Shown here in pieces: positions 1 through 64,000 of a DNA stretch of 64,000 bases; the stretch's first letter is position 1, and every line of letters starts with the position of its first letter. This DNA comes from SAR116 cluster bacterium AG-337-N21. GTDB lineage: Bacteria; Pseudomonadota; Alphaproteobacteria; Puniceispirillales; Marisalimonadaceae. A model generated the notes under the pieces. The model searched no databases and was not told where the DNA came from. It saw nothing but the letters and a program-made list of their open reading frames with translations. The stretch is from the NCBI GenBank assembly GCA_003282145.1, contig QBZZ01000006.1, forward strand, positions 30,868 through 94,867, given 5' to 3'. A program made the translations under genes and the position numbers.

Positions 1-147
1 TGTATTAAAATGTATATTCATATTGTAAAACGATCTCCTTAAAATAGAGAAACTCAAAAGAAATTATTTGCACTAAAAAAATTTAAAGGCAATAATTTAG
101 ATGATAAATTAAAATAAATTTATTTCAATTATTACAAAGTAATTTTA

Positions 148-1191
148 ATGAAAAAAATAATATCTCCACATCTTGAGGTTAGGGAGGACTGGTTAAGTCA
201 ACTAATAGAAGAACCAATCTCACCTAATATGCCTATTATTGATCCACATCACCATCTTTGGAATGCAGGGTTTGGTAGATATTATGTTGAAGAACTATTA
301 GAAGATATACAGTTATCGGGTCATAATATTAGGGCAACTGTATACATTATGAGTTCGTCAAATACAACAATGTACGGCAAAGATGGTCCAGATGAATTCA
401 AGCCCCTAACTGAGATAGAATTTGCAACTAAGGAGGCTAAAAGAAGTGACCTCATTATCAATAATAAAGTTAAAGTCAACTCATCAATTGTTGGTTCACT
501 AGATCTAACTTTTGGCAATAAGTTAGAACCTGTAATTGAAAAAGCATTAGATATTAGCGAAGGAAGACTTAAAGGGATAAGAATGCTTTTAGCTTCCCAC
601 GCAGATCCAAGAATAACGTCAGGTGCAGTGAAATCAGATCTCAATCTTATGCTACATCCAAATTTTGTTGAAGGTGCAAGATGTCTTCAATCAGCTGGTT
701 TGTCATTAGACTTTTGGATTTATCACACTCAACTTAATGAAATGGAAAAAATAGCCAGAGCGCTTCCAGATTTAAACATAATTTTAAATCATATTGGCGG
801 GCCTATTCACCTTGGGGAGTATGAAGGAAAGCAAGCCCTAACCCATAGAGAATGGAGATCAGCTATGATGAGATTATCTAGATTACCAAATGTAAATGTA
901 AAATTAGGTGGTTTGGGAATGGCTGTAAATGGTGCCAAATTTCATTTGAATTCTAAGCCTCCACACTCAAAAGATTTATCTGAAATTTGGAAACCATGGA
1001 TTTATGAAACAATTAATATGTTTGGATTTGAAAGATGTATGTATGAAAGCAACTTTCCTGTTGATAAAGGGTCTTGTAGTTATGGATCTTTATGGAATGC
1101 GTTTAAAATAATTTCTGAAGACATGTCGGAAGAAGAAAAAAATAATTTATTTTATGAAAATGCTTCCAGAATATATAAAATAAAATTATGA
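148..1191 (+). CDS. Amidohydrolase family 2 (metal-dependent TIM-barrel hydrolase)
   Basis: 347-aa ORF; IIDPHHHLWN N-terminal metal motif, ILNHIGGP, C-terminal CMYESNFPVDK typical of amidohydro_2. Confidence 0.85.
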   Translation: MKKIISPHLEVREDWLSQLIEEPISPNMPIIDPHHHLWNAGFGRYYVEELLEDIQLSGHNIRATVYIMSSSNTTMYGKDGPDEFKPLTEIEFATKEAKRSDLIINNKVKVNSSIVGSLDLTFGNKLEPVIEKALDISEGRLKGIRMLLASHADPRITSGAVKSDLNLMLHPNFVEGARCLQSAGLSLDFWIYHTQLNEMEKIARALPDLNIILNHIGGPIHLGEYEGKQALTHREWRSAMMRLSRLPNVNVKLGGLGMAVNGAKFHLNSKPPHSKDLSEIWKPWIYETINMFGFERCMYESNFPVDKGSCSYGSLWNAFKIISEDMSEEEKNNLFYENASRIYKIKL

Positions 1192-1194
1192 TTA

Positions 1195-2247
1195 TTGTAT
1201 ATTGGGGTTAATCAAATGCAAGTATCTATTCTAGAACAATCTGTTTCAGTAGAAGGAAAGCCGCAGACACACACTATTCAAGATAGTATCAATCTCGCTA
1301 TAAAAGCAGAACAACTCGGTTATAAAAGATTTTGGGTGTCAGAACATCACAATCATCCAACGATAATAGGAAGTGCCCCCGAAGTATTAATGGCTGCTAT
1401 TGCAACTCAAACGAAAATAATTCGAATTGGAAGTGCTGGTATTATGTTGCCTCATTATGCTCCATTTAAAGTTGCAGAACAATTTAAAGTTTTAGAAGCA
1501 ATAGCGCCTGGCAGAATAGACTTAGGACTTGGTAGAGCTCCAGGTTCCGATGGTAGAACTGCTCTAGCTTTAAATCCAAATAGCAGAGAAGATAGCCAAC
1601 AATTTCCTGGTAACGTTAGAGATTTAATGGCTTGGGTATCTAATGAAAAATTATTAGAAGGACATCCGTTTAGACATTTAGTTGCTCAACCTGAATCTAA
1701 AACACATCCAGAAATTTGGATGTTAGGAACTTCAAACTATGGAGCCCAACTTGCTGCATACCTTGGAATACCATATTGTTTTGCCCATTTCATAACTGAT
1801 GGCCAAGGAATGAAAAATACTATCGATCTGTACAAATCAGAATTTCGTCCAAGCAAAAATTTTAATAAACCAGTTGTGAATGTTTGCCTGTGGGCTTTAA
1901 CTGCTAAAACAGAAGAAGAAGCGAAATATCTTTTTGCTTCCAGAGCAGCATGGAAAATTGGAAGAAACTATGGTCACATTGGACCAATAACTGACCCTGA
2001 TAATGCATTAAATATAATTAACGAAAATAATTGGGATGAACAGTATGATTTTATGTTCAAAAACTCAATTGTTGGCGAAACTAGCAACACCAAAGAGAAA
2101 ATCACAAATTTAGTAAAAACCAATAATGTAGACGAGATTGCGATTTTGACTTGGTGTCATGACGAAAAAGCAAGAACTCGATCATATGAATTATTTGCAG
2201 ATCAATTTAAATTAAAGGCAAAAAAATCTCTCCAAAAAACTTGTTAA
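1195..2247 (+). CDS. LLM-class flavin-dependent oxidoreductase (luciferase-like); true start may be ATG at 1216
   Basis: RFWVSEHHNHPTIIGSAPEVLMAAIA and GRIDLGLGRAPGSDGRT motifs. Confidence 0.85.
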   Translation: MYIGVNQMQVSILEQSVSVEGKPQTHTIQDSINLAIKAEQLGYKRFWVSEHHNHPTIIGSAPEVLMAAIATQTKIIRIGSAGIMLPHYAPFKVAEQFKVLEAIAPGRIDLGLGRAPGSDGRTALALNPNSREDSQQFPGNVRDLMAWVSNEKLLEGHPFRHLVAQPESKTHPEIWMLGTSNYGAQLAAYLGIPYCFAHFITDGQGMKNTIDLYKSEFRPSKNFNKPVVNVCLWALTAKTEEEAKYLFASRAAWKIGRNYGHIGPITDPDNALNIINENNWDEQYDFMFKNSIVGETSNTKEKITNLVKTNNVDEIAILTWCHDEKARTRSYELFADQFKLKAKKSLQKTC

Positions 2248-2302
2248 TAATTAAAAATCAAATATAAATAGTGACATTTCACTTATTATTTAGGAGTTTC
2301 TT

Positions 2303-2908
2303 TTGTTATCTATTAATAACCTTATATATAGTGTTAAGTTATTTCTTACTCTTTTTATTATATTAATATTTACCGGATGTTCTCAAACTGACATGAAAGA
2401 ATTTCAAAATAACACTCCTAAATTAGATTTATTTTCCTTTTTTGAAGGAGATACAATTGCTTATGGAATTTTTGAAGACAGATTTGGTAACCTAAAGAGA
2501 CAATTTCGCGTAAATATTAATGGAAAAGTTGCTAATCAAATTCTTACACTAGATGAAGATTTTTTGTATGATGATGGCGAGCAGGCAAAACGAATATGGA
2601 AAATTGAAAAGAAAATAGATGATAATCAAAAAATTGTATATGAAGGTCAAGCTGACGATGTTGAAGGTAAAGCTTCAGGTTTAATTTCGGGTAATGCTCT
2701 AAACTGGTCATATGATATCTACTTAAACATTAAAGGAAGTGATATAAAAGTTCATTTTAATGATTGGATTTATAAACAAAGTAAGGATTTAGCTATTAAT
2801 AGAGCCTATGTTAGCAAGTTTGGAATTAATATTGGTTCTGTAACTTTAGTATTTCTGAGAGGAGATACTGCTAATAAAATTGGTCCTTTGGATTTACAAA
2901 AATGGTAG
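2303..2908 (+). CDS. DUF3833-like lipoprotein
   Basis: Signal peptide with lipobox IFTGCSQ; LDLFSFFEGDTIAYGIFEDRFGNLKRQF pattern. Confidence 0.65.
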   Translation: MLSINNLIYSVKLFLTLFIILIFTGCSQTDMKEFQNNTPKLDLFSFFEGDTIAYGIFEDRFGNLKRQFRVNINGKVANQILTLDEDFLYDDGEQAKRIWKIEKKIDDNQKIVYEGQADDVEGKASGLISGNALNWSYDIYLNIKGSDIKVHFNDWIYKQSKDLAINRAYVSKFGINIGSVTLVFLRGDTANKIGPLDLQKW

Positions 2909-3464
2909 GGTTAGAATAACTTTGAGATTTCTAATTTTATTATTCATTATGTTTAATACAAACATAGCCTTGTCTGAAACTCAAAATCAGGTATTTAAAA
3001 ATAAAATTTCCGAAACTATTCTTGAAAAGTTTATTCCAAACTTTAAATTTGTTGGGCAAGCAACTTATAAATTTCTTTTATTAGACATATATTATGCAAC
3101 ATTAATTTCTGGAACAGGTCATTACCCTTCAGATAAATTCGCTTTAATTTTAAGGTATAACAGAGATTTTACAAAAAAAAGTGTTGTCAAAGAAACAGTT
3201 GAACAACTTCAAAAACAAAAAAAGTATAGTGAAAGTGAATTAATTGCCTTGAAGCAATTATTAAATAAAACTTTTAGAACTATTAAAAAAAATGATCAGT
3301 TCATTGCTATAAAATTATTAGATAAAGGTATATTCTACTTCAAAAATGAAAAGGTTTTAGAAACTATTGATATGGATTTTTTAGATTTGTTTTTTAATAT
3401 ATGGCTTAGAGAAAATAGCCAAGATCCTGATTTTACAAAATCACTTTTAGGTAAAGATAATTAA
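2880..3464 (+). CDS. Chalcone isomerase-like secreted protein (start probably downstream, near TTG 2921)
   Basis: Signal-peptide-like N-terminus; FVGQATYKFLLLDIYYATLI / LILRYNRDF pattern; overlaps preceding ORF. Confidence 0.5.
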   Translation: MVLWIYKNGRVRITLRFLILLFIMFNTNIALSETQNQVFKNKISETILEKFIPNFKFVGQATYKFLLLDIYYATLISGTGHYPSDKFALILRYNRDFTKKSVVKETVEQLQKQKKYSESELIALKQLLNKTFRTIKKNDQFIAIKLLDKGIFYFKNEKVLETIDMDFLDLFFNIWLRENSQDPDFTKSLLGKDN

Positions 3465-3476
3465 AGGAAATATTTT

Positions 3477-4016
3477 ATGCGTTTAAGTGCATTTTTTTTT
3501 GAAATTGTACCCATATCCGGTTTTTTTATTGGATCTCAGTATTATGATCTAATTATAGCAGCTTTTATTTCATTACTATTAAGTTTGTTTGTAATGGCTA
3601 CTTTTTATCTAGTAGAGAAAAGAATTTCTAAGTTTCAAATTTTTGCAATCTGTATGTCTGCTCTTTTTACACTATTTGCTTATTTATTTGAGAATGATCA
3701 ATTTGTAAAAATACAACCTACAATATTTAACGGTTTTTTTAGTTCAGTATTATTAATAGGAATTTTAAATAAAAAGGCAATGATGAAACAATTTTTTGGT
3801 TCTCAGTTTTTCCTAAATGACGATACTTGGTATAAATTAAGTTTAAGATGGGGATTATTTTTTTTATTTCTTACAATAATAAATGAAGTTGCCTGGAGAA
3901 ACCTAGAAACTGACGACTGGGTTTTTATAAAAGTCTTTATATTAACTCCCTTGATTGGAGTATTTATGCTTGCTCAACTACCACTTACTTTAAGGGGAAG
4001 AATTAAAGTTAAATAA
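3477..4016 (+). CDS. YciB/intracellular septation protein A family membrane protein
   Basis: Multi-TM; KIQPTIFNGFFSSVLLIG, LSLRWGLFFLFLTIINEVAWRN pattern. Confidence 0.8.
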   Translation: MRLSAFFFEIVPISGFFIGSQYYDLIIAAFISLLLSLFVMATFYLVEKRISKFQIFAICMSALFTLFAYLFENDQFVKIQPTIFNGFFSSVLLIGILNKKAMMKQFFGSQFFLNDDTWYKLSLRWGLFFLFLTIINEVAWRNLETDDWVFIKVFILTPLIGVFMLAQLPLTLRGRIKVK

Positions 4017-4057
4017 TTCTTAAAAATTAAAATATATTACAATATCCAATTAAATAA

Positions 4058-5227
4058 ATGGGAGATCAAATGAGTATTAAAATCAAAGATATAATTGTTC
4101 ATGTGATTAAATCAGAATTGGATATCCCTTTCGCTTTTTCACAAGGTTGGGTAAAAAAAAGATCTGCTACACTTGTAGAGATTAAAACTGATGAAGGGCA
4201 TACAGGTTGGGGAGAAGCTTTTTGTCAAGGATTAGAACCTCCTGAAATTTCGGCTGCTGTTATCGAAGCTGCGCTAAAACCCCTACTTTTAGAAGAATCA
4301 CCATTGGATATAGAGGTTCTTTGGCACAAAATGTATAATGCTACTAGAGACTTTGGTAGAAAAGGATCAGTAGTCTCGGGGATAAGCGCTGTTGATATTG
4401 CATTGTGGGATATTTTAGGAAAATTTCTCAATCAACCTATTCACCAACTATTGGGTGGTGCATTTAGAAAAAAAATTAAACCTTATGCTACTGGTTTTTA
4501 TAGAATTAAAGGTCAAGGAGAAGCAACAAGGTTAGCAGAAGAAGCTCTATCACATTTTGAAAATAAATTTGATCATATGAAGATTAAGCTGGGATTTGGT
4601 CTTCAAGATGATATTAAGTGTATGGAAGCTATATATAAAGTATTGGAAAATAAAAATGTAACATTAATGATTGATACTAATCATGCTTATGGAAGATCAG
4701 AAGCATTCACTTTAGGGGAAGCCCTTAAAGATTATAATTTACGATGGTATGAGGAACCAGTAACTCCTGAGGATATTCAAGGTTATACAGAGTTAAGATC
4801 AAAACTTAACATACCTATTGCAGGTGGTGAAAATGAACATACTCTTTACGGATTTAGGACACTATTTGAGGCTAAAGCTGTTGATATTGCTCAACCAGAC
4901 ATTGGATCCTGTGGTGGTATTTCTGGAGTAAGACACATTATTAATTTAGCTCAAAGTTTTGGTGTAGAAGTAAACCCACATGTATGGGGCTCTGCAGTTG
5001 CTCAGGCTGCGTCAATCCAAGTTATTGCATCTATTCCAACTACGCATCATTCAATTTATGCTCGATCTCCAATATTAGAATATGACCAATCAAGTCATCC
5101 TTTCAGAAGAGAGTTACTAGAAAATCCTCTTGAGTTAGACAACGGCATGGTCAATGTTTCATCAAAACCTGGTTTAGGTATTGAGATAAATTTAGACACA
5201 ATTAACAAATATAAGTGTAATTATTAA
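4058..5227 (+). CDS. Mandelate racemase/muconate lactonizing enzyme family protein
   Basis: Enolase superfamily: HMKIKLG, LMIDTNHAY, WYEEPVTPED, IAGGENEHT, IAQPDIGSCGGISG. Confidence 0.9.
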   Translation: MGDQMSIKIKDIIVHVIKSELDIPFAFSQGWVKKRSATLVEIKTDEGHTGWGEAFCQGLEPPEISAAVIEAALKPLLLEESPLDIEVLWHKMYNATRDFGRKGSVVSGISAVDIALWDILGKFLNQPIHQLLGGAFRKKIKPYATGFYRIKGQGEATRLAEEALSHFENKFDHMKIKLGFGLQDDIKCMEAIYKVLENKNVTLMIDTNHAYGRSEAFTLGEALKDYNLRWYEEPVTPEDIQGYTELRSKLNIPIAGGENEHTLYGFRTLFEAKAVDIAQPDIGSCGGISGVRHIINLAQSFGVEVNPHVWGSAVAQAASIQVIASIPTTHHSIYARSPILEYDQSSHPFRRELLENPLELDNGMVNVSSKPGLGIEINLDTINKYKCNY

Positions 5228-5238
5228 GATATTATAAA

Positions 5239-6342
5239 ATGATTGAATTAATAGATCCAATAATTAGTTGTAACAAGGTTGATATTTCAACGGGTCTTAA
5301 TGTTCACTATCTAGAAGCTTCCAAGAACAACAATAATCAGCCCATTGCTCTTTTACTTCATGGTTTTCCTGAGTTAAGTTTTAGTTGGCGAAAAATAATA
5401 CCAATTTTAGCTTATGAAGGCTTTAGAGTTATAGCGCCTGATATGAGAGGGTATGGCCTCACATCTGGAGGCACTAAAAAATATGATACAAACATATCTG
5501 AATACAGATTATTAAACCTGACTACAGATATACTTAGTTTGATCAGTGCACTTAAAATCAATAAAGTTGATTTATTAGTAGGACATGATGCTGGATCATC
5601 AGTCGCAGGAACGTCAGCCTTGATTAGACCTGACATATTCAAGTCAGTTGTAATGATGAGTGCTCCATTTACTGGCGCACCAAATATAGATAGTAATTTA
5701 TCATATCAAGATCCAATTCATAAAGACTTAGAAGAATTGAATCCTCCAAGAAAACACTATCAATGGTATTACTCTACCCCTGAGGCTAATAAAGACATGC
5801 ATCTGGATAGAGAAGGACTTCATAAGTTCCTAAGAGCTTACTATCATATGAAAAGTGCTGACTGGAAAGAAAACAATCCATATGAATTAGGTTCATGGAC
5901 AGCCATAAATTTGGCTAAAATGCCCGAATACTACATTATGAAGTTAGATCAGACAATGGTAGAAGCAGTTATGTCGCAATATCCAAAAGATAATTGTTAC
6001 GAAAATTGGCTAAATGACAAAGAATTGGAGATATATTCCAATAGTTTTCATTCCAATTCGTTTCAACCAGCTCTTAATTGGTATAGGTGCATGACATCAC
6101 CTTATCTAAATAGTGATTTGAAAGTTTTTTCAAATAAAAAAATTGAAGTACCTTCATGTTTTATTGCTGGAGAAAAAGACTGGGGGACTTTTCAAAAACC
6201 AGGTGCTTTAGATATAATGGAAAACACATTATGTACTAATTATTATGGTAGACATATTCTTAAAAATGCAGGACATTGGGTGCAACAAGAAAACCCTAAT
6301 GATGTAGCTGAAACATTATTAAACTTTTACAAAAATAATTAA
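5239..6342 (+). CDS. Alpha/beta hydrolase (epoxide hydrolase-like)
   Basis: LLHGFPELSFSWRKIIP, APDMRGYGLTSG, VGHDAGSSVAG nucleophile elbow, AGHWVQQENP. Confidence 0.85.
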   Translation: MIELIDPIISCNKVDISTGLNVHYLEASKNNNNQPIALLLHGFPELSFSWRKIIPILAYEGFRVIAPDMRGYGLTSGGTKKYDTNISEYRLLNLTTDILSLISALKINKVDLLVGHDAGSSVAGTSALIRPDIFKSVVMMSAPFTGAPNIDSNLSYQDPIHKDLEELNPPRKHYQWYYSTPEANKDMHLDREGLHKFLRAYYHMKSADWKENNPYELGSWTAINLAKMPEYYIMKLDQTMVEAVMSQYPKDNCYENWLNDKELEIYSNSFHSNSFQPALNWYRCMTSPYLNSDLKVFSNKKIEVPSCFIAGEKDWGTFQKPGALDIMENTLCTNYYGRHILKNAGHWVQQENPNDVAETLLNFYKNN

Positions 6343-6357
6343 TTTTTAGGTAGAAAT

Positions 6358-7251
6358 TTGACTTTCTCAATATCTGGAAATCTTTTCAAGGGTATCGGAA
6401 TAGCGAGTATAGGTGCTTTAATTTTATCACCTGATACTCTTTTCATGAGATGGTCTGAAATGGATATTTGGTCTATGTTAGCTTGGAGGGGAATTGAGAT
6501 GGGTGTCATCTTAGTTTTTTTTTCAAGTTGTTTTAAAATTTATAGACAAAACTTTAAGTATGTCTATTCGAATGTCGGTCTAGGTATAATTTGCAGTCAA
6601 ATTGTAAGCTCTTTTTTCTTTACATATGGTGTAGCCGAAACGTCAGTTTCTCTGATACTATTTTGTTTAGCAACCTCTCCTATTTTTGCTTCTATTTTTT
6701 CAATATTTGTCCTTGGTGAAAAAACAACTAATTCAACATGGATTACAGCTTTTTTTGCTCTAATAGGCGTAGGAATTTCTGTTGCCAACGGTGATGAGGT
6801 TTTGAATGCCCCTCAAGGTAGCGTTTTAGTAGGTACTATATGCGGAGTAGGAGCATCAGCAACATTAGGTTTAAGTTTAGTTCTACTTAGATATAAGCCT
6901 AAAATTCCTGCTATGACAGTTACAGGCATAAGTGCTTTGGGTAACGGTTTTATTGGCTTACTGATAGTATCGCCCGGATTGCTTTTCCAAGGAGATATAT
7001 TATCAATTTCATTATCTGGATTAATTATACTGCCAATATCATTTGCTTGCTTAACTTTTGCAACACGTTACACACAAGCTTCAAATATTGGCCTTTTAAT
7101 GTTGTTAGAAACTGCTCTTGGACCATTTTGGGTATGGTTAGGAACAAATGAAACGCCAAATATCTTTATGATTTTTGGAGGAGTTATCGTAATTTTAAGT
7201 CTTGCTTGGTATATTTTAGTTGACCAAGTAAAAATTTCTTTGCCAAAATAA
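6358..7251 (+). CDS. EamA/DMT-family transporter
   Basis: 10-TM-like hydrophobic protein with duplicated EamA layout; FVLGEKTTNSTWITAFFALIGVGIS. Confidence 0.8.
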   Translation: MTFSISGNLFKGIGIASIGALILSPDTLFMRWSEMDIWSMLAWRGIEMGVILVFFSSCFKIYRQNFKYVYSNVGLGIICSQIVSSFFFTYGVAETSVSLILFCLATSPIFASIFSIFVLGEKTTNSTWITAFFALIGVGISVANGDEVLNAPQGSVLVGTICGVGASATLGLSLVLLRYKPKIPAMTVTGISALGNGFIGLLIVSPGLLFQGDILSISLSGLIILPISFACLTFATRYTQASNIGLLMLLETALGPFWVWLGTNETPNIFMIFGGVIVILSLAWYILVDQVKISLPK

Positions 7252-7274
7252 TGACTATATTTTTGGATTAAGTT

Positions 7275-8897
7275 ATGTATGAAGTCAAAATAAAAGACTC
7301 CTATTTTGCGGCACAAAAAGATATGAAACTCATTAAAAAAACAATAGGTGAGTTTTTAAAAGAAGTTGCAACTACCAACCCTAACAATCAAGCCTTAGTT
7401 GAAATAGACCAAAATAATAAAGCAAATAGAAATTGGACTTATGAAGAACTTTATAATAATAGTTTAAAATTAGCAATTGCTTTATCAGGTCAGTTTAAAA
7501 AAGGTTCACGAGTAGTAATCTGGTCACCAAATAGTCCTGAATGGGTATTATTAGAGTATGCAGCAGCACTATCAGGAATAATAATTGTAACAGCAAACCC
7601 TTCCCTGCAAAAAAAAGAGCTTAAATATATAATTGAACAGTCACAATCTGAAGCTGTTTTTTACGTAAACAGTTTTAGAGGCAATAATATGAAAAAAATT
7701 GTTTTAGATGCAATTGAAGGTAATGAAAAAATCAAGAAAATAGTAAATCTTGAAAACGAAGGTGAATTATACTTTAAAAATCATACTAATAATAATTTAC
7801 CAAATGTTTATCCAAGCGATCCAGCTCAAATTCAATATACCTCAGGTACAACCGGATTTCCTAAGGGTGCAGTACTCACTCACTCTGGATTAATAAATAA
7901 TGCTTTTTTTTATTCAAATCGATGTGAGGTAAGTCAGAAGTCTTCCTGGATAAATATTATGCCATTATTTCATACTAGCGGATGTGGCATGGTAACACTA
8001 GGATGTTTAACTTCGAAATGTAGGATGATATTAACATCTTTTTTTGATCCAGAAAAAATTTTAAATCATATAAAAGATTTTGATGTAGACATTATCTTAG
8101 GTGTCCCAACTATGATTTTATCTATTTTAGAAGAACAAGAAAAGCAAAAGCATAAAATTAATTCTTTGAATTTAGTTAGTTGTGGTGGATCCAATGTAGC
8201 GCCTGAAATGGTAAAAAGAGTTCAGAAAGAATTCAATTGTAAGTTCTCAACACTTTATGGGCAAACCGAATATTGTCCAGTGATAACACAACATCATAAC
8301 AATGATAGTGTTGAGGATATATGCAATACAATTGGTCAACCAATTTCACATACTGAGGTGTCTATAAGAAGTATTAATAATAACAAAATTTGCCCAAGTA
8401 ATACTGTTGGAGAGATATGTGTTCGAGGACCAAGTACAATGCTTAAGTATTTTGCAAATAAAGAAGCAACTTCTGAAACAATTGACAAAAATAATTGGCT
8501 CCACACAGGTGACCTAGGTCGAATGGATAATAGAGGTTATGTAACAATAATAGGTAGAATCAAAGAAATGATTATTAGAGGAGGAGAAAATCATTTTCCA
8601 GCAGAAATTGAGAACGCTTTAAGAGAACATAAAAATATTTCAGATGTAGCAGTTGTTGGTATACCAGATAAAAAGTGGGGGGAACTAATAGTAGCTTTCA
8701 TAAAGTTTGAAGACAGTTTTCAAACTAATAAAGATGAGATGATTAAATTTTTTAGATCTAGAATGTCACCTCAAAAAACACCTAATTTGTGGTTTTCAGT
8801 AGATAAGTTTCCACTAACAGGATCAGGAAAAATACAAAAATTTATTTTAAAAAATAATTATTTAAAAAATAAAAATAATTTTAATGAAATACAATAA
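7275..8897 (+). CDS. AMP-dependent acyl-CoA synthetase/ligase
   Basis: YTSGTTGFPKGAVLTH, TLYGQTEYCPV, WLHTGDLGRMDNRGYVTIIGRIKEMIIRGGENHFPAEIE, GKIQKF. Confidence 0.93.
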   Translation: MYEVKIKDSYFAAQKDMKLIKKTIGEFLKEVATTNPNNQALVEIDQNNKANRNWTYEELYNNSLKLAIALSGQFKKGSRVVIWSPNSPEWVLLEYAAALSGIIIVTANPSLQKKELKYIIEQSQSEAVFYVNSFRGNNMKKIVLDAIEGNEKIKKIVNLENEGELYFKNHTNNNLPNVYPSDPAQIQYTSGTTGFPKGAVLTHSGLINNAFFYSNRCEVSQKSSWINIMPLFHTSGCGMVTLGCLTSKCRMILTSFFDPEKILNHIKDFDVDIILGVPTMILSILEEQEKQKHKINSLNLVSCGGSNVAPEMVKRVQKEFNCKFSTLYGQTEYCPVITQHHNNDSVEDICNTIGQPISHTEVSIRSINNNKICPSNTVGEICVRGPSTMLKYFANKEATSETIDKNNWLHTGDLGRMDNRGYVTIIGRIKEMIIRGGENHFPAEIENALREHKNISDVAVVGIPDKKWGELIVAFIKFEDSFQTNKDEMIKFFRSRMSPQKTPNLWFSVDKFPLTGSGKIQKFILKNNYLKNKNNFNEIQ

Positions 8898-8919
8898 TAT
8901 AAAATTTGAGGAATAAAAA

Positions 8920-9768
8920 ATGAAAACAGTTTTATATGAAAAAGATGGCCTGATTGGAAGGGTTACGCTGAATAGACCTGAAAAATTAAATGCTATAAAT
9001 GATGACATGCCTAGAGATTTAGAAGAAGCAATAACTCTTGCGAATGAAGACCCAGATATAAGTGTAATAATATTATCAGGAAATGGAAAAGCATTTTGTA
9101 GCGGATACGATTTATCTGAATACGCACAAGGAAATGAATCGAATAAATTTACCCAAAAAATGCCTTGGGATCCTATTAAAGACTATCAAACTATGTGGAA
9201 TGACACTCAACACTTCATGTCTATATGGAAATCGCTTAAGCCAGTTATTTGTAAAGTTCATGGTTTTGCAATTGCTGGTGGGTCAGACATTGCCCTTTGT
9301 TCAGATATGATAATAATGGCGGATAATGCTGAAATTGGTTATATGCCATCCAGAGTTTGGGGCACTCCTACAACAGCAATGTGGGTACATAGAATAGGTC
9401 CAGAAAAAGCAAAGAAAATGCTGTTTACAGGAGATAAAATAAATGGAAAAGAAGCGGAAAAAATTGGTTTAGTACTTGAATCAGTGTCACTGGAGAAATT
9501 AGATGAAAGAGTTGAAGCATTAGCCAATAGAATTAAAACTGTTCCCATAAACCAACTTGCAATGCAGAAAATGGTAATAAATCAGTACATGGAAACAAGT
9601 GGAATTACTCAAATGCAAAGATTATCAACAATATTTGATGGTATTTCCAGACACTCTCCAGAAGGAATTCAGTTTCAAAAAAGAGTAGAAGAAAAAGGCT
9701 GGAAAGAGGCGGTGAATGAAAGAGATCAAGGATTATACGATTGGTCAAAAAAGAAAAAATTTGATTAA
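8920..9768 (+). CDS. Enoyl-CoA hydratase/isomerase (crotonase) family
   Basis: LNRPEKLNAIN, GNGKAFCSGYDLSE, KVHGFAIAGGSDIALCSDMII. Confidence 0.92.
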   Translation: MKTVLYEKDGLIGRVTLNRPEKLNAINDDMPRDLEEAITLANEDPDISVIILSGNGKAFCSGYDLSEYAQGNESNKFTQKMPWDPIKDYQTMWNDTQHFMSIWKSLKPVICKVHGFAIAGGSDIALCSDMIIMADNAEIGYMPSRVWGTPTTAMWVHRIGPEKAKKMLFTGDKINGKEAEKIGLVLESVSLEKLDERVEALANRIKTVPINQLAMQKMVINQYMETSGITQMQRLSTIFDGISRHSPEGIQFQKRVEEKGWKEAVNERDQGLYDWSKKKKFD

Positions 9769-9772
9769 ATAA

Positions 9773-10171
9773 TCAAATTGAAAATTCACTTATTAATTTA
9801 GATCTATATTCTTTTGTTTTTTCATCAAGATTATTAAAGTCGCTACCCCAAACAGGTCCTGGCCAAGCAGCGTCATTTTTTTTTCTTAAAACAATGTGTA
9901 AATGTAATTGTGAGACAACATTACCCAACATTCCAATATTTACTTTGTCATATTTTTCTGCAGATTTGATAAACTTTTCTAAATCAATAGCAAAATTCAT
10001 CAAGTAATTCCTTTCATTGATATTTAAATCACTTAATTCAGTTAAATTTGGTTTGTTAGGTATCAAAACAATCCAAAAAAATTCTCTAGCATTCATAAGT
10101 CTTACCTGAAAACTTTCTAATTCTTTTACAAGTATTGTGTCACTTTCTAATCTCATATCTAATTTAAACAC
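9773..10171 (-). CDS. HIT-family protein
   Basis: HIT motif SQLHLHIVLR. Confidence 0.85.
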   Translation of the reverse strand: MFKLDMRLESDTILVKELESFQVRLMNAREFFWIVLIPNKPNLTELSDLNINERNYLMNFAIDLEKFIKSAEKYDKVNIGMLGNVVSQLHLHIVLRKKNDAAWPGPVWGSDFNNLDEKTKEYRSKLISEFSI

Positions 10172-10254
10172 TTCAAATTCCTATTGATTTAATCTAATTT
10201 TATATTGTCATAATTTTCAAGCTAGTTAACAGTTATAATATAAAGGATATTCTA

Positions 10255-11493
10255 ATGGTAAAAGAAACAAATATTTCAATCAATAGTGACAGACTATGGG
10301 ATAGCTTAATGACAATGGCTAAAATTGGGCCTGGAATTGCTGGAGGTAATAATAGACAAACTGTTACTGTAGAAGATGGAGAAGCAAGAAAATTATTACA
10401 AAAATGGTCTGAAGATGCTGGTATGACAATGAAAGTAGATGAGCTTGGATCAATGTTTTTTAAAAGAGAAGGAACAGATAAGAATGCACTTCCAGTTGTC
10501 ATTGGAAGCCATTTAGACACACAACCAACAGGCGGAAAATATGACGGTGTTCTCGGAGTTTTAGCTGGACTAGAAATTGTTAGAACTCTTAATGATTTAA
10601 ATATTCAAACAAAACATCCAATCTTAGTTGTAAATTGGACTAATGAAGAAGGTTCCCGTTTTCCTCCTGCAATGATGGCATCTGCAGGATATGCAGGAAT
10701 ATATGAGGTTAATACTCTTCTTTCAGCAAAAGATGCTGAAGGAAATATCTTTGGAGATGAGCTTGATAAAATAGGATGGAAAGGTTCTGAAACTGTTGGA
10801 TCACAAAAATTCCATTGTTACTATGAATTGCATATAGAACAAGGACCTATTCTTGAAACGGAAGAAGTTGACATAGGTATAGTCACGCACGGTCAAGGTC
10901 TAAAATGGTTGGAAGTTAAACTTTCTGGAGTTGAGCAACATACTGGTACTACTCCAATGAACGTTAGAAAAGATACATCACTTGCATTGTCTGAAATTAT
11001 TTTAGCCGTCAATCATATTGCAAATAAAAATCAACCAAATGCTCTTGGTAGCGTAGGTCATATTGAAGTGTCTCCTAATTCAAGAAATGTTATTGCAGGC
11101 AATTCACTTTTTACAGTTGATATAAGATCCCCAGATATTAACAAACTAGTAAAAATGGAAAATGAATTAAAACAAATGACTACTGATATATGTAAAAAAT
11201 ATAAGATTGAATTTGAAATGGATCAAATCGGAGGATTTGATCCTGTTGCTTTTGACAAAGAGTGTCTTAATAACATTCGTAATAGTGCCAATAAGTTCGG
11301 ATATTCTCATAAAGATATTGTTTCAGGTGCAGGACATGATGCTTGTTGGATAAACACTATTGCTCCCTCAGCAATGATAATGTGTCCATGCGTTGATGGA
11401 TTAAGCCATAATGAAGCAGAAGAAATAAAGCCTGAATGGGCATCTTCAAGCACCAATGTAATGCTTCACGCCGCCATTGCTTCAGCAACTTAA
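10255..11493 (+). CDS. Zn-dependent amidohydrolase, hydantoinase/carbamoylase family (M20 fold)
   Basis: VIGSHLDTQPTGGKYDGVLGVLAG, NWTNEEGSRFPPAMMASAGYAG, ELHIEQGPILE, GAGHDA. Confidence 0.92.
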   Translation: MVKETNISINSDRLWDSLMTMAKIGPGIAGGNNRQTVTVEDGEARKLLQKWSEDAGMTMKVDELGSMFFKREGTDKNALPVVIGSHLDTQPTGGKYDGVLGVLAGLEIVRTLNDLNIQTKHPILVVNWTNEEGSRFPPAMMASAGYAGIYEVNTLLSAKDAEGNIFGDELDKIGWKGSETVGSQKFHCYYELHIEQGPILETEEVDIGIVTHGQGLKWLEVKLSGVEQHTGTTPMNVRKDTSLALSEIILAVNHIANKNQPNALGSVGHIEVSPNSRNVIAGNSLFTVDIRSPDINKLVKMENELKQMTTDICKKYKIEFEMDQIGGFDPVAFDKECLNNIRNSANKFGYSHKDIVSGAGHDACWINTIAPSAMIMCPCVDGLSHNEAEEIKPEWASSSTNVMLHAAIASAT

Positions 11494-11499
11494 AAGCTA

Positions 11500-13335
11500 T
11501 TAATAATTATTAATTATATCTAGGCCAGCTCCATTTTCGGCACTACTGGCATTTTGTCTTAATAATGAAAATAAATTTCTTCCAAATGTATTATTCTGAT
11601 TATTTTTTGAAGGCACTTTAATATCTCTTTTAGCAACGGTCTCATTAACTTCAATTCTTCCAGAAGTAGCATCAATATCAATGATGTCTCCATCTAAAAT
11701 TTTTCCAATTATACCATTATCTAAAGCTTCAGGAATAACATGAATAGCTGCTGGAACTTTACCAGATGCCCCAGACATCCTTCCATCAGTTAATAAGGCC
11801 ACTTTGAAACCTAAGTCTTGAATATTTGATAAAATTGGAGTTAAAGCGTGGAGTTCTGGCATTCCATTAGCTTTTGGACCTTGAAAACGAACAACAACAA
11901 CAACATCCTTGTTTAATAGACCTTTTTCATATGCTTTTTTAACATCAGTTTGATTATTAAAAACCATTGCCGGGGCTTTTATTTTTTGATTTTCAAAATC
12001 AACAGCAGAAATTTTAATTACCCCTTTACCAATATTACCTTTTAATATTTTTAATCCACCATTTTTTTGATGTGGTTTTTTTACATATTTCAAAATTTTA
12101 TTATCATAGGATTTTGATTTTGTTTTTTTCCAAAGTAATTCTGATTTTCCCAGAGTAGCTTCTGAAATATAATTAAAAATATTTTTTCCCCACACTGTTT
12201 TAGCAGTCCCATCTAACAAACCTGCGTCTAAAAGTTCTCCAATAATAAAGCTCATACCACCTGCAGCATGAAATTGATTTACATCCGCGCTGCCATTTGG
12301 ATACACCCTAGCCAACAAAGGTATTACTTCTGACAAATCTGCAAAATCTTCCCATAATAATTTAATTCCAGCTGCAGCAGCCATTGCAGGCAAGTGTAAA
12401 GTATGATTAGTTGATCCTCCTGTTGCAAGTAAACCAATAATCGCATTAACAAAACTTCTTTCATCAATAATTTTTCCAATAGGCCTAATATCATTTCCTT
12501 TTCTTGATATTAAAATTGCTTGTTGAGTTGCAGCTACATTATAAGCATTTCTCAAGTCACTGTGAGGATGAACAAATGCAGAACCAGGAAGGTGTAAACC
12601 CATAATTTCCATTAACATTTGATTTGAGTTGGCTGTCCCATAAAATGTACAAGTCCCTTCTCCATGATAAGCAGCAATTTCAACTTTTAGTAATTCCTCT
12701 CTGGTAGCTTTACCTTTAGCAAATTCATTTCTTATTCGATTTTTTTCTTCATTTGGCATTCCAGTAGACATGGGTCCAGCAGGTACAAAAATTATTGGTA
12801 GATGACCAAATGACAAAGATCCGATTACTAGTCCAGGTACAATTTTATCGCATACACCCAAACATAGTGCAGCATCATATACGCCATGGCTTAATGCTAC
12901 TGCAGTGGACATAGCAATAACATCTCTTGACATTAATGATAACTCCATGCCTGGTCTTCCTTGAGTGACCCCATCACACATTGCAGGTACAGCACCTGCC
13001 ATTTGTGCAGTAGCACCAAATTTATTTGCAGCTGCTTTAATTATTTTAGGAAAATGTTCTAGTGGTTTATGAGCTGAAAGCATGTCATTATAAGCAGAGA
13101 CAATACCTATATTTGGCTTTGAATTCATTAGTATTGAAGACTGTTCATCTATTGGAGCTGCAGCTGCAGCGTGAGCCATATTAGAGCATGAAACTTGACT
13201 TCTATCATTATCAATATCTTTTTCCATAGCATGAATATTATTTAAATAGCTTTGTCTAGTTAATTTGCTTCTTTCAATTATTCGTTTTGTGACATTAAGA
13301 ATTGTTGGGTGCAATTTACTCATTGATTTTCTCAA
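11500..13335 (-). CDS. edd: Phosphogluconate dehydratase
   Basis: IlvD/Edd family: AYNDMLSAHKPLEHFP, MCDGVTQGRPGMELSLMSRDVIAM, TGGSTNHTLHLPA, TDGRMSGASGKVPAAIHV; adjacent to pgl and zwf. Confidence 0.95.
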   Translation of the reverse strand: MRKSMSKLHPTILNVTKRIIERSKLTRQSYLNNIHAMEKDIDNDRSQVSCSNMAHAAAAAPIDEQSSILMNSKPNIGIVSAYNDMLSAHKPLEHFPKIIKAAANKFGATAQMAGAVPAMCDGVTQGRPGMELSLMSRDVIAMSTAVALSHGVYDAALCLGVCDKIVPGLVIGSLSFGHLPIIFVPAGPMSTGMPNEEKNRIRNEFAKGKATREELLKVEIAAYHGEGTCTFYGTANSNQMLMEIMGLHLPGSAFVHPHSDLRNAYNVAATQQAILISRKGNDIRPIGKIIDERSFVNAIIGLLATGGSTNHTLHLPAMAAAAGIKLLWEDFADLSEVIPLLARVYPNGSADVNQFHAAGGMSFIIGELLDAGLLDGTAKTVWGKNIFNYISEATLGKSELLWKKTKSKSYDNKILKYVKKPHQKNGGLKILKGNIGKGVIKISAVDFENQKIKAPAMVFNNQTDVKKAYEKGLLNKDVVVVVRFQGPKANGMPELHALTPILSNIQDLGFKVALLTDGRMSGASGKVPAAIHVIPEALDNGIIGKILDGDIIDIDATSGRIEVNETVAKRDIKVPSKNNQNNTFGRNLFSLLRQNASSAENGAGLDIINNY

Positions 13336-13933
13336 TAATAAAATTTTTGTGTTTGTTTTTTAATAAATAATGAATTGGATATGTTTCATCATTTTTAGCA
13401 AGTTCTAAAATGTTTTGTTTTGCTTTACCTTTAACTAATAAAATTATTAATTCACTACTCATAATCAAAGATAAGTTCATTGTTATTCTTGGAAGAAAAG
13501 GATTACCCTGCGGCGATGTTTTAAATATTTTGTGATTTGCATCTATACTGTAACCCTCTTTATCCCCAATCATACTAGGAAATAAAGAAGCGAAATGACC
13601 ATCTTCTCCCATACCAATTAAAGTAACATCAAAAGGGATTTTAAACTTTTTATTAAAGATTAAGTCTTCTGATAAAGGAAAAAAATTAGCATTTTTAGCT
13701 TTGTTTATAAAAAAATACTGTGATAAAAGTTTTTGATTACTATTTTCATTTTGGGGATCAACTAGTCTATCATCAACCAGGGTTATTTGTACCTTCGACC
13801 AAGCAAGTTCAATTTGAGATAAATCTTTAAAGATCTTAATTGGACTACTTCCACCAGGTACGACTAAACTAGCGGTTCCAAATTTGTTTATAGATTTTTT
13901 TAGTTTATCTGAAATTAAATTTACCACATTCAT
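13316..13933 (-). CDS. pgl: 6-phosphogluconolactonase
   Basis: VPGGSSPIKIFKDL, LVDDRLVDPQNENSN, LIGMGEDGHFASLFP; between edd and zwf. Confidence 0.93.
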   Translation of the reverse strand: MNVVNLISDKLKKSINKFGTASLVVPGGSSPIKIFKDLSQIELAWSKVQITLVDDRLVDPQNENSNQKLLSQYFFINKAKNANFFPLSEDLIFNKKFKIPFDVTLIGMGEDGHFASLFPSMIGDKEGYSIDANHKIFKTSPQGNPFLPRITMNLSLIMSSELIILLVKGKAKQNILELAKNDETYPIHYLLKNKHKNFIIEKINE

Positions 13934-15372
13934 GATTTATCATCTTTTGGATCAATCCATTTATGTCCATCTCCACAAAGTATTTTGTCTTCCGGCCCCA
14001 TAGTTCCAGTCCTGTACAGTTGAGGCTCTTGAGTTTTTGCAATTTCAACTATTGGGTCAATATAATCCCATGCAGCGAGGACTTCATCAGATCTCATAAA
14101 AAGAGTTTGGTTTCCTCTTACTACATCCATAAGGAGACGTTCATAAGCATCTGGAAGTCTGTCAGTAAACGTATCACCAAAAGATAAATTTAATTCTGAT
14201 GGGAAAAACCGCATTCCTCCTGGTCCAGGAGCTTTAGAAGTTAGCTTTAATTTTAGACCTTCTTCGGGCTGAACTCTAATTATCAATCTGTTTGGGTTAT
14301 CTTGAGCATCTTTAGTAAACTTTGAAAATATGTCATGAGGTTTGTTTTTAAATGTAATAATAATTTCACTTGCTCTGTTAGATAATTTTTTTCCTGTCCT
14401 CACATAAAAAGGAACCCCTGCCCATCGCCAATTATTAATAATAACTTTAAGTGCAACAAAAGTTTCAGTATTAGAATTTTTACCTAATTCGTCAGAAAAG
14501 CTTCGATATTGTCCAGTTTGCACTTCATCATCAGTTATTGGTTTCAGTGCTTTTAATACTCTTAATTTTTCGTCTCTTAATTGATCTGCTTCATAAAAAG
14601 ATGGAGGTTCCATTGCTATTAAACAAATCAACTGTAGCAAATGATTTTGTAACATATCTCTAATTGCACCATACTCATTATAATAGGAAATCCTTTCCTT
14701 AACTCCAATTGTTTCAGAAACAGTAATCTGCACATGGTCAATGTTATTATTATTCCACTGATTTTCAAAAAATGTATTTGCAAATCTCAATGCCATTAGA
14801 TTTTGGACAGTTTCTTTTCCTAAATAGTGATCAATTCTGTAAATTTGACCTTCCTTAAAAACACTTGAAATTTCGTTATTAATTTCAATAGCAGTTTTTT
14901 TATTTTTTCCAATAGGCTTTTCAATTACAAGTCTACTTTGTGGAACATTTAAACCTGAATCTCTAATAAATTTGCAACTGTTACCAAAAAGACTTGAAGC
15001 TATTGCCAAATAAAAAATTATAGGTCTGTTTTCATCAAATTTTTCTTTTATTATTTTTACTAAATCTAAATGTCCATTTCCAGACACAACATCTAATTCG
15101 ACTAATTTTATGATCTTTATAAAATTATTCCAATTTTCTAAGTTGTTATCTTCACTTTTGATTGCTTCATTACAATTTGATTGCAACTCTAAAAAAAAGT
15201 CTTTTTTAGATTTTATATATTTATCACACAATATTATGTTTGATTGAGCATCTATTTGATTATCTAAAAATCTCCAAAATAGAGCAGGTAATATCTTGCT
15301 CTTTGAAAGATTCCCAGTTCCTCCAACAATTATAAACTCACTTGGAACAATATTTGATTTTTCAGGAACCAT
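13930..15372 (-). CDS. zwf: Glucose-6-phosphate 1-dehydrogenase
   Basis: GGTGNLSKSKILPALF, RLVIEKPIGK, YRIDHYLGKETVQNLMALRFAN, WAGVPFYVRTGKKL. Confidence 0.96.
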   Translation of the reverse strand: MVPEKSNIVPSEFIIVGGTGNLSKSKILPALFWRFLDNQIDAQSNIILCDKYIKSKKDFFLELQSNCNEAIKSEDNNLENWNNFIKIIKLVELDVVSGNGHLDLVKIIKEKFDENRPIIFYLAIASSLFGNSCKFIRDSGLNVPQSRLVIEKPIGKNKKTAIEINNEISSVFKEGQIYRIDHYLGKETVQNLMALRFANTFFENQWNNNNIDHVQITVSETIGVKERISYYNEYGAIRDMLQNHLLQLICLIAMEPPSFYEADQLRDEKLRVLKALKPITDDEVQTGQYRSFSDELGKNSNTETFVALKVIINNWRWAGVPFYVRTGKKLSNRASEIIITFKNKPHDIFSKFTKDAQDNPNRLIIRVQPEEGLKLKLTSKAPGPGGMRFFPSELNLSFGDTFTDRLPDAYERLLMDVVRGNQTLFMRSDEVLAAWDYIDPIVEIAKTQEPQLYRTGTMGPEDKILCGDGHKWIDPKDDKS

Positions 15373-15495
15373 GACAACTCATTTTAATTTTTTATAATAA
15401 TTTATTATATCTCTTATTGTCATAAATTATTGTAAATTATTATAGTTTAAGTTTAATGTTGATTAAATTCTTAGCAATATTATTGGGGGATATTT

Positions 15496-16404
15496 ATGAC
15501 TGAATCAATTGCCTTTATTGGATTAGGAGCTATGGGTGGGCCTATGGCTCAGAACATAATAAGAAAAGGGTCTAAAGTATCGGTTTATGATGTGGTTACT
15601 GAGAAAATGGATCCTGTAGTAAAAGTTGGGGGAACACCAGGTAAATCTCTTAAAGATACTATTAAAAATGCAGAAATAATAATAACGATGTTACCCTCAA
15701 CTGAGAATGTTAAGTCAGTTTTAACTGACACAGAAGGTGTCTTATCATTCGCTAAACCTAACACTATTATTTTAGACATGAGCACAATAGCTCCAACTGG
15801 GACTGACGAAGTATATAGAGAGTGCAAGGAAAAAAATGTAACATTCATCGATGCCCCGGTTGGTAGATTAGTAAGCCATGCAATTTCAGGTGACTCACTT
15901 TTTATGGTTGGTTGTGATAATGAAGATGCTTTTAAAAAAATTGAGCCATTATTAAATGCAATGGGTACAACTATAATACGTTGTGGAAAAGTAGGATCTG
16001 GGATTAGAGCTAAAGTTGTAAATAATTTTCAAATTTTAAGCATCGCCCAAATTACTGCTGAAGCATTAACACTGGCTCAAAAAATTGGTTTAGACCTTGA
16101 TACTTTTAAAGAAGTCAATGCGGGAACCACTGCTAACAATGGTCAATTTCATATTAATTTTTTATCTAAAGTCCTTCAAAATGACATAGAGCCTGGCTTT
16201 ACGATTGATCTTGCTCATAAAGATATGGGCTTGGCTATTGAAACTGCAAATAGTTTTAGAGTGGGCTTACCAGTAGGTTCTTCAGTTCAAGCTGTTTATG
16301 GCCAGGCTAGATCAGGAAAATTTGCAAAAAAAGATTTCAGTGCTTTACTTGACTATGCTTGTGAACTAGCGGGAGTTAATCCACCAAGAATTAAAAAAAG
16401 TTAG
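15496..16404 (+). CDS. NAD(P)-dependent oxidoreductase, 3-hydroxyisobutyrate dehydrogenase family
   Basis: IAFIGLGAMGGPMAQNI, FIDAPVGR, KVVNNFQ, DLAHKDMGLA. Confidence 0.9.
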   Translation: MTESIAFIGLGAMGGPMAQNIIRKGSKVSVYDVVTEKMDPVVKVGGTPGKSLKDTIKNAEIIITMLPSTENVKSVLTDTEGVLSFAKPNTIILDMSTIAPTGTDEVYRECKEKNVTFIDAPVGRLVSHAISGDSLFMVGCDNEDAFKKIEPLLNAMGTTIIRCGKVGSGIRAKVVNNFQILSIAQITAEALTLAQKIGLDLDTFKEVNAGTTANNGQFHINFLSKVLQNDIEPGFTIDLAHKDMGLAIETANSFRVGLPVGSSVQAVYGQARSGKFAKKDFSALLDYACELAGVNPPRIKKS

Positions 16405-16419
16405 TTATTAAAACATAAA

Positions 16420-17220
16420 TTAGACTACAGGACACAATCCTCCATCTAAATTTATAGCTGTTCCTGTAATGTAACCACTTCTATCAGAGGATAGAAAAGC
16501 AACTAAATTTGCATAATCAATTTCTTCACCAACTTTACCCATTGGTACCTTTTTAGACATTTCTTTATATAAATCATTTACATCTCCTGAACCAACCTTA
16601 CGGTCCCATTGAGCACTTTTGATTAATCCAATACATATAGTATTTACTCTAATATTATCTTTTGCATATTCATTAGCTAGAGATTTTGTTAAATTAATAC
16701 CAGCTGCTCTTGTAACTGTCGTAGGGAGTGAGCCAGCATTAGGAGCTTTACCTCCACCAATTGTAGCATTAATTATAACTCCCTTATCATTTGATTTCAT
16801 ATAAGGAATAACTAATCTACACATTCTAATAGTCGACATTAATTTTAAATTGATATCATCTTCCCAGTTTTTATCTGAGACATCCTCAAATAATGCAGCT
16901 GCTGACGCTCCAGCGTTATTAACTAAAATATCAATTTTTTTAAATTTTGAAATGGTCTCTTCAACAAGTCTCTTGCAATCCTCTGCTTTACTAACATCAG
17001 CTTGTATAGCTAAAACATTATTATTTGTATTTTCTGAAATTGTTTTCGCCTTTTCATTCAAATAATCTCCTCTTCTTCCACAGATTATTACTTTTGCCCC
17101 CTCAGAAGATAATAATTCAGCTGATGCATAACCTAGCCCGTCACTGCCACCTGTTATGAGAATTACTTTATCTTTCAAATCCAAATTAAACATTTTATGC
17201 TCCTTATTAGTAGTAAACAA
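16420..17220 (-). CDS. Short-chain dehydrogenase/reductase
   Basis: ITGGSDGLGYASAELL, DILVNNAGAS, C-terminal SGYITGTAINLDGG; Rossmann SDR. Confidence 0.88.
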   Translation of the reverse strand: MFTTNKEHKMFNLDLKDKVILITGGSDGLGYASAELLSSEGAKVIICGRRGDYLNEKAKTISENTNNNVLAIQADVSKAEDCKRLVEETISKFKKIDILVNNAGASAAALFEDVSDKNWEDDINLKLMSTIRMCRLVIPYMKSNDKGVIINATIGGGKAPNAGSLPTTVTRAAGINLTKSLANEYAKDNIRVNTICIGLIKSAQWDRKVGSGDVNDLYKEMSKKVPMGKVGEEIDYANLVAFLSSDRSGYITGTAINLDGGLCPVV

Positions 17221-17232
17221 TCAAACTCTTAT

Positions 17233-18276
17233 CTAAATCTTAATAGTTTTTTCCCTTTTTGAAGACTCTAGTATAGATAATGCTACTTTCAAAGTAAGTT
17301 CAGCGTCTAAAGCTCCAGTTATTGGTTCGACGTCTCTGTTAATGACATCCTTAAAATGACTAATTTGCAATGCATAAGCATCAATTTTATTTGAATTTAT
17401 TTGAATTGCTTCTATTTCATCTTTCCAATTTTGACCTTTATTTTTGTATTTCCATAATTTAAGATTTGGAAACTCTAAAGACCCTTCAGTGCCTATGATT
17501 CTCAAATTATTTTCTTTTAAATGTGGCAAATGAATATTTTCACCAGTCCCAGTCTCCCATGACCAAGGAGATGTTCCACCATCAGTAATTAGGAAATTTC
17601 CTATTAATCCACTTTTAAATTTTAAGTTTGTACTAAGTGTATCTTCTTTTTCAAAATTATTTATATTATTAGAAGAAAAGGCTGAAACTGCTTCTACTTC
17701 ACCAAAAATAAATCTTAAGTAATCAATGTCATGAATTAAGTTAGTTATTACCGGACCAGCGCTAATCTTTTTTCTCCAACCGGGATCAAAATAGTCATTA
17801 TCTTTTCTTAATGCCCAAACTCCTGAAAGACCAATAATTTTCCCAATTTCCCCATTTTTAACTATTTCTTTTGCCTTTCTTACCAATGGATAAAATCTTC
17901 TTTGATGACCAACTAAAACCTTACAATTATTTTCTTCTGCAACTTTAGCAATTGTTTGAGCCTCTGATACATCAGCAGAAATTGGTTTTTCGATTAAAAC
18001 ATCCAAACCAAGTTCTAAAGCAGCTAATGTATTTTCATAATGAAGGATCGTCGGAGTGGATATAATAACACCATCTATTTCTGATTTTTTTCTTAAATCG
18101 ATTAAGTTTTTATATATAGGTATATTCTCATTATCGCAAAATTGTTTAGACTCATCGCTTATATCTATAATTCCACTAAGATTTACGTTTTGATTTTCAT
18201 TAATTGCCATTAGATGTCTTTTACCAATTGTTCCAACACCGTGAACAGCAATGTTAATTATCTTTTTTTTTAACAT
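17233..18276 (-). CDS. Gfo/Idh/MocA-family oxidoreductase
   Basis: AVHGVGTIGKRHLMAI, LIEKPISADVSEAQTI, VGHQRRFYP, TNLIHDIDYLRFIFGEV. Confidence 0.9.
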   Translation of the reverse strand: MLKKKIINIAVHGVGTIGKRHLMAINENQNVNLSGIIDISDESKQFCDNENIPIYKNLIDLRKKSEIDGVIISTPTILHYENTLAALELGLDVLIEKPISADVSEAQTIAKVAEENNCKVLVGHQRRFYPLVRKAKEIVKNGEIGKIIGLSGVWALRKDNDYFDPGWRKKISAGPVITNLIHDIDYLRFIFGEVEAVSAFSSNNINNFEKEDTLSTNLKFKSGLIGNFLITDGGTSPWSWETGTGENIHLPHLKENNLRIIGTEGSLEFPNLKLWKYKNKGQNWKDEIEAIQINSNKIDAYALQISHFKDVINRDVEPITGALDAELTLKVALSILESSKREKTIKI

Positions 18277-18845
18277 TATGATTTGATAGAACTCATAAAC
18301 CTGTTGATAGATACTGATCCATCAAAAGAATGAGGGAAAACCAAGGGTGTAGCCTTAGCTTGACATTTAACAACTATTAAAGAAGGACCTTCCTCATCAT
18401 AAATTGTATTTATTATTTTTTCATAATCATTTTCATTGGTAACAGTATAAGAGTTACTAATTCCTGAACCTTTAGCGATTAATTCTAAATTACTCTTGCC
18501 AGCAGTGGCCGTTGGCTGGCTACCTGTTTCAACATATGATTCATTATCTAACACAACTATTGTCAGATTATTAACGGGATGATTTGCAACTGTCGCCATA
18601 GAACCTAAACTCATCAATGTGTCGCCATCACCAGTAAATAATAATATTCTTAAATTTGGTTGTGACTTTGCAAGTCCTAATGCAAACGGAATTGACTGAC
18701 CCATAGCGCCAATAAAACCAAAATTACCTTTATTGTCTCCTGCAGACATAATATCCCAGGTTGATGTTCCAATCCCACTAACAACTCTAAGATTATCTTT
18801 CCTATTTTTCAAAATTTTTTGTACAAAAGGTCTTCTATCAATCAT
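18276..18845 (-). CDS. TPP-dependent decarboxylase, beta (TPP-binding) subunit; sulfopyruvate/phosphonopyruvate decarboxylase-like
   Basis: FTGDGDTLMSLGSMATVANHPVNNLTIVVLDNESYVETG (GDG...NN TPP motif); small split-subunit architecture. Confidence 0.75.
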   Translation of the reverse strand: MIDRRPFVQKILKNRKDNLRVVSGIGTSTWDIMSAGDNKGNFGFIGAMGQSIPFALGLAKSQPNLRILLFTGDGDTLMSLGSMATVANHPVNNLTIVVLDNESYVETGSQPTATAGKSNLELIAKGSGISNSYTVTNENDYEKIINTIYDEEGPSLIVVKCQAKATPLVFPHSFDGSVSINRFMSSIKS

Positions 18846-18851
18846 AATTAT

Positions 18852-19391
18852 TTATCCATTTTTAAATTGTTTAGCACCAATCATTTTTTGAGATAACAAA
18901 ACAGCTGCTGAACGGTTTGTATTAAAAGCAAATCTAGCAGCTGCATCAACAGTTGACCCAACTTCATCTTTATAATCTGCTCTAAATACTTTAATGTCCA
19001 TTGCTTCCAAAACTTTTGGAGTGCCTAAACCCATAGGAACTTGCCAAGGAATAAATTCTCCCCACTCACCTCTCATGGAAACTATCGTTAGAAAAGGTAT
19101 TCTGCAAATATTTGGTAAAGCAAGAGCATTAATACAGTTTCCAACACCGCTTGATTGCATTAACAAAGCACTCTTTCTACCACCAGCATATGCTCCACAA
19201 GATAAACCGACTCCGTCCTGTTCTGTAGTCAGAGTAACCACATCAATCTCATTGTCTTTTTCACATAAATTAATAAGGGGAGTGTGACCAGCGTCTGGAA
19301 CATGAGATACCATTGTAATATTAAGATCTTTAAAAACTACATAAATATCATTACGCCAATCTTTATTTATTCCTGTCATGATTTTATCCAT
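18852..19391 (-). CDS. TPP-dependent decarboxylase, alpha (PYR-domain) subunit; sulfopyruvate decarboxylase alpha-like
   Basis: VSHVPDAGHTPLINL, TTEQDGVGLSCGAYAGGRKSALLMQSSGVGNCINAL; paired with beta subunit. Confidence 0.75.
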   Translation of the reverse strand: MDKIMTGINKDWRNDIYVVFKDLNITMVSHVPDAGHTPLINLCEKDNEIDVVTLTTEQDGVGLSCGAYAGGRKSALLMQSSGVGNCINALALPNICRIPFLTIVSMRGEWGEFIPWQVPMGLGTPKVLEAMDIKVFRADYKDEVGSTVDAAARFAFNTNRSAAVLLSQKMIGAKQFKNG

Positions 19392-19542
19392 TCGTTTTTG
19401 ACACTACACATGTTAATTTGTAATTCAAATATTTCAAGTTTGAAGATTAATTTAGTATTAGTATTTACTTATTTCATATATGCTAATTACTCATTAGTTA
19501 TAAACCATAATTAAACAGAAATTCTAGATAAAGGTTTACTGA

Positions 19543-20289
19543 ATGAGTGAAAATAAAAATAAAGTCGCAATCGTGACTGGGGCAGCTAAAAATATTGGTA
19601 GAGCAACATGTGATAGTTTATCTAAATTAGGTTATAATATACTAGTTCACGCTAATTCTGATAAAGATGGAGCTGATGAAACAATTAAAATTATTCAAAA
19701 AAATAATATTTCAACAAGTCGAATTATAGGTGATTTAACAAAACCAGAAACGTCTAAAGAACTGGTTTTTGAAGCATCAAAATTAGGTGATATCTCTGTT
19801 TTAATAAATAATGCATCTCAAAGAGAATTTAATAAATTTGAAGATATGACATTCGATGAATGGAGATTTGTGATGTCGATAAACCTTGACGCATTATTTC
19901 ACACTTGTAAGGCAATCCTACCTGAAATGAAAAAGAGTAGCTGGGGACGAATAGTGAATTTAGGTGGCTTATCTGCTCATATTAGTGCAATTGGTAGAGC
20001 GCACGTAATTACTTCAAAAACTGCAGTAGTTGGTTTTACAAGAGCATTAGCTATGGAGTATGCAGAAACAGGAATTACAATTAATACTGTAGTACCTGGT
20101 TTAATTGATACTGTTAGAGGTGCTTCAGCTGGACGTAGTTTAGTTCATCCCTCGCATTCAAATCCACCTGTCGGTAGAAAGGGATATCCAGAAGAAGTTG
20201 CAACAATGATATCTAATTTATGTGGTCCAAATTCTGACTTTATTACAGGGCAAACTATACATGTTAATGGTGGTAGTTATTTCCCATAA
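19543..20289 (+). CDS. Short-chain dehydrogenase/reductase
   Basis: VTGAAKNIGRATCDSL, VLINNASQREF, TSKTAVVGFTRALAMEYA, TGQTIHVNGG. Confidence 0.9.
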   Translation: MSENKNKVAIVTGAAKNIGRATCDSLSKLGYNILVHANSDKDGADETIKIIQKNNISTSRIIGDLTKPETSKELVFEASKLGDISVLINNASQREFNKFEDMTFDEWRFVMSINLDALFHTCKAILPEMKKSSWGRIVNLGGLSAHISAIGRAHVITSKTAVVGFTRALAMEYAETGITINTVVPGLIDTVRGASAGRSLVHPSHSNPPVGRKGYPEEVATMISNLCGPNSDFITGQTIHVNGGSYFP

Positions 20290-20301
20290 TATTATGAATT
20301 T

Positions 20302-21192
20302 ATGACTAGTAAATCTGTCAATGGTTTATCTGCATCTTTTCTAATAATATTCTCTGTTTTACTTGGATTAAATCAGGTGTTAGTAAAATTAGTTAATGTA
20401 GGAATGCATCCTGTTTTTCAAGTGGCTATGAGATCAATATTAGCCATTTTACCAATCTTAATTTATTGTTATGTTACAAAAAAGAAAATAGATTTTTTTG
20501 ACGGCAGTTTTTTTCCTGGTGTAATTGCAGGTATTTTATTTGCAATTGAATTTATTTTTTTATTTTCAGCTTTAGATTATTCCACTGTAACTCGTGTTTC
20601 ACTAATCTTTTATACAATGCCAGTATGGCTGACTCTTGGAGCACATTTTTTAATAAAAGATGATAAACTTAACATGAACAAATCTTTGGGTTTAATAATT
20701 GCTTTAACCGGGTTAATACTTGCAGTTTACCAACCTATATCAAGTTATAGTCTCAATCAATTTTATGGAGATATATTCTCAATTTTAGCAAGTTTTTGTT
20801 GGGCTATCATTGCTATAATGCTTAAAACAAGTCGTCTAAAAAGATCTTCTCCAGAAACACAATTACTATATCAGCTTATAGTATCTGGAATTATATTATT
20901 ACCAATATCGTTACTTTTAGACGACTTTATTCGTGATTTAAATACTCAGTTGATACTAATTTTTTCATTTCAAGTAATTGTTATAATGTGCATGGGGTTT
21001 GTAGGTTGGTTATGGGTTATGTCAAGATACTCTGCAAGTAGTACTAGTTCTTTTGCATTCTTAACGCCAATTTTTGGGGTTTTATTCGGATGGTTAATCA
21101 TGGATGACATAATAAATGAACAAATTTATTTATCATTATTTTTAACATGTCTAGGAATTTATCTTATTAATAAAAAAACCAATAAAATTTAG
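20302..21192 (+). CDS. EamA/DMT-family transporter
   Basis: Repeated EamA hydrophobic layout; FLFSALDYSTVTRVSLIFYTMPVWLTLGAHFLIKDDKL. Confidence 0.8.
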   Translation: MTSKSVNGLSASFLIIFSVLLGLNQVLVKLVNVGMHPVFQVAMRSILAILPILIYCYVTKKKIDFFDGSFFPGVIAGILFAIEFIFLFSALDYSTVTRVSLIFYTMPVWLTLGAHFLIKDDKLNMNKSLGLIIALTGLILAVYQPISSYSLNQFYGDIFSILASFCWAIIAIMLKTSRLKRSSPETQLLYQLIVSGIILLPISLLLDDFIRDLNTQLILIFSFQVIVIMCMGFVGWLWVMSRYSASSTSSFAFLTPIFGVLFGWLIMDDIINEQIYLSLFLTCLGIYLINKKTNKI

Positions 21193-23162
21193 TTTTCCTT
21201 TTTCTTGGCTCGTTTATTTAGTGTTGTTTTTTTGTTAGTTTCTTGTGTTTTCTTAATTTTCAAAGTACCAGATTTCTTTTTGTGTTTAAAGTTTGTGTCC
21301 AAGCTTGCAAAATTCTTCTTTTGCTTTTTTCGTCTACTTAGAGGTTCACTATTTACTGAAACTAAATTATCAACACTAAAATCTTTTTCTACAAAATTAT
21401 CAGCAAATGGAAAAAATTTTGTTTTTCTTTTTTCTGTTTTTTTCCACCGTTCGGATTTCCGTTTACCTTTAAAATGACGGGTGTTTTCCTCTTTTAGCTT
21501 CTTAAAATCTTGATTTCTTCCTCCTTTTCTACTTCTATTGGGATCACTTCTGTTAGAAGTATAATTTTCAAGAGGTTTTTCAAGTAATCTAACCATAATA
21601 TGCCGTTCTATAGGTTTTTTGTTAGCTGCCAATTCTTTGAGGGTTGAAGAGGTCTCTTCTGATATCTCGATAAAGGTTACTTTTGGTTGAATTTTTATAG
21701 AGCCTATATCTTTCTTTGATAAGTTGCCAGCCTTGCATAACATAGCAACTAACCATCTAGGTTCAGCAGTATCGTCTTTACCAACTGAAAGTTCAAACCA
21801 AATGCTATTTTGAAAACCATTTCCTTTTGATCGCCCTTCACTTTTATCTGATGGATTTCGTAAATCCTCTGGAGCAGATAAATCTTTACCTACTAATCGG
21901 TAATAGGCAGCAGCTAATTGTTCTATTGAATTTTTTGAAATTAGTTCATTAACTAATTCTTGTTCATCACCAGTTATAGGATCTTCTAAAATTTTATTTT
22001 CAACAATTCTTTTTTTGTCTTCCTTTAGAATTTCTTCTCGAGAAGGAGGAGAAGCCCAAATGGGCTTTACATTTGCCTGTCCAAACAGACGTTCTGCAAT
22101 CCTTGATCTATTTTGAGGAACCAGTACAGCACAAACACCTTTTCTACCTGCCCTACCAGTTCTTCCACTTCTGTGAAGCAATGTATCAGAGGTTCTTGGA
22201 ATATCGGCATGTATTACTAAGTCAAGATTAGGTAAGTCAAGACCTCTTGCCGCAACGTCAGTTGCCACGCATACTCTTGCCCTAGACGTTCTCATGGCTT
22301 GAAGAGCCATATTTCTTTCATTTTGACTTAATTCACCCGAAAGAGCTACAGCGGATATGCCTCTGTTTGTCAAACGGCTTGTCATATGGTTAACAGCAAT
22401 TCTAGTAGCACAAAATATAATAGCGTTAGTTGCTTCGTAATATCTTAGAGTATTTATTATAGCATTTTCTTGATCACTCATTACAATTTTGAAAGCCCTA
22501 TATTCAATATCAACATGTTGTGAGTTTGACTTTCCAATGGAGATTCTAACTGCATCTTTTTGATAACGCTTAGCGAGATTAGCAATACCTTTTGGAACAG
22601 TCGCTGAAAACATCAATGTTTGTCTGTCGTCTGGAGTTGTATCTAAAATCGACTCTAAGTCTTCTCGAAAACCCATGTCCAACATTTCATCTGCTTCATC
22701 AAGCACAACAGTTTTAATGTTTGACACATTAAAATAGTTTCTTTCAATGTGATCCTTTAAACGACCAGGAGTTCCTACTACAATATTAGGTTTTGTCTCT
22801 AAATTTCTTTTTTCTGTTCGTATGTCCATACCACCAACACATGAAGCAATTTTTGCTTCAGATGATGCCAAAAGCCAACTAAGTTCATTTTTGACTTGAA
22901 GGGCAAGTTCTCTTGTAGGTACAATAATTAGAGCCTCTGGTGACTTAGGAGTTTTGAAAAAGGAATTATCCGAAAGAATATTTTCTACAATTGCTAATCC
23001 AAAAGCAATAGTTTTACCTGAGCCAGTTTGTGCCGATACAAGTAAATCCAGTCCTGAGTAGTCATCTTTAAATACTTCTTCTTGAACAGGGGTTAAACTT
23101 TCATATCCCTTGTCTGACATTGCCTTTACTATAGGTGCTGGTATCCCTGATGCTTCTAACAT
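21189..23162 (-). CDS. DEAD-box ATP-dependent RNA helicase (DeaD/DbpA-type, basic C-terminal tail)
   Basis: SAQTGSGKTIAFG, PTRELALQV, VLDEADEMLDMGF, SATVP, HRSGRTGRAGRKG; lysine-rich tail. Confidence 0.93.
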   Translation of the reverse strand: MLEASGIPAPIVKAMSDKGYESLTPVQEEVFKDDYSGLDLLVSAQTGSGKTIAFGLAIVENILSDNSFFKTPKSPEALIIVPTRELALQVKNELSWLLASSEAKIASCVGGMDIRTEKRNLETKPNIVVGTPGRLKDHIERNYFNVSNIKTVVLDEADEMLDMGFREDLESILDTTPDDRQTLMFSATVPKGIANLAKRYQKDAVRISIGKSNSQHVDIEYRAFKIVMSDQENAIINTLRYYEATNAIIFCATRIAVNHMTSRLTNRGISAVALSGELSQNERNMALQAMRTSRARVCVATDVAARGLDLPNLDLVIHADIPRTSDTLLHRSGRTGRAGRKGVCAVLVPQNRSRIAERLFGQANVKPIWASPPSREEILKEDKKRIVENKILEDPITGDEQELVNELISKNSIEQLAAAYYRLVGKDLSAPEDLRNPSDKSEGRSKGNGFQNSIWFELSVGKDDTAEPRWLVAMLCKAGNLSKKDIGSIKIQPKVTFIEISEETSSTLKELAANKKPIERHIMVRLLEKPLENYTSNRSDPNRSRKGGRNQDFKKLKEENTRHFKGKRKSERWKKTEKRKTKFFPFADNFVEKDFSVDNLVSVNSEPLSRRKKQKKNFASLDTNFKHKKKSGTLKIKKTQETNKKTTLNKRAKKKEN

Positions 23163-23334
23163 TTACAACTTTCAAATTAAAAAAGAGACTTATCTTGAAA
23201 TTAAAAAAATATTTCAATTTTAATATAAATAATTACTAGACTGATCTTTTAGTCTTCAATATCAATAAAGTAAAGCTTTAGAGCTCTTTAGTTGTATAAT
23301 AAAAAGTTCTATAAACAACAAAGACCGTAAATAG

Positions 23335-24516
23335 ATGAATAATAAATATGATGTAATAGTAATAGGTGCTGGGGCTGCAGGCTTAATGTGCTCAATAGAA
23401 GCAGGCAAAAGAGGTAAAAGCGTATGTCTACTAGAACACACCTCGAAAATTGCTGAAAAAATTAGAATCTCAGGGGGTGGAAGGTGTAATTTTACAAACT
23501 TGTACAGTGATGATAATAATTTTTTGTCTGAAAATATACATTTTTGTAAATCTGCATTCTCAAAATATACTCAACTCGACTTCATCAATTTAGTCAAAAA
23601 ACATTCGATAGAATTTCATGAAAAAAAGCTAGGTCAATTATTCTGTAATAAATCTGCAAAAGATATAATAGAAATGTTGATCTCTGAGTGCGAAAAACAA
23701 AGAGTAAAAATTAAAATTGAAACTAAAATTAATACCCTCAATAAAACTAAAGATTGTTACGTTATAAAAACTAACACAGGTGATTTATTTTCTTCTTCTA
23801 TCGTTATTGCTACTGGTGGTTTATCTATACCAAAAATTGGGGCTACTGACTTCGGTTATAAGGTTGCAAAACAATTTAATTTGAAAGTTACTAAACTCTA
23901 TCCAGCCTTAGTACCCTTAATTTTTGACAATGAAATGTTAGAATTTTGCAAATCACTTGCTGGGATCTCTGTAAATGCTTCAGTTAAAATAAATAAAACA
24001 GTCTTCGATGAAGGTTTAATTTTCACACATAGAGGTATTAGTGGCCCATCAATATTACAAATATCTTCTTTTTGGAAAGCTGCAAAACCTGTAACAATCA
24101 ACCTTCTACCAGAATATGACCTTGATCAAATATTAAAAGCAAGAAGGGTAGAAACGCCTAAACAAAATATATCTAGAATTTTGTCAGATTATTTACCAAA
24201 TAGACTAGCTGAGGCTGTTTGTAATAAGCTTAAAATAAATATAAAGATTGCTGACACTTCGAATGAAAATATTAAAAAAATTTCTGAATTCGTAAACCAA
24301 TGGACTGTTATTCCAATTGGTACAGAAGGCTACAAAACAGCTGAGGTAACTTTGGGAGGTGTTGATACCAAAGAAATATCTTCTTCTACTATGGAATGTA
24401 AAAAACATTCTGGATTATATTTTATTGGAGAAGTTTTAGATGTTACAGGTCACTTGGGTGGACATAATTTTCAATGGGCTTGGTCAAGTGGTTTTTTAGC
24501 AGGTCAAAACGTATAA
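23335..24516 (+). CDS. NAD(P)/FAD-dependent oxidoreductase, HI0933/BaiN family
   Basis: VIGAGAAGLMCSIEAGKRGKSVCLLE, KIRISGGGRCNFTN, C-terminal GEVLDVTGHLGGHNFQWAWSSG. Confidence 0.93.
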   Translation: MNNKYDVIVIGAGAAGLMCSIEAGKRGKSVCLLEHTSKIAEKIRISGGGRCNFTNLYSDDNNFLSENIHFCKSAFSKYTQLDFINLVKKHSIEFHEKKLGQLFCNKSAKDIIEMLISECEKQRVKIKIETKINTLNKTKDCYVIKTNTGDLFSSSIVIATGGLSIPKIGATDFGYKVAKQFNLKVTKLYPALVPLIFDNEMLEFCKSLAGISVNASVKINKTVFDEGLIFTHRGISGPSILQISSFWKAAKPVTINLLPEYDLDQILKARRVETPKQNISRILSDYLPNRLAEAVCNKLKINIKIADTSNENIKKISEFVNQWTVIPIGTEGYKTAEVTLGGVDTKEISSSTMECKKHSGLYFIGEVLDVTGHLGGHNFQWAWSSGFLAGQNV

Positions 24517-24517
24517 T

Positions 24518-25480
24518 TTAAATTATGGTCCTTTTAGCAGCTTCAGAATTATGGTCACCTGCTTCATCCCAATATGGAACTGGTCCGTAAATTTCAATTA
24601 AAAAATCAAGGAATGCTCTTACTTTTGGAGATAAATGTTTGCCACTTGGGTAAACAGCATAAATTGGAACATCTTCTTGAACATACTCATCTAAAATTGA
24701 TACCAGAGTTCCTGCCGCTAAATGTCTTCCAACAACAAATCTTGATAACATTGCGAGTCCACCACCATTGATTGCTGACCTTAGAATTGCATCCCCATGA
24801 TTTAATTGTAATTTCCCTTTTGCATGAATTAATTTGATTTTACCATCTACGAGAAAATGCCAATCATTATAGGGATTACCGTTTCGGAAGGAAATGATTT
24901 CATGATCTAGAATTTCGTCAGGATGATTAGGTTTTCCATGCTTTTTAATATATTCTGGTGAGGCGAATAAAGTTCTTGGGTTTTGTGCAAGCTTTCGTGC
25001 AATTAATGAGGAATCCTTCATGACAGCAATTCTAATTCCTAGATCTATATTATTATCAATAAGATCTACTACTTCATCAGAAATAATCATTTCTATTTCT
25101 ACCTCAGGATAACGCTCTCTAAATTTTGGGAGATGTGGTGCTATATGTCTGTAAGAAAAAGTTCCAGGAGCTGTAATTCGCAAGTGCCCTCTGGGTGCAT
25201 TCGTTGCACTTGAAATAGCTGCTTCAGCTTCATCAACATCTCCAATAATTCTTCTTGCTCTATCTAAATATGCAAATCCAACCTCTGTAAGTGATACAGA
25301 CCTAGTCGTTCTATTTAATAATCTTGCACCTAACCTATCTTCTAATGCTGATATATTTTTTGAGACAACTGAAGGAGATAAATCAAGCTCTCTACCTGCT
25401 TTAGCAAGTGAACCATTGTCAGCAATTGAGACGAAAACTCTCATTCCAGATATTAAATCCATTAAACATCCTTTAGACAA
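24518..25480 (-). CDS. LysR-family transcriptional regulator
   Basis: N-terminal HTH LAKAGRELDLSPSVVSKNISALEDRLGARLLNRTTRSVSLTE. Confidence 0.93.
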   Translation of the reverse strand: MSKGCLMDLISGMRVFVSIADNGSLAKAGRELDLSPSVVSKNISALEDRLGARLLNRTTRSVSLTEVGFAYLDRARRIIGDVDEAEAAISSATNAPRGHLRITAPGTFSYRHIAPHLPKFRERYPEVEIEMIISDEVVDLIDNNIDLGIRIAVMKDSSLIARKLAQNPRTLFASPEYIKKHGKPNHPDEILDHEIISFRNGNPYNDWHFLVDGKIKLIHAKGKLQLNHGDAILRSAINGGGLAMLSRFVVGRHLAAGTLVSILDEYVQEDVPIYAVYPSGKHLSPKVRAFLDFLIEIYGPVPYWDEAGDHNSEAAKRTII

Positions 25481-25612
25481 AAATTATACATAACATAATC
25501 ATTTTTATTTTTGTAGGTTGCATTAAAAAAACTTGAAATAGTAGGTATATTTGCGTATTACGAAATGGCATACGGCGTGAATTAGGACATCCAAGACATA
25601 AAACGAGTCTGC

Positions 25613-25704
25613 GGAGGGATGGCTGAGTGGCTGAAGGCGCCGGTTTGCTAAATCGTTAAAGGGAGTAATCCCTTTCGGGGGTTCGAATCCCCCTCCCTCC
25701 GCCA
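25613..25704 (+). tRNA. tRNA-Ser (anticodon GCT), encoded CCA
   Basis: GGAGGGA/TCCCTCC acceptor stem, anticodon loop TTGCTAA, long variable arm AGGGAGTAATCCCTTTCG, GGGTTCGAATCCCCC T-arm, CCA end. Confidence 0.97.
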
Positions 25705-25816
25705 TTAAGATAACTTCCTTATGTCATACTATGTCATAAACCTTAGGATACACGGGAAGTTGTTGACGAAGGCTCTTCATACTATTTCATTATAAATCAT
25801 CTTTAATCAAACCAAC

Positions 25817-25840
25817 TTGTGGGCCAAGTTGTAGACCGGA
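25817..25840 (+). repeat. Tandem TTGTRGRCYAA-type motif directly upstream of integrase remnant
   Basis: TTGTGGGCCAAGTTGTAGACCGGA; two tandem half-motifs 6 bp before the remnant ATG. Confidence 0.55.
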
Positions 25841-25846
25841 GATGAC

Positions 25847-25925
25847 ATGAGAAAATTAAATGCAAAACAATTACAAACTTTACCTAATGACAAATATCAT
25901 GATGGGAATGGCCTCACATTGACGC
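25847..25925 (+). pseudogene. Truncated tyrosine integrase N-terminus (DUF4102-type arm-binding domain)
   Basis: MRKLNAKQLQTLPNDKYHDGNGLTL resembles integrase N-termini (LNAK...KYHDGNGLYL); 3' of tRNA-Ser; homology stops where a reversed foreign fragment begins. Confidence 0.65.
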
Positions 25926-26032
25926 AAATTATGGATGGTTTCGCTTTCATCTGTTTCCATATGTTTGCTATAACCAACAATATCCGTTGCAAAGATGACT
26001 GCAATTTTGCGTTCAATTTTTTCCTTAACCAT
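25920..26032 (-). pseudogene. Truncated class III adenylate/guanylate cyclase N-terminal fragment
   Basis: Minus-strand translation from 26032: MVKEKIERKIAVIFATDIVGYSKHMETDESETIHNLR, typical of alphaproteobacterial CYCc proteins; then cut off. Confidence 0.6.
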
Positions 26033-26110
26033 GATTACTCACAAAAATATTTTAACTATTAGATCTTAACCGAAGATAATGGCATCCGTAAAGATACTGT
26101 CCAAATGAAT

Positions 26111-26180
26111 CTACCAAACCAACCCTAAAGGTCCGTGGTCCATGGACCTTGGACCAGGGTTCATTGATGGGTTGGTGGAA
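26111..26180. repeat. Nested inverted repeat / structured palindromic element
   Basis: GGTCCGTGGTCCATGGACCTTGGACC (26130-26155) with 12-bp perfect palindrome GGTCCATGGACC; outer arms ACCAACCC (26118-26125) and GGGTTGGT (26169-26176). Confidence 0.7.
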
Positions 26181-26259
26181 TTGATTAGATATGTTTTTAT
26201 TTGTAACTTGATGATTTATATTTAGGATTATTTATTAAGTAATTTAAGGAGGTAATTTT

Positions 26260-26928
26260 ATGAAAAATTACGATGAGGAGAGATCAGAAAAACTTCTGAA
26301 ATTATATTCTGGTGCAATTACTGACATAATGGACTCAATTAGTCCAGATTATAGAAATCAAACACTTCCGAGTGATCTACGTCCACTAACCTCAAACATG
26401 AAAGTAGCAGGCCCTGTATACACAGTAAGGGGTAATAAAAGATTTTATGATGATGGTCACGATCCAAGATATAAACAAATGGATATGTTAGACGGAATTT
26501 TTCCTGGTAGTATTATTGTAATGGACTCAGGAGATGAAAAATCCGCTGCACATTGGGGTGAACTGATGAGTAAAACTTCAATGGAAAAAGGTTCTAAAGG
26601 TGCAATAATTCATGGGGGTATAAGAGATACTGAAGAAATCATAAAACATGAATTTCCAGTCTTCGCCTGTTATCACTCTCCCTTAACTGCAGTTTATAGA
26701 TATAATATTATAGATTTTAATAATCCTATAATAATTGGAGAGGTTAAAATTAATCCAGGAGATTATGTTTTTGGGGATATAGATGGTGTTATTTGTATTC
26801 CAAAAGAAATTATTGATGATGTAATTAACCAAGCTGAAGAAGTAAAAGAAAAAGAAGATATTGTAAGAGAAGAGCTTTCTGCGGGGAAAAATATTAGAGA
26901 CTTATTTGAAAAATATAGAGTATTTTAG
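26260..26928 (+). CDS. RraA-like/demethylmenaquinone methyltransferase family protein
   Basis: SGAITDIMDSI, AGPVYTVRG, GAIIHGGIRDTEEI, GDYVFGDIDGVICIP; strong SD aaggagg. Confidence 0.85.
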   Translation: MKNYDEERSEKLLKLYSGAITDIMDSISPDYRNQTLPSDLRPLTSNMKVAGPVYTVRGNKRFYDDGHDPRYKQMDMLDGIFPGSIIVMDSGDEKSAAHWGELMSKTSMEKGSKGAIIHGGIRDTEEIIKHEFPVFACYHSPLTAVYRYNIIDFNNPIIIGEVKINPGDYVFGDIDGVICIPKEIIDDVINQAEEVKEKEDIVREELSAGKNIRDLFEKYRVF

Positions 26929-26935
26929 TTAAAAA

Positions 26936-27103
26936 ATGATACCAAATAAAGAACAAAGACAAATAGAATTGCTAAAGATTCTTGCTAAAGGTTGCAAAAA
27001 GCACCCTGCTTATAGAGCTATTAGAAAAGCAACTGAACGTTGCGAAGAGTGTGTGCTTGTTTGGCAAGCTAGAGTTGAGCTTAATAAGCTAGAAGAGAAC
27101 TGA
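26936..27103 (+). CDS. 55-aa small protein, paralogue of 44224-44391
   Basis: MIPNKEQRQIELLKILAKGCKKHPAYRAIRKATERCEECVLVWQARVELNKLEEN; below the 60-aa cutoff of the ORF track; near-identical protein elsewhere in window. Confidence 0.85.
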   Translation: MIPNKEQRQIELLKILAKGCKKHPAYRAIRKATERCEECVLVWQARVELNKLEEN

Positions 27104-27118
27104 GGAGTAATTATAAAA

Positions 27119-28012
27119 ATGACTGATAACTTAGTTCTTAAAGATATTATCAATGCAAAACGAAAAAATCCTTACACAGAAAATAAAACTATAAATCAGT
27201 TGCGAGAAGAAACTACAACTGCGGGCGCTTTAATTCCTTTACCAGAGAATACTAAATTCGAAAGAATACTAGCTGAAAATGTTTACGCAGAATGGATTAC
27301 ATGTGGAGAAGTTGATACTGACAAAACATTCATGTTTATTCATGGCGGTGGATACTATAGAGGCTCAATTGCTGCAACACGTGCAACCGTTGCAAGGATA
27401 TCTGCTGAAGCTAAAGTAAGATGTTTATCAATAGAGTACAGATTAGCTCCAGAACATCCTTTTCCAGCTGCTATTGATGATACATATACAGCTTATAATT
27501 GGCTTATTAAAGAGGGCTTGAAACCTAAAAATATTATTGTTAGTGGGCAATCTGCTGGTGGTGGATTATGTTTAGCATTACTGCTGAAAATCAAAAAAAA
27601 TAAAGGTTTTCAGCCAAAAGGTGCTGTTGCTTTAAGCCCTTGGACAGACCTTTCTCAATCAGGTAAAACGATGATTACGAATGCAAATATTGATCCGGTA
27701 ATTAGTAAAAAATATCTGGATAGAATGGCTAACTTATACCTTTCTAAAACTCCAAGTGATACTCCTTTAGCATCTCCACTTTATGGTAATTTATCTGGTT
27801 TGCCACCTATACTAGTTCAAGTCGGTTCTGCTGAAACGATGTTGGATGATAGTAAAAGATTTGTAGAAAGAGCAAAAGAAGCAAAAGTAGATGTGCAAAT
27901 TGAAGTTTGGAAAGATATGTTTCATGGATGGCATGGAAGCGCACATATTTTAAAAGATGCGGAAGAGGCAATAAAGAGTATAGGATTATTTTGTAGGAAA
28001 TTATTTAATTAA
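27119..28012 (+). CDS. Alpha/beta hydrolase, HSL (hormone-sensitive lipase-like) family
   Basis: FIHGGGYYRGS oxyanion motif, SGQSAGGGLCLA, LSPWTDLSQSG, MFHGWH. Confidence 0.9.
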   Translation: MTDNLVLKDIINAKRKNPYTENKTINQLREETTTAGALIPLPENTKFERILAENVYAEWITCGEVDTDKTFMFIHGGGYYRGSIAATRATVARISAEAKVRCLSIEYRLAPEHPFPAAIDDTYTAYNWLIKEGLKPKNIIVSGQSAGGGLCLALLLKIKKNKGFQPKGAVALSPWTDLSQSGKTMITNANIDPVISKKYLDRMANLYLSKTPSDTPLASPLYGNLSGLPPILVQVGSAETMLDDSKRFVERAKEAKVDVQIEVWKDMFHGWHGSAHILKDAEEAIKSIGLFCRKLFN

Positions 28013-28096
28013 ATAACTTACATGATAAAAAACTTGCAATTTAAACTAATAAAACACAACTTTCCAGTACCCTTAGTACGGTCATAGATGCGCATT

Positions 28097-28121
28097 GGTC
28101 CGTGGTTCTTGGTTCATGGGT
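28097..28121. repeat. Degenerate relative of the 26130 GGTCC element, overlapping recQ stop codon
   Basis: GGTCCGTGGTTCTTGGTTCATGGGT shares GGTCCGTGGT and following positions with 26130-26155. Confidence 0.35.
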
Positions 28122-29937
28122 GCTTTGAGTGCTTGGAAATTAAATCAATAAATATCAAACCATATTTTTTTAATTTTGCTGGCCCTACTCCGTCTATTTC
28201 AAGCATATCTATCTCATTTTTTGGTCTTCTTTGTGACATTTGAATTAATGTACTATCGTGAAATATAGTAAATGCAGGGAGATTTTGTTTTTTTGCAATA
28301 TCTAGTCTTAATGACTTTAGGTTGTTTAACAAAGTACTATCTACGTCTGTTAGATCTCTGTTTAAATATTTTGGAGCTTTAGTATTTTCTTTTATAGATT
28401 TTATAGAAATGTCTTTATACATAAATTTATTTTTATTTTTTAAAACATCAACACCTGTATTAGTAATTTGAATTGCACCGTATTTCTGAAAATTTATTTT
28501 TAAATGCCCATAAGCAAGCATCTGTCTTAGAAATGATTGCCAAAATTCCTTAGATTTGTCATTTCCTATTCCATAAACAGAAAGATTTTGATGACCTTTA
28601 TCAAATACTTTTTTATCCTCTGATCCCCTAAGTACATTAATAATATGAACCTGACCAAAAAACTGACCAGTTCGATATATAGTGGAAAGAAGTTTTTGAG
28701 CCAATATTGTACCATCAATTAGTGCTGGTGGGTTAAGGCAGTTATCGCAATTATTACAATTTTCTGACTTTTCATCAAAATATCCTAATAAAACTTTTCT
28801 ACGACATTCAGGAGTTTCGCAATAAGATAATAAATAGTCTAATCGTTTATTTTCATGAAATTTGAATTTTTCTTCAGAAATGTTTTCATCTATCATTCTT
28901 CTTCTAATAACTAAGTCATCTAAACCATAAATTAACAATGTATCAGATGCTTTACCATCCCGGCCTGCTCTACCTATTTCTTGAGAATAAGCTTCGACGC
29001 TCCCTGGAAGATTTAAATGAATAACAAACCTAATATCTGGTTTATCAATGCCCATTCCAAATGCAATTGTGGCTACAACAATGTGTGCTTGATCAGTCAT
29101 AAATTTGTTTTGTACATTTTTTCTTACTTGACCATCCAATCCTGCGTGGTAGGTGCTAGCGTTGAAGCCTTTATCAATTAAAAATGAAGTGACTTCCTCA
29201 GTTTTTTTCTTTGATAAACAATAAATTATTCCTGATTGAGTTTTTCTTGGATTTAAATATTCAATTAACTGAGCTTTCCAATTTGTTTTTTGACTTATTG
29301 AAAGGCTTAAATTGGGCCTGTCTAGACTTGCAATAAATACTTTAACGTTTTTATTAAATATCTTTTCAAGAATATCTAATCTGGTTGATTTATCAGCTGT
29401 TGCAGTAAACCCAATAATATTGCTATTTGGAAATAATAACTTCAATTTTGATAATGCATTATAATCAGGTCTAAAATGATGGCCCCATTTGGATACACAG
29501 TGAATTTCATCTATGACAAACAGACCTATTTCCATGGTTTTTAAATCGTTAATAATATTTTCTGTCATAAGTCTTTCTGGTGACATATAAATAATTTTTG
29601 AATTTCCATTTTTGAAGTTTTTCCAAGATGTAATTCTTTCGCTATAAGATAAGTCGGAATGAATTTTCTCTGCTTGAACCCCACACTCTTTTAATGCTGA
29701 AATCTGGTCATCCATAAGTGAAATTAGCGGTGAAATAATTATAGTTTTCTTTGAAGAAATAATTGCTGGTATTTGATAACACAATGATTTACCTGCACCA
29801 GTAGGCATAATAGCAAGGGTATGATTTTCAGAGAGAACAGTTTCTATAATCTCTTTTTGCTCATATTTGTATGAGGAGTAGCCGAAAGTGTCACGTAATA
29901 CGTCAAAAGCTTTAGTATTTAATTCATTTATATTCAT
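28114..29937 (-). CDS. recQ: ATP-dependent DNA helicase RecQ
   Basis: MPTGAGKSLCYQIPA, VIDEIHCVSKWGHHFRPDY, ATIAFGMGIDKPDIRFVIH, QEIGRAGRDG, RQC/HRDC-like C-terminus. Confidence 0.93.
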   Translation of the reverse strand: MNINELNTKAFDVLRDTFGYSSYKYEQKEIIETVLSENHTLAIMPTGAGKSLCYQIPAIISSKKTIIISPLISLMDDQISALKECGVQAEKIHSDLSYSERITSWKNFKNGNSKIIYMSPERLMTENIINDLKTMEIGLFVIDEIHCVSKWGHHFRPDYNALSKLKLLFPNSNIIGFTATADKSTRLDILEKIFNKNVKVFIASLDRPNLSLSISQKTNWKAQLIEYLNPRKTQSGIIYCLSKKKTEEVTSFLIDKGFNASTYHAGLDGQVRKNVQNKFMTDQAHIVVATIAFGMGIDKPDIRFVIHLNLPGSVEAYSQEIGRAGRDGKASDTLLIYGLDDLVIRRRMIDENISEEKFKFHENKRLDYLLSYCETPECRRKVLLGYFDEKSENCNNCDNCLNPPALIDGTILAQKLLSTIYRTGQFFGQVHIINVLRGSEDKKVFDKGHQNLSVYGIGNDKSKEFWQSFLRQMLAYGHLKINFQKYGAIQITNTGVDVLKNKNKFMYKDISIKSIKENTKAPKYLNRDLTDVDSTLLNNLKSLRLDIAKKQNLPAFTIFHDSTLIQMSQRRPKNEIDMLEIDGVGPAKLKKYGLIFIDLISKHSKHP

Positions 29938-30158
29938 AGTAAAAGGTTAATGTTTTTGATTTATAATTAATATTTAAAAATCAATAAATTTTTTAATATT
30001 TTTTTAAAGATAGACTTGTAATCAAAATAGGGAAATATTAAGTATCATTTAGGTATTTAATTACTAACTTGTACGCCTCGGCATCCCGCCTAAAATACTA
30101 AAGCAGTGTCCTAAATAACTTCAAATAATTTTAAATTTAATTCTCAAGGATAATAATT

Positions 30159-30647
30159 ATGAATACTATTAAGAAACTATTTTTTGCAATAGCCATGCTT
30201 ATATTACCGTTAGCTGCCAACGCTGACGGCCATGGTACGAAAAAAGATATTGTTGATACCGCAATAGCTAATGGCTCATTCACCACTCTAGTAACAGCTG
30301 TGAAAGCAGCGGGCTTGGTGGACACTCTCAAAGGAAAAGGACCGTTTACAGTATTTGCTCCTACGGATGCTGCTTTTTCCAAGCTTCCTAAAGGAACTAT
30401 AGACAGCCTACTTAAGCCTGAAAATAAGAGTAAACTTGTAGCGATTCTTACACATCATGTCATATCAGGAGCTGTACCTTCTGCAGATGTTATTAGTAAG
30501 AAACTATCCCCCAAAACAGTTAACGGTTCCTCCCTCTCAATTGATGGAACAATGGGAGTAATGGTCAGTGGAGCAAAAGTTATAGCTGCAGATGTAAAAG
30601 CATCCAACGGTATAATTCATGTTATTGATAAGGTTCTTCTGCCTTAA
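30159..30647 (+). CDS. Secreted fasciclin-domain protein
   Basis: Signal peptide; [55 protein letters not shown]. Confidence 0.93.
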
Positions 30648-30684
30648 TTATAAATATTTAAGGATAGTTTTTATCATATTAAAG

Positions 30685-30719
30685 AGAGGTGAATAACAAT
30701 ATTCACCTCTTTTTTTTTT
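30685..30719 (+). terminator. Rho-independent terminator downstream of fasciclin gene
   Basis: AGAGGTGAATA-acaa-TATTCACCTCT (11-bp perfect stem, 4-nt loop) followed by T tract. Confidence 0.9.
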
Positions 30720-30924
30720 GTATATATAAATACTTTCCATTTTGATAAAAGGCTCGGGGTTATGTATATGATAAATAAAATTGAGAAGGTGGTTAGGCCA
30801 GAAGCGAAATGTTCGTAACTCCCATATCTACACTGTGGCGGTAAATGCAACCCAAAAGTTACCGAATGTGTGCAAAGAGCTCCGTATTGAGCCAGATGAG
30901 ACTTAAGCTTTAGTATTTAATTCA

Positions 30925-31305
30925 TTAATTAAATCCACAATGTTGCCTTTTAAACTTGGCACCAAAAGGAGTTAGTGCGTCAATTAAATCTTGTTTAGAA
31001 TTGCCAAAAACTAGCCATTCTTTAAAGTCAACATGTTGCGTTACTTCTTCGGCTATAGGGCTTGACATATGGTTGTTCAAACGTTGCATTGCACCATCAC
31101 TATCAATAAATGACTCTACTAATGTTGCTTCTGAATTATCATCAGACAAATGCCACTCATAACTTATAGTTTTTTCTTCTTTTAAATTAAACACATATTT
31201 TGCAGCACGTTCTTTTGACCATGTTAGAAATTCATTAGCATCAGATTTGATACTACATTGAATGACAAATATTATTCTTTGTGTTTTTGAATTTAATTCT
31301 TTCAT
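30925..31305 (-). CDS. Hypothetical protein, possibly dimeric alpha/beta-barrel (monooxygenase-like)
   Basis: 126-aa ORF; LVESFIDSDGAMQRLNNHMSSPIAEEV resembles ABM-type folds; weak. Confidence 0.45.
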   Translation of the reverse strand: MKELNSKTQRIIFVIQCSIKSDANEFLTWSKERAAKYVFNLKEEKTISYEWHLSDDNSEATLVESFIDSDGAMQRLNNHMSSPIAEEVTQHVDFKEWLVFGNSKQDLIDALTPFGAKFKRQHCGFN

Positions 31306-31440
31306 AATATTATCCTAATTTAATTCAATTTAATCAGATAGGTAAATAATAAATAATAACATATTTGAAGATAAATTATTTATTTATATTTATATTTATA
31401 TTTTATAATCAATAGATATGCTTAAAGTCAGATATATTAT

Positions 31441-32127
31441 GTGGAGAAAATTTGTATGCAAATTGGTTTGATTGGTGGCATTGGGCCTGCTGCAACGGAT
31501 TTTTACTATCGGAGTTTGATAGAAAAATTTGCATCCGAAGAAAAGAATTTGGATATGACAATTGTACACGCGGATGCCCCAACTCTAATTAAAAATTTGA
31601 TGGACGATAACAAAGATGGACAAGTAGCAATCTATAATGATTTAACGCTAAGACTAAAAAAAGCAGGAGCTAACTTTGTCGCTATTACTTCTATCGCTGG
31701 TCATTTCTGTATTGAAAAGTTCAAAGAAAAATCTGTGCTGCCAGTGGTAGACCTTTTGTCCTGTGTGCAAAAAGAAATTAAACGCAGGGGCTATAAAAGA
31801 ATTGGCATCATTGGTACCAAACCAGTTATGGTGTCAAAATTTTATTCAATGATAACATCAGCCGAAGTATTTATGCCAGAGGATAACCTTTTAGATAAAG
31901 TGCACGAAGCATATGCAGAAATGGCAACTTTGGGTCGTGCAAATAATGAACAAAAAGAAATATTTGAAAAAGCATGTAATCAATTTCTTAGTAAGAATAA
32001 GGTCGATGCAATAATGCTTGGAGGGACTGACCTAGCCTTGATTTATCGATCAGACAATGTTGATTTTAAATTAATTGATTGTGCAAAAATCCATGTAGAA
32101 GAATTATTCCGCTTGAATGTCAATTAA
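31441..32127 (+). CDS. Aspartate/glutamate racemase family protein
   Basis: IGLIGGIGPAATDFYYRSLIEKF, VDAIMLGGTDLAL. Confidence 0.88.
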   Translation: MEKICMQIGLIGGIGPAATDFYYRSLIEKFASEEKNLDMTIVHADAPTLIKNLMDDNKDGQVAIYNDLTLRLKKAGANFVAITSIAGHFCIEKFKEKSVLPVVDLLSCVQKEIKRRGYKRIGIIGTKPVMVSKFYSMITSAEVFMPEDNLLDKVHEAYAEMATLGRANNEQKEIFEKACNQFLSKNKVDAIMLGGTDLALIYRSDNVDFKLIDCAKIHVEELFRLNVN

Positions 32128-32168
32128 ATATTTATATCATTAACTTTTATCATACTTTTATTTTTAAA

Positions 32169-33317
32169 ATGAAAATAGACCCTTTTAAAATATCCTATCC
32201 CAAACAAAGAATTGTGGAAATTAAAGAAAAAGTTGAAATGTTTCCATGGCATGAAATGCCTAAAGAAGCTGGCTGGTCTTTTGGAACAAATATAGATTAC
32301 ATGAAGAATTTAGCTGATTATTGGACCAAGAAATATGATTGGGAATCTCAGGAGTACAAATTAAATCAACAGCCTAATTATATTACAAAAGTAGATGATA
32401 TTGATATTCATTTCATTTTTAAAAAATCTTCTTCCCCAAAGGCTATCCCGTTAATTTTAATTCACGGATGGCCCGGCTCAATAGTTGAATTTCTGGAAAT
32501 CATTGAACCACTTTGTGAACCAGAAAAATATGGGAATAAAGACGAAATTTGTTTTGATATTATTGCTCCCTCTATTCCTGGTTTTGCTTTTTCTGGGAAA
32601 CCGGCTAATCCGATTGGACCAAGAAGAATTGCTGAGATTTTTAATAAACTTATGACGGAAAATCTTGGTTATGAAAGATATGTTGCTCAAGGAGGTGATT
32701 GGGGTAGTGCAATTTCTACATGGCTTGGTTTTGATCACTCAAAAAATTGTAAAGGTATTCATATTAACATGCTTCCAGCAAGACATATAGATGGGCCAAA
32801 AACAGAGGAAGAAAAAAGTTGGGAAAAGCAATTTAATTTAGATTATGTCTCTCAAAGTGGATATTTTGCTATACAAAGTACAAAACCTCAAACACTTAGT
32901 TACGCTATGATGGAAAGCCCATTAGGTGTAGCTGCTTGGATAGTAGAAAAATTTTACCATTGGTCTGATTTAAAAGATGGAAGTCTAGATTTGACATACC
33001 AAAAAGACGATTTATTAACCAATATTATGATCTATATTCTAACTAAATCATTTAATACGTCATCTTGGATTTATTACGGCAGAGTTAAAGAAGGAGGACG
33101 AATTCTCTCTAATGATGGCAGAAGGGTGGAGGTTCCAACTGGATGTGCTGTTTATCCAAAAGAGTTTTTATCGTGGCCTCCTAAGTCCTATGTGGAAAGG
33201 CTTTTTAACTTAGTGCATTGGACTGAAATGAACAAAGGTGGTCATTTTGCAGCTCTTGAGCAGCCCTCTTCTCTAATAAAAGACATTCGAGACTTTTACA
33301 AAAAAGTTTGGTTGTAA
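32169..33317 (+). CDS. Epoxide hydrolase family protein (EHN domain + alpha/beta hydrolase); ORF-track start 32079 likely too long
   Basis: MKIDPFKISYPKQRIVEIKEKV N-terminal domain, LIHGWPGSIVEFLEII, AQGGDWGSAISTWLG, GGHFAALEQP. Confidence 0.9.
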   Translation: MKIDPFKISYPKQRIVEIKEKVEMFPWHEMPKEAGWSFGTNIDYMKNLADYWTKKYDWESQEYKLNQQPNYITKVDDIDIHFIFKKSSSPKAIPLILIHGWPGSIVEFLEIIEPLCEPEKYGNKDEICFDIIAPSIPGFAFSGKPANPIGPRRIAEIFNKLMTENLGYERYVAQGGDWGSAISTWLGFDHSKNCKGIHINMLPARHIDGPKTEEEKSWEKQFNLDYVSQSGYFAIQSTKPQTLSYAMMESPLGVAAWIVEKFYHWSDLKDGSLDLTYQKDDLLTNIMIYILTKSFNTSSWIYYGRVKEGGRILSNDGRRVEVPTGCAVYPKEFLSWPPKSYVERLFNLVHWTEMNKGGHFAALEQPSSLIKDIRDFYKKVWL

Positions 33318-33450
33318 GGACAGAATTAACTTAAGGCTTTATAATTGATATCTGGCCATTAGTTAGTTGCCTGGAGGAGCATCTAATTTTTAGGATAAGG
33401 GTAGCTTTTAACATCAAGAATTTTTCAAATCTAAACTAAATTAAAGTAAG

Positions 33451-33494
33451 TTGTAGACTAATTTGTAGACTAAATAATTATTATTCTATAAAAT
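33451..33494 (+). repeat. 44-bp dispersed repeat, copy 1
   Basis: TTGTAGACTAATTTGTAGACTAAATAATTATTATTCTATAAAAT. Confidence 0.75.
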
Positions 33495-33753
33495 CTAATT
33501 AAATCAGATGATTAAAATGAAATAATGAGGAGGTTCCCTCCACCATAATTTATAGAAACGTTTAATATAAACAAATATAAAAATAATCATATGAAACTTT
33601 AAAAAGCTAGCCTAGTTTTTTTTGAGGTTGCCGAACTTATAAAGTGTATTTCTAATTTATATTATTCCTTTTTCATGCAATTAATATATGTATTAATAAT
33701 ATCTTTAAATGTGTAACTAATTATTTTGAAAATATTTAAATTTATATATCTTA

Positions 33754-34800
33754 ATGTCTATAAGTCCTAATATTGCAAAGGAATATTTAAGATTGTCTAA
33801 GTTGAACCTGATTATAATAATTTTTTTCTATAAATTTTGTTTCCTAATATCCCTTAAGATATTCGCTCAAGAAACTATTTTGAAAAAAGAGAAATTTAAT
33901 GATTTATATAATTCAATTGTAAGTATTCATTCAATAATTCCAAATGAAGCAAGAACTTCAAAGAGTCTTGGAACTGTTAGGCAAGGTAGTGGAGTAGTAA
34001 TTGATAATACAATTATACTTACAATCGGCTATATTGTTCTAGAGGCGAACGAAATCACCATTGGCTTACTAAATGGAAAAAAAATACCCGGAAGATTAAT
34101 TGCGTACGATTTTGAAACTGGCTTTGGTTTAGTCTCCCCTATAGTTCCGACAAAATTAAATTCTCTAAAAATGGGTGACTCAAGTAACATTAAAATGGAC
34201 GATTCTATTTTTATACTTCCTTCACCAAATATAGGTGTTGGCTCGTTAGCTAAAATGGTTTCCAGAAGGCCATTCGCTGGTTGGTGGGAATATTACTTAG
34301 AGAAACCTATTTACACATTACCAAATAATCCAGCTTGGGCAGGAGCGCCTTTAATTAATTACAAAGGTGAAATAGTAGGAATAGGTTCGCTGTTTATTAG
34401 AGATGCTGTAAGCCCTGAAATAATATCTCCGGGAAACATGTTTGTTCCTATTAATCTATTAAAACCAATCATAAAAGATTTAGTAAGATATGGTCGTAGA
34501 ACTTCAAATATTAATCCTTATATTGGATTATCTTCGGATGATAATAGTGGTAGAATAGTTGTCAATAAAGTTAGTAAAGATGGACCTTCTTATAAAGCTG
34601 GAATTAAGCCAAATGATGTAATAACAGGAGTTAATGGGCGATTAGTTAATAATTTAGAAACTTTTTATAAAGCTGTCTGGAGTTCAGGAAATTACGGAGT
34701 AATGATTAAAGTTGACATAATTCGGAATGGAAAAAAAATGAATTTTAACATTAATACAACAAATAGAATGGATTATTATCTTAAAAGCAACTCATACTAA
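33754..34800 (+). CDS. HtrA/DegP-like trypsin-fold PDZ protein with substituted catalytic triad
   Basis: GSGVVIDNTIILTIGYIV, PLINYKGEIVGIGSLF, PDZ region GPSYKAGIKPNDVITGVNGRLVNN. Confidence 0.75.
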   Translation: MSISPNIAKEYLRLSKLNLIIIIFFYKFCFLISLKIFAQETILKKEKFNDLYNSIVSIHSIIPNEARTSKSLGTVRQGSGVVIDNTIILTIGYIVLEANEITIGLLNGKKIPGRLIAYDFETGFGLVSPIVPTKLNSLKMGDSSNIKMDDSIFILPSPNIGVGSLAKMVSRRPFAGWWEYYLEKPIYTLPNNPAWAGAPLINYKGEIVGIGSLFIRDAVSPEIISPGNMFVPINLLKPIIKDLVRYGRRTSNINPYIGLSSDDNSGRIVVNKVSKDGPSYKAGIKPNDVITGVNGRLVNNLETFYKAVWSSGNYGVMIKVDIIRNGKKMNFNINTTNRMDYYLKSNSY

Positions 34801-34825
34801 ATTGTCATATTTAAATATTATATAA

Positions 34826-35380
34826 ATGAAAGTTTTTCAAAAATTAGATGATTTTTTGGACTTTGCCTGGGGACAGATTTCTAGGGGAAAGGCTGACAAA
34901 AAATCTCCCGCGAGGCACCCTACTTTTGTGACGTCAAGTGCTGATGGTTTTCCAAATGCTCGTACTTTAGTGATGAGACGGAGCGATAGGAAAAATAACC
35001 AAATAGAGTTCCACACTGACACCGCTTCTTCAAAAATGTTGGTCCTCGAGGAGAACCCACGAGCTGGAATTCACATTTGGCTGCCAAAAGTTCAATTACA
35101 AATTCAGATAGAAGTTGTTGTTGAAGTGAATGTTGGCGACATTATCATTCCAAACTGGAAAAATGTTCCAACTAGCTCTAGGACCGCTTATGGAACTATT
35201 CCTAGCCCTGGTACCGTCATTGGAAGCTCCCATGCCTATGATTATGCCCCAGATCATAAACGTTTTGCCGTTTTGGTATGTCATATACAATCAATTCAGC
35301 TTCTGCTTTTAGGCGCTAAACATACTCGTGCTTATTACAAAAATACTACTAATTGGCAAGGAGAATGGTTATCTCCTTAA
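34826..35380 (+). CDS. Pyridoxamine 5'-phosphate oxidase family flavoprotein
   Basis: PARHPTFVTSSADGFPNARTLVMRRSDRKNNQIEFHTDTASSK, HTRAYY...WQGEWLSP. Confidence 0.85.
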   Translation: MKVFQKLDDFLDFAWGQISRGKADKKSPARHPTFVTSSADGFPNARTLVMRRSDRKNNQIEFHTDTASSKMLVLEENPRAGIHIWLPKVQLQIQIEVVVEVNVGDIIIPNWKNVPTSSRTAYGTIPSPGTVIGSSHAYDYAPDHKRFAVLVCHIQSIQLLLLGAKHTRAYYKNTTNWQGEWLSP

Positions 35381-35381
35381 A

Positions 35382-35425
35382 TTGAAGACTAATTTTTAGA
35401 CTGAAAGATTGTTTTTCAATAAAAT
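35382..35425 (+). repeat. 44-bp dispersed repeat, copy 2 (begins 1 bp after a stop codon)
   Basis: TTGAAGACTAATTTTTAGACTGAAAGATTGTTTTTCAATAAAAT, gap-free with copy 1. Confidence 0.65.
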
Positions 35426-35499
35426 ATGATGATTATTATAGAATAACAAAAAAATACTCTCTATTTTAAATTCAGAAAATATTGTAATTTCTGCAAAAC

Positions 35500-35733
35500 A
35501 TGCAAGTCAAAAGGTTAAAAATGAAAGAAGATTATAAAGTAGACCCAAGAAAAATACACATTGATCAACGCAAAAAAGATACAAGACGTGATGCATGGGA
35601 TAGAGATCATATGCCAGTAGATTGGAAGAAGTCTGCGCCAAAAAGTAATAAACAAATATCAAATGCGGCACCAGTTTTTGTATTTGCTTTTTTCTATATT
35701 TGTTTATTAATAATGATTGATTCGGCAACCTAA
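35500..35733 (+). CDS. Small hypothetical protein with C-terminal TM segment (start likely 35521)
   Basis: MKEDYKVDPRKIHIDQRKKDTRRDAWDRDHMPVDWKK... charged N-terminus then PVFVFAFFYICLLIMI. Confidence 0.5.
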   Translation: MQVKRLKMKEDYKVDPRKIHIDQRKKDTRRDAWDRDHMPVDWKKSAPKSNKQISNAAPVFVFAFFYICLLIMIDSAT

Positions 35734-36090
35734 ATAATTCACAAATTTTACATTATATTCATTCTTTATTATTTGCCTATACTACAAAAATCCGAAACTA
35801 CACCAGACAACATCATCCCTTATATCAAAAGTTTAAGCCCTTCATTAGATCAAAAATTTTTTATAGAATTTTTCATATAATTTGTTAAGTCATTTACACA
35901 GCAAATGATTTGAGATAGGACTTTAGTAATTCATAGATTTTTATTTTCTCCTAACCTAATTTATAAATAAGTTTTCTAAATTTGCTTCTAGAATTAATCC
36001 ATTGTTGCAGTCGAAATTTTATACTTTGTTACATGATTGAGTGAAATTTAGCAAATAAGATAAATAATATTAAAAAGCGAAAAGTTTTAG

Positions 36091-36501
36091 TTATATTCTA
36101 TTTCCTCTTAATGCAAAATATAGTCCACCAAACCATAAAATTACATGAAAATTATCATATAGGATAACGTCCAAAAATGACTCAGGCTTTCCTATCCATA
36201 TTACACCAGTCATTATAGAGCCAATAGTGAAACCACTGAATCTGGTTATCATATCACCAATAATTGACAACTTATTAACTAATAATTGAAATATTCCTCC
36301 AACTAACAAACCAAAACCAGAACCAAGCTCTCCATAAACTACAAACCACCAAACTAAAAAAGGTAAGTCAAAAGATTGTGCATCTTCAATGTTTACTGGA
36401 TATTTGGAAATACCTTGTTGAATAAAAACAATTATAAGAGGTATTCTTAACAACCAATGAGACATACAGAATTCTGGTATTTTATTTACAATATTTTGCA
36501 T
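36091..36501 (-). CDS. Hypothetical multi-TM protein (DoxX-like, uncertain)
   Basis: 136 aa, about 4 hydrophobic segments. Confidence 0.5.
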   Translation of the reverse strand: MQNIVNKIPEFCMSHWLLRIPLIIVFIQQGISKYPVNIEDAQSFDLPFLVWWFVVYGELGSGFGLLVGGIFQLLVNKLSIIGDMITRFSGFTIGSIMTGVIWIGKPESFLDVILYDNFHVILWFGGLYFALRGNRI

Positions 36502-36512
36502 TTATTAATCCA

Positions 36513-37409
36513 TTAGACTTTAAAATAATTTTTCCAATCATGTATTGGTTTAAAGCCAAGTCTTTCTCTAATTTTTTTGCTAGATAGAATTGACTCATAT
36601 TCTCCCATTTCTCTTTTCATTTTTACATTGGGAAAGAATTGATTAATAATTTCTTTAGTTGCTAAATTTACGGAGTTGTTATCATGAGTAACATTAAAAA
36701 CTTCGTAACCAAAGCCATCTTTTTTAATACAAAGTTCAATTGCTTGGGCTAAATCTCTTGCATCAATATAATTAAAAAGATTTCTTAATCTTACTTTTGG
36801 ACTATTACAAAATTCTTTAAACCTATGATATTCATTGGGTTCAATAATATTTCCAATTCTCAATGCATAAATATCAATACCAGTTCTTTTTTGAAATGCT
36901 TTGCCAATTTGTTCATTCAAAACTTTTGAAAGCCCATAGCTATCCGTAGGGCTTGTTTCATAATCTTCTTCAATTGGAAGCCATTTAGGAATTGGATTAC
37001 CCTGGGCAAAACAAAAACCATATGTAGTTTCCGAGGATGCAAAGATAATTTTTTTAATTCCTAGTTTCGTAGCTGCCTCTATAACATTATAAGTACCTAA
37101 TGTATTGATGCGAAAAGTTTCATTATCTGGCTTAACTAAAATTCTTGGTATAGCTGCTAAATGAACAACTGCTCTGAAAATTTTTAAACCTTCACCTGAT
37201 TTAAGTTCTGGTATATTTGCATAGCCAGATAAAGCATTAAAGATTTGACCAGAATCAGTTATATCTAAATTTATATTATCTACTCCATCCATCACAAGTG
37301 GAACAAGATCAGCATTTACGACGGAATATCCTTTTTCTAACAAATATGGGATTAAATGCTTACCAGCTTTTCCACTTCCACCAGTTACAAATATTTTAGG
37401 TTTAGTCAT
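36513..37409 (-). CDS. NAD-dependent epimerase/dehydratase
   Basis: FVTGGSGKAGKHLIPYLLEKG, VHLAAIPR, SSETTYG, YGLSKVLNEQ. Confidence 0.9.
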   Translation of the reverse strand: MTKPKIFVTGGSGKAGKHLIPYLLEKGYSVVNADLVPLVMDGVDNINLDITDSGQIFNALSGYANIPELKSGEGLKIFRAVVHLAAIPRILVKPDNETFRINTLGTYNVIEAATKLGIKKIIFASSETTYGFCFAQGNPIPKWLPIEEDYETSPTDSYGLSKVLNEQIGKAFQKRTGIDIYALRIGNIIEPNEYHRFKEFCNSPKVRLRNLFNYIDARDLAQAIELCIKKDGFGYEVFNVTHDNNSVNLATKEIINQFFPNVKMKREMGEYESILSSKKIRERLGFKPIHDWKNYFKV

Positions 37410-37445
37410 GAATTCCTCAAAAGATATAATTTTCTAAAATAATTA

Positions 37446-37488
37446 TTTTAGACTAAATTATGGATTGAATAAATATTATTCTAAAAAT
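37446..37488 (+). repeat. 44-bp dispersed repeat, copy 3 (diverged)
   Basis: TTTTAGACTAAATTATGGATTGAATAAATATTATTCTAAAAAT; similarity with copy 1 seems to extend through AATTAAATC..ATGA. Confidence 0.5.
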
Positions 37489-37540
37489 TAATTAAATCGA
37501 ATGAGAAAATATTGTTACTCTTGAAAAGAAAGGTTATCTA

Positions 37541-37945
37541 ATGCCCACTTTATCACCACCTCAAGATCCAGAATCTAACCCTCGTGTGAAAGCTATTTTC
37601 GATGATATTCGTGCCACGCGTGGCAACGATTTCATAAATAATTTATGGTACTATCTTGCCTTCAATGCAGATTTGCTTGAGAATACTTGGAATGATGTAA
37701 AATCAGTGATGGCTAGACCTAGTCATCTAGATCCTATGACCAAAGAACTTATCTATGCAGCTGTTTCTATAGCTAATAGTTGTGAGTACTGTATTCACTC
37801 TCATACTGCTGCAGCTAGAGCCAAAGGCATGAATGATGAAGTATATGCCGAGTTTCTATCTATTGTGTCTCTTGCTGGCAGGACTAATCATCTTCTAAAT
37901 GGAATCAAAGTTCCCATAGACCCTGAATTTAATAATCAAGATTAG
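37541..37945 (+). CDS. Carboxymuconolactone decarboxylase family protein (AhpD-like)
   Basis: KELIYAAVSIANSCEYCIHSHTAAARAKGM (CxxC...H motif). Confidence 0.88.
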   Translation: MPTLSPPQDPESNPRVKAIFDDIRATRGNDFINNLWYYLAFNADLLENTWNDVKSVMARPSHLDPMTKELIYAAVSIANSCEYCIHSHTAAARAKGMNDEVYAEFLSIVSLAGRTNHLLNGIKVPIDPEFNNQD

Positions 37946-37988
37946 TTGATTTTTTTAATTAAACTTTAGATATGTATAATGAAAGGAT

Positions 37989-38405
37989 TTGAAAATGATT
38001 ACCCGGTACACCAGCCCGAAAGTGAGCGAACCTGCACCCAAGCTTTGGTCTAATTGTATTGTATGTGACGGCATAGCATACATTGCTGGATTAACGTCAC
38101 GAAATGCGGATGGCATGACAATTGATGGTAAGGATGAATACGAACAAACCAAAATCATTTTTGAAAAACATAAGGCTTTGATTGAAGTAGCTGGTGGCAC
38201 AATGGCTGACTTCACCAAACTGACCATTTTTGTGACACGCATTCAAAATAACGATATGGTCTGGAAGGCTAGGGCTGAGTTCTTTGAAGGCAATTTTCCA
38301 GCCTGTTCCCTAGTCGAAGTTTCAAACTTAGCTAGTCCTGAAATATATGTGGAAATTGAAGGCATTGCCCATATAGGAAAAGGTGTCCAAAAAGATAACT
38401 CATAA
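37989..38405 (+). CDS. RidA/YjgF-family protein
   Basis: WSNCIVCDGIAYIAGLT, ALIEVAGGTMADFTKLTIFVT, FPACSLVEVSNLASPEIYVEIEGIAHI. Confidence 0.88.
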   Translation: MKMITRYTSPKVSEPAPKLWSNCIVCDGIAYIAGLTSRNADGMTIDGKDEYEQTKIIFEKHKALIEVAGGTMADFTKLTIFVTRIQNNDMVWKARAEFFEGNFPACSLVEVSNLASPEIYVEIEGIAHIGKGVQKDNS

Positions 38406-38495
38406 ATTTAGAAGCTAAAACATACACTGAAAAACTATTAATATATATGTATGGATAAAGCCAATGATTAATATAGAGTACTGAGGAATTTATTT

Positions 38496-39206
38496 TTGTT
38501 TAATTTATGTACTTTACAAGCTGGACCAATTAACAAAGATCTTATTTTAGATCACCCTTCATACGATCAAATGTTTTCATTACTTTTGAAAGATAAAATT
38601 AAACATTGGAATGTAAATGTTTTTAATATTTACGAAGATATTTTTCCACAAGATTTAGCTTATTATAATGGATTTATTATAACTGGAAGCGCTTACGGAG
38701 TTTACGAAAATCATAAATGGATTAAAAAACTTTTCGATATTATTAATAAAATTGTTAAGTTTAAAATTCCTTTGCTTGGAATATGCTTTGGACATCAAGC
38801 TATTGCTCAAGCTTTAGGTGGACATGTAACAAAATCTTCAAAAGGTTGGGGCATTGGAATAAAAGAAATAACAACTAAGAAATATAGTAGTTTGTTAGGT
38901 GATTTTAATAAATTAAACTTAATTTTCTTCCATCAAGATCAAGTTGTTAAACTTCCGAAAGAAGCAGAATTGTTAGCTAGTAACTCATTCTGTGATATGA
39001 CTTCTTTTTCAATTGGCGATTCAGTCCTAACTCTTCAAGCTCATCCTGAATTTAATAATGATTTTAGCCTGAAACTATTAAAAGCAAGAAAATCTAATAT
39101 TGAACTTTTAACTTACTTAGAGGCAGTAAACGAACTTAAAACATTAGATCATGATGGTGAACTTATTACACCTAACATTATCAAATTCCTTGAGCAAAAA
39201 TGTTAA
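38496..39206 (+). CDS. Class I glutamine amidotransferase domain protein
   Basis: GFIITGSAYGVYE, IPLLGICFGHQAIAQALGG nucleophile elbow, LQAHPEF. Confidence 0.88.
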   Translation: MFNLCTLQAGPINKDLILDHPSYDQMFSLLLKDKIKHWNVNVFNIYEDIFPQDLAYYNGFIITGSAYGVYENHKWIKKLFDIINKIVKFKIPLLGICFGHQAIAQALGGHVTKSSKGWGIGIKEITTKKYSSLLGDFNKLNLIFFHQDQVVKLPKEAELLASNSFCDMTSFSIGDSVLTLQAHPEFNNDFSLKLLKARKSNIELLTYLEAVNELKTLDHDGELITPNIIKFLEQKC

Positions 39207-39257
39207 TATTAATTTTTAATTCAGTGATATAATTAGAAATATATTGAAGGATTGATT

Positions 39258-39633
39258 TTGAGTAATTGTATTTTTTGTAACTTACCACCACAGAAAATAG
39301 TTCATGAATATAAACATTTTTATGTAATAAGAGATGCTTTTCCAGTTACTCCACTACAACTCACTAATAATAACAAAAAGACATGTTGTAAGTTATTTTC
39401 AATGCTCAAAAGCAGAACTTGAAGAAATACCAATAATATTAGATACACAAAAAACAGAACTAAAATACTTAGATAATGAAATAACAGGTTACAATATTGG
39501 AATGAATATAGGAGAAGATGCAGGTCAATCTATTTTTCACTATCATATTCGTATAATTCCTAGAAGAGAGGATGACACTCCTAACCCTAGAGGTGGAATA
39601 AAGGGAGTCATAACTGAGAAACAAAATTACTAA
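39258..39633 (+). pseudogene. HIT-family gene interrupted by an apparent single-nt frameshift
   Basis: Frame 1 from TTG 39258: SNCIFCNLPPQKIVHEYKHFYVIRDAFPVTPL; continues in another frame as SLIITKRHVVSYF...HYHIRIIPR; shift near 39352-39362. Confidence 0.75.
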
Positions 39634-39714
39634 TTTTTTAAAAAATCTATTTAAAAAACAAAAAAAAACTAACAAGATCCTTTACTGTAGAATAATTTTT
39701 AAAGGACTAGATAT

Positions 39715-40455
39715 ATGTATAAATTAATTATTTTGTTTCTAAGTTTTTTTTGCCCCTTAGCTTTAGGGAATGGATATACATATGCTGAAGAACAAACTTG
39801 TATTTCATCGGACGGATCACCAAACCATGAAATAGGAAATTTTCCTACGCGAGGTAATCCTCATAAATTTAAAAAACAGAAAATTAAATTCTGTTTTTCA
39901 AAGAATCCAATAAAAACAAATAAAAATAAATATATTGCTTCAGTTGTTGGCGTTACCCTCACGGGCATTCCAATTAGACCTGGAACTGTAGATTGGTATG
40001 ATAAAAACTCTCCAAGAAAGCATAGCAAAGATAAATCATCGGGATTAAATTTGGAAGCAATAAGACCATATGAAAAAATATTTGGAATAGATAGATATAA
40101 TGGTCATGTCGATCATAGAGGGTTGTACCACTACCATAAGTCAAACTCTTTATTACTATTAAATGGTAAACCTCTAATTGGTTATGCAGCTGATGGATTT
40201 GAAATTTTTTATATTCCTAATAAGGTAAAATCTTCATGGCAAATTAAAAAAGGCAATAGAAAAGTCGAACCTTTTGGAAAATATGATGGCGCATTCAAAG
40301 AAGATTACATATTTGTTGCAGGTAGTGGAGATTTAGATGAATGCAATGGTAAGTTTGTTAATGGTATATATAAGTATTTTGCGACTGAGACTTTTCCTTT
40401 TTTCCCGAGATGCCATTGGGGTAAAATTTCAAAAGATTTTGGACAAAAAAGATAA
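39715..40455 (+). CDS. YHYH-domain secreted protein
   Basis: Signal peptide; GVTLTGIPIRPGTVDWYD, DHRGLYHYHK, GYAADGFEIFY, CNGKFVNGIYKYFATETFPFFPRCHWG. Confidence 0.85.
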   Translation: MYKLIILFLSFFCPLALGNGYTYAEEQTCISSDGSPNHEIGNFPTRGNPHKFKKQKIKFCFSKNPIKTNKNKYIASVVGVTLTGIPIRPGTVDWYDKNSPRKHSKDKSSGLNLEAIRPYEKIFGIDRYNGHVDHRGLYHYHKSNSLLLLNGKPLIGYAADGFEIFYIPNKVKSSWQIKKGNRKVEPFGKYDGAFKEDYIFVAGSGDLDECNGKFVNGIYKYFATETFPFFPRCHWGKISKDFGQKR

Positions 40456-40582
40456 TAAACTTTCTTAATTTATAGGTCATCCTTTGCAACATATTCTGTC
40501 ACTATAGAATAAATCTATTACCTATATAGAATTTTAAAATTGAATATTATTTATTCATCAATAAAATATTAATTTTTTATAT

Positions 40583-40894
40583 TTGAAGTTGGAGATAAAG
40601 ATGTTTTGTATTGTTTGTAGTGTCAGATATTCTAACCCGAAATTAATGCACGTAGGACATCAATATATGGCAGATAATTTTGATCCTAAAACGTTTAATG
40701 GGCTCATAGAATTCAAATCTTTTCATATAACTCCTGATAAGGGATTAGGTATTTTTACTTTTAACAATCAAGAAAATTTAAAGAAGCATTTGTCTGACGT
40801 AAAAAACTTCAATAAGGATTACGAAGATAGATTTTCGTGTAAAATTACAGTAGATACTGGAATTGTAAATCCTGATTTATACTATAAAGCGTAA
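40583..40894 (+). CDS. Hypothetical protein (start possibly 40601)
   Basis: 103-aa ORF, no recognised domain. Confidence 0.45.
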   Translation: MKLEIKMFCIVCSVRYSNPKLMHVGHQYMADNFDPKTFNGLIEFKSFHITPDKGLGIFTFNNQENLKKHLSDVKNFNKDYEDRFSCKITVDTGIVNPDLYYKA

Positions 40895-41103
40895 ACTAAA
40901 AGATTGTATAAATTAAAATATTATAGATGTTTGATAAAATAAATAATGCTAATTAATTTACAGATTTTATGCATTATAAATTTCAGCCTATAAACCAAGT
41001 GCCGACAAAAATTGTTGAGTAAATTATTGAAATAGTTATATAAAAATCCTTAATATTTAAGATAATAGCATTTTCATTTTTTATCTTATATAAATTGTTA
41101 TCA

Positions 41104-43353
41104 TTATTTCACTTCAAACAATATAACAGCAAAGAGATTATCCTTATCTGTCCATGTTGCAATTTTGTTGAAACCAGACAAAGAAGCCAATTCTAGAAAT
41201 TCATGAATATGATATTTATATGAATTTTCTGTATGGATTGTTTCTCCAGCTGTAAAGAAAAATCTTTCTTTACCAATATTAACAACCTGATCAATGCAAC
41301 TTTCAAGATGCATTTCTATTCTACCTTCAAAAGTATTATAGCGAGCAATGTGACGAAACAAATTTAAATTGAAATCAGCACCTAATTCTTGGTTGATTCT
41401 AGAAAGCAGGTTTTTATTAAAAGCTTCAGTAATACCATATTTGTCGTCATATGCTTTAATAAGCATTTCATGATCTTTCTTTAAATCGACACCTATTAGC
41501 AATTTTCCATTTTTACCAACAGTTTTACAGATTGTCTGTAAAAAAGCTGTGGCATCGGCTGGCTCAAAATTGCCAATGGTTGAACCTGGGAAAAACGCAA
41601 CTTTAGACTTTGGAATACGTTGAGACGTTGGAATTTTAAGTGGGGAAGTAAAATCAGAAGCAACTGTTAAAACCTCAAGTTTTGGATAGGCCTTACTTAC
41701 TATTCTTGCAGAATCTTGTAGCTGTTCCTCTGAAATGTCTATTGCACATAGTGAAACGGGTTTATTTAATGAATCTAGTAGTATACGCACCTTCTCAAGA
41801 GAACCCGAACCGTATTCAATTAGTGTTATGTCCGGACCAAGATATTTTGCAATTTCATTTGCATTTTTATTAAGAATATCAATCTCTGTATTTGTTGGGT
41901 AATACACATCAAGTTTACAAATCTTTTCGAATAATTTTGCACCTTTAAGATCATAAAGATACTTAGATGATGTTCGTTTGGGTATTTTACCTAATCCTGA
42001 AATTACATGATCTAAAAATATATCTTTATTACTATTATCATTAGCATATACATTATTCGTAGAAGCAAATTTATCTTTAGCTAAACGTATTCCTGAAAAT
42101 TGCCAGCGTGCACTTGGAGGAAAAAAATTCCGATAAGAAGCTCTTATATGTTCTGAAGGGGTTGCGCACGAACCACCTCGTAAGACCATCTGACCAGACA
42201 TAAACTTGCCATTATATTCTCCTACAGCACCTTCAGGAATGTGGTAGCCTGGATAAGGATTGAACGAACTTTGGGTCCATTCCCATACATCTCCATAAAT
42301 TTGTGAAACACCATCTTTTTTTGAAGGTCGAGGGTCAAATATATTAGCATCAGCAAAATGTCCATCTAATTCATAAGAGTTGGCAATAATTTCCCATTCA
42401 GCTTCTCGAGGTAACCTGGCATTTGTCCATCGAGCAAAAGCGTCTGCTTCATAATAACTTACATGGCAAACTGGAGCATTCAGATTAATTGGACGCATAC
42501 CACTCATTGTAAAATTAGACCAAGTACCATCATCATTTTTGTGCCAATACATTGGAGCTTCCCAATTTTCTTTTCGACACAGGGCCCAACCATCAGATAA
42601 CCAAAAATCAGCCCTGTTGTAACCATCATCTTCGATAAAATTAATATACTCACGATTAGATACTGGATATTTTGCTAAATGAAATGGTTCAAGCCAAATT
42701 TTATGTCGTGGGCCTTCAGCATCAAAAACAAAATCTTTGCCAGAATATCCAACTTCAACAAGTCCTCCAGGATGGTCTGTCCAACTATTTTCAGTTACAC
42801 TCAATGCTAAAGTTGGGGGATACTCTTTGTAAACAGGATATAATGGATTTCTTGAAAGAGCATGTTTGATGTCTGTTATTAAAAGTTCTTGATGTTGTTG
42901 TTCGTGATTAATACCAAGCTCTATTAACTGCAAAACATCTGATGTTGGCTTAGTTTGAAAGTAATCTCTCATTGCTTTATCTACATGATCTCTATATTCG
43001 TATACTTCAGCTGATGAAGGACGGGTTATCATGCCTCTTTCAGGTCTTGCGTGACGATCCCCTATTTGCTCATAATAAGAATTAAACAAAAAATTGTAGT
43101 TAGGATGAAATTCCTGATAATCACTTACAAATCTTTTAAGGACAAATGTTTCAAAAAACCAAGTGGTATGAGCTAAATGCCATTTAGTTGGACTTGCATC
43201 AGGCATTGACTGAATACATTGATCTGCTTCACTCAAAGGTGATGATAGTTTTAGAGTTTGATCACGTACCTTGTTATAAAAACTTGCTAAATGATCATTT
43301 AAAGATATTTTTTTATAATTTATAGATGATTTAAAAATGATGTTTCTCTGCAA
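41104..43353 (-). CDS. Fused ergothioneine biosynthesis protein: EgtB-like sulfoxide synthase (N-term) + EgtD-like L-histidine N-alpha-methyltransferase (C-term)
   Basis: N-terminal KWHLAHTTWFFE, INHEQQHQELL, FGE-sulfatase region NARLPREAEWEI/GDVWEWTQSSFNPYPG/VLRGGSCATP; C-terminal LIEYGSGSLEKVRILLDSL, FFPGSTIGNFEP, LIGVDLKKD, AYDDKYGITEAFNKNLLSRINQELGADF, GETIHTENSYKY. Confidence 0.92.
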   Translation of the reverse strand: MQRNIIFKSSINYKKISLNDHLASFYNKVRDQTLKLSSPLSEADQCIQSMPDASPTKWHLAHTTWFFETFVLKRFVSDYQEFHPNYNFLFNSYYEQIGDRHARPERGMITRPSSAEVYEYRDHVDKAMRDYFQTKPTSDVLQLIELGINHEQQHQELLITDIKHALSRNPLYPVYKEYPPTLALSVTENSWTDHPGGLVEVGYSGKDFVFDAEGPRHKIWLEPFHLAKYPVSNREYINFIEDDGYNRADFWLSDGWALCRKENWEAPMYWHKNDDGTWSNFTMSGMRPINLNAPVCHVSYYEADAFARWTNARLPREAEWEIIANSYELDGHFADANIFDPRPSKKDGVSQIYGDVWEWTQSSFNPYPGYHIPEGAVGEYNGKFMSGQMVLRGGSCATPSEHIRASYRNFFPPSARWQFSGIRLAKDKFASTNNVYANDNSNKDIFLDHVISGLGKIPKRTSSKYLYDLKGAKLFEKICKLDVYYPTNTEIDILNKNANEIAKYLGPDITLIEYGSGSLEKVRILLDSLNKPVSLCAIDISEEQLQDSARIVSKAYPKLEVLTVASDFTSPLKIPTSQRIPKSKVAFFPGSTIGNFEPADATAFLQTICKTVGKNGKLLIGVDLKKDHEMLIKAYDDKYGITEAFNKNLLSRINQELGADFNLNLFRHIARYNTFEGRIEMHLESCIDQVVNIGKERFFFTAGETIHTENSYKYHIHEFLELASLSGFNKIATWTDKDNLFAVILFEVK

Positions 43354-43555
43354 AAATTATCGTTATGATACTTATAATAGAATTGATTGCAACTGATAAC
43401 TCTTAATTTAATTTACTTATGCGTTGGTAAGGTTTAAAGACTTAGTCTTTTTTTAATATTAGCAATAATGAATTTGTAAATAATATTCATTGTTAAGTAA
43501 ATTATTACTAATTTTAAGTTATAAATTTTTCTAAACTAAGTTCAAAAAAGAGAGT

Positions 43556-44200
43556 ATGCAAATGTATTATGAAACAAATAAAAATGATCACGGATTACCT
43601 TACAACCCTTTCAAAGCTCTAACAGTTCCGCGTCCAATTGGGTGGATTAGTACAGTAAGTAAAAATGGCATAGGAAACCTTGCACCATATAGTTATTTCA
43701 ATGGACTTTCTTATGATCCTCCATTTGTAATGTTCTCAGCTGGCAATCGTGCAGATGGAAGTAAGAAAGATAGTGTTTTAAATGCTGAAGAAACAGGTGA
43801 ATTTGTGGTTAACATGAGCACCTGGGACACACGTCACCAAATGAATGATACAAGTTGGATAATGGAACCAAATACAGATGAATTAGAAAAAACTGGTTTA
43901 ACCGCTATAGATTCATTCGAAGTAAAGCCAAAAAGAGTTGCAGAGTCTCCTGTGCATTTTGAGTGTAAATATCACCAAACAGTTAAACTTCCAGGAAAAG
44001 GAGGTTTGCACAACGTTGTATTTGGACAAGTTATTGGTATTCATATCAAAGATGAATTTATAACTGATGATGGGATAGTTGATACGCTAAAAATGAAGGT
44101 TATCGCTCGATTAGGTTACAATGACTACACTTTAGTAGAGAAAACTTTTTCAATTATTGACTTCAAAGATAAAGGAAAAATGACAAAAAGTTGGAGATAA
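43556..44200 (+). CDS. Flavin reductase family (FMN-binding split barrel) protein
   Basis: ALTVPRPIGWISTVSKNGIGNLAPYSYFNGLSYDPPFVMFSAG, GEFVVNM. Confidence 0.9.
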   Translation: MQMYYETNKNDHGLPYNPFKALTVPRPIGWISTVSKNGIGNLAPYSYFNGLSYDPPFVMFSAGNRADGSKKDSVLNAEETGEFVVNMSTWDTRHQMNDTSWIMEPNTDELEKTGLTAIDSFEVKPKRVAESPVHFECKYHQTVKLPGKGGLHNVVFGQVIGIHIKDEFITDDGIVDTLKMKVIARLGYNDYTLVEKTFSIIDFKDKGKMTKSWR

Positions 44201-44223
44201 TAATAAAACTGTAAGGAAATAAT

Positions 44224-44391
44224 ATGATTGATCATAAATTAGAAAGACAAGTGGTATTACTTAAGATACTTGCTAAAGGGTGTAAAAAGCACCCTGCTTA
44301 TAGAGCAATTAGAAAAGCTACTGAACGATGTGAAGAGTGTGTGGTTATATGGCAAGCACGTGTTGAACTTAATGAAATAGAAACAAATTAA
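44224..44391 (+). CDS. 55-aa small protein, paralogue of 26936-27103
   Basis: MIDHKLERQVVLLKILAKGCKKHPAYRAIRKATERCEECVVIWQARVELNEIETN; SD aagga upstream; core block differs from paralogue only by synonymous changes. Confidence 0.87.
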   Translation: MIDHKLERQVVLLKILAKGCKKHPAYRAIRKATERCEECVVIWQARVELNEIETN

Positions 44392-44436
44392 TTTGCAGAC
44401 TAAACTGTAGACTGAATAATCATAATTCTATAAAAT
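44392..44436 (+). repeat. 44-bp dispersed repeat, copy 4 (begins at stop codon of 55-aa ORF)
   Basis: TTTGCAGACTAAACTGTAGACTGAATAATCATAATTCTATAAAAT; about 38/44 with copy 1 by hand alignment. Confidence 0.75.
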
Positions 44437-44478
44437 ATTATTATCATAAATTTAAAATAAAGTAAGGCAAATATAAAG

Positions 44479-46143
44479 TTGGATTCAATTAATAATATTC
44501 CAGATAGTAAAGGGGCCAACGCATATCATAGAGATAAATCTTTTTCAAAATTATTAGAATTCTATAGTGGGAAAGATATGTTATCTAAAATAGAAAGTCA
44601 GTTTATAGAGCTAGGAGAAATTGTAGGCAATCAATTAGAAGATTTAGCTTTAACTGCAGACAAAAACTCACCAAAACTTTCTAAAAGAGCTAGGGACGGT
44701 TCTTTTACTAATACAATTGAAAAACATCCAGACTTTATAAAATTAGAAAAATATGCATTTGAAAGATTTGGATTAGCAGCTATGTCTCATAGGCATGGAG
44801 TTTTTGGAATGCAGCAGAAACTTCCACCAATAGTGAAATATGGATTGACTTTTTTATTTGTTCAAAGTGAATTTGGTTTATGTTGTCCATTAAGCATGAC
44901 AGATTCCCTGACCAGAACTTTAAGAAAGTTTGGAGACAACAAAATAGTTGATAAATTTATTAATCAATTAACATCTCAAAATTTAGATGAACTCTTTCAA
45001 GGTGCAATGTTTATGACAGAACAGCATGCTGGTTCTGATGTTGGATCAATTGACACTTATGCTGAAAATATAGATGGACAGTGGTATCTTACAGGAGACA
45101 AGTGGTTTTGTTCTAACCCTGACGCTGATCTTGCTATGGTTTTAGCTAGATACGATAAAAATATAAGTGGTACTAAAGGACTTGCTCTATTTCTTCTACC
45201 TAAAAGACTAGATTCTGGAAAACTTAATAGTTACGAAATAATAAGATTAAAAGATAAGTTAGGTGGAAGATCATTTGCAAGTGGAGAAATTAGACTTAAT
45301 AAAGCTTCAGCTTATATTGTTGGAGATCCCCAAAAAGGTTTTAAACAGATGACAGACATGATTAACATGTCAAGATTATCTAATGGCGTTAGAGCATCTG
45401 GAATGATGCAAAGGTGTCTTCAAGAAAGCCTTTTTATATCAAATACACGTTATGCATTTAAACAAAAATTAATTGATATTCCTTTGATGCAGAAGCAACT
45501 GCTGAAGATGCTTATAATTACTGAGGCATCAAGATCAATGGTATTCAAAGCATCGGAACTCCTAGAAAAAGCTGATAATGGAGATAGTATATCACAGAAT
45601 ATTTTCAGAATTATTACTCCATTGATTAAGTTCAGAGCTTGTAGAGATGTAAGAAAAATTGCAGGCGATGCTATGGAAATTAGAGGTGGATCAGGTTATA
45701 TCGAAGAGTGGCTTGATCCAAAAATTCTAAGAGATTCTCACCTTGGTTCTATATGGGAAGGAACAAGTAATATTATATCTTTAGATACTATACGAGCTTT
45801 AAAAAAAGATAATAATATAGAAACTTTAAAATACTATCTAATTCAAGTTGTACAAACGACAAAAAAAAATGAACATACAGAAAACTTATTATGTGCAATA
45901 GATAATGTTTTTAGTTTTGTAAGAACAGAAATACAAGAGGATTTCACATCTTCTTCAAGAAAAATATCTTCTTCACTATACTATTTATGTGCATCTATCT
46001 TTTTAAATTCTGAAGGACAATACTGTAAAAGTTTGGCTAATAGGAAAAAAATAAGTGAATTGCTTATTAAATATAAAATTAATCAAAATAGCCCTCTTGA
46101 AAGAGACAATTTAGATTTTGATTTAATCTGTCAATTTATTTAA
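44479..46143 (+). CDS. Acyl-CoA dehydrogenase family protein
   Basis: FMTEQHAGSDVGSIDTYAE, WYLTGDKWFCSNPDADLAMVLAR, MEIRGGSGYIEEW, LGSIWEGTSNIISLDTIRA. Confidence 0.92.
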   Translation: MDSINNIPDSKGANAYHRDKSFSKLLEFYSGKDMLSKIESQFIELGEIVGNQLEDLALTADKNSPKLSKRARDGSFTNTIEKHPDFIKLEKYAFERFGLAAMSHRHGVFGMQQKLPPIVKYGLTFLFVQSEFGLCCPLSMTDSLTRTLRKFGDNKIVDKFINQLTSQNLDELFQGAMFMTEQHAGSDVGSIDTYAENIDGQWYLTGDKWFCSNPDADLAMVLARYDKNISGTKGLALFLLPKRLDSGKLNSYEIIRLKDKLGGRSFASGEIRLNKASAYIVGDPQKGFKQMTDMINMSRLSNGVRASGMMQRCLQESLFISNTRYAFKQKLIDIPLMQKQLLKMLIITEASRSMVFKASELLEKADNGDSISQNIFRIITPLIKFRACRDVRKIAGDAMEIRGGSGYIEEWLDPKILRDSHLGSIWEGTSNIISLDTIRALKKDNNIETLKYYLIQVVQTTKKNEHTENLLCAIDNVFSFVRTEIQEDFTSSSRKISSSLYYLCASIFLNSEGQYCKSLANRKKISELLIKYKINQNSPLERDNLDFDLICQFI

Positions 46144-46155
46144 CTATTTGCAAAA

Positions 46156-46203
46156 TGGTAGACTAATTTGTGGACTTCACAATTATAATTTTTAAACAAA
46201 ATG
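46156..46203 (+). repeat. 44-bp dispersed repeat, copy 5
   Basis: TGGTAGACTAATTTGTGGACTTCACAATTATAATTTTTAAACAAAATG; 12 bp after acyl-CoA dehydrogenase stop. Confidence 0.6.
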
Positions 46204-46295
46204 ATATTAACACTAATTTTTTTTACTATATTTATTGTGATCAAATAATTAAAAAACTAATATCGAATTCAAATAAAAAAAGGATTTAGATAATT

Positions 46296-46709
46296 ATGTT
46301 AATTAGGTTTGTTATAAAAATCGTTTGTTTTTTGTTAAGCATTAAGTTTGCATTTGCTGATATTGTTGATGTTAACAATGAACAGATAAAAGAATTATCA
46401 AAAATTAATATTCCAATAGTGGATATAAGAAGAAGTTCAGAGTGGGACCAAACCGGAGTAGTGCCCAAAAGTATTTTGCTAACCTTTTTTGATAAAAAGG
46501 GAAATTATAATTTTGATAAATGGTATGAAAATTTACGCTTAAAAATTAATGACGGAAAACCAATTATATTAATCTGCAGAAGCGGTAGAAGAACGAGAAT
46601 AATAGCCGAAATGATGGATAAAAAATTTGATAATGTTATATATAATGCAAAATACGGAATAAACTCTTGGATTGATGAAAAATTAATAACAGTTAAACCA
46701 TATCATTAA
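46296..46709 (+). CDS. Secreted rhodanese-like domain protein
   Basis: Signal peptide; IPIVDIRRSSEWDQTGVVPKSI, ICRSGRRTRIIAEMM active-site loop. Confidence 0.87.
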   Translation: MLIRFVIKIVCFLLSIKFAFADIVDVNNEQIKELSKINIPIVDIRRSSEWDQTGVVPKSILLTFFDKKGNYNFDKWYENLRLKINDGKPIILICRSGRRTRIIAEMMDKKFDNVIYNAKYGINSWIDEKLITVKPYH

Positions 46710-46751
46710 TCCAATAATTATTTAATTTAATTTAATTTATGATATTTATGA

Positions 46752-47288
46752 TTAATTTCTTAATTCTTTTATAGCGCTTGCAATATCTTCGTCTTGTATG
46801 TTTACGGCTTCTCTTTTTATTCTTAACTCATGTGCTTTCTCTAATACATTTGCATGCGTAAAACCAATAGGTGGGTCAAATTTATAACTGGCAAGTTCTA
46901 TAAGTAAACCTAATGGTTCTCTAAAGTAAATTGAATCCATAAATCCCCTATCTTTAATACCTGTATTTGCAAAGCCATTTTCATTTAAATTTTTTTCAGC
47001 TATACGAATAGTGCTTTGACTTACCCAAAAAGCAACATGATGAACACCCCCACACTCATTCTTTATTTTTTGTTTGTCTGGAATTATGTTTTCGTTTGTA
47101 AAAATGGTCACAGTAGTACCGTCTCCACAATCAAAATATAAGTGATTAGTATTTAAGTCATCCAAATTTGGCTGTTCAAAAATAAACTTCATTCCAAGGA
47201 TTTTTTGCCAGAAATTTATAGAGGTTTCTTTATTAGCCCCATTTAATGTAATGTGATGTATGCCTTGGGCTTGTATTATACTTCTCAT
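46752..47288 (-). CDS. VOC/glyoxalase family protein
   Basis: GIHHITLNG...FWQKILGMKFIFEQPN, GGVHHVAFWV, YFREPLGLLIELAS. Confidence 0.85.
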   Translation of the reverse strand: MRSIIQAQGIHHITLNGANKETSINFWQKILGMKFIFEQPNLDDLNTNHLYFDCGDGTTVTIFTNENIIPDKQKIKNECGGVHHVAFWVSQSTIRIAEKNLNENGFANTGIKDRGFMDSIYFREPLGLLIELASYKFDPPIGFTHANVLEKAHELRIKREAVNIQDEDIASAIKELRN

Positions 47289-47481
47289 TTTCTACCTTTT
47301 GAATTATTTTTAATATAAATAAAATTCATAAGAAACTTTTAATTTATCCTAGTGACAAATTCAATCTTCACAAATAATTAATTAGGGTTATTAAATAGAA
47401 ATTAATAATTTTTTGGTAAGCTCTCTATTCATTTATTGGTTTATAAATTAATATTTAATTATTTAATTTCAGTAGTAACAA

Positions 47482-48285
47482 ATGACAAAAATTTCATCAA
47501 TTATAATTTACGGAATTAGTATTTACTTATTATTAATTCTAATCATGTTTATTTTTCAAAGATCATTGTTGTATCAACCATCTAGAGAGAAACTTGATGT
47601 TTCGTACTATAATAATTCTGGGTTGAAAAAAATTAATTTCACTACTCAAGATGGAATTGTTTTGAAATCTCTATTTAAAAAACCATCTAAAAGTGAGAAT
47701 AATACTATAGTTGTGTTTCACGGCAATGCAGGCCATATAGGCCACAGAGTCCAAAAATTTAAACCCTTTATGGACGCAGGCTATGGTTTGTTATTGCTTG
47801 AGTATAGAGGCTATGGAGAAAACAAAGGTAAACCTACAGAAAGTGGTCTTTACTTGGACGGTAAAGCAGCTTTAGATTTTTTAACTAATTATAATATTCC
47901 TGTAAACAAAACTATTCTTTACGGAGAGTCTTTAGGATGTGGGTTAGCTGTGAAATTTTCAATAGAAGAAAGTTTTAAAGCAACTATTTTAGAAGCTCCT
48001 TATACATCCATAGCAGACGTAGCTATGCGCCAATACTGGTATCTTCCTGCTAGGTGGTTAGTTTTAGATCGTTATGATATTATTAATAAAGTAAAGAATA
48101 TTAATTCACCATTACTTGTTTTACATGGTTTAAAAGATAAAATAATCAGTATAGAATTTGGTAAAAGGGTTTTTAATTCTGCTCCAAAACCAAAAGAGGC
48201 CCTTTATATTCCTGAAGCTGGGCATAATAATCTTTATGAATTTGATACATATAAAAAAGTAATAAGTTTTCTAAAACAAAATTAA
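47482..48285 (+). CDS. Membrane-anchored alpha/beta hydrolase (Bem46-like)
   Basis: N-terminal TM; VVFHGNAGHIGHR, LLLEYRGYGENKGKPTE, YGESLGCGLAV. Confidence 0.88.
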   Translation: MTKISSIIIYGISIYLLLILIMFIFQRSLLYQPSREKLDVSYYNNSGLKKINFTTQDGIVLKSLFKKPSKSENNTIVVFHGNAGHIGHRVQKFKPFMDAGYGLLLLEYRGYGENKGKPTESGLYLDGKAALDFLTNYNIPVNKTILYGESLGCGLAVKFSIEESFKATILEAPYTSIADVAMRQYWYLPARWLVLDRYDIINKVKNINSPLLVLHGLKDKIISIEFGKRVFNSAPKPKEALYIPEAGHNNLYEFDTYKKVISFLKQN

Positions 48286-48365
48286 TAAGTTTTATAAATG
48301 TAATCTATTTATAAAATTAACTTCGAATTCTTTCATCTATATAAATAAAGTGATAAGATGAAAAT

Positions 48366-49709
48366 ATGAACAAACTAACAACCAGTGATTCATTATCATT
48401 AAGAGATGAACTTCATGCTAGACCTTATATTAAGTTAGGCAACAATCTAAGAACTTTTCACTTTGCGTATTTAATAAAAGACAATGATGAAAAGAATGCT
48501 TGGAATTATCTAAGCAAATATTTAAAGAAATTAAATTTTCAAAGTTTACCAAAAGAGCCATCAAAATACTGGGTAGCTGAGGGAAAAGATTTGATTATCC
48601 GATATGAATGTCATACAGAATTCATATCACTTACATTAATATATCCCAATAAAATTGAAGGTGATAATAAAAACATACCAAAATTGTTCGATGTAAAATT
48701 TTTAAATTTATTACCAAAAGTTTTTTTAGAAAAGTTTCCTGGACAACATTTTTTGTCATCATGGATTGAAATGGCACAATCTAATCACAATTTCAAACCA
48801 ATTGATATTGAGAAATTTTTTTTCCATGATAATTTTGCAGGCTCAAACGTTGCTGAAGATGGAGCTAAAGTTTTCATGTCTTTTAAATCTGACAGGACTG
48901 ATTTTCTTGGTTCTGGATTTAGAAGAGTATTTATACAAAATAAAAATCTTAGAACAAGAAGAACCGGAAGGCTTCTTCAGAGAATTGTTGAACTTGAGAC
49001 TTACCAGGTACTTTCTTTATTGGGCTTAAGTCAAGTCAGAGAACAAAGTTTTCATTTAAGTAATCTTGAGAAACAAATCACAGAAATTACAAAATCAGTT
49101 TCTAAAACTACAGAGAAAAATTTAGACAAAAAATCAATAGCTTATCCAGATTTTCAAAAAGATTTAAACCAACTTTCTTATGTTGTTGCCAAAATAGAAG
49201 AAATAGATTCTTTTACCAACTACCGTCTATCAGCAACAGCCGCTTATTACAAACTAGTAGAACAAAGGGTAAAAGATTTACGAGAAGAACGTCTAGAATC
49301 CTTTCAGACAAATGATGAATTTTTAAGTAGAAGATTACAACCTGCTGTTAGGACTAGTGAAGCTTTTTCAAGAAGATTGGAGTCATTAGCTACAAGAGCA
49401 CAAAGAGCAGATAATCTTGTTAGAACCCAAATAGAAATGGGTGTTCAAATTCAAAATAAAAATTTATTGGAGTCCATGGAATTAAGAGCAAGAGCTCAAC
49501 TTAGATTACAAGAAACCGTAGAGTCTTTGTCAATTGTTGCAATAACATACTATATTATTGGTCTGTTGAGCACTTTGATTGACCCAGTAAATTTTGATAA
49601 AGTGTTTTTTAGCAAACAAGTTTTTCTAGCGTTTTGTGTTCCAATTATTCTTCTCCTAATTTGGTTTATAGCAAAAATGGTACGAAAGAAAATTAATAAG
49701 ATAAAATAG
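48366..49709 (+). CDS. DUF3422 family membrane protein
   Basis: LRDELHARPYIKL N-terminus, long coiled-coil, C-terminal two-TM segment; GLLSTLIDPVNFDKVFFSKQ. Confidence 0.85.
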   Translation: MNKLTTSDSLSLRDELHARPYIKLGNNLRTFHFAYLIKDNDEKNAWNYLSKYLKKLNFQSLPKEPSKYWVAEGKDLIIRYECHTEFISLTLIYPNKIEGDNKNIPKLFDVKFLNLLPKVFLEKFPGQHFLSSWIEMAQSNHNFKPIDIEKFFFHDNFAGSNVAEDGAKVFMSFKSDRTDFLGSGFRRVFIQNKNLRTRRTGRLLQRIVELETYQVLSLLGLSQVREQSFHLSNLEKQITEITKSVSKTTEKNLDKKSIAYPDFQKDLNQLSYVVAKIEEIDSFTNYRLSATAAYYKLVEQRVKDLREERLESFQTNDEFLSRRLQPAVRTSEAFSRRLESLATRAQRADNLVRTQIEMGVQIQNKNLLESMELRARAQLRLQETVESLSIVAITYYIIGLLSTLIDPVNFDKVFFSKQVFLAFCVPIILLLIWFIAKMVRKKINKIK

Positions 49710-49754
49710 TATATGGACTATAGTCTAAAAAAATAAAGTAAAGGTGTCCCTCCA

Positions 49755-51230
49755 ATGAAAATATATAATCATTATATAAATGGCAAAGAAATGGAGCCAA
49801 ATAGTAAAAAATATTTTAAAACAGAAAATCCCTACACCTGTGAAAAATGGGCAAAAATTGCTAAGGGTGATTCGCACGACGTTGATATAGCTGTAAATGT
49901 TGCAAAAGAAGCCTTTGAAAAAAAATGGTCTAAAACCAAACCTACAGAAAGAGGAAAATTACTTGTAAAACTTGCTGAGCTTGTTGAAAGAGACTTTCAA
50001 AGATTAGGTGAAATAGAGGTTCAAGATAATGGTAAGTTGATCGCAGAAATGAGTGCTCAAACAAAATATCTTGCCGAATGGTATAGGTATTTTGGTGGTC
50101 TTGCAGATAAAGTTGAAGGATCAGTATTACCCTCAGATAAACCTGGTATATTTAATTTTACAAAATATGAGCCATATGGTGTTATCGGAATGATTACAGC
50201 GTGGAACTCTCCTTTACTACTTTTATCTTGGAAACTTGCTCCAGCATTAGCAGCAGGAAATACAGCAGTAATTAAGCCATCTGAGTTTACTTCTGCTTCT
50301 ACTTTAGAATTCATGAAATTAATTTCAGAAGCGGGATTCCCCGACGGTGTTGTTAATTGTGTTACAGGTATGGGTATTGACGTTGGACAACCACTTGTTG
50401 AACACAAACATATTTCAAAAATTGCATTTACTGGATCAGATGTTTCAGGTCAAAAAATCTATGAAACAGCTGCAAAAAAAATTATGCCTGTATCTTTAGA
50501 ACTTGGCGGTAAATCACCTAATATTGTTTTTGAAGATGCTGATTTTGAAGCTGCAATAATGGGTGTAATATCAGGAATATTTGCAGCAACAGGACAAACT
50601 TGTATAGCAGGGTCTCGTTTATTACTTCAGGATTCTATTTATGAAAAGTTTGTGAAAAGACTTGTTGAAGTTGCAAGGGAAGCAAAAATAGGTGATCCAA
50701 TGTCACTTGATACACATGTAGGTCCTGTAACAACACAGCCACAATTTGACAAAATCATGAGTTACATAGAAATTGCAAAATCAGAAGGTGCAAAATGTGT
50801 TCTAGGTGGAAAAGCTTACTCTGGGGAGAATGTTAGAGGAAATAGATTTGTTGAGCCAACAATTTTTACCGATGTTAATAATGAAATGAGAATTGCTCAA
50901 GAAGAAGTATTTGGTCCTGTTTTATCTATCATTCGTTTTAGGGATGAAGAAGAAGCTATAAAAGTAGGTAATGATGTTATATTTGGTCTAGCAGCTGGTG
51001 TATGGACTAACAATATTGGAAGAGCGCTTAGAATGTCAGACTCTCTGAGAGCTGGCACCGTTTGGGTTAATACTTATAGAGCAGTTAGCTTTATGTCCCC
51101 TTTTGGTGGTTACAAAAGATCAGGACGCGGAAGAGAAAGTGGACAAGAATCTATAAAAGAATTTTTACAGACGAAGTCAGTATGGATAGCAGAACAAACA
51201 TCCATTTTAAATCCTTTTATTATTAGATAA
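49755..51230 (+). CDS. NAD(P)-dependent aldehyde dehydrogenase
   Basis: AWNSPLLLLSWKLAPALAAGNTAVIKPSE, FTGSDVSGQKIYE, LELGGKSPNIVFEDAD, GQTCIAGSRLL. Confidence 0.95.
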   Translation: MKIYNHYINGKEMEPNSKKYFKTENPYTCEKWAKIAKGDSHDVDIAVNVAKEAFEKKWSKTKPTERGKLLVKLAELVERDFQRLGEIEVQDNGKLIAEMSAQTKYLAEWYRYFGGLADKVEGSVLPSDKPGIFNFTKYEPYGVIGMITAWNSPLLLLSWKLAPALAAGNTAVIKPSEFTSASTLEFMKLISEAGFPDGVVNCVTGMGIDVGQPLVEHKHISKIAFTGSDVSGQKIYETAAKKIMPVSLELGGKSPNIVFEDADFEAAIMGVISGIFAATGQTCIAGSRLLLQDSIYEKFVKRLVEVAREAKIGDPMSLDTHVGPVTTQPQFDKIMSYIEIAKSEGAKCVLGGKAYSGENVRGNRFVEPTIFTDVNNEMRIAQEEVFGPVLSIIRFRDEEEAIKVGNDVIFGLAAGVWTNNIGRALRMSDSLRAGTVWVNTYRAVSFMSPFGGYKRSGRGRESGQESIKEFLQTKSVWIAEQTSILNPFIIR

Positions 51231-51247
51231 TAAAAATTATTATAATT

Positions 51248-51463
51248 TTAGAAGTCATAGACTACTTCTAATAATTTATCTCCTTCACTAATCAAATCAC
51301 CTTCTTTAATAAAAATATCTATAATTTTTCCTCTTTTTTTAGCCGTAATTGGGATATGCATTTTCATGCATTCTATCACTAATAGATCTGTGTCTTCTTC
51401 TATAATTTGATTTTTTGAAACTAATATCTTTATTAATGTTCCAGAAACTTCAGAGTAAATCAT
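51248..51463 (-). CDS. Stand-alone biotinyl/lipoyl carrier domain protein (71 aa)
   Basis: VIECMKMHIPITA biotinylation-type MKM motif. Confidence 0.85.
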   Translation of the reverse strand: MIYSEVSGTLIKILVSKNQIIEEDTDLLVIECMKMHIPITAKKRGKIIDIFIKEGDLISEGDKLLEVVYDF

Positions 51464-51483
51464 TATTTAACCTTATTCATATT

Positions 51484-53031
51484 CTATGGTCTCATTGTTC
51501 TACTAGTCATTCCTATTTTTCTCAAAGGTGCTGCTAAATCGGCAAATTCACACATAATTTTACGTGTATTTCTTGGATCTATAATTTCTTCTATCAAGAA
51601 AGTTTCAGCTGACCTTAGAGGTGATCTCAATTTATTCAATCTCGTAGTTATTTTTTCTAGTTCAGCTTTAGGATCGTTTGAATTTTCTATATCAGACTTG
51701 TAGGCAGCTTCAATCCCTCCTTCAAGAGGCAAAGATCCCCAACGAGCTGAAGGCCATGCGCATCTTGAGATATAACTGCTACCTCTTTTATGAGCGGCGC
51801 CGGCTACACCAAAACAATTTCTCATTATTATTGACAACCATGGTGTTGTAGTTTGCCAGATGGCCGACATAGCTCTAACACCTTCTTTAATTGTACCTTT
51901 TTTTTCGGCATCTAAACCAACTTGGAAACCTGGACAGTCTACTAAATAAATAACAGGTAAATGAAATGTTTCAGCTAAATCAACAAACTTTTGTACCTTT
52001 TTACATGTATCAGATGTCCAACAGCCACCATAAGAATATGGATCACTAGCCATTAGAGCTATTGACCATCCATTAATTCTACAAAAACCTGTAACAATTG
52101 ATTTACCATATTCTTTTCCAATTTCAAAAAAAGTATTCTTATCCACCAATTCTTCAATTATTGGTCTTATTTTATATACAGATTTAATATCTCTTGGAAT
52201 GGCATCAATCAACCATTCTGACGTTCTGTTTGGATTATCTTCCGTGCTTAATTGTTCAGTCAATTGATAAACTGAATTTGGTAGATAAGATAAAAATTTT
52301 TTTGCAGAGTTAAAGGCCTCTTCTTCTGTATCAACAGCAGCGTCAACTGCTCCTGATTTTAATTGAATTTCATAACCACCTAATTCATTTTTTGTTAACT
52401 TTTGACCTATCTGTTCAACAACAGGTGGACCGGCTACAAAAACAGCAGATTTTTCTTTAACCATGACCGAATAATGAGAGCATGCAAGGTGTGCGGCTCC
52501 CAGACCTGCTACGGAGCCAAGCCCTAGAGCCACTCTTGGAATAGTTCCCATACTCTCTACGACTAAATTCCAACCTTCCACTTCAGGTACATTTGCTCTA
52601 CCTGTAGTTTCAATTGTTTTGACTGACCCTCCTCCACCAGAACCTTCAACTATTCTAATCAAAGGTAGTTGAAGAGACAATGCCATCTGTTCACATTTTA
52701 GATGTTTTTCTCTAATTGAAGCATCAGCAGAACCACCTCTTAACGTAAAATCATCTCCTCCTACAACGATATTTCTTCCATCAATTTTTGCATTACCAAA
52801 AATAAAGTTAGATCCACTGAAATTAACTAAATCATTATTCTCATCGTAAGTAGCTGATCCTGAAATCTTTCCTATTTCATGAAAAGATGATTTGTCAGTA
52901 AGAATATTAATTCTTTCTCTGATTGTATAACGACCAGAATCATGTTGTTTTTTTACTCTTTCATTGCCACCTAGATTTTCAGAAAGTTTTTCTCGAATTA
53001 ATTTTTCTTCTAATTCTTTTTTCCAACTCAT
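51484..53031 (-). CDS. Acyl-CoA carboxylase carboxyltransferase (beta) subunit
   Basis: RYTIRERINILTDKSSFHEIG, IRIVEGSGGGGSVKT, GPPVVEQIGQKLTKNELGG, CPGFQVGLDAEKKG. Confidence 0.93.
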   Translation of the reverse strand: MSWKKELEEKLIREKLSENLGGNERVKKQHDSGRYTIRERINILTDKSSFHEIGKISGSATYDENNDLVNFSGSNFIFGNAKIDGRNIVVGGDDFTLRGGSADASIREKHLKCEQMALSLQLPLIRIVEGSGGGGSVKTIETTGRANVPEVEGWNLVVESMGTIPRVALGLGSVAGLGAAHLACSHYSVMVKEKSAVFVAGPPVVEQIGQKLTKNELGGYEIQLKSGAVDAAVDTEEEAFNSAKKFLSYLPNSVYQLTEQLSTEDNPNRTSEWLIDAIPRDIKSVYKIRPIIEELVDKNTFFEIGKEYGKSIVTGFCRINGWSIALMASDPYSYGGCWTSDTCKKVQKFVDLAETFHLPVIYLVDCPGFQVGLDAEKKGTIKEGVRAMSAIWQTTTPWLSIIMRNCFGVAGAAHKRGSSYISRCAWPSARWGSLPLEGGIEAAYKSDIENSNDPKAELEKITTRLNKLRSPLRSAETFLIEEIIDPRNTRKIMCEFADLAAPLRKIGMTSRTMRP

Positions 53032-53301
53032 TTTAAATTATCAAACCCTATAACTTATTTTTTCACAAAATTATAAATTTTATGTTATTTAACATTTTAA
53101 TGTTTTCATAAAAAATTAATATAAACAACATCAAAAAAGTTTCCATAAAATGATAACTATTAAGTGTGTTTAATAACACAAAACTTATTAGTATTTCTCA
53201 ATGTTAAATATAAAAAGTTAGGTTAAACGTTATTATTTCTTTGCATTTTTTAGTGAATTTAATAACTTAAAGTTATAAATTAAGTAAGGATTACATAAGA
53301 A

Positions 53302-54570
53302 ATGGAATTCGATATTGAATCAAATATTTCTTTTATAGAAGATAAAATAAATGCTTTAGGACAAATTACCGATCAAGAAAAACCTTATACGAGGATTGTA
53401 TTTAGTAAAGAATTTTATGATGGACGATCGTGGCTTAACGACCAATTTAAGTCTCTTGGCTTATCAATTTTAACTGATGAAGCAGGTAACTTAGTTGGTC
53501 TTTTAAAGACAAATAAAAAAACAGAAAAACTTGTTATATTAGGATCACACATTGATACCGTTCCATCTGGTGGCCGTTTTGACGGTGTGGCTGGAGTTGT
53601 TTCAGCTTTATGTGTCATGAATCATATAATTAATAATAACATTAATTTACCCTTTGATTTAGCAGTCTATGATTATTTGGGAGAAGAATTGAACGATTGG
53701 GGAACTTCATGTATTGGAAGCAGAGGTATTGGAGGAGTTCTTAACCAAGAAATTTTGTCTAGAAAAAACACATCAGGTTTAGTTTTAAGCGAAGAAATTG
53801 ATAAAATTGGAGGAAATACTAAACTCCTAAATAATCCACTTCCAATAACAAAAAATATTTTAGCATGTCTAGAACTACATATTGAACAAGGAAAAATTTT
53901 AGAAGATAGAAAAATCGATATAGGAGTTGTTAGATCTATACCTAGTATTTCTAGATTTAGTGTTACGATCAAAGGTCAAGCAGGCCATAGCGGTACTATT
54001 TTAATGAACCAAAGAAGTGACGCTTTAGTAACTGCTTCTGAAATAATTTCTTTTGTAAATAAATCTGCAATAAAACTGTCTCAAAAAAGTAATCAACATT
54101 TTGTTGCTACCATTGGAAAAATAAATGTTCATCCAAATTCAGCTGCTATTATTCCGGGATTAGTCGACATGACAATTGATCTTAGAGCAACAAGTAAAAA
54201 TTCAAGGCAGGAATTTTTAAATATTTTGGAGAAAAAAATTGCATTTTTAAATGACACTTCTTCTTGTAATATTAACATTAAAGACATAGCCTTTGCACCA
54301 TTTGTAGAGATGAATAAAGACTTAATCCAACTATTTAAAAGTTCGGCTAACTCACTTGGACTTTCGAATAATATTATGGATAGCGGTGCAGGTCATGATA
54401 CAGCACAACTCTCAAGGGTAGTCCCGGCTGGAATGATATTTATCCCTTGTAAAGATGGACTCAGTCATTGCCCAGAAGAATATGCAGAAGCTTCTGACAT
54501 ATCAAAAGGGACAGCAGTTTTGTGGAAAATGGTTGAAAAACTAGCTATTCAAAATATTAATAAAACTTAA
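53302..54570 (+). CDS. Zn-dependent amidohydrolase, hydantoinase/carbamoylase family
   Basis: ILGSHIDTVPSGGRFDGVAGVVSAL, LELHIEQGKILEDRKI, GQAGHSGT, SGAGHDTAQLS. Confidence 0.92.
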   Translation: MEFDIESNISFIEDKINALGQITDQEKPYTRIVFSKEFYDGRSWLNDQFKSLGLSILTDEAGNLVGLLKTNKKTEKLVILGSHIDTVPSGGRFDGVAGVVSALCVMNHIINNNINLPFDLAVYDYLGEELNDWGTSCIGSRGIGGVLNQEILSRKNTSGLVLSEEIDKIGGNTKLLNNPLPITKNILACLELHIEQGKILEDRKIDIGVVRSIPSISRFSVTIKGQAGHSGTILMNQRSDALVTASEIISFVNKSAIKLSQKSNQHFVATIGKINVHPNSAAIIPGLVDMTIDLRATSKNSRQEFLNILEKKIAFLNDTSSCNINIKDIAFAPFVEMNKDLIQLFKSSANSLGLSNNIMDSGAGHDTAQLSRVVPAGMIFIPCKDGLSHCPEEYAEASDISKGTAVLWKMVEKLAIQNINKT

Positions 54571-54594
54571 CATTATTTTTTAAACTGTTAAGTT

Positions 54595-55974
54595 TTAAAT
54601 GATTTTAAATAAATCTATAATATTACTTTTTGTTTCAATATTCAAAATAAAATCAATAAATTGGTCTATTTTATCTGTCTTAATTTTCTTTTTTGAGGAC
54701 TGACAGCAAATCTCAAATTTCTTTAAATATTCTTTTTCTGATAATGGAAACTTTGGATGACCGTATACATTATCAAGTTTAATTTCGATTTTTTTATTAT
54801 TTTCTAATATTACCGTAAAAACTTGCGGTGTAAGAACTTTTTCATCTAACTCTTTATTTTTTAACATTGTTATTTTCTTGGAAAAATTGAGAGTTTCTTG
54901 GTTATCTAAGTATTTTCTATCTGTAAACGTTTCTATGTCTAAATGGTCATTGATCATAAAACTTGCTCCAACAAATTTAGCACATAGCTTTGAATAATTT
55001 GTTGTAAGATCCTTAACAACTGGTCTAGATACTAATTTGTGAACTCCTGGTGGCACATGACAAACAATTGATTTAATATTATCTTTTTTTAATTGATGTT
55101 TTGTTTTTAAGTCTTTAATTGCATGTACTAGACCATGAGTCAATCTTCCACTTGGATATGGCTTATGCGCTAATTCATTTACCATCCAATGCTTACCAAT
55201 ATTTTCTTTCATATATTCCAAATCAAACTGATTATTTTCAATTAAATTGAAATATCCATGTTCTCCATTAAAAACTCTTTTGGGTCCTGGAAACCCTGCA
55301 ATAGTCAAATCCATTGAGGCTAAAGCTGCTTTCGCGTTAAATCCTACTTGAAGACCTAAAATTGGGACTCCTTCAACATGAGACTGCATATTACCACAAG
55401 TCTGAGAATACATAATTCCTAATGCATTATTAATTTCAACCGACAAGAAATTTTCAATTTTTGATAAGGCTGCGATAGCTCCAAAACCACTTGCTGTTGC
55501 AGGCCTGAAAAATTTTAATTCTCCTTTAGCACTTATACCTAAGAATGAAGCTATATCTATTCCTAAAGCTAAAGAAAGTAAGAAATCCTTGCCACTTACT
55601 GGAGATCCGTTTCTATTTTTAATTTCACAATGTGAAAGTGTTGCACTCAAAATTGCTGCCATTGGATGAACAACTGCACCCTCGTGAATACAGTCAAACT
55701 CTAGACAATGAATTTGGTACGCGTTTATTAAAGTGGTTGCGTCTCTTGAATAATTTTCCCATGTTCCTAAAATTGTACATTCACTTCCATTAGACCAAGA
55801 TTTTGCAACTTTTTTAAGTTCGGTTAAATTTGCTCCAGTACTTCCAGCTATTCCAACTCCAATAGTGTCTAATAGAAATTTTTTAAGATTTTTAATAGTT
55901 TTATTATCTAAATCTTCAAATTTTGAATTTGCTATATGTTTAGTAAACAAGTCTGCAGTTTCAATTTTCATCAT
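54595..55974 (-). CDS. MmgE/PrpD family protein
   Basis: LLDTIGVGIAGSTGANL, INAYQIHCLEFDCIHEGAVVHPMAAILSATL, MVNELAHKPYPSGRLTHG. Confidence 0.9.
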   Translation of the reverse strand: MMKIETADLFTKHIANSKFEDLDNKTIKNLKKFLLDTIGVGIAGSTGANLTELKKVAKSWSNGSECTILGTWENYSRDATTLINAYQIHCLEFDCIHEGAVVHPMAAILSATLSHCEIKNRNGSPVSGKDFLLSLALGIDIASFLGISAKGELKFFRPATASGFGAIAALSKIENFLSVEINNALGIMYSQTCGNMQSHVEGVPILGLQVGFNAKAALASMDLTIAGFPGPKRVFNGEHGYFNLIENNQFDLEYMKENIGKHWMVNELAHKPYPSGRLTHGLVHAIKDLKTKHQLKKDNIKSIVCHVPPGVHKLVSRPVVKDLTTNYSKLCAKFVGASFMINDHLDIETFTDRKYLDNQETLNFSKKITMLKNKELDEKVLTPQVFTVILENNKKIEIKLDNVYGHPKFPLSEKEYLKKFEICCQSSKKKIKTDKIDQFIDFILNIETKSNIIDLFKII

Positions 55975-55999
55975 AATTCCTTAATGAAATTTATTTAAT

Positions 56000-56812
56000 T
56001 TACGTTTTTCTAATGTTTTGATTTATCTCTATTATATTTGCATTAGGATCAAATAAATAAACTTGGTGAATGTCTGGCATTGCATAAACTTTAGCATCTG
56101 TAAAAGGTATTGCTAACTTTTCAAGTTTTATTAAGAATTGATTAATATCTTTGATATTAAAAGCTGGGTGTCCACCAATAGTTGGATTATGAATGAATTT
56201 GTTTCTCCAGCTAAATAAAAAATCTGCTTTATTTATGTGTATTCCAGAATGATTGTTATCTAAATTAAAAATTGCTAATTGATTTGGATTAATATTTACA
56301 TCTCCCAGCTCAGGTGGAGCCAACCACTTACCCTCTGTCATATTAAAATTTTTATTGAGGAAATTTACGGATAACCTTACATCGTAACATTCAAGATTTA
56401 TATGATGAAAATTCCATATATAATTAAAATCGTTTTGCGGTAATTGGGTAGTTTGGTCTTTTTCAACCAATTCAATATAATTAAGTCCGGGTTCTTGTAG
56501 CATTATAGAATGCCTTGATTTATTAAATGAATAATTAATATTATTTTTATCTAAGTCTTTAGTGATTAGATCTAATTCATTTAATGCTATTGTTGGAAAA
56601 GTTCTCCTACTTTGTAAAATATTATCTTTGCCTAGTTCATTTTTTAACTTGTATAAACGTAATTCTATATCTCCTCCAAAAACAAAACATTCTTCATCAG
56701 TATCTAAATTTTCGTTATTGCTAGTTTTATCGTTTAATAAAAAGTTGTAAAAATTTTTCGATTTTTCTAAATCAAATACTGGTATTGAAATTCTTGATAA
56801 TTTCCAATTCAT
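56000..56812 (-). CDS. VOC family protein (two-module)
   Basis: RISIPVFDLEKSKNFYNFLL, FHHINLECYDVRLSVNFLNKNFNM, VYLFDPNANIIEINQ. Confidence 0.8.
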   Translation of the reverse strand: MNWKLSRISIPVFDLEKSKNFYNFLLNDKTSNNENLDTDEECFVFGGDIELRLYKLKNELGKDNILQSRRTFPTIALNELDLITKDLDKNNINYSFNKSRHSIMLQEPGLNYIELVEKDQTTQLPQNDFNYIWNFHHINLECYDVRLSVNFLNKNFNMTEGKWLAPPELGDVNINPNQLAIFNLDNNHSGIHINKADFLFSWRNKFIHNPTIGGHPAFNIKDINQFLIKLEKLAIPFTDAKVYAMPDIHQVYLFDPNANIIEINQNIRKT

Positions 56813-56821
56813 TTAAATTTT

Positions 56822-57196
56822 TTAATCTTTATTTAAAGACACTGTTTCAAATTCAGCGGGACTTGTGATTTCTATTAACTCGAGATCATCTGAATGTTTA
56901 ATTTCCCTATGATGAATTTCAGGTGGTTGGTAAACAACGTCTCCCTCATTTAATGTAAAAGTCCCTTCTCCTTTATACTCAAATTCGACAGAACCCTTTA
57001 AAATGTAAACCATTTGAAAATTCAGTTTATGATAATGCCACTCACCATTGGCGTGCTTTCCTTCAATCGCCTTAATTACATTAGCACCAAAACCACCAGA
57101 AGTTGCTTCTTCTATTCCTAAGTTTTTATAGGCAAAAAACCCTCTTAATCCCGATTCAAAATTATTTTCTTTTGATCTTGTAATTTTAAACTTCAT
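56822..57196 (-). CDS. Cupin domain protein
   Basis: GEWHYHKLNFQMVYILKGSVEFEYKGEGTFTLNEGDVVYQPPEIHHRE. Confidence 0.9.
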   Translation of the reverse strand: MKFKITRSKENNFESGLRGFFAYKNLGIEEATSGGFGANVIKAIEGKHANGEWHYHKLNFQMVYILKGSVEFEYKGEGTFTLNEGDVVYQPPEIHHREIKHSDDLELIEITSPAEFETVSLNKD

Positions 57197-57282
57197 ATAA
57201 TCCTCATCTGAATTTATTTATTATCTTAAAGTATTATATATTAATCAAAATTAAATAAAACGATATATTGGTGTTAGCGCAT

Positions 57283-58353
57283 TTAAAAGGTACAAATTTC
57301 TGATTTGAAATCCATACCATGGCCAGGTCGATTAGTTGGTTTTAACATTCCATCTGTAGGTAACAATGGCTCTTTCCAAAGATGATCATACCATCCCATA
57401 TATTCAAGCCACGAAGGGTTCTCTATTGAAGCTACAATATGTATAGATAGTTCAGGAAACATATGAGGTGCTATTTTAATTCCATATTTGTTAGCTAAAT
57501 TACAAGTATGTAATAAATTAGTATATCCACCTCTCATTATATCGGGCTGTAAAACAGATATTTTTTTGCTCTTCATGAAAGGAAGTAAATCATGGTGTGT
57601 AAAATTATTTTCTCCTGTAACTATTGGTATTTCAGTTGAATTACAAATTTTTTCATAACCCTCAAAATCATCAGCCATTACAGGCTCTTCAAGCCATTCA
57701 GGTCTATACTCTTCAATTTTTTCACAAACATTTATAGTTTCTTCAACGGACCATCCTTGGTTTACATCAATCATTAATCCAATGTTATTTCCTATTGTAC
57801 TTCTCATGTCTTTTACATTCTGAATATCTTCGCTATTTGTAAAACAATGACCAACTTGCATTTTGATAGACTTAAATCCCATACTTACATAATTTTGAGC
57901 CTTTTCAATCATACCATCATGCCCTAAGCCTCGGTAACAACCAGACCCATAAATAGGAAGAGGATCGTCTTTTCCCTTCCAAATTTGCCATAAAGGCAAT
58001 TGTTTTGACCTGCCATAACAATCCCAAAGGGCAATATCTATAGCTGACATAGCCATAACAGATATACCCATTCTTCCTTGTATAAATGTGGCTTTCCACA
58101 TTTTATCCCACAAGGACAAAATATTTTCTATTGTTTCCCCTATTAGCAACGGCTTTAACATTTCATTGATGCACATCTCCAAAGTTTTCAATCCTCCTGC
58201 CAATGGATGAAGATGCCCAGTACCAATTACACCATCTTTTGTTTCAATTTGAACAATTAATAAATCTATCTTTTCTAAAGTTAAAAATCCTGTTTTTGGA
58301 GGGTCTGTAAAAGGCACCGAAGTTAATTTTGTTTTTATAGAGGTGATAATCAC
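57283..58353 (-). CDS. Mandelate racemase/muconate lactonizing enzyme family protein
   Basis: SIKMQVGH, LMIDVNQGWSVEE, WLEEPVMADDFEGY, VTGENNFTHHD, LQPDIMRGGYTN. Confidence 0.9.
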   Translation of the reverse strand: MIITSIKTKLTSVPFTDPPKTGFLTLEKIDLLIVQIETKDGVIGTGHLHPLAGGLKTLEMCINEMLKPLLIGETIENILSLWDKMWKATFIQGRMGISVMAMSAIDIALWDCYGRSKQLPLWQIWKGKDDPLPIYGSGCYRGLGHDGMIEKAQNYVSMGFKSIKMQVGHCFTNSEDIQNVKDMRSTIGNNIGLMIDVNQGWSVEETINVCEKIEEYRPEWLEEPVMADDFEGYEKICNSTEIPIVTGENNFTHHDLLPFMKSKKISVLQPDIMRGGYTNLLHTCNLANKYGIKIAPHMFPELSIHIVASIENPSWLEYMGWYDHLWKEPLLPTDGMLKPTNRPGHGMDFKSEICTF

Positions 58354-58481
58354 GTGATTTTCTCTTCATTTATATTTTTTTGTAATTTTAACCTTTGTAA
58401 ATCACTTTACTCAAGATTTTTAGTTTGATTTACTTATTTATTCATTCATTATTTGTTAAATAACGTTTTTGAGGGCTAGAT

Positions 58482-59384
58482 ATGGATGCATTAATTGACG
58501 GAATAAAGGTGCCAACTTCTCTTTTGGATAACCTCTATGAAACTGATTTAAATAAATCTAACAATTTAGACCTTGAATTTGCTTTAGAAAAAGATGGATA
58601 CATTTTTTTAAGAAATATTATTGACGAAAAAAAAATTAAACAAGCTCGAGAAGATATCTTTAAAAAACTAAATGAGGTTGATGAACTTTCAAATCCATTC
58701 ACTGAAGGAATAGCGTCAGGTAATTCAAATAGAGATAAATTATTCAATGATAGAGGGGGTTTTTGGAAAAACGTAAGTGCCATTAAATCACTTAGGAGGG
58801 TTACTAATGGAAAAAAATTAGAAAATATATTTACAAGAATTTTTAAAACTCCGTCTGTAGGTTTTGATTTTATATTTTTAAGGGCTGTTGCAGGAGGTAA
58901 ATTTACTCATATGCATTGTGACGCTGGCTTTTTTACGCGCAAAACTCATAAAGTTTTAACATGTTGGCTCGTTTTTACTGAAGTTACTATTGATAGGGGA
59001 CCATTATTTGTAATTAAAAACTCTCATAAATTTGATGATATCAAAGAAAAGTATAATGGGTTTGATGTTGATAAACACAAAAATAAAAAGGCTACAATAA
59101 GCACACATCCTGTTGATTTTGCCAAAAAAAGAAATACAAAAATTCTTACAGCTGAATTTAAACCTGGCGATGCACTGATATTTGGAATGTATACTGTTCA
59201 TGGAACACTTGAGAATCACTCTAAAGATAATAAAATTCGTTTAACTTGTGATATACGTTTCCAACCAAAAAATGAACCAAAGGATCCTCGATATTTTGGA
59301 ACTAATCCTGGAGGGACAACAGGAGCTGGATATGGAGAACTAAATAGTGCAAGACCACTGAATGAAGATTGGCATATTAGATAA
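58482..59384 (+). CDS. Phytanoyl-CoA dioxygenase (PhyH) family protein
   Basis: LEKDGYIFLRNIIDEKKIKQAREDI, THMHCD metal motif, GPLFVIKNSHKF, FGMYTVHGTLENHS. Confidence 0.85.
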   Translation: MDALIDGIKVPTSLLDNLYETDLNKSNNLDLEFALEKDGYIFLRNIIDEKKIKQAREDIFKKLNEVDELSNPFTEGIASGNSNRDKLFNDRGGFWKNVSAIKSLRRVTNGKKLENIFTRIFKTPSVGFDFIFLRAVAGGKFTHMHCDAGFFTRKTHKVLTCWLVFTEVTIDRGPLFVIKNSHKFDDIKEKYNGFDVDKHKNKKATISTHPVDFAKKRNTKILTAEFKPGDALIFGMYTVHGTLENHSKDNKIRLTCDIRFQPKNEPKDPRYFGTNPGGTTGAGYGELNSARPLNEDWHIR

Positions 59385-59458
59385 TATTTAAAAATAAAGA
59401 ATTAATTTTTAATATAAATTTTATTTTATTATTTTGGAAATAAGGCTATTGATTTTTT

Positions 59459-60133
59459 ATGGCTAATATTAATATTGAGGAGAGTTGGAAAATAGAACTC
59501 ATAGATGAGTTTAATTCTACATACATGTCTAAGCTTCGCGTATTTTTAAAAAAACAACTTCTTTTGAAAAAAAAAATATATCCTCCTATGAATAAAATTT
59601 TTAATGCTTTTAATCTAACTCCTTTAGACAAAGTTAAGGTTGTTATAGTGGGACAAGATCCATATCATGGAGAAGGTCAAGCTAATGGATTGAGTTTTTC
59701 AGTTGAAGAATTTATGAAGATTCCACCCTCACTTCAAAATATTTTTAGAGAATTGTTTACAGATTTAAGATTAACTTCACCTCAAAATGGCAATCTGGAG
59801 TATTGGGCTAAGCAGGGTGTGTTAATGCTTAATAGTAGTTTGACTGTTGAAAAAGGTATGCCTGGTTCTCATCAGGGTAAGGGATGGGAAAAATTCACTG
59901 ACAAAGTATTAGAGATAATCAACGAAAAAAAACATAATATTGTGTTCATATTATGGGGTAAAAAGGCACAAGAAAAAGGAGATTTTTTAGACAGAGATCG
60001 TCACTTAGTAATTGAAAGCGTCCATCCTTCACCTTTTTCAGTTCATAATGGTTTTTTTGGATCAAAACCTTTTTCAAAAACTAACCAATATCTAAAAAAA
60101 AATAATATTCAGCCTATTGATTGGCAACTTTAA
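59459..60133 (+). CDS. ung: Uracil-DNA glycosylase
   Basis: VVIVGQDPYHGEGQANGLSFSV, LMLNSSLTVEKGMPGSHQGKGWEKFTD, VESVHPSPFSVHNGFFGSKPFSKTN. Confidence 0.97.
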   Translation: MANINIEESWKIELIDEFNSTYMSKLRVFLKKQLLLKKKIYPPMNKIFNAFNLTPLDKVKVVIVGQDPYHGEGQANGLSFSVEEFMKIPPSLQNIFRELFTDLRLTSPQNGNLEYWAKQGVLMLNSSLTVEKGMPGSHQGKGWEKFTDKVLEIINEKKHNIVFILWGKKAQEKGDFLDRDRHLVIESVHPSPFSVHNGFFGSKPFSKTNQYLKKNNIQPIDWQL

Positions 60134-60198
60134 ACAGGAGTTTATGTTACGTTTTATATATATTTTAAAAAGCTTGTTCTTGTTTGTGTTTGTTTAAT

Positions 60199-61150
60199 AT
60201 GAATAACGTTAACAACTCTAAAGGTATTATATTAGTCCTTATTGCAATGGCAACTTTTTCAGTGCACGATGCAATAATTAAGTTTATTTTTAAAGAAGCA
60301 GCGTTATATGAAATTTATTTTGGAAGGACATTAATAGCTGCAGTATTATCTGCTTTATATTTATTATTAACAAATCAAAAAATTATATTTAAAACTGGCT
60401 ATCCTATTTTATCAATTGTAAGAGTTATTTTACATTTTTTGGCTTTTAGTTTTTTATTTCATTTCTTTGACCTACATGTCACTGGCAGTCGCAACAGCTT
60501 TATATTTTTCAACACCCCTTTTTATGTCTATACTAGCTAAATTATTTTTAAAAGAAGATATAGGTATAAGAAGATGGTTAGCTATATTATTTGGTTTTAT
60601 TGGTATATTTGTAATTTTAAATCCTGATTTTAGAGATTTTGACTTCAAAAATTTACTACCTGTAGTTTGCGCTTTATTTTATGCTTCATCAATGACTATA
60701 TCAAAAAAAACTGCTGATAAAGATAATGTTCATACTCAACTTTTTTATTTCTATATCATTACAATCACAATTTGTTTTACCATGTTCTTATTGTCTGGCT
60801 CTGGACAATTTAATAGATTTGATGATCCAACGATGCAATTTATTTTTCGAGATTGGTTTTTTAATCCTAATTTTACATGGAAATATATTATAGCAATGGG
60901 AATTTTGGCATCTGTTGCTTTCACTTGTATATTTAAAGCTTACACTTCTTACTCTACCTCAATTACTTCAATATTTGAATACTCATTAATAATATGGTCA
61001 GTAATTATTGGATATATTATTTTTAACGATATACCTACTTTTAGAACGTTTGTAGGCATAATTTTGGTAGTAGGCGCAGGTATATTTATTTTTATAAGAG
61101 AAGAAACAAAAAAACAAAAAATAACTATTGAGACACCTTTAAGAAGATAG
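60199..61150 (+). pseudogene. EamA/DMT transporter split by an apparent single-nt frameshift
   Basis: Frame 1 MNNVNNSKGIILVLIAMATFSVHDAIIKF...FLAFSFLF; continues +1 as LTYMSLAVATALYFSTPLFMSILAKLFLKE...; shift near T-rich tract 60445-60470. Confidence 0.8.
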
Positions 61151-61203
61151 AAAAATAAGACTTATTTTAAATATATTGACTAATATATTATAACTTAAAA
61201 AGG

Positions 61204-61647
61204 ATGATAATGAATAATCAACATAAAGGAGTTAAAGCCCTATATAATTTTGTTGATGCATTTAACAGTGTAGAAAAGAATAAGATTATAAATAACCTTC
61301 ATTTTCCTCATTATGTTCATTCAAATGGAAATGAACCTGTAATATACGAAACTGGAGAAGATTTTTGGAAATCTTTAAAAATACAATTTGATCAAATGAT
61401 AAATGGTGAATATTGGCATTATTCAACATTAGATAAATGTGAAATAATAAATGAGACTGATAAGACGATACAATGTCTTGTTGAATTTAATAGACGAACT
61501 AAAGATAAAAAAAGTTATGGTACGGCTAAAGGAATATGGATTTCTACTTTAAGAAGAAATATTTGGGGACTACAAATTCGTTCAATGATACCTGTATCAG
61601 GCACAATAAGTGCTTTAGCTGGAACTAAAATGAATAATGATCAATAA
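61204..61647 (+). CDS. Hypothetical protein (NTF2-like, uncertain)
   Basis: 147-aa ORF; ALYNFVDAFNSVEKNKIINNLHFPHYVHSNG pattern. Confidence 0.6.
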   Translation: MIMNNQHKGVKALYNFVDAFNSVEKNKIINNLHFPHYVHSNGNEPVIYETGEDFWKSLKIQFDQMINGEYWHYSTLDKCEIINETDKTIQCLVEFNRRTKDKKSYGTAKGIWISTLRRNIWGLQIRSMIPVSGTISALAGTKMNNDQ

Positions 61648-62629
61648 ATCAATAAATTTAAATGAAATTAGTTTTATTGGTAAAGATTTATCAAGACCAG
61701 AATGTGTTTTAGTTGATAAACAACAAACATTGCATATAGCTGACTGGCGTGGAGGAGTGACTTTGATTTTTCCAGATGGGTTTCAGCAAACAATTATAGC
61801 AAACGGTGATTTTAAACCCAAACCAAATGGAATAGCCCTTCATCCAGAAAAAGGATGGTTAATAGCTCATCTTGGAGATGATAAGGGTGGTGTTTTCAAA
61901 TTAGATAATGAGGGCAACCTTTCTCCCATTCTGCTTGAAATAAATGGAAAACCTCTTCCACCAACAAATTATGTCCATATTGACAGTATCGGACGAATTT
62001 GGATAACCGTAAGTACTCGAATTATTCCTAGAATTTTAGCTTGTAAACCAAATTTCAATGATGGATTTATTATTTTGATTGATCAAAACGGTCCTAGGAT
62101 TGTCGCAGATAATTTAGGTTTTACTAATGAATGTCTTATCCATCCAATAACTGGGGATCTATTTGTAAACGAAACATTTTCTCGATGCTTATCTAAATTT
62201 GAAGTTTTGCCCAATGGTAACTTAATAAATAAAAAAATTGTGACTGAATTTGGAATTGGAGAATTTCCTGATGGTCTTGCTTTTGATACAGATGGTGGTG
62301 TCTGGGTGACATGCATTGTTAGTAATAAACTAATTTACGTAAATCAAAATGGCCATAAAGAAACTATTATTGATGACAGTGATTTTGATCACATATCTAA
62401 TGTTGAAAATGCCTATCAAAAAGGAATTTTAGAAAGGAAACATCTTGATAATATTGTGAGTCATAAGCTCATGAATATTTCAAGTATAGCTTTTGGAGGA
62501 CTGGATTTGAAAACAGTGTTTCTTGGGTGTCTGCTTGGTGATCGGATTTCTACATTTAAATCAGAAAAGGCTGGGCTTCCACCATCTCATTGGAAACCAA
62601 TAAAATTGGTGAATAAGAATTATTCATGA
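61637..62629 (+). CDS. SMP-30/gluconolactonase/LRE family protein
   Basis: Beta-propeller: PNGIALHPEKGWLIAHLG, FTNECLIHPITGDLFVNETF, FPDGLAFDTDGGVWVTCIVSNKLIYV. Confidence 0.85.
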   Translation: MINKSINLNEISFIGKDLSRPECVLVDKQQTLHIADWRGGVTLIFPDGFQQTIIANGDFKPKPNGIALHPEKGWLIAHLGDDKGGVFKLDNEGNLSPILLEINGKPLPPTNYVHIDSIGRIWITVSTRIIPRILACKPNFNDGFIILIDQNGPRIVADNLGFTNECLIHPITGDLFVNETFSRCLSKFEVLPNGNLINKKIVTEFGIGEFPDGLAFDTDGGVWVTCIVSNKLIYVNQNGHKETIIDDSDFDHISNVENAYQKGILERKHLDNIVSHKLMNISSIAFGGLDLKTVFLGCLLGDRISTFKSEKAGLPPSHWKPIKLVNKNYS

Positions 62630-62644
62630 GTAATTAAGTAGATA

Positions 62645-63139
62645 TTGGAAATTGTTTTGATTAAATTACTAAATTATATTGTTATAGTATTTATTTATTT
62701 TATGAGTTTTAGCTTAGCTAATTGTAAAAGCTTGGATAATTCTATTAGAATAATTGATGGCGACACTATCATTTTAAATTCTGAAAAAATAAGATTCTAT
62801 GGGATTGATACTCCAGAAAAGAAACAAAAGTGTAAAAATAGAAATGGTTTATCATACCCTTGTGGTGAGTTTGCCACTAATGAACTAAAAAAGATTATAA
62901 GTTCAGGCCAATTATTTTGTAAAAAAAGGGCTACAGATAGATACGGTAGATCAATTTCAATCTGTTATGTCAACGGTGTAGATATTAATTCTCTAATGGT
63001 AAAAAATGGGTGGGCTTTAGCCTATAGAAAATACTCGAGGGATTATATTGACGAAGAAAAGGAGGCTAAAGATAAAAAAATGGGGATGTGGGCTGGTAAA
63101 TTTATAGCTCCTTGGAAATGGCGAAAGCTTAAACGATAA
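62645..63139 (+). CDS. Secreted thermonuclease (SNase-like) family protein
   Basis: RIIDGDTIILNSEKIRFYGIDTPEKKQKC, ATDRYGRSISICYVNGVDINSLMVKNGWALAYRKYS. Confidence 0.92.
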   Translation: MEIVLIKLLNYIVIVFIYFMSFSLANCKSLDNSIRIIDGDTIILNSEKIRFYGIDTPEKKQKCKNRNGLSYPCGEFATNELKKIISSGQLFCKKRATDRYGRSISICYVNGVDINSLMVKNGWALAYRKYSRDYIDEEKEAKDKKMGMWAGKFIAPWKWRKLKR

Positions 63140-63146
63140 AATATAA

Positions 63147-63685
63147 TTACCTCCATTTAGGACCATAATACCATGCAACTAAAGAACGTCTTGTTCCAAA
63201 AGTAACTGGTGACACCCTATGCCTAAGGTATGACAGAAATATTGTCACGGTACCCTGTGGTTTGAAATCAACGTTGGTCTTGATTTCATCAAATTCAAAA
63301 TTTCCCCAATATATTCATTACTATCACTCAATTGTATTTTGACGGACAATTTTCTATCCATATCGTCCTGACCATTCCAGTTAACATCATGATGCCAGTC
63401 ATACTGTCCTTTGTCGTTATGTCTATATTCTATAAATTGCATTTCTGAATTATTTTTAATGTCAATTTGGAAAGCTTTATTTGCTTTTAAAACATATTCC
63501 CATAATAGCATTTTAATCCATTTATCTGATAGCCGGCATATTTTACTCCTTCTAATATTTTGCATGGGCCCATATGAAGAAAAAATAGATGCGTTAGATA
63601 AAGGTGTTTTATTTGCAATATTTAAAATTTTTGAAATTTTTTCTTTAGATATAGTATTTTGCCATACTTGGAATAGCTCTCGCAC
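63147..63685 (-). pseudogene. 2OG-Fe(II) oxygenase (prolyl 4-hydroxylase-like) split by an apparent frameshift
   Basis: Frame A ...YDWHHDVNWNGQDDMDRKLSVKIQLSDSNEYIG; homology continues in another frame as NFEFDEIKTNVDFKPQGTVTIFLSYLRHRVSPVTFGTRRSLVAWYYGPKWR, stop at 63147; shift at GGGG run (63312-63318). Confidence 0.8.
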
Positions 63686-63747
63686 AATTCTTAACCTAAA
63701 TTATAAAGTAATATGTTAAAAGTAATTAAATTTAATTAAACTGTAAA

Positions 63748-64000
63748 TTATGCAATGTAACCTTTAGGTAATTTTTTAGGTTTTGGTTTTAGAAGTGTTT
63801 TTAAGTGAGCAATTTCTTCATCTGCTTTTTTTAGCTCAGCTTGTTCAGCTTCTCTGACTTCATTATTCATGTTTTTTTGAGCTCTTAATCGTCTCAATTC
63901 ATACATTCTATCTTCTTCTTCTTCCGAAAGTTCGTTCTCGTCTCTCTCTTCGAGCAATTCAAGTTCAGTTTTTTTAACTTCTCCTTCAAGACTTTCTTCG
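63748..64000 (-). CDS. Highly charged coiled-coil-like protein, 5' end truncated by window edge
   Basis: Minus frame open to the edge: EESLEGEVKKTELELLEERDENELSEEEEDRMYELRRLRAQKN...KPKKLPKGYIA. Confidence 0.6.
   Translation of the reverse strand, partial: EESLEGEVKKTELELLEERDENELSEEEEDRMYELRRLRAQKNMNNEVREAEQAELKKADEEIAHLKTLLKPKPKKLPKGYIA

Follow-up and report, generated by a model that had tools for sequence, protein, structure and literature searches.

The small gene at positions 44224-44391 of the window, a 64,000-nucleotide stretch of DNA from the SAR116 cluster bacterium AG-337-N21, probably encodes a phage-type CHCC mini-protein carried as cargo on a tRNA-Ser island, and this protein is most likely a nucleic-acid-binding accessory factor. 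This assessment, held with moderate confidence, covers mainly the family, its selection and decay, its viral relatives and the association of repeat, integrase and tRNA, plus the metal site; the nucleic-acid role, taken alone, has a little under an even chance. The gene, hereafter copy B, and its immediate surroundings are as follows:

43556..44200, + strand: flavin-reductase-like gene (Pfam PF01613), ~23-nt gap upstream of copy B
44213..44217, + strand: Shine-Dalgarno sequence AAGGA, 6 nt 5' of the ATG, read from the sequence and kept in locus-B orthologues
44224..44391, + strand: coding sequence of copy B, a 55-residue CHCC-motif protein; open reading frame, translation and coordinates exact
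44281..44340, + strand: C20xxH23 ... C36xxC39 core, candidate zinc ligands from family alignments

The original prediction of a 55-residue reading frame with its own Shine-Dalgarno sequence is borne out, and so is its assignment to an unannotated family: sequence searches of Pfam, NCBIfam, PADLOC and the PDB returned no family for the small protein, and Foldseek reports no significant fold match in the PDB or among viral models. The predicted CxxC is present, but as one half of a CxxH-x12-CxxC motif and not as a lone CxxC. With a family profile (A1) built from 25 members, 34 of 151 relatives proved to carry the small gene, including 18 of the 40 genomes of the same genus (SAR116 cluster); the family is patchy across the order, and an even draw of the class gave three matching genomes besides the source genome. 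The core reads C20xxH23P-x-Y26...C36xxC39xxxW43, with four candidate zinc ligands. Residues C20, H23, P24, A25, Y26, R27, A28, R30, A32, C39 and W43 are invariant in A1, and C36 is nearly so. AlphaFold2 predicts two helices (residues 3-18 and 37-54) flanking a loop (pLDDT 89.8), and residues 19-39 of this loop comprise six K/R and three D/E. Judging from these conserved positions, C20, H23, C36 and C39 would together bind zinc.

Regarding the genomic neighbourhood, a flavin-reductase-like gene is paired with a copy-B-type gene in ~10 genomes, and the two are likely co-transcribed. The order at locus B is flavin-reductase-like gene, small gene and then, in some genomes, an acyl-CoA dehydrogenase. 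Elsewhere in the order the neighbours of the small gene are unrelated; family members are flanked by many different genes, and no neighbour is conserved across the whole family. A second copy, copy A, lies upstream in the window between two genes of its own:

26260..26928, + strand: RraA-like gene (PF03737), directly upstream of copy A
26936..27103, + strand: coding sequence of copy A, 80% amino-acid identity to copy B
27119..28012, + strand: alpha/beta hydrolase gene (PF07859), directly downstream of copy A

Copies A and B are the sole two copies in the available genome (82% complete), and their DNA similarity (81% over 26933-27094 and 44221-44382) covers the reading frame and almost nothing beyond it. 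The synonymous codon differences first noticed between them are real, since 33.7 synonymous sites hold 18 changes and 131.3 nonsynonymous sites hold 16 (dS 0.94, dN 0.13, dN/dS ~0.14; Fisher p ~2e-6), and over residues 12-46 dN/dS is 0.04 (dS 0.89, dN 0.038). Comparisons of diverged loci mostly give ratios of 0.06-0.26, a range that supports a real protein family under long-term purifying selection. For copy B itself, however, the purifying selection originally claimed is not supported, as selection there looks relaxed: the five closest, near-identical locus-B alleles give dN/dS of 0.4-1.3 where dS is not zero, two of these five (G012 and G021) have an in-frame TGA at C20, and another (G015) carries C36Y. 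If TGA were read as selenocysteine, the two interrupted copies would be intact, and both codons indeed coincide exactly with a ligand cysteine, and the frame continues open beyond them; this reading is nevertheless barely conceivable and was rejected, since what matches tRNA-Sec best is ordinary tRNA-Ser(UGA), and TGA is for that reason taken as a stop. The same alleles have moreover lost H23 (G012) or W43 (G021). In-frame stops occur in 12 of 53 family places, and further places are truncated. Copy B may be redundant with copy A in the source genome. Low long-term dN/dS together with the decay of the B alleles thus points to a small gene that is selected over the long run but readily lost. 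Of separate note, one relative (G347, L035 3267-5078) has the order flavin reductase, small gene, hydrolase, and its small gene has an apparently B-like 5' end and an A-like 3' end, a difference that is not significant (Fisher p 0.11-0.23); the arrangement is suggestive of crossing-over inside the small gene that linked locus B to locus A.

Viral relatives were sought by scanning viral contigs with a DNA pattern for C-x2-H-P-x-Y-x9-C-x2-C-x3-W, the control being a spacing one residue longer (10). The pattern occurs in 68 viral contigs, all of which give a peptide, for a total of 55 distinct proteins, against four for the control spacing. Positions outside the pattern are also conserved in the viral set (P13 in 48/55, A/G/V9 in 49/55, R11 in 29/55), and copy B fits the viral proteins at such positions (shuffle p 0.0009), as does copy A (p=0.0025), while the similarity is weaker for a distant alphaproteobacterial member, G162 (p=0.10). 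Hhalign reports a profile-profile probability of 98.5% between A1 and the viral set, and this value, like the conservation figures, is inflated because seven motif positions served to select the viral members. A phage tblastn search with a consensus query gave no match; in another tblastn search Salicola phage SCTP-2 gp398, which carries the motif, reached E 0.04, and phrog_26717 matches weakly (best E 0.006). A match to a Delftia phage (H3) was spurious. The 80 viral neighbour genes include those of a DNA polymerase, a ligase, UvsX, Sak4, an HNH protein and an integrase; the named families among them belong mainly to replication, recombination, integrase and nuclease functions, and since each occurs in just 1-2 of the 80, there is no fixed viral partner. 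The SAR116 branch was found in bacterial contigs alone, and none of the viral contigs has a gene closely related to it, so that it may descend from phages, may have passed from host to phage, or may go back, like the phage genes, to an older common origin.

The phage-type core and its position beside phage replication genes would also suit a take-over or anti-defence protein retained by the host as protection against superinfection, and the patchy, multicopy and high-turnover distribution, with copies A and B both on islands, agrees with such a role. This explanation has a low but appreciable probability, as the protein has no PADLOC family and the copies stand beside metabolic and not defence genes. 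A broader version, in which a phage-wide zinc mini-protein of replication or take-over was captured by SAR116 on tRNA-Ser islands and serves phage protection or the control of island recombination, we consider decidedly unlikely.

The favoured reading of the small gene as island cargo draws on the element that surrounds copy A, the island location of the family having been examined for members from the genus. Its landmarks are:

25613..25704, + strand: tRNA-Ser(gct), the island anchor (ARAGORN, Rfam)
25819..25837, + strand: GTGGGCCAAGTTGTAGACC, integrase-proximal form of the repeat; the same element precedes intact integrases
25847..25929, + strand: stub of a tyrosine-integrase N-terminus (MRKLNAKQLQTLPNDKYHDGNGLTLTQ), whose leader DNA matches intact DUF4102 integrases, e.g. 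L260
33527..33545, + strand: att-like copy of the tRNA-Ser 3' end, GAGGAGGTTCCCTCCACCA (1 match, 0.00 expected in shuffles)

This ~7.9-kb element (25613-33545) comprises the tRNA, the double GTRGRCY word, the integrase stub, the cargo, repeat copy 1 and the copy of the tRNA-Ser end. The hallmark of such an island is a tRNA gene at its one border with the 3' end of that gene duplicated at the opposite border, and the element shows both features. The cargo includes the RraA-like gene, copy A, the hydrolase, a RecQ-type helicase and others. The helicase (28114-29937, - strand) scores 709 bits against the PADLOC DpdF model, a score that an ordinary RecQ may reach likewise. The element has no intact integrase, the N-terminal stub at 25847 standing alone, and the source genome has a DUF4102 integrase frame of 246 codons at another place (G000 C20). 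From this layout, copy A appears to sit inside the 25.6-33.5 kb element and copy B to be the last gene before an end marked by repeat copy 4. Integrative elements seem to have accreted in tandem at tRNA-Ser, probably through integrase-driven mobility. The repeat occurs five times in the window:

33445..33500, + strand: repeat copy 1
35375..35432, + strand: repeat copy 2
37446..37493, + strand: repeat copy 3 (weak)
44388..44442, + strand: repeat copy 4, tandem GCAGACT/GTAGACT with a 12-bp period, an orphan, integrase arm-like distal end
46150..46204, + strand: repeat copy 5

As first described, the stop codon of copy B (44389-44391) abuts repeat copy 4. Using nhmmer and a sequence-only covariance model, the 44-bp repeat was found in 31 of the 40 genus genomes, in 1-6 copies that are usually clustered and same-stranded. 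Its core consists of two GTRGACY words 12 bp apart, and the double GTRGRCY word precedes DUF4102 integrases, which in many cases follow a tRNA-Ser gene; of 30 loci, 8 have a perfect word (14/14) before the integrase and others a near-perfect one. A tRNA-Ser 3' end follows the repeat at 34-53 bp in 21 of 47 distinct copies (mononucleotide-shuffle p <=0.01 each), among them repeat copy 1 and the one behind the G021 orthologue of copy B (L031), and none follows repeat copy 4 in the window. Around repeat copy 4, a terminator search found none and promoter-like matches occur at the shuffled rate; the repeat may have a promoter role. In view of the integrase and tRNA association, the repeat looks like an integrase arm-like sequence that closes tRNA-Ser integrative elements on their distal side, and the integrase would bind there.

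Three further observations concern the repeats. Other DUF4102 integrases of the genus (L258, L275, L261, L266, L267) have their own 12-bp-period double words (TTGTGGGACAAATTGTGGGACA, TGTGGGGTATTTTGTGGG), which suggests subfamily-specific sites. In four genomes (L240, L239, L233 and L245 of G005, G011, G018 and G019), a 204-residue isochorismatase/nicotinamidase-like gene lies between same-stranded repeats ~745 bp apart, a segment that resembles a single-gene cassette. Lastly, in G021 (L031 4165-4460, compared with window 44391-46200) the acyl-CoA dehydrogenase that separates repeats 4 and 5 in the window has given way to ~120 bp, including a degenerate tRNA-Ser end, with breakpoints inside both repeats.

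Within the family, the repeat adjoins only locus-B orthologues (G000, G031, G015, G012 and G021, with a degenerate form in G035, G003 and G006), so that the expectation of homologues generally followed by it fails: copy A and all other members are without it. The repeat looks like an island end-marker and is not part of the small gene. A single small mobile unit made of gene and repeat and inserting behind stop codons, as the abutment of copy B on repeat 4 and the many different neighbours of the family might suggest, is very improbable given the members outside locus B, the many repeat-bearing genus genomes devoid of the small gene and the lack of any visible terminal repeats or transposase. 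Of the proposal that the two moved together, what stands is a possible joint entry as part of one element: at locus B both belong to the distal end of a single tRNA-Ser element and could therefore have entered together. The same position, combined with the small size and the basic loop of the protein and with viral relatives that in some cases adjoin recombination or integrase genes, raises the alternative that the protein serves the tRNA-Ser integrase islands as a recombination directionality factor or accessory factor and binds the arm-like repeat. This is quite improbable, as most family members are not beside the repeat, genomes of the genus show no apparent correlation between having the small gene and having a DUF4102 integrase, and the AlphaFold2 model has no winged helix-turn-helix, whereas recombination directionality factors are described as commonly winged helix-turn-helix proteins in PMC11963761.

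The reading of copy B as phage-type island cargo would run as follows. Copy B would be a chromosomal member of the phage-type CHCC mini-protein family, built of an N-terminal helix, a basic ligand loop and a C-terminal helix. The small gene would be accessory cargo of tRNA-Ser-anchored, DUF4102-integrase islands, arriving with island segments, the repeat beside copy B being the distal, arm-like end of such a segment. It would often settle in a read-through position behind unrelated metabolic genes, stay under purifying selection for as long as it is useful, and then be lost copy by copy. The binding partner of the protein is most likely nucleic acid or a nucleic-acid enzyme, and the protein would act as a small regulator or accessory factor; mobilisation by the integrase and a benefit to the host are presumed. 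A widespread phage small-protein module, which is not in Pfam or NCBIfam and is weakly matched by PHROGs, is thereby found in bacterial chromosomes under selection, and a formerly unexplained repeat becomes a marker of the starts and ends of SAR116 genome islands. Such a marker would let the flexible gene content of these abundant, hardly cultured bacteria be read from fragments.

Compared with the phage-type C-x2-HPxY-x9-C-x2-C-x3-W module, the small protein shares the ligand pattern with its exact spacing, the basic loop and an aliphatic residue before the W, and some viral members are equally short with a helix-like stretch ahead (L181, 50 residues); the SAR116 branch differs in being chromosomal and usually without P at core position 13. 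TraR/DksA-type small zinc proteins (PMC9239242) are likewise carried by mobile elements, and the likeness of the small protein to them is one of analogy. No TraR/DksA profile of Pfam matches the small protein at E up to 1, and the CxxH-x12-CxxC ligand pattern of copy B sets it apart from these proteins. As for the islands, they resemble tycheposons (as in PMC10872708) in being tRNA-bordered, in their tyrosine recombinase and cargo and in their occurrence in streamlined aquatic bacteria, and differ by the tRNA-Ser anchor and a DUF4102-type recombinase. The additive flexible genomic islands of Methylophilaceae, with their recurring tRNA 3'-end repeats (PMC10872708), are similarly composed of segments marked by tRNA 3'-end copies and holding variable cargo; theirs, however, are associated with tRNA-Lys, whereas those of SAR116 use tRNA-Ser and bear the double GTRGRCY integrase-associated motif at each end.
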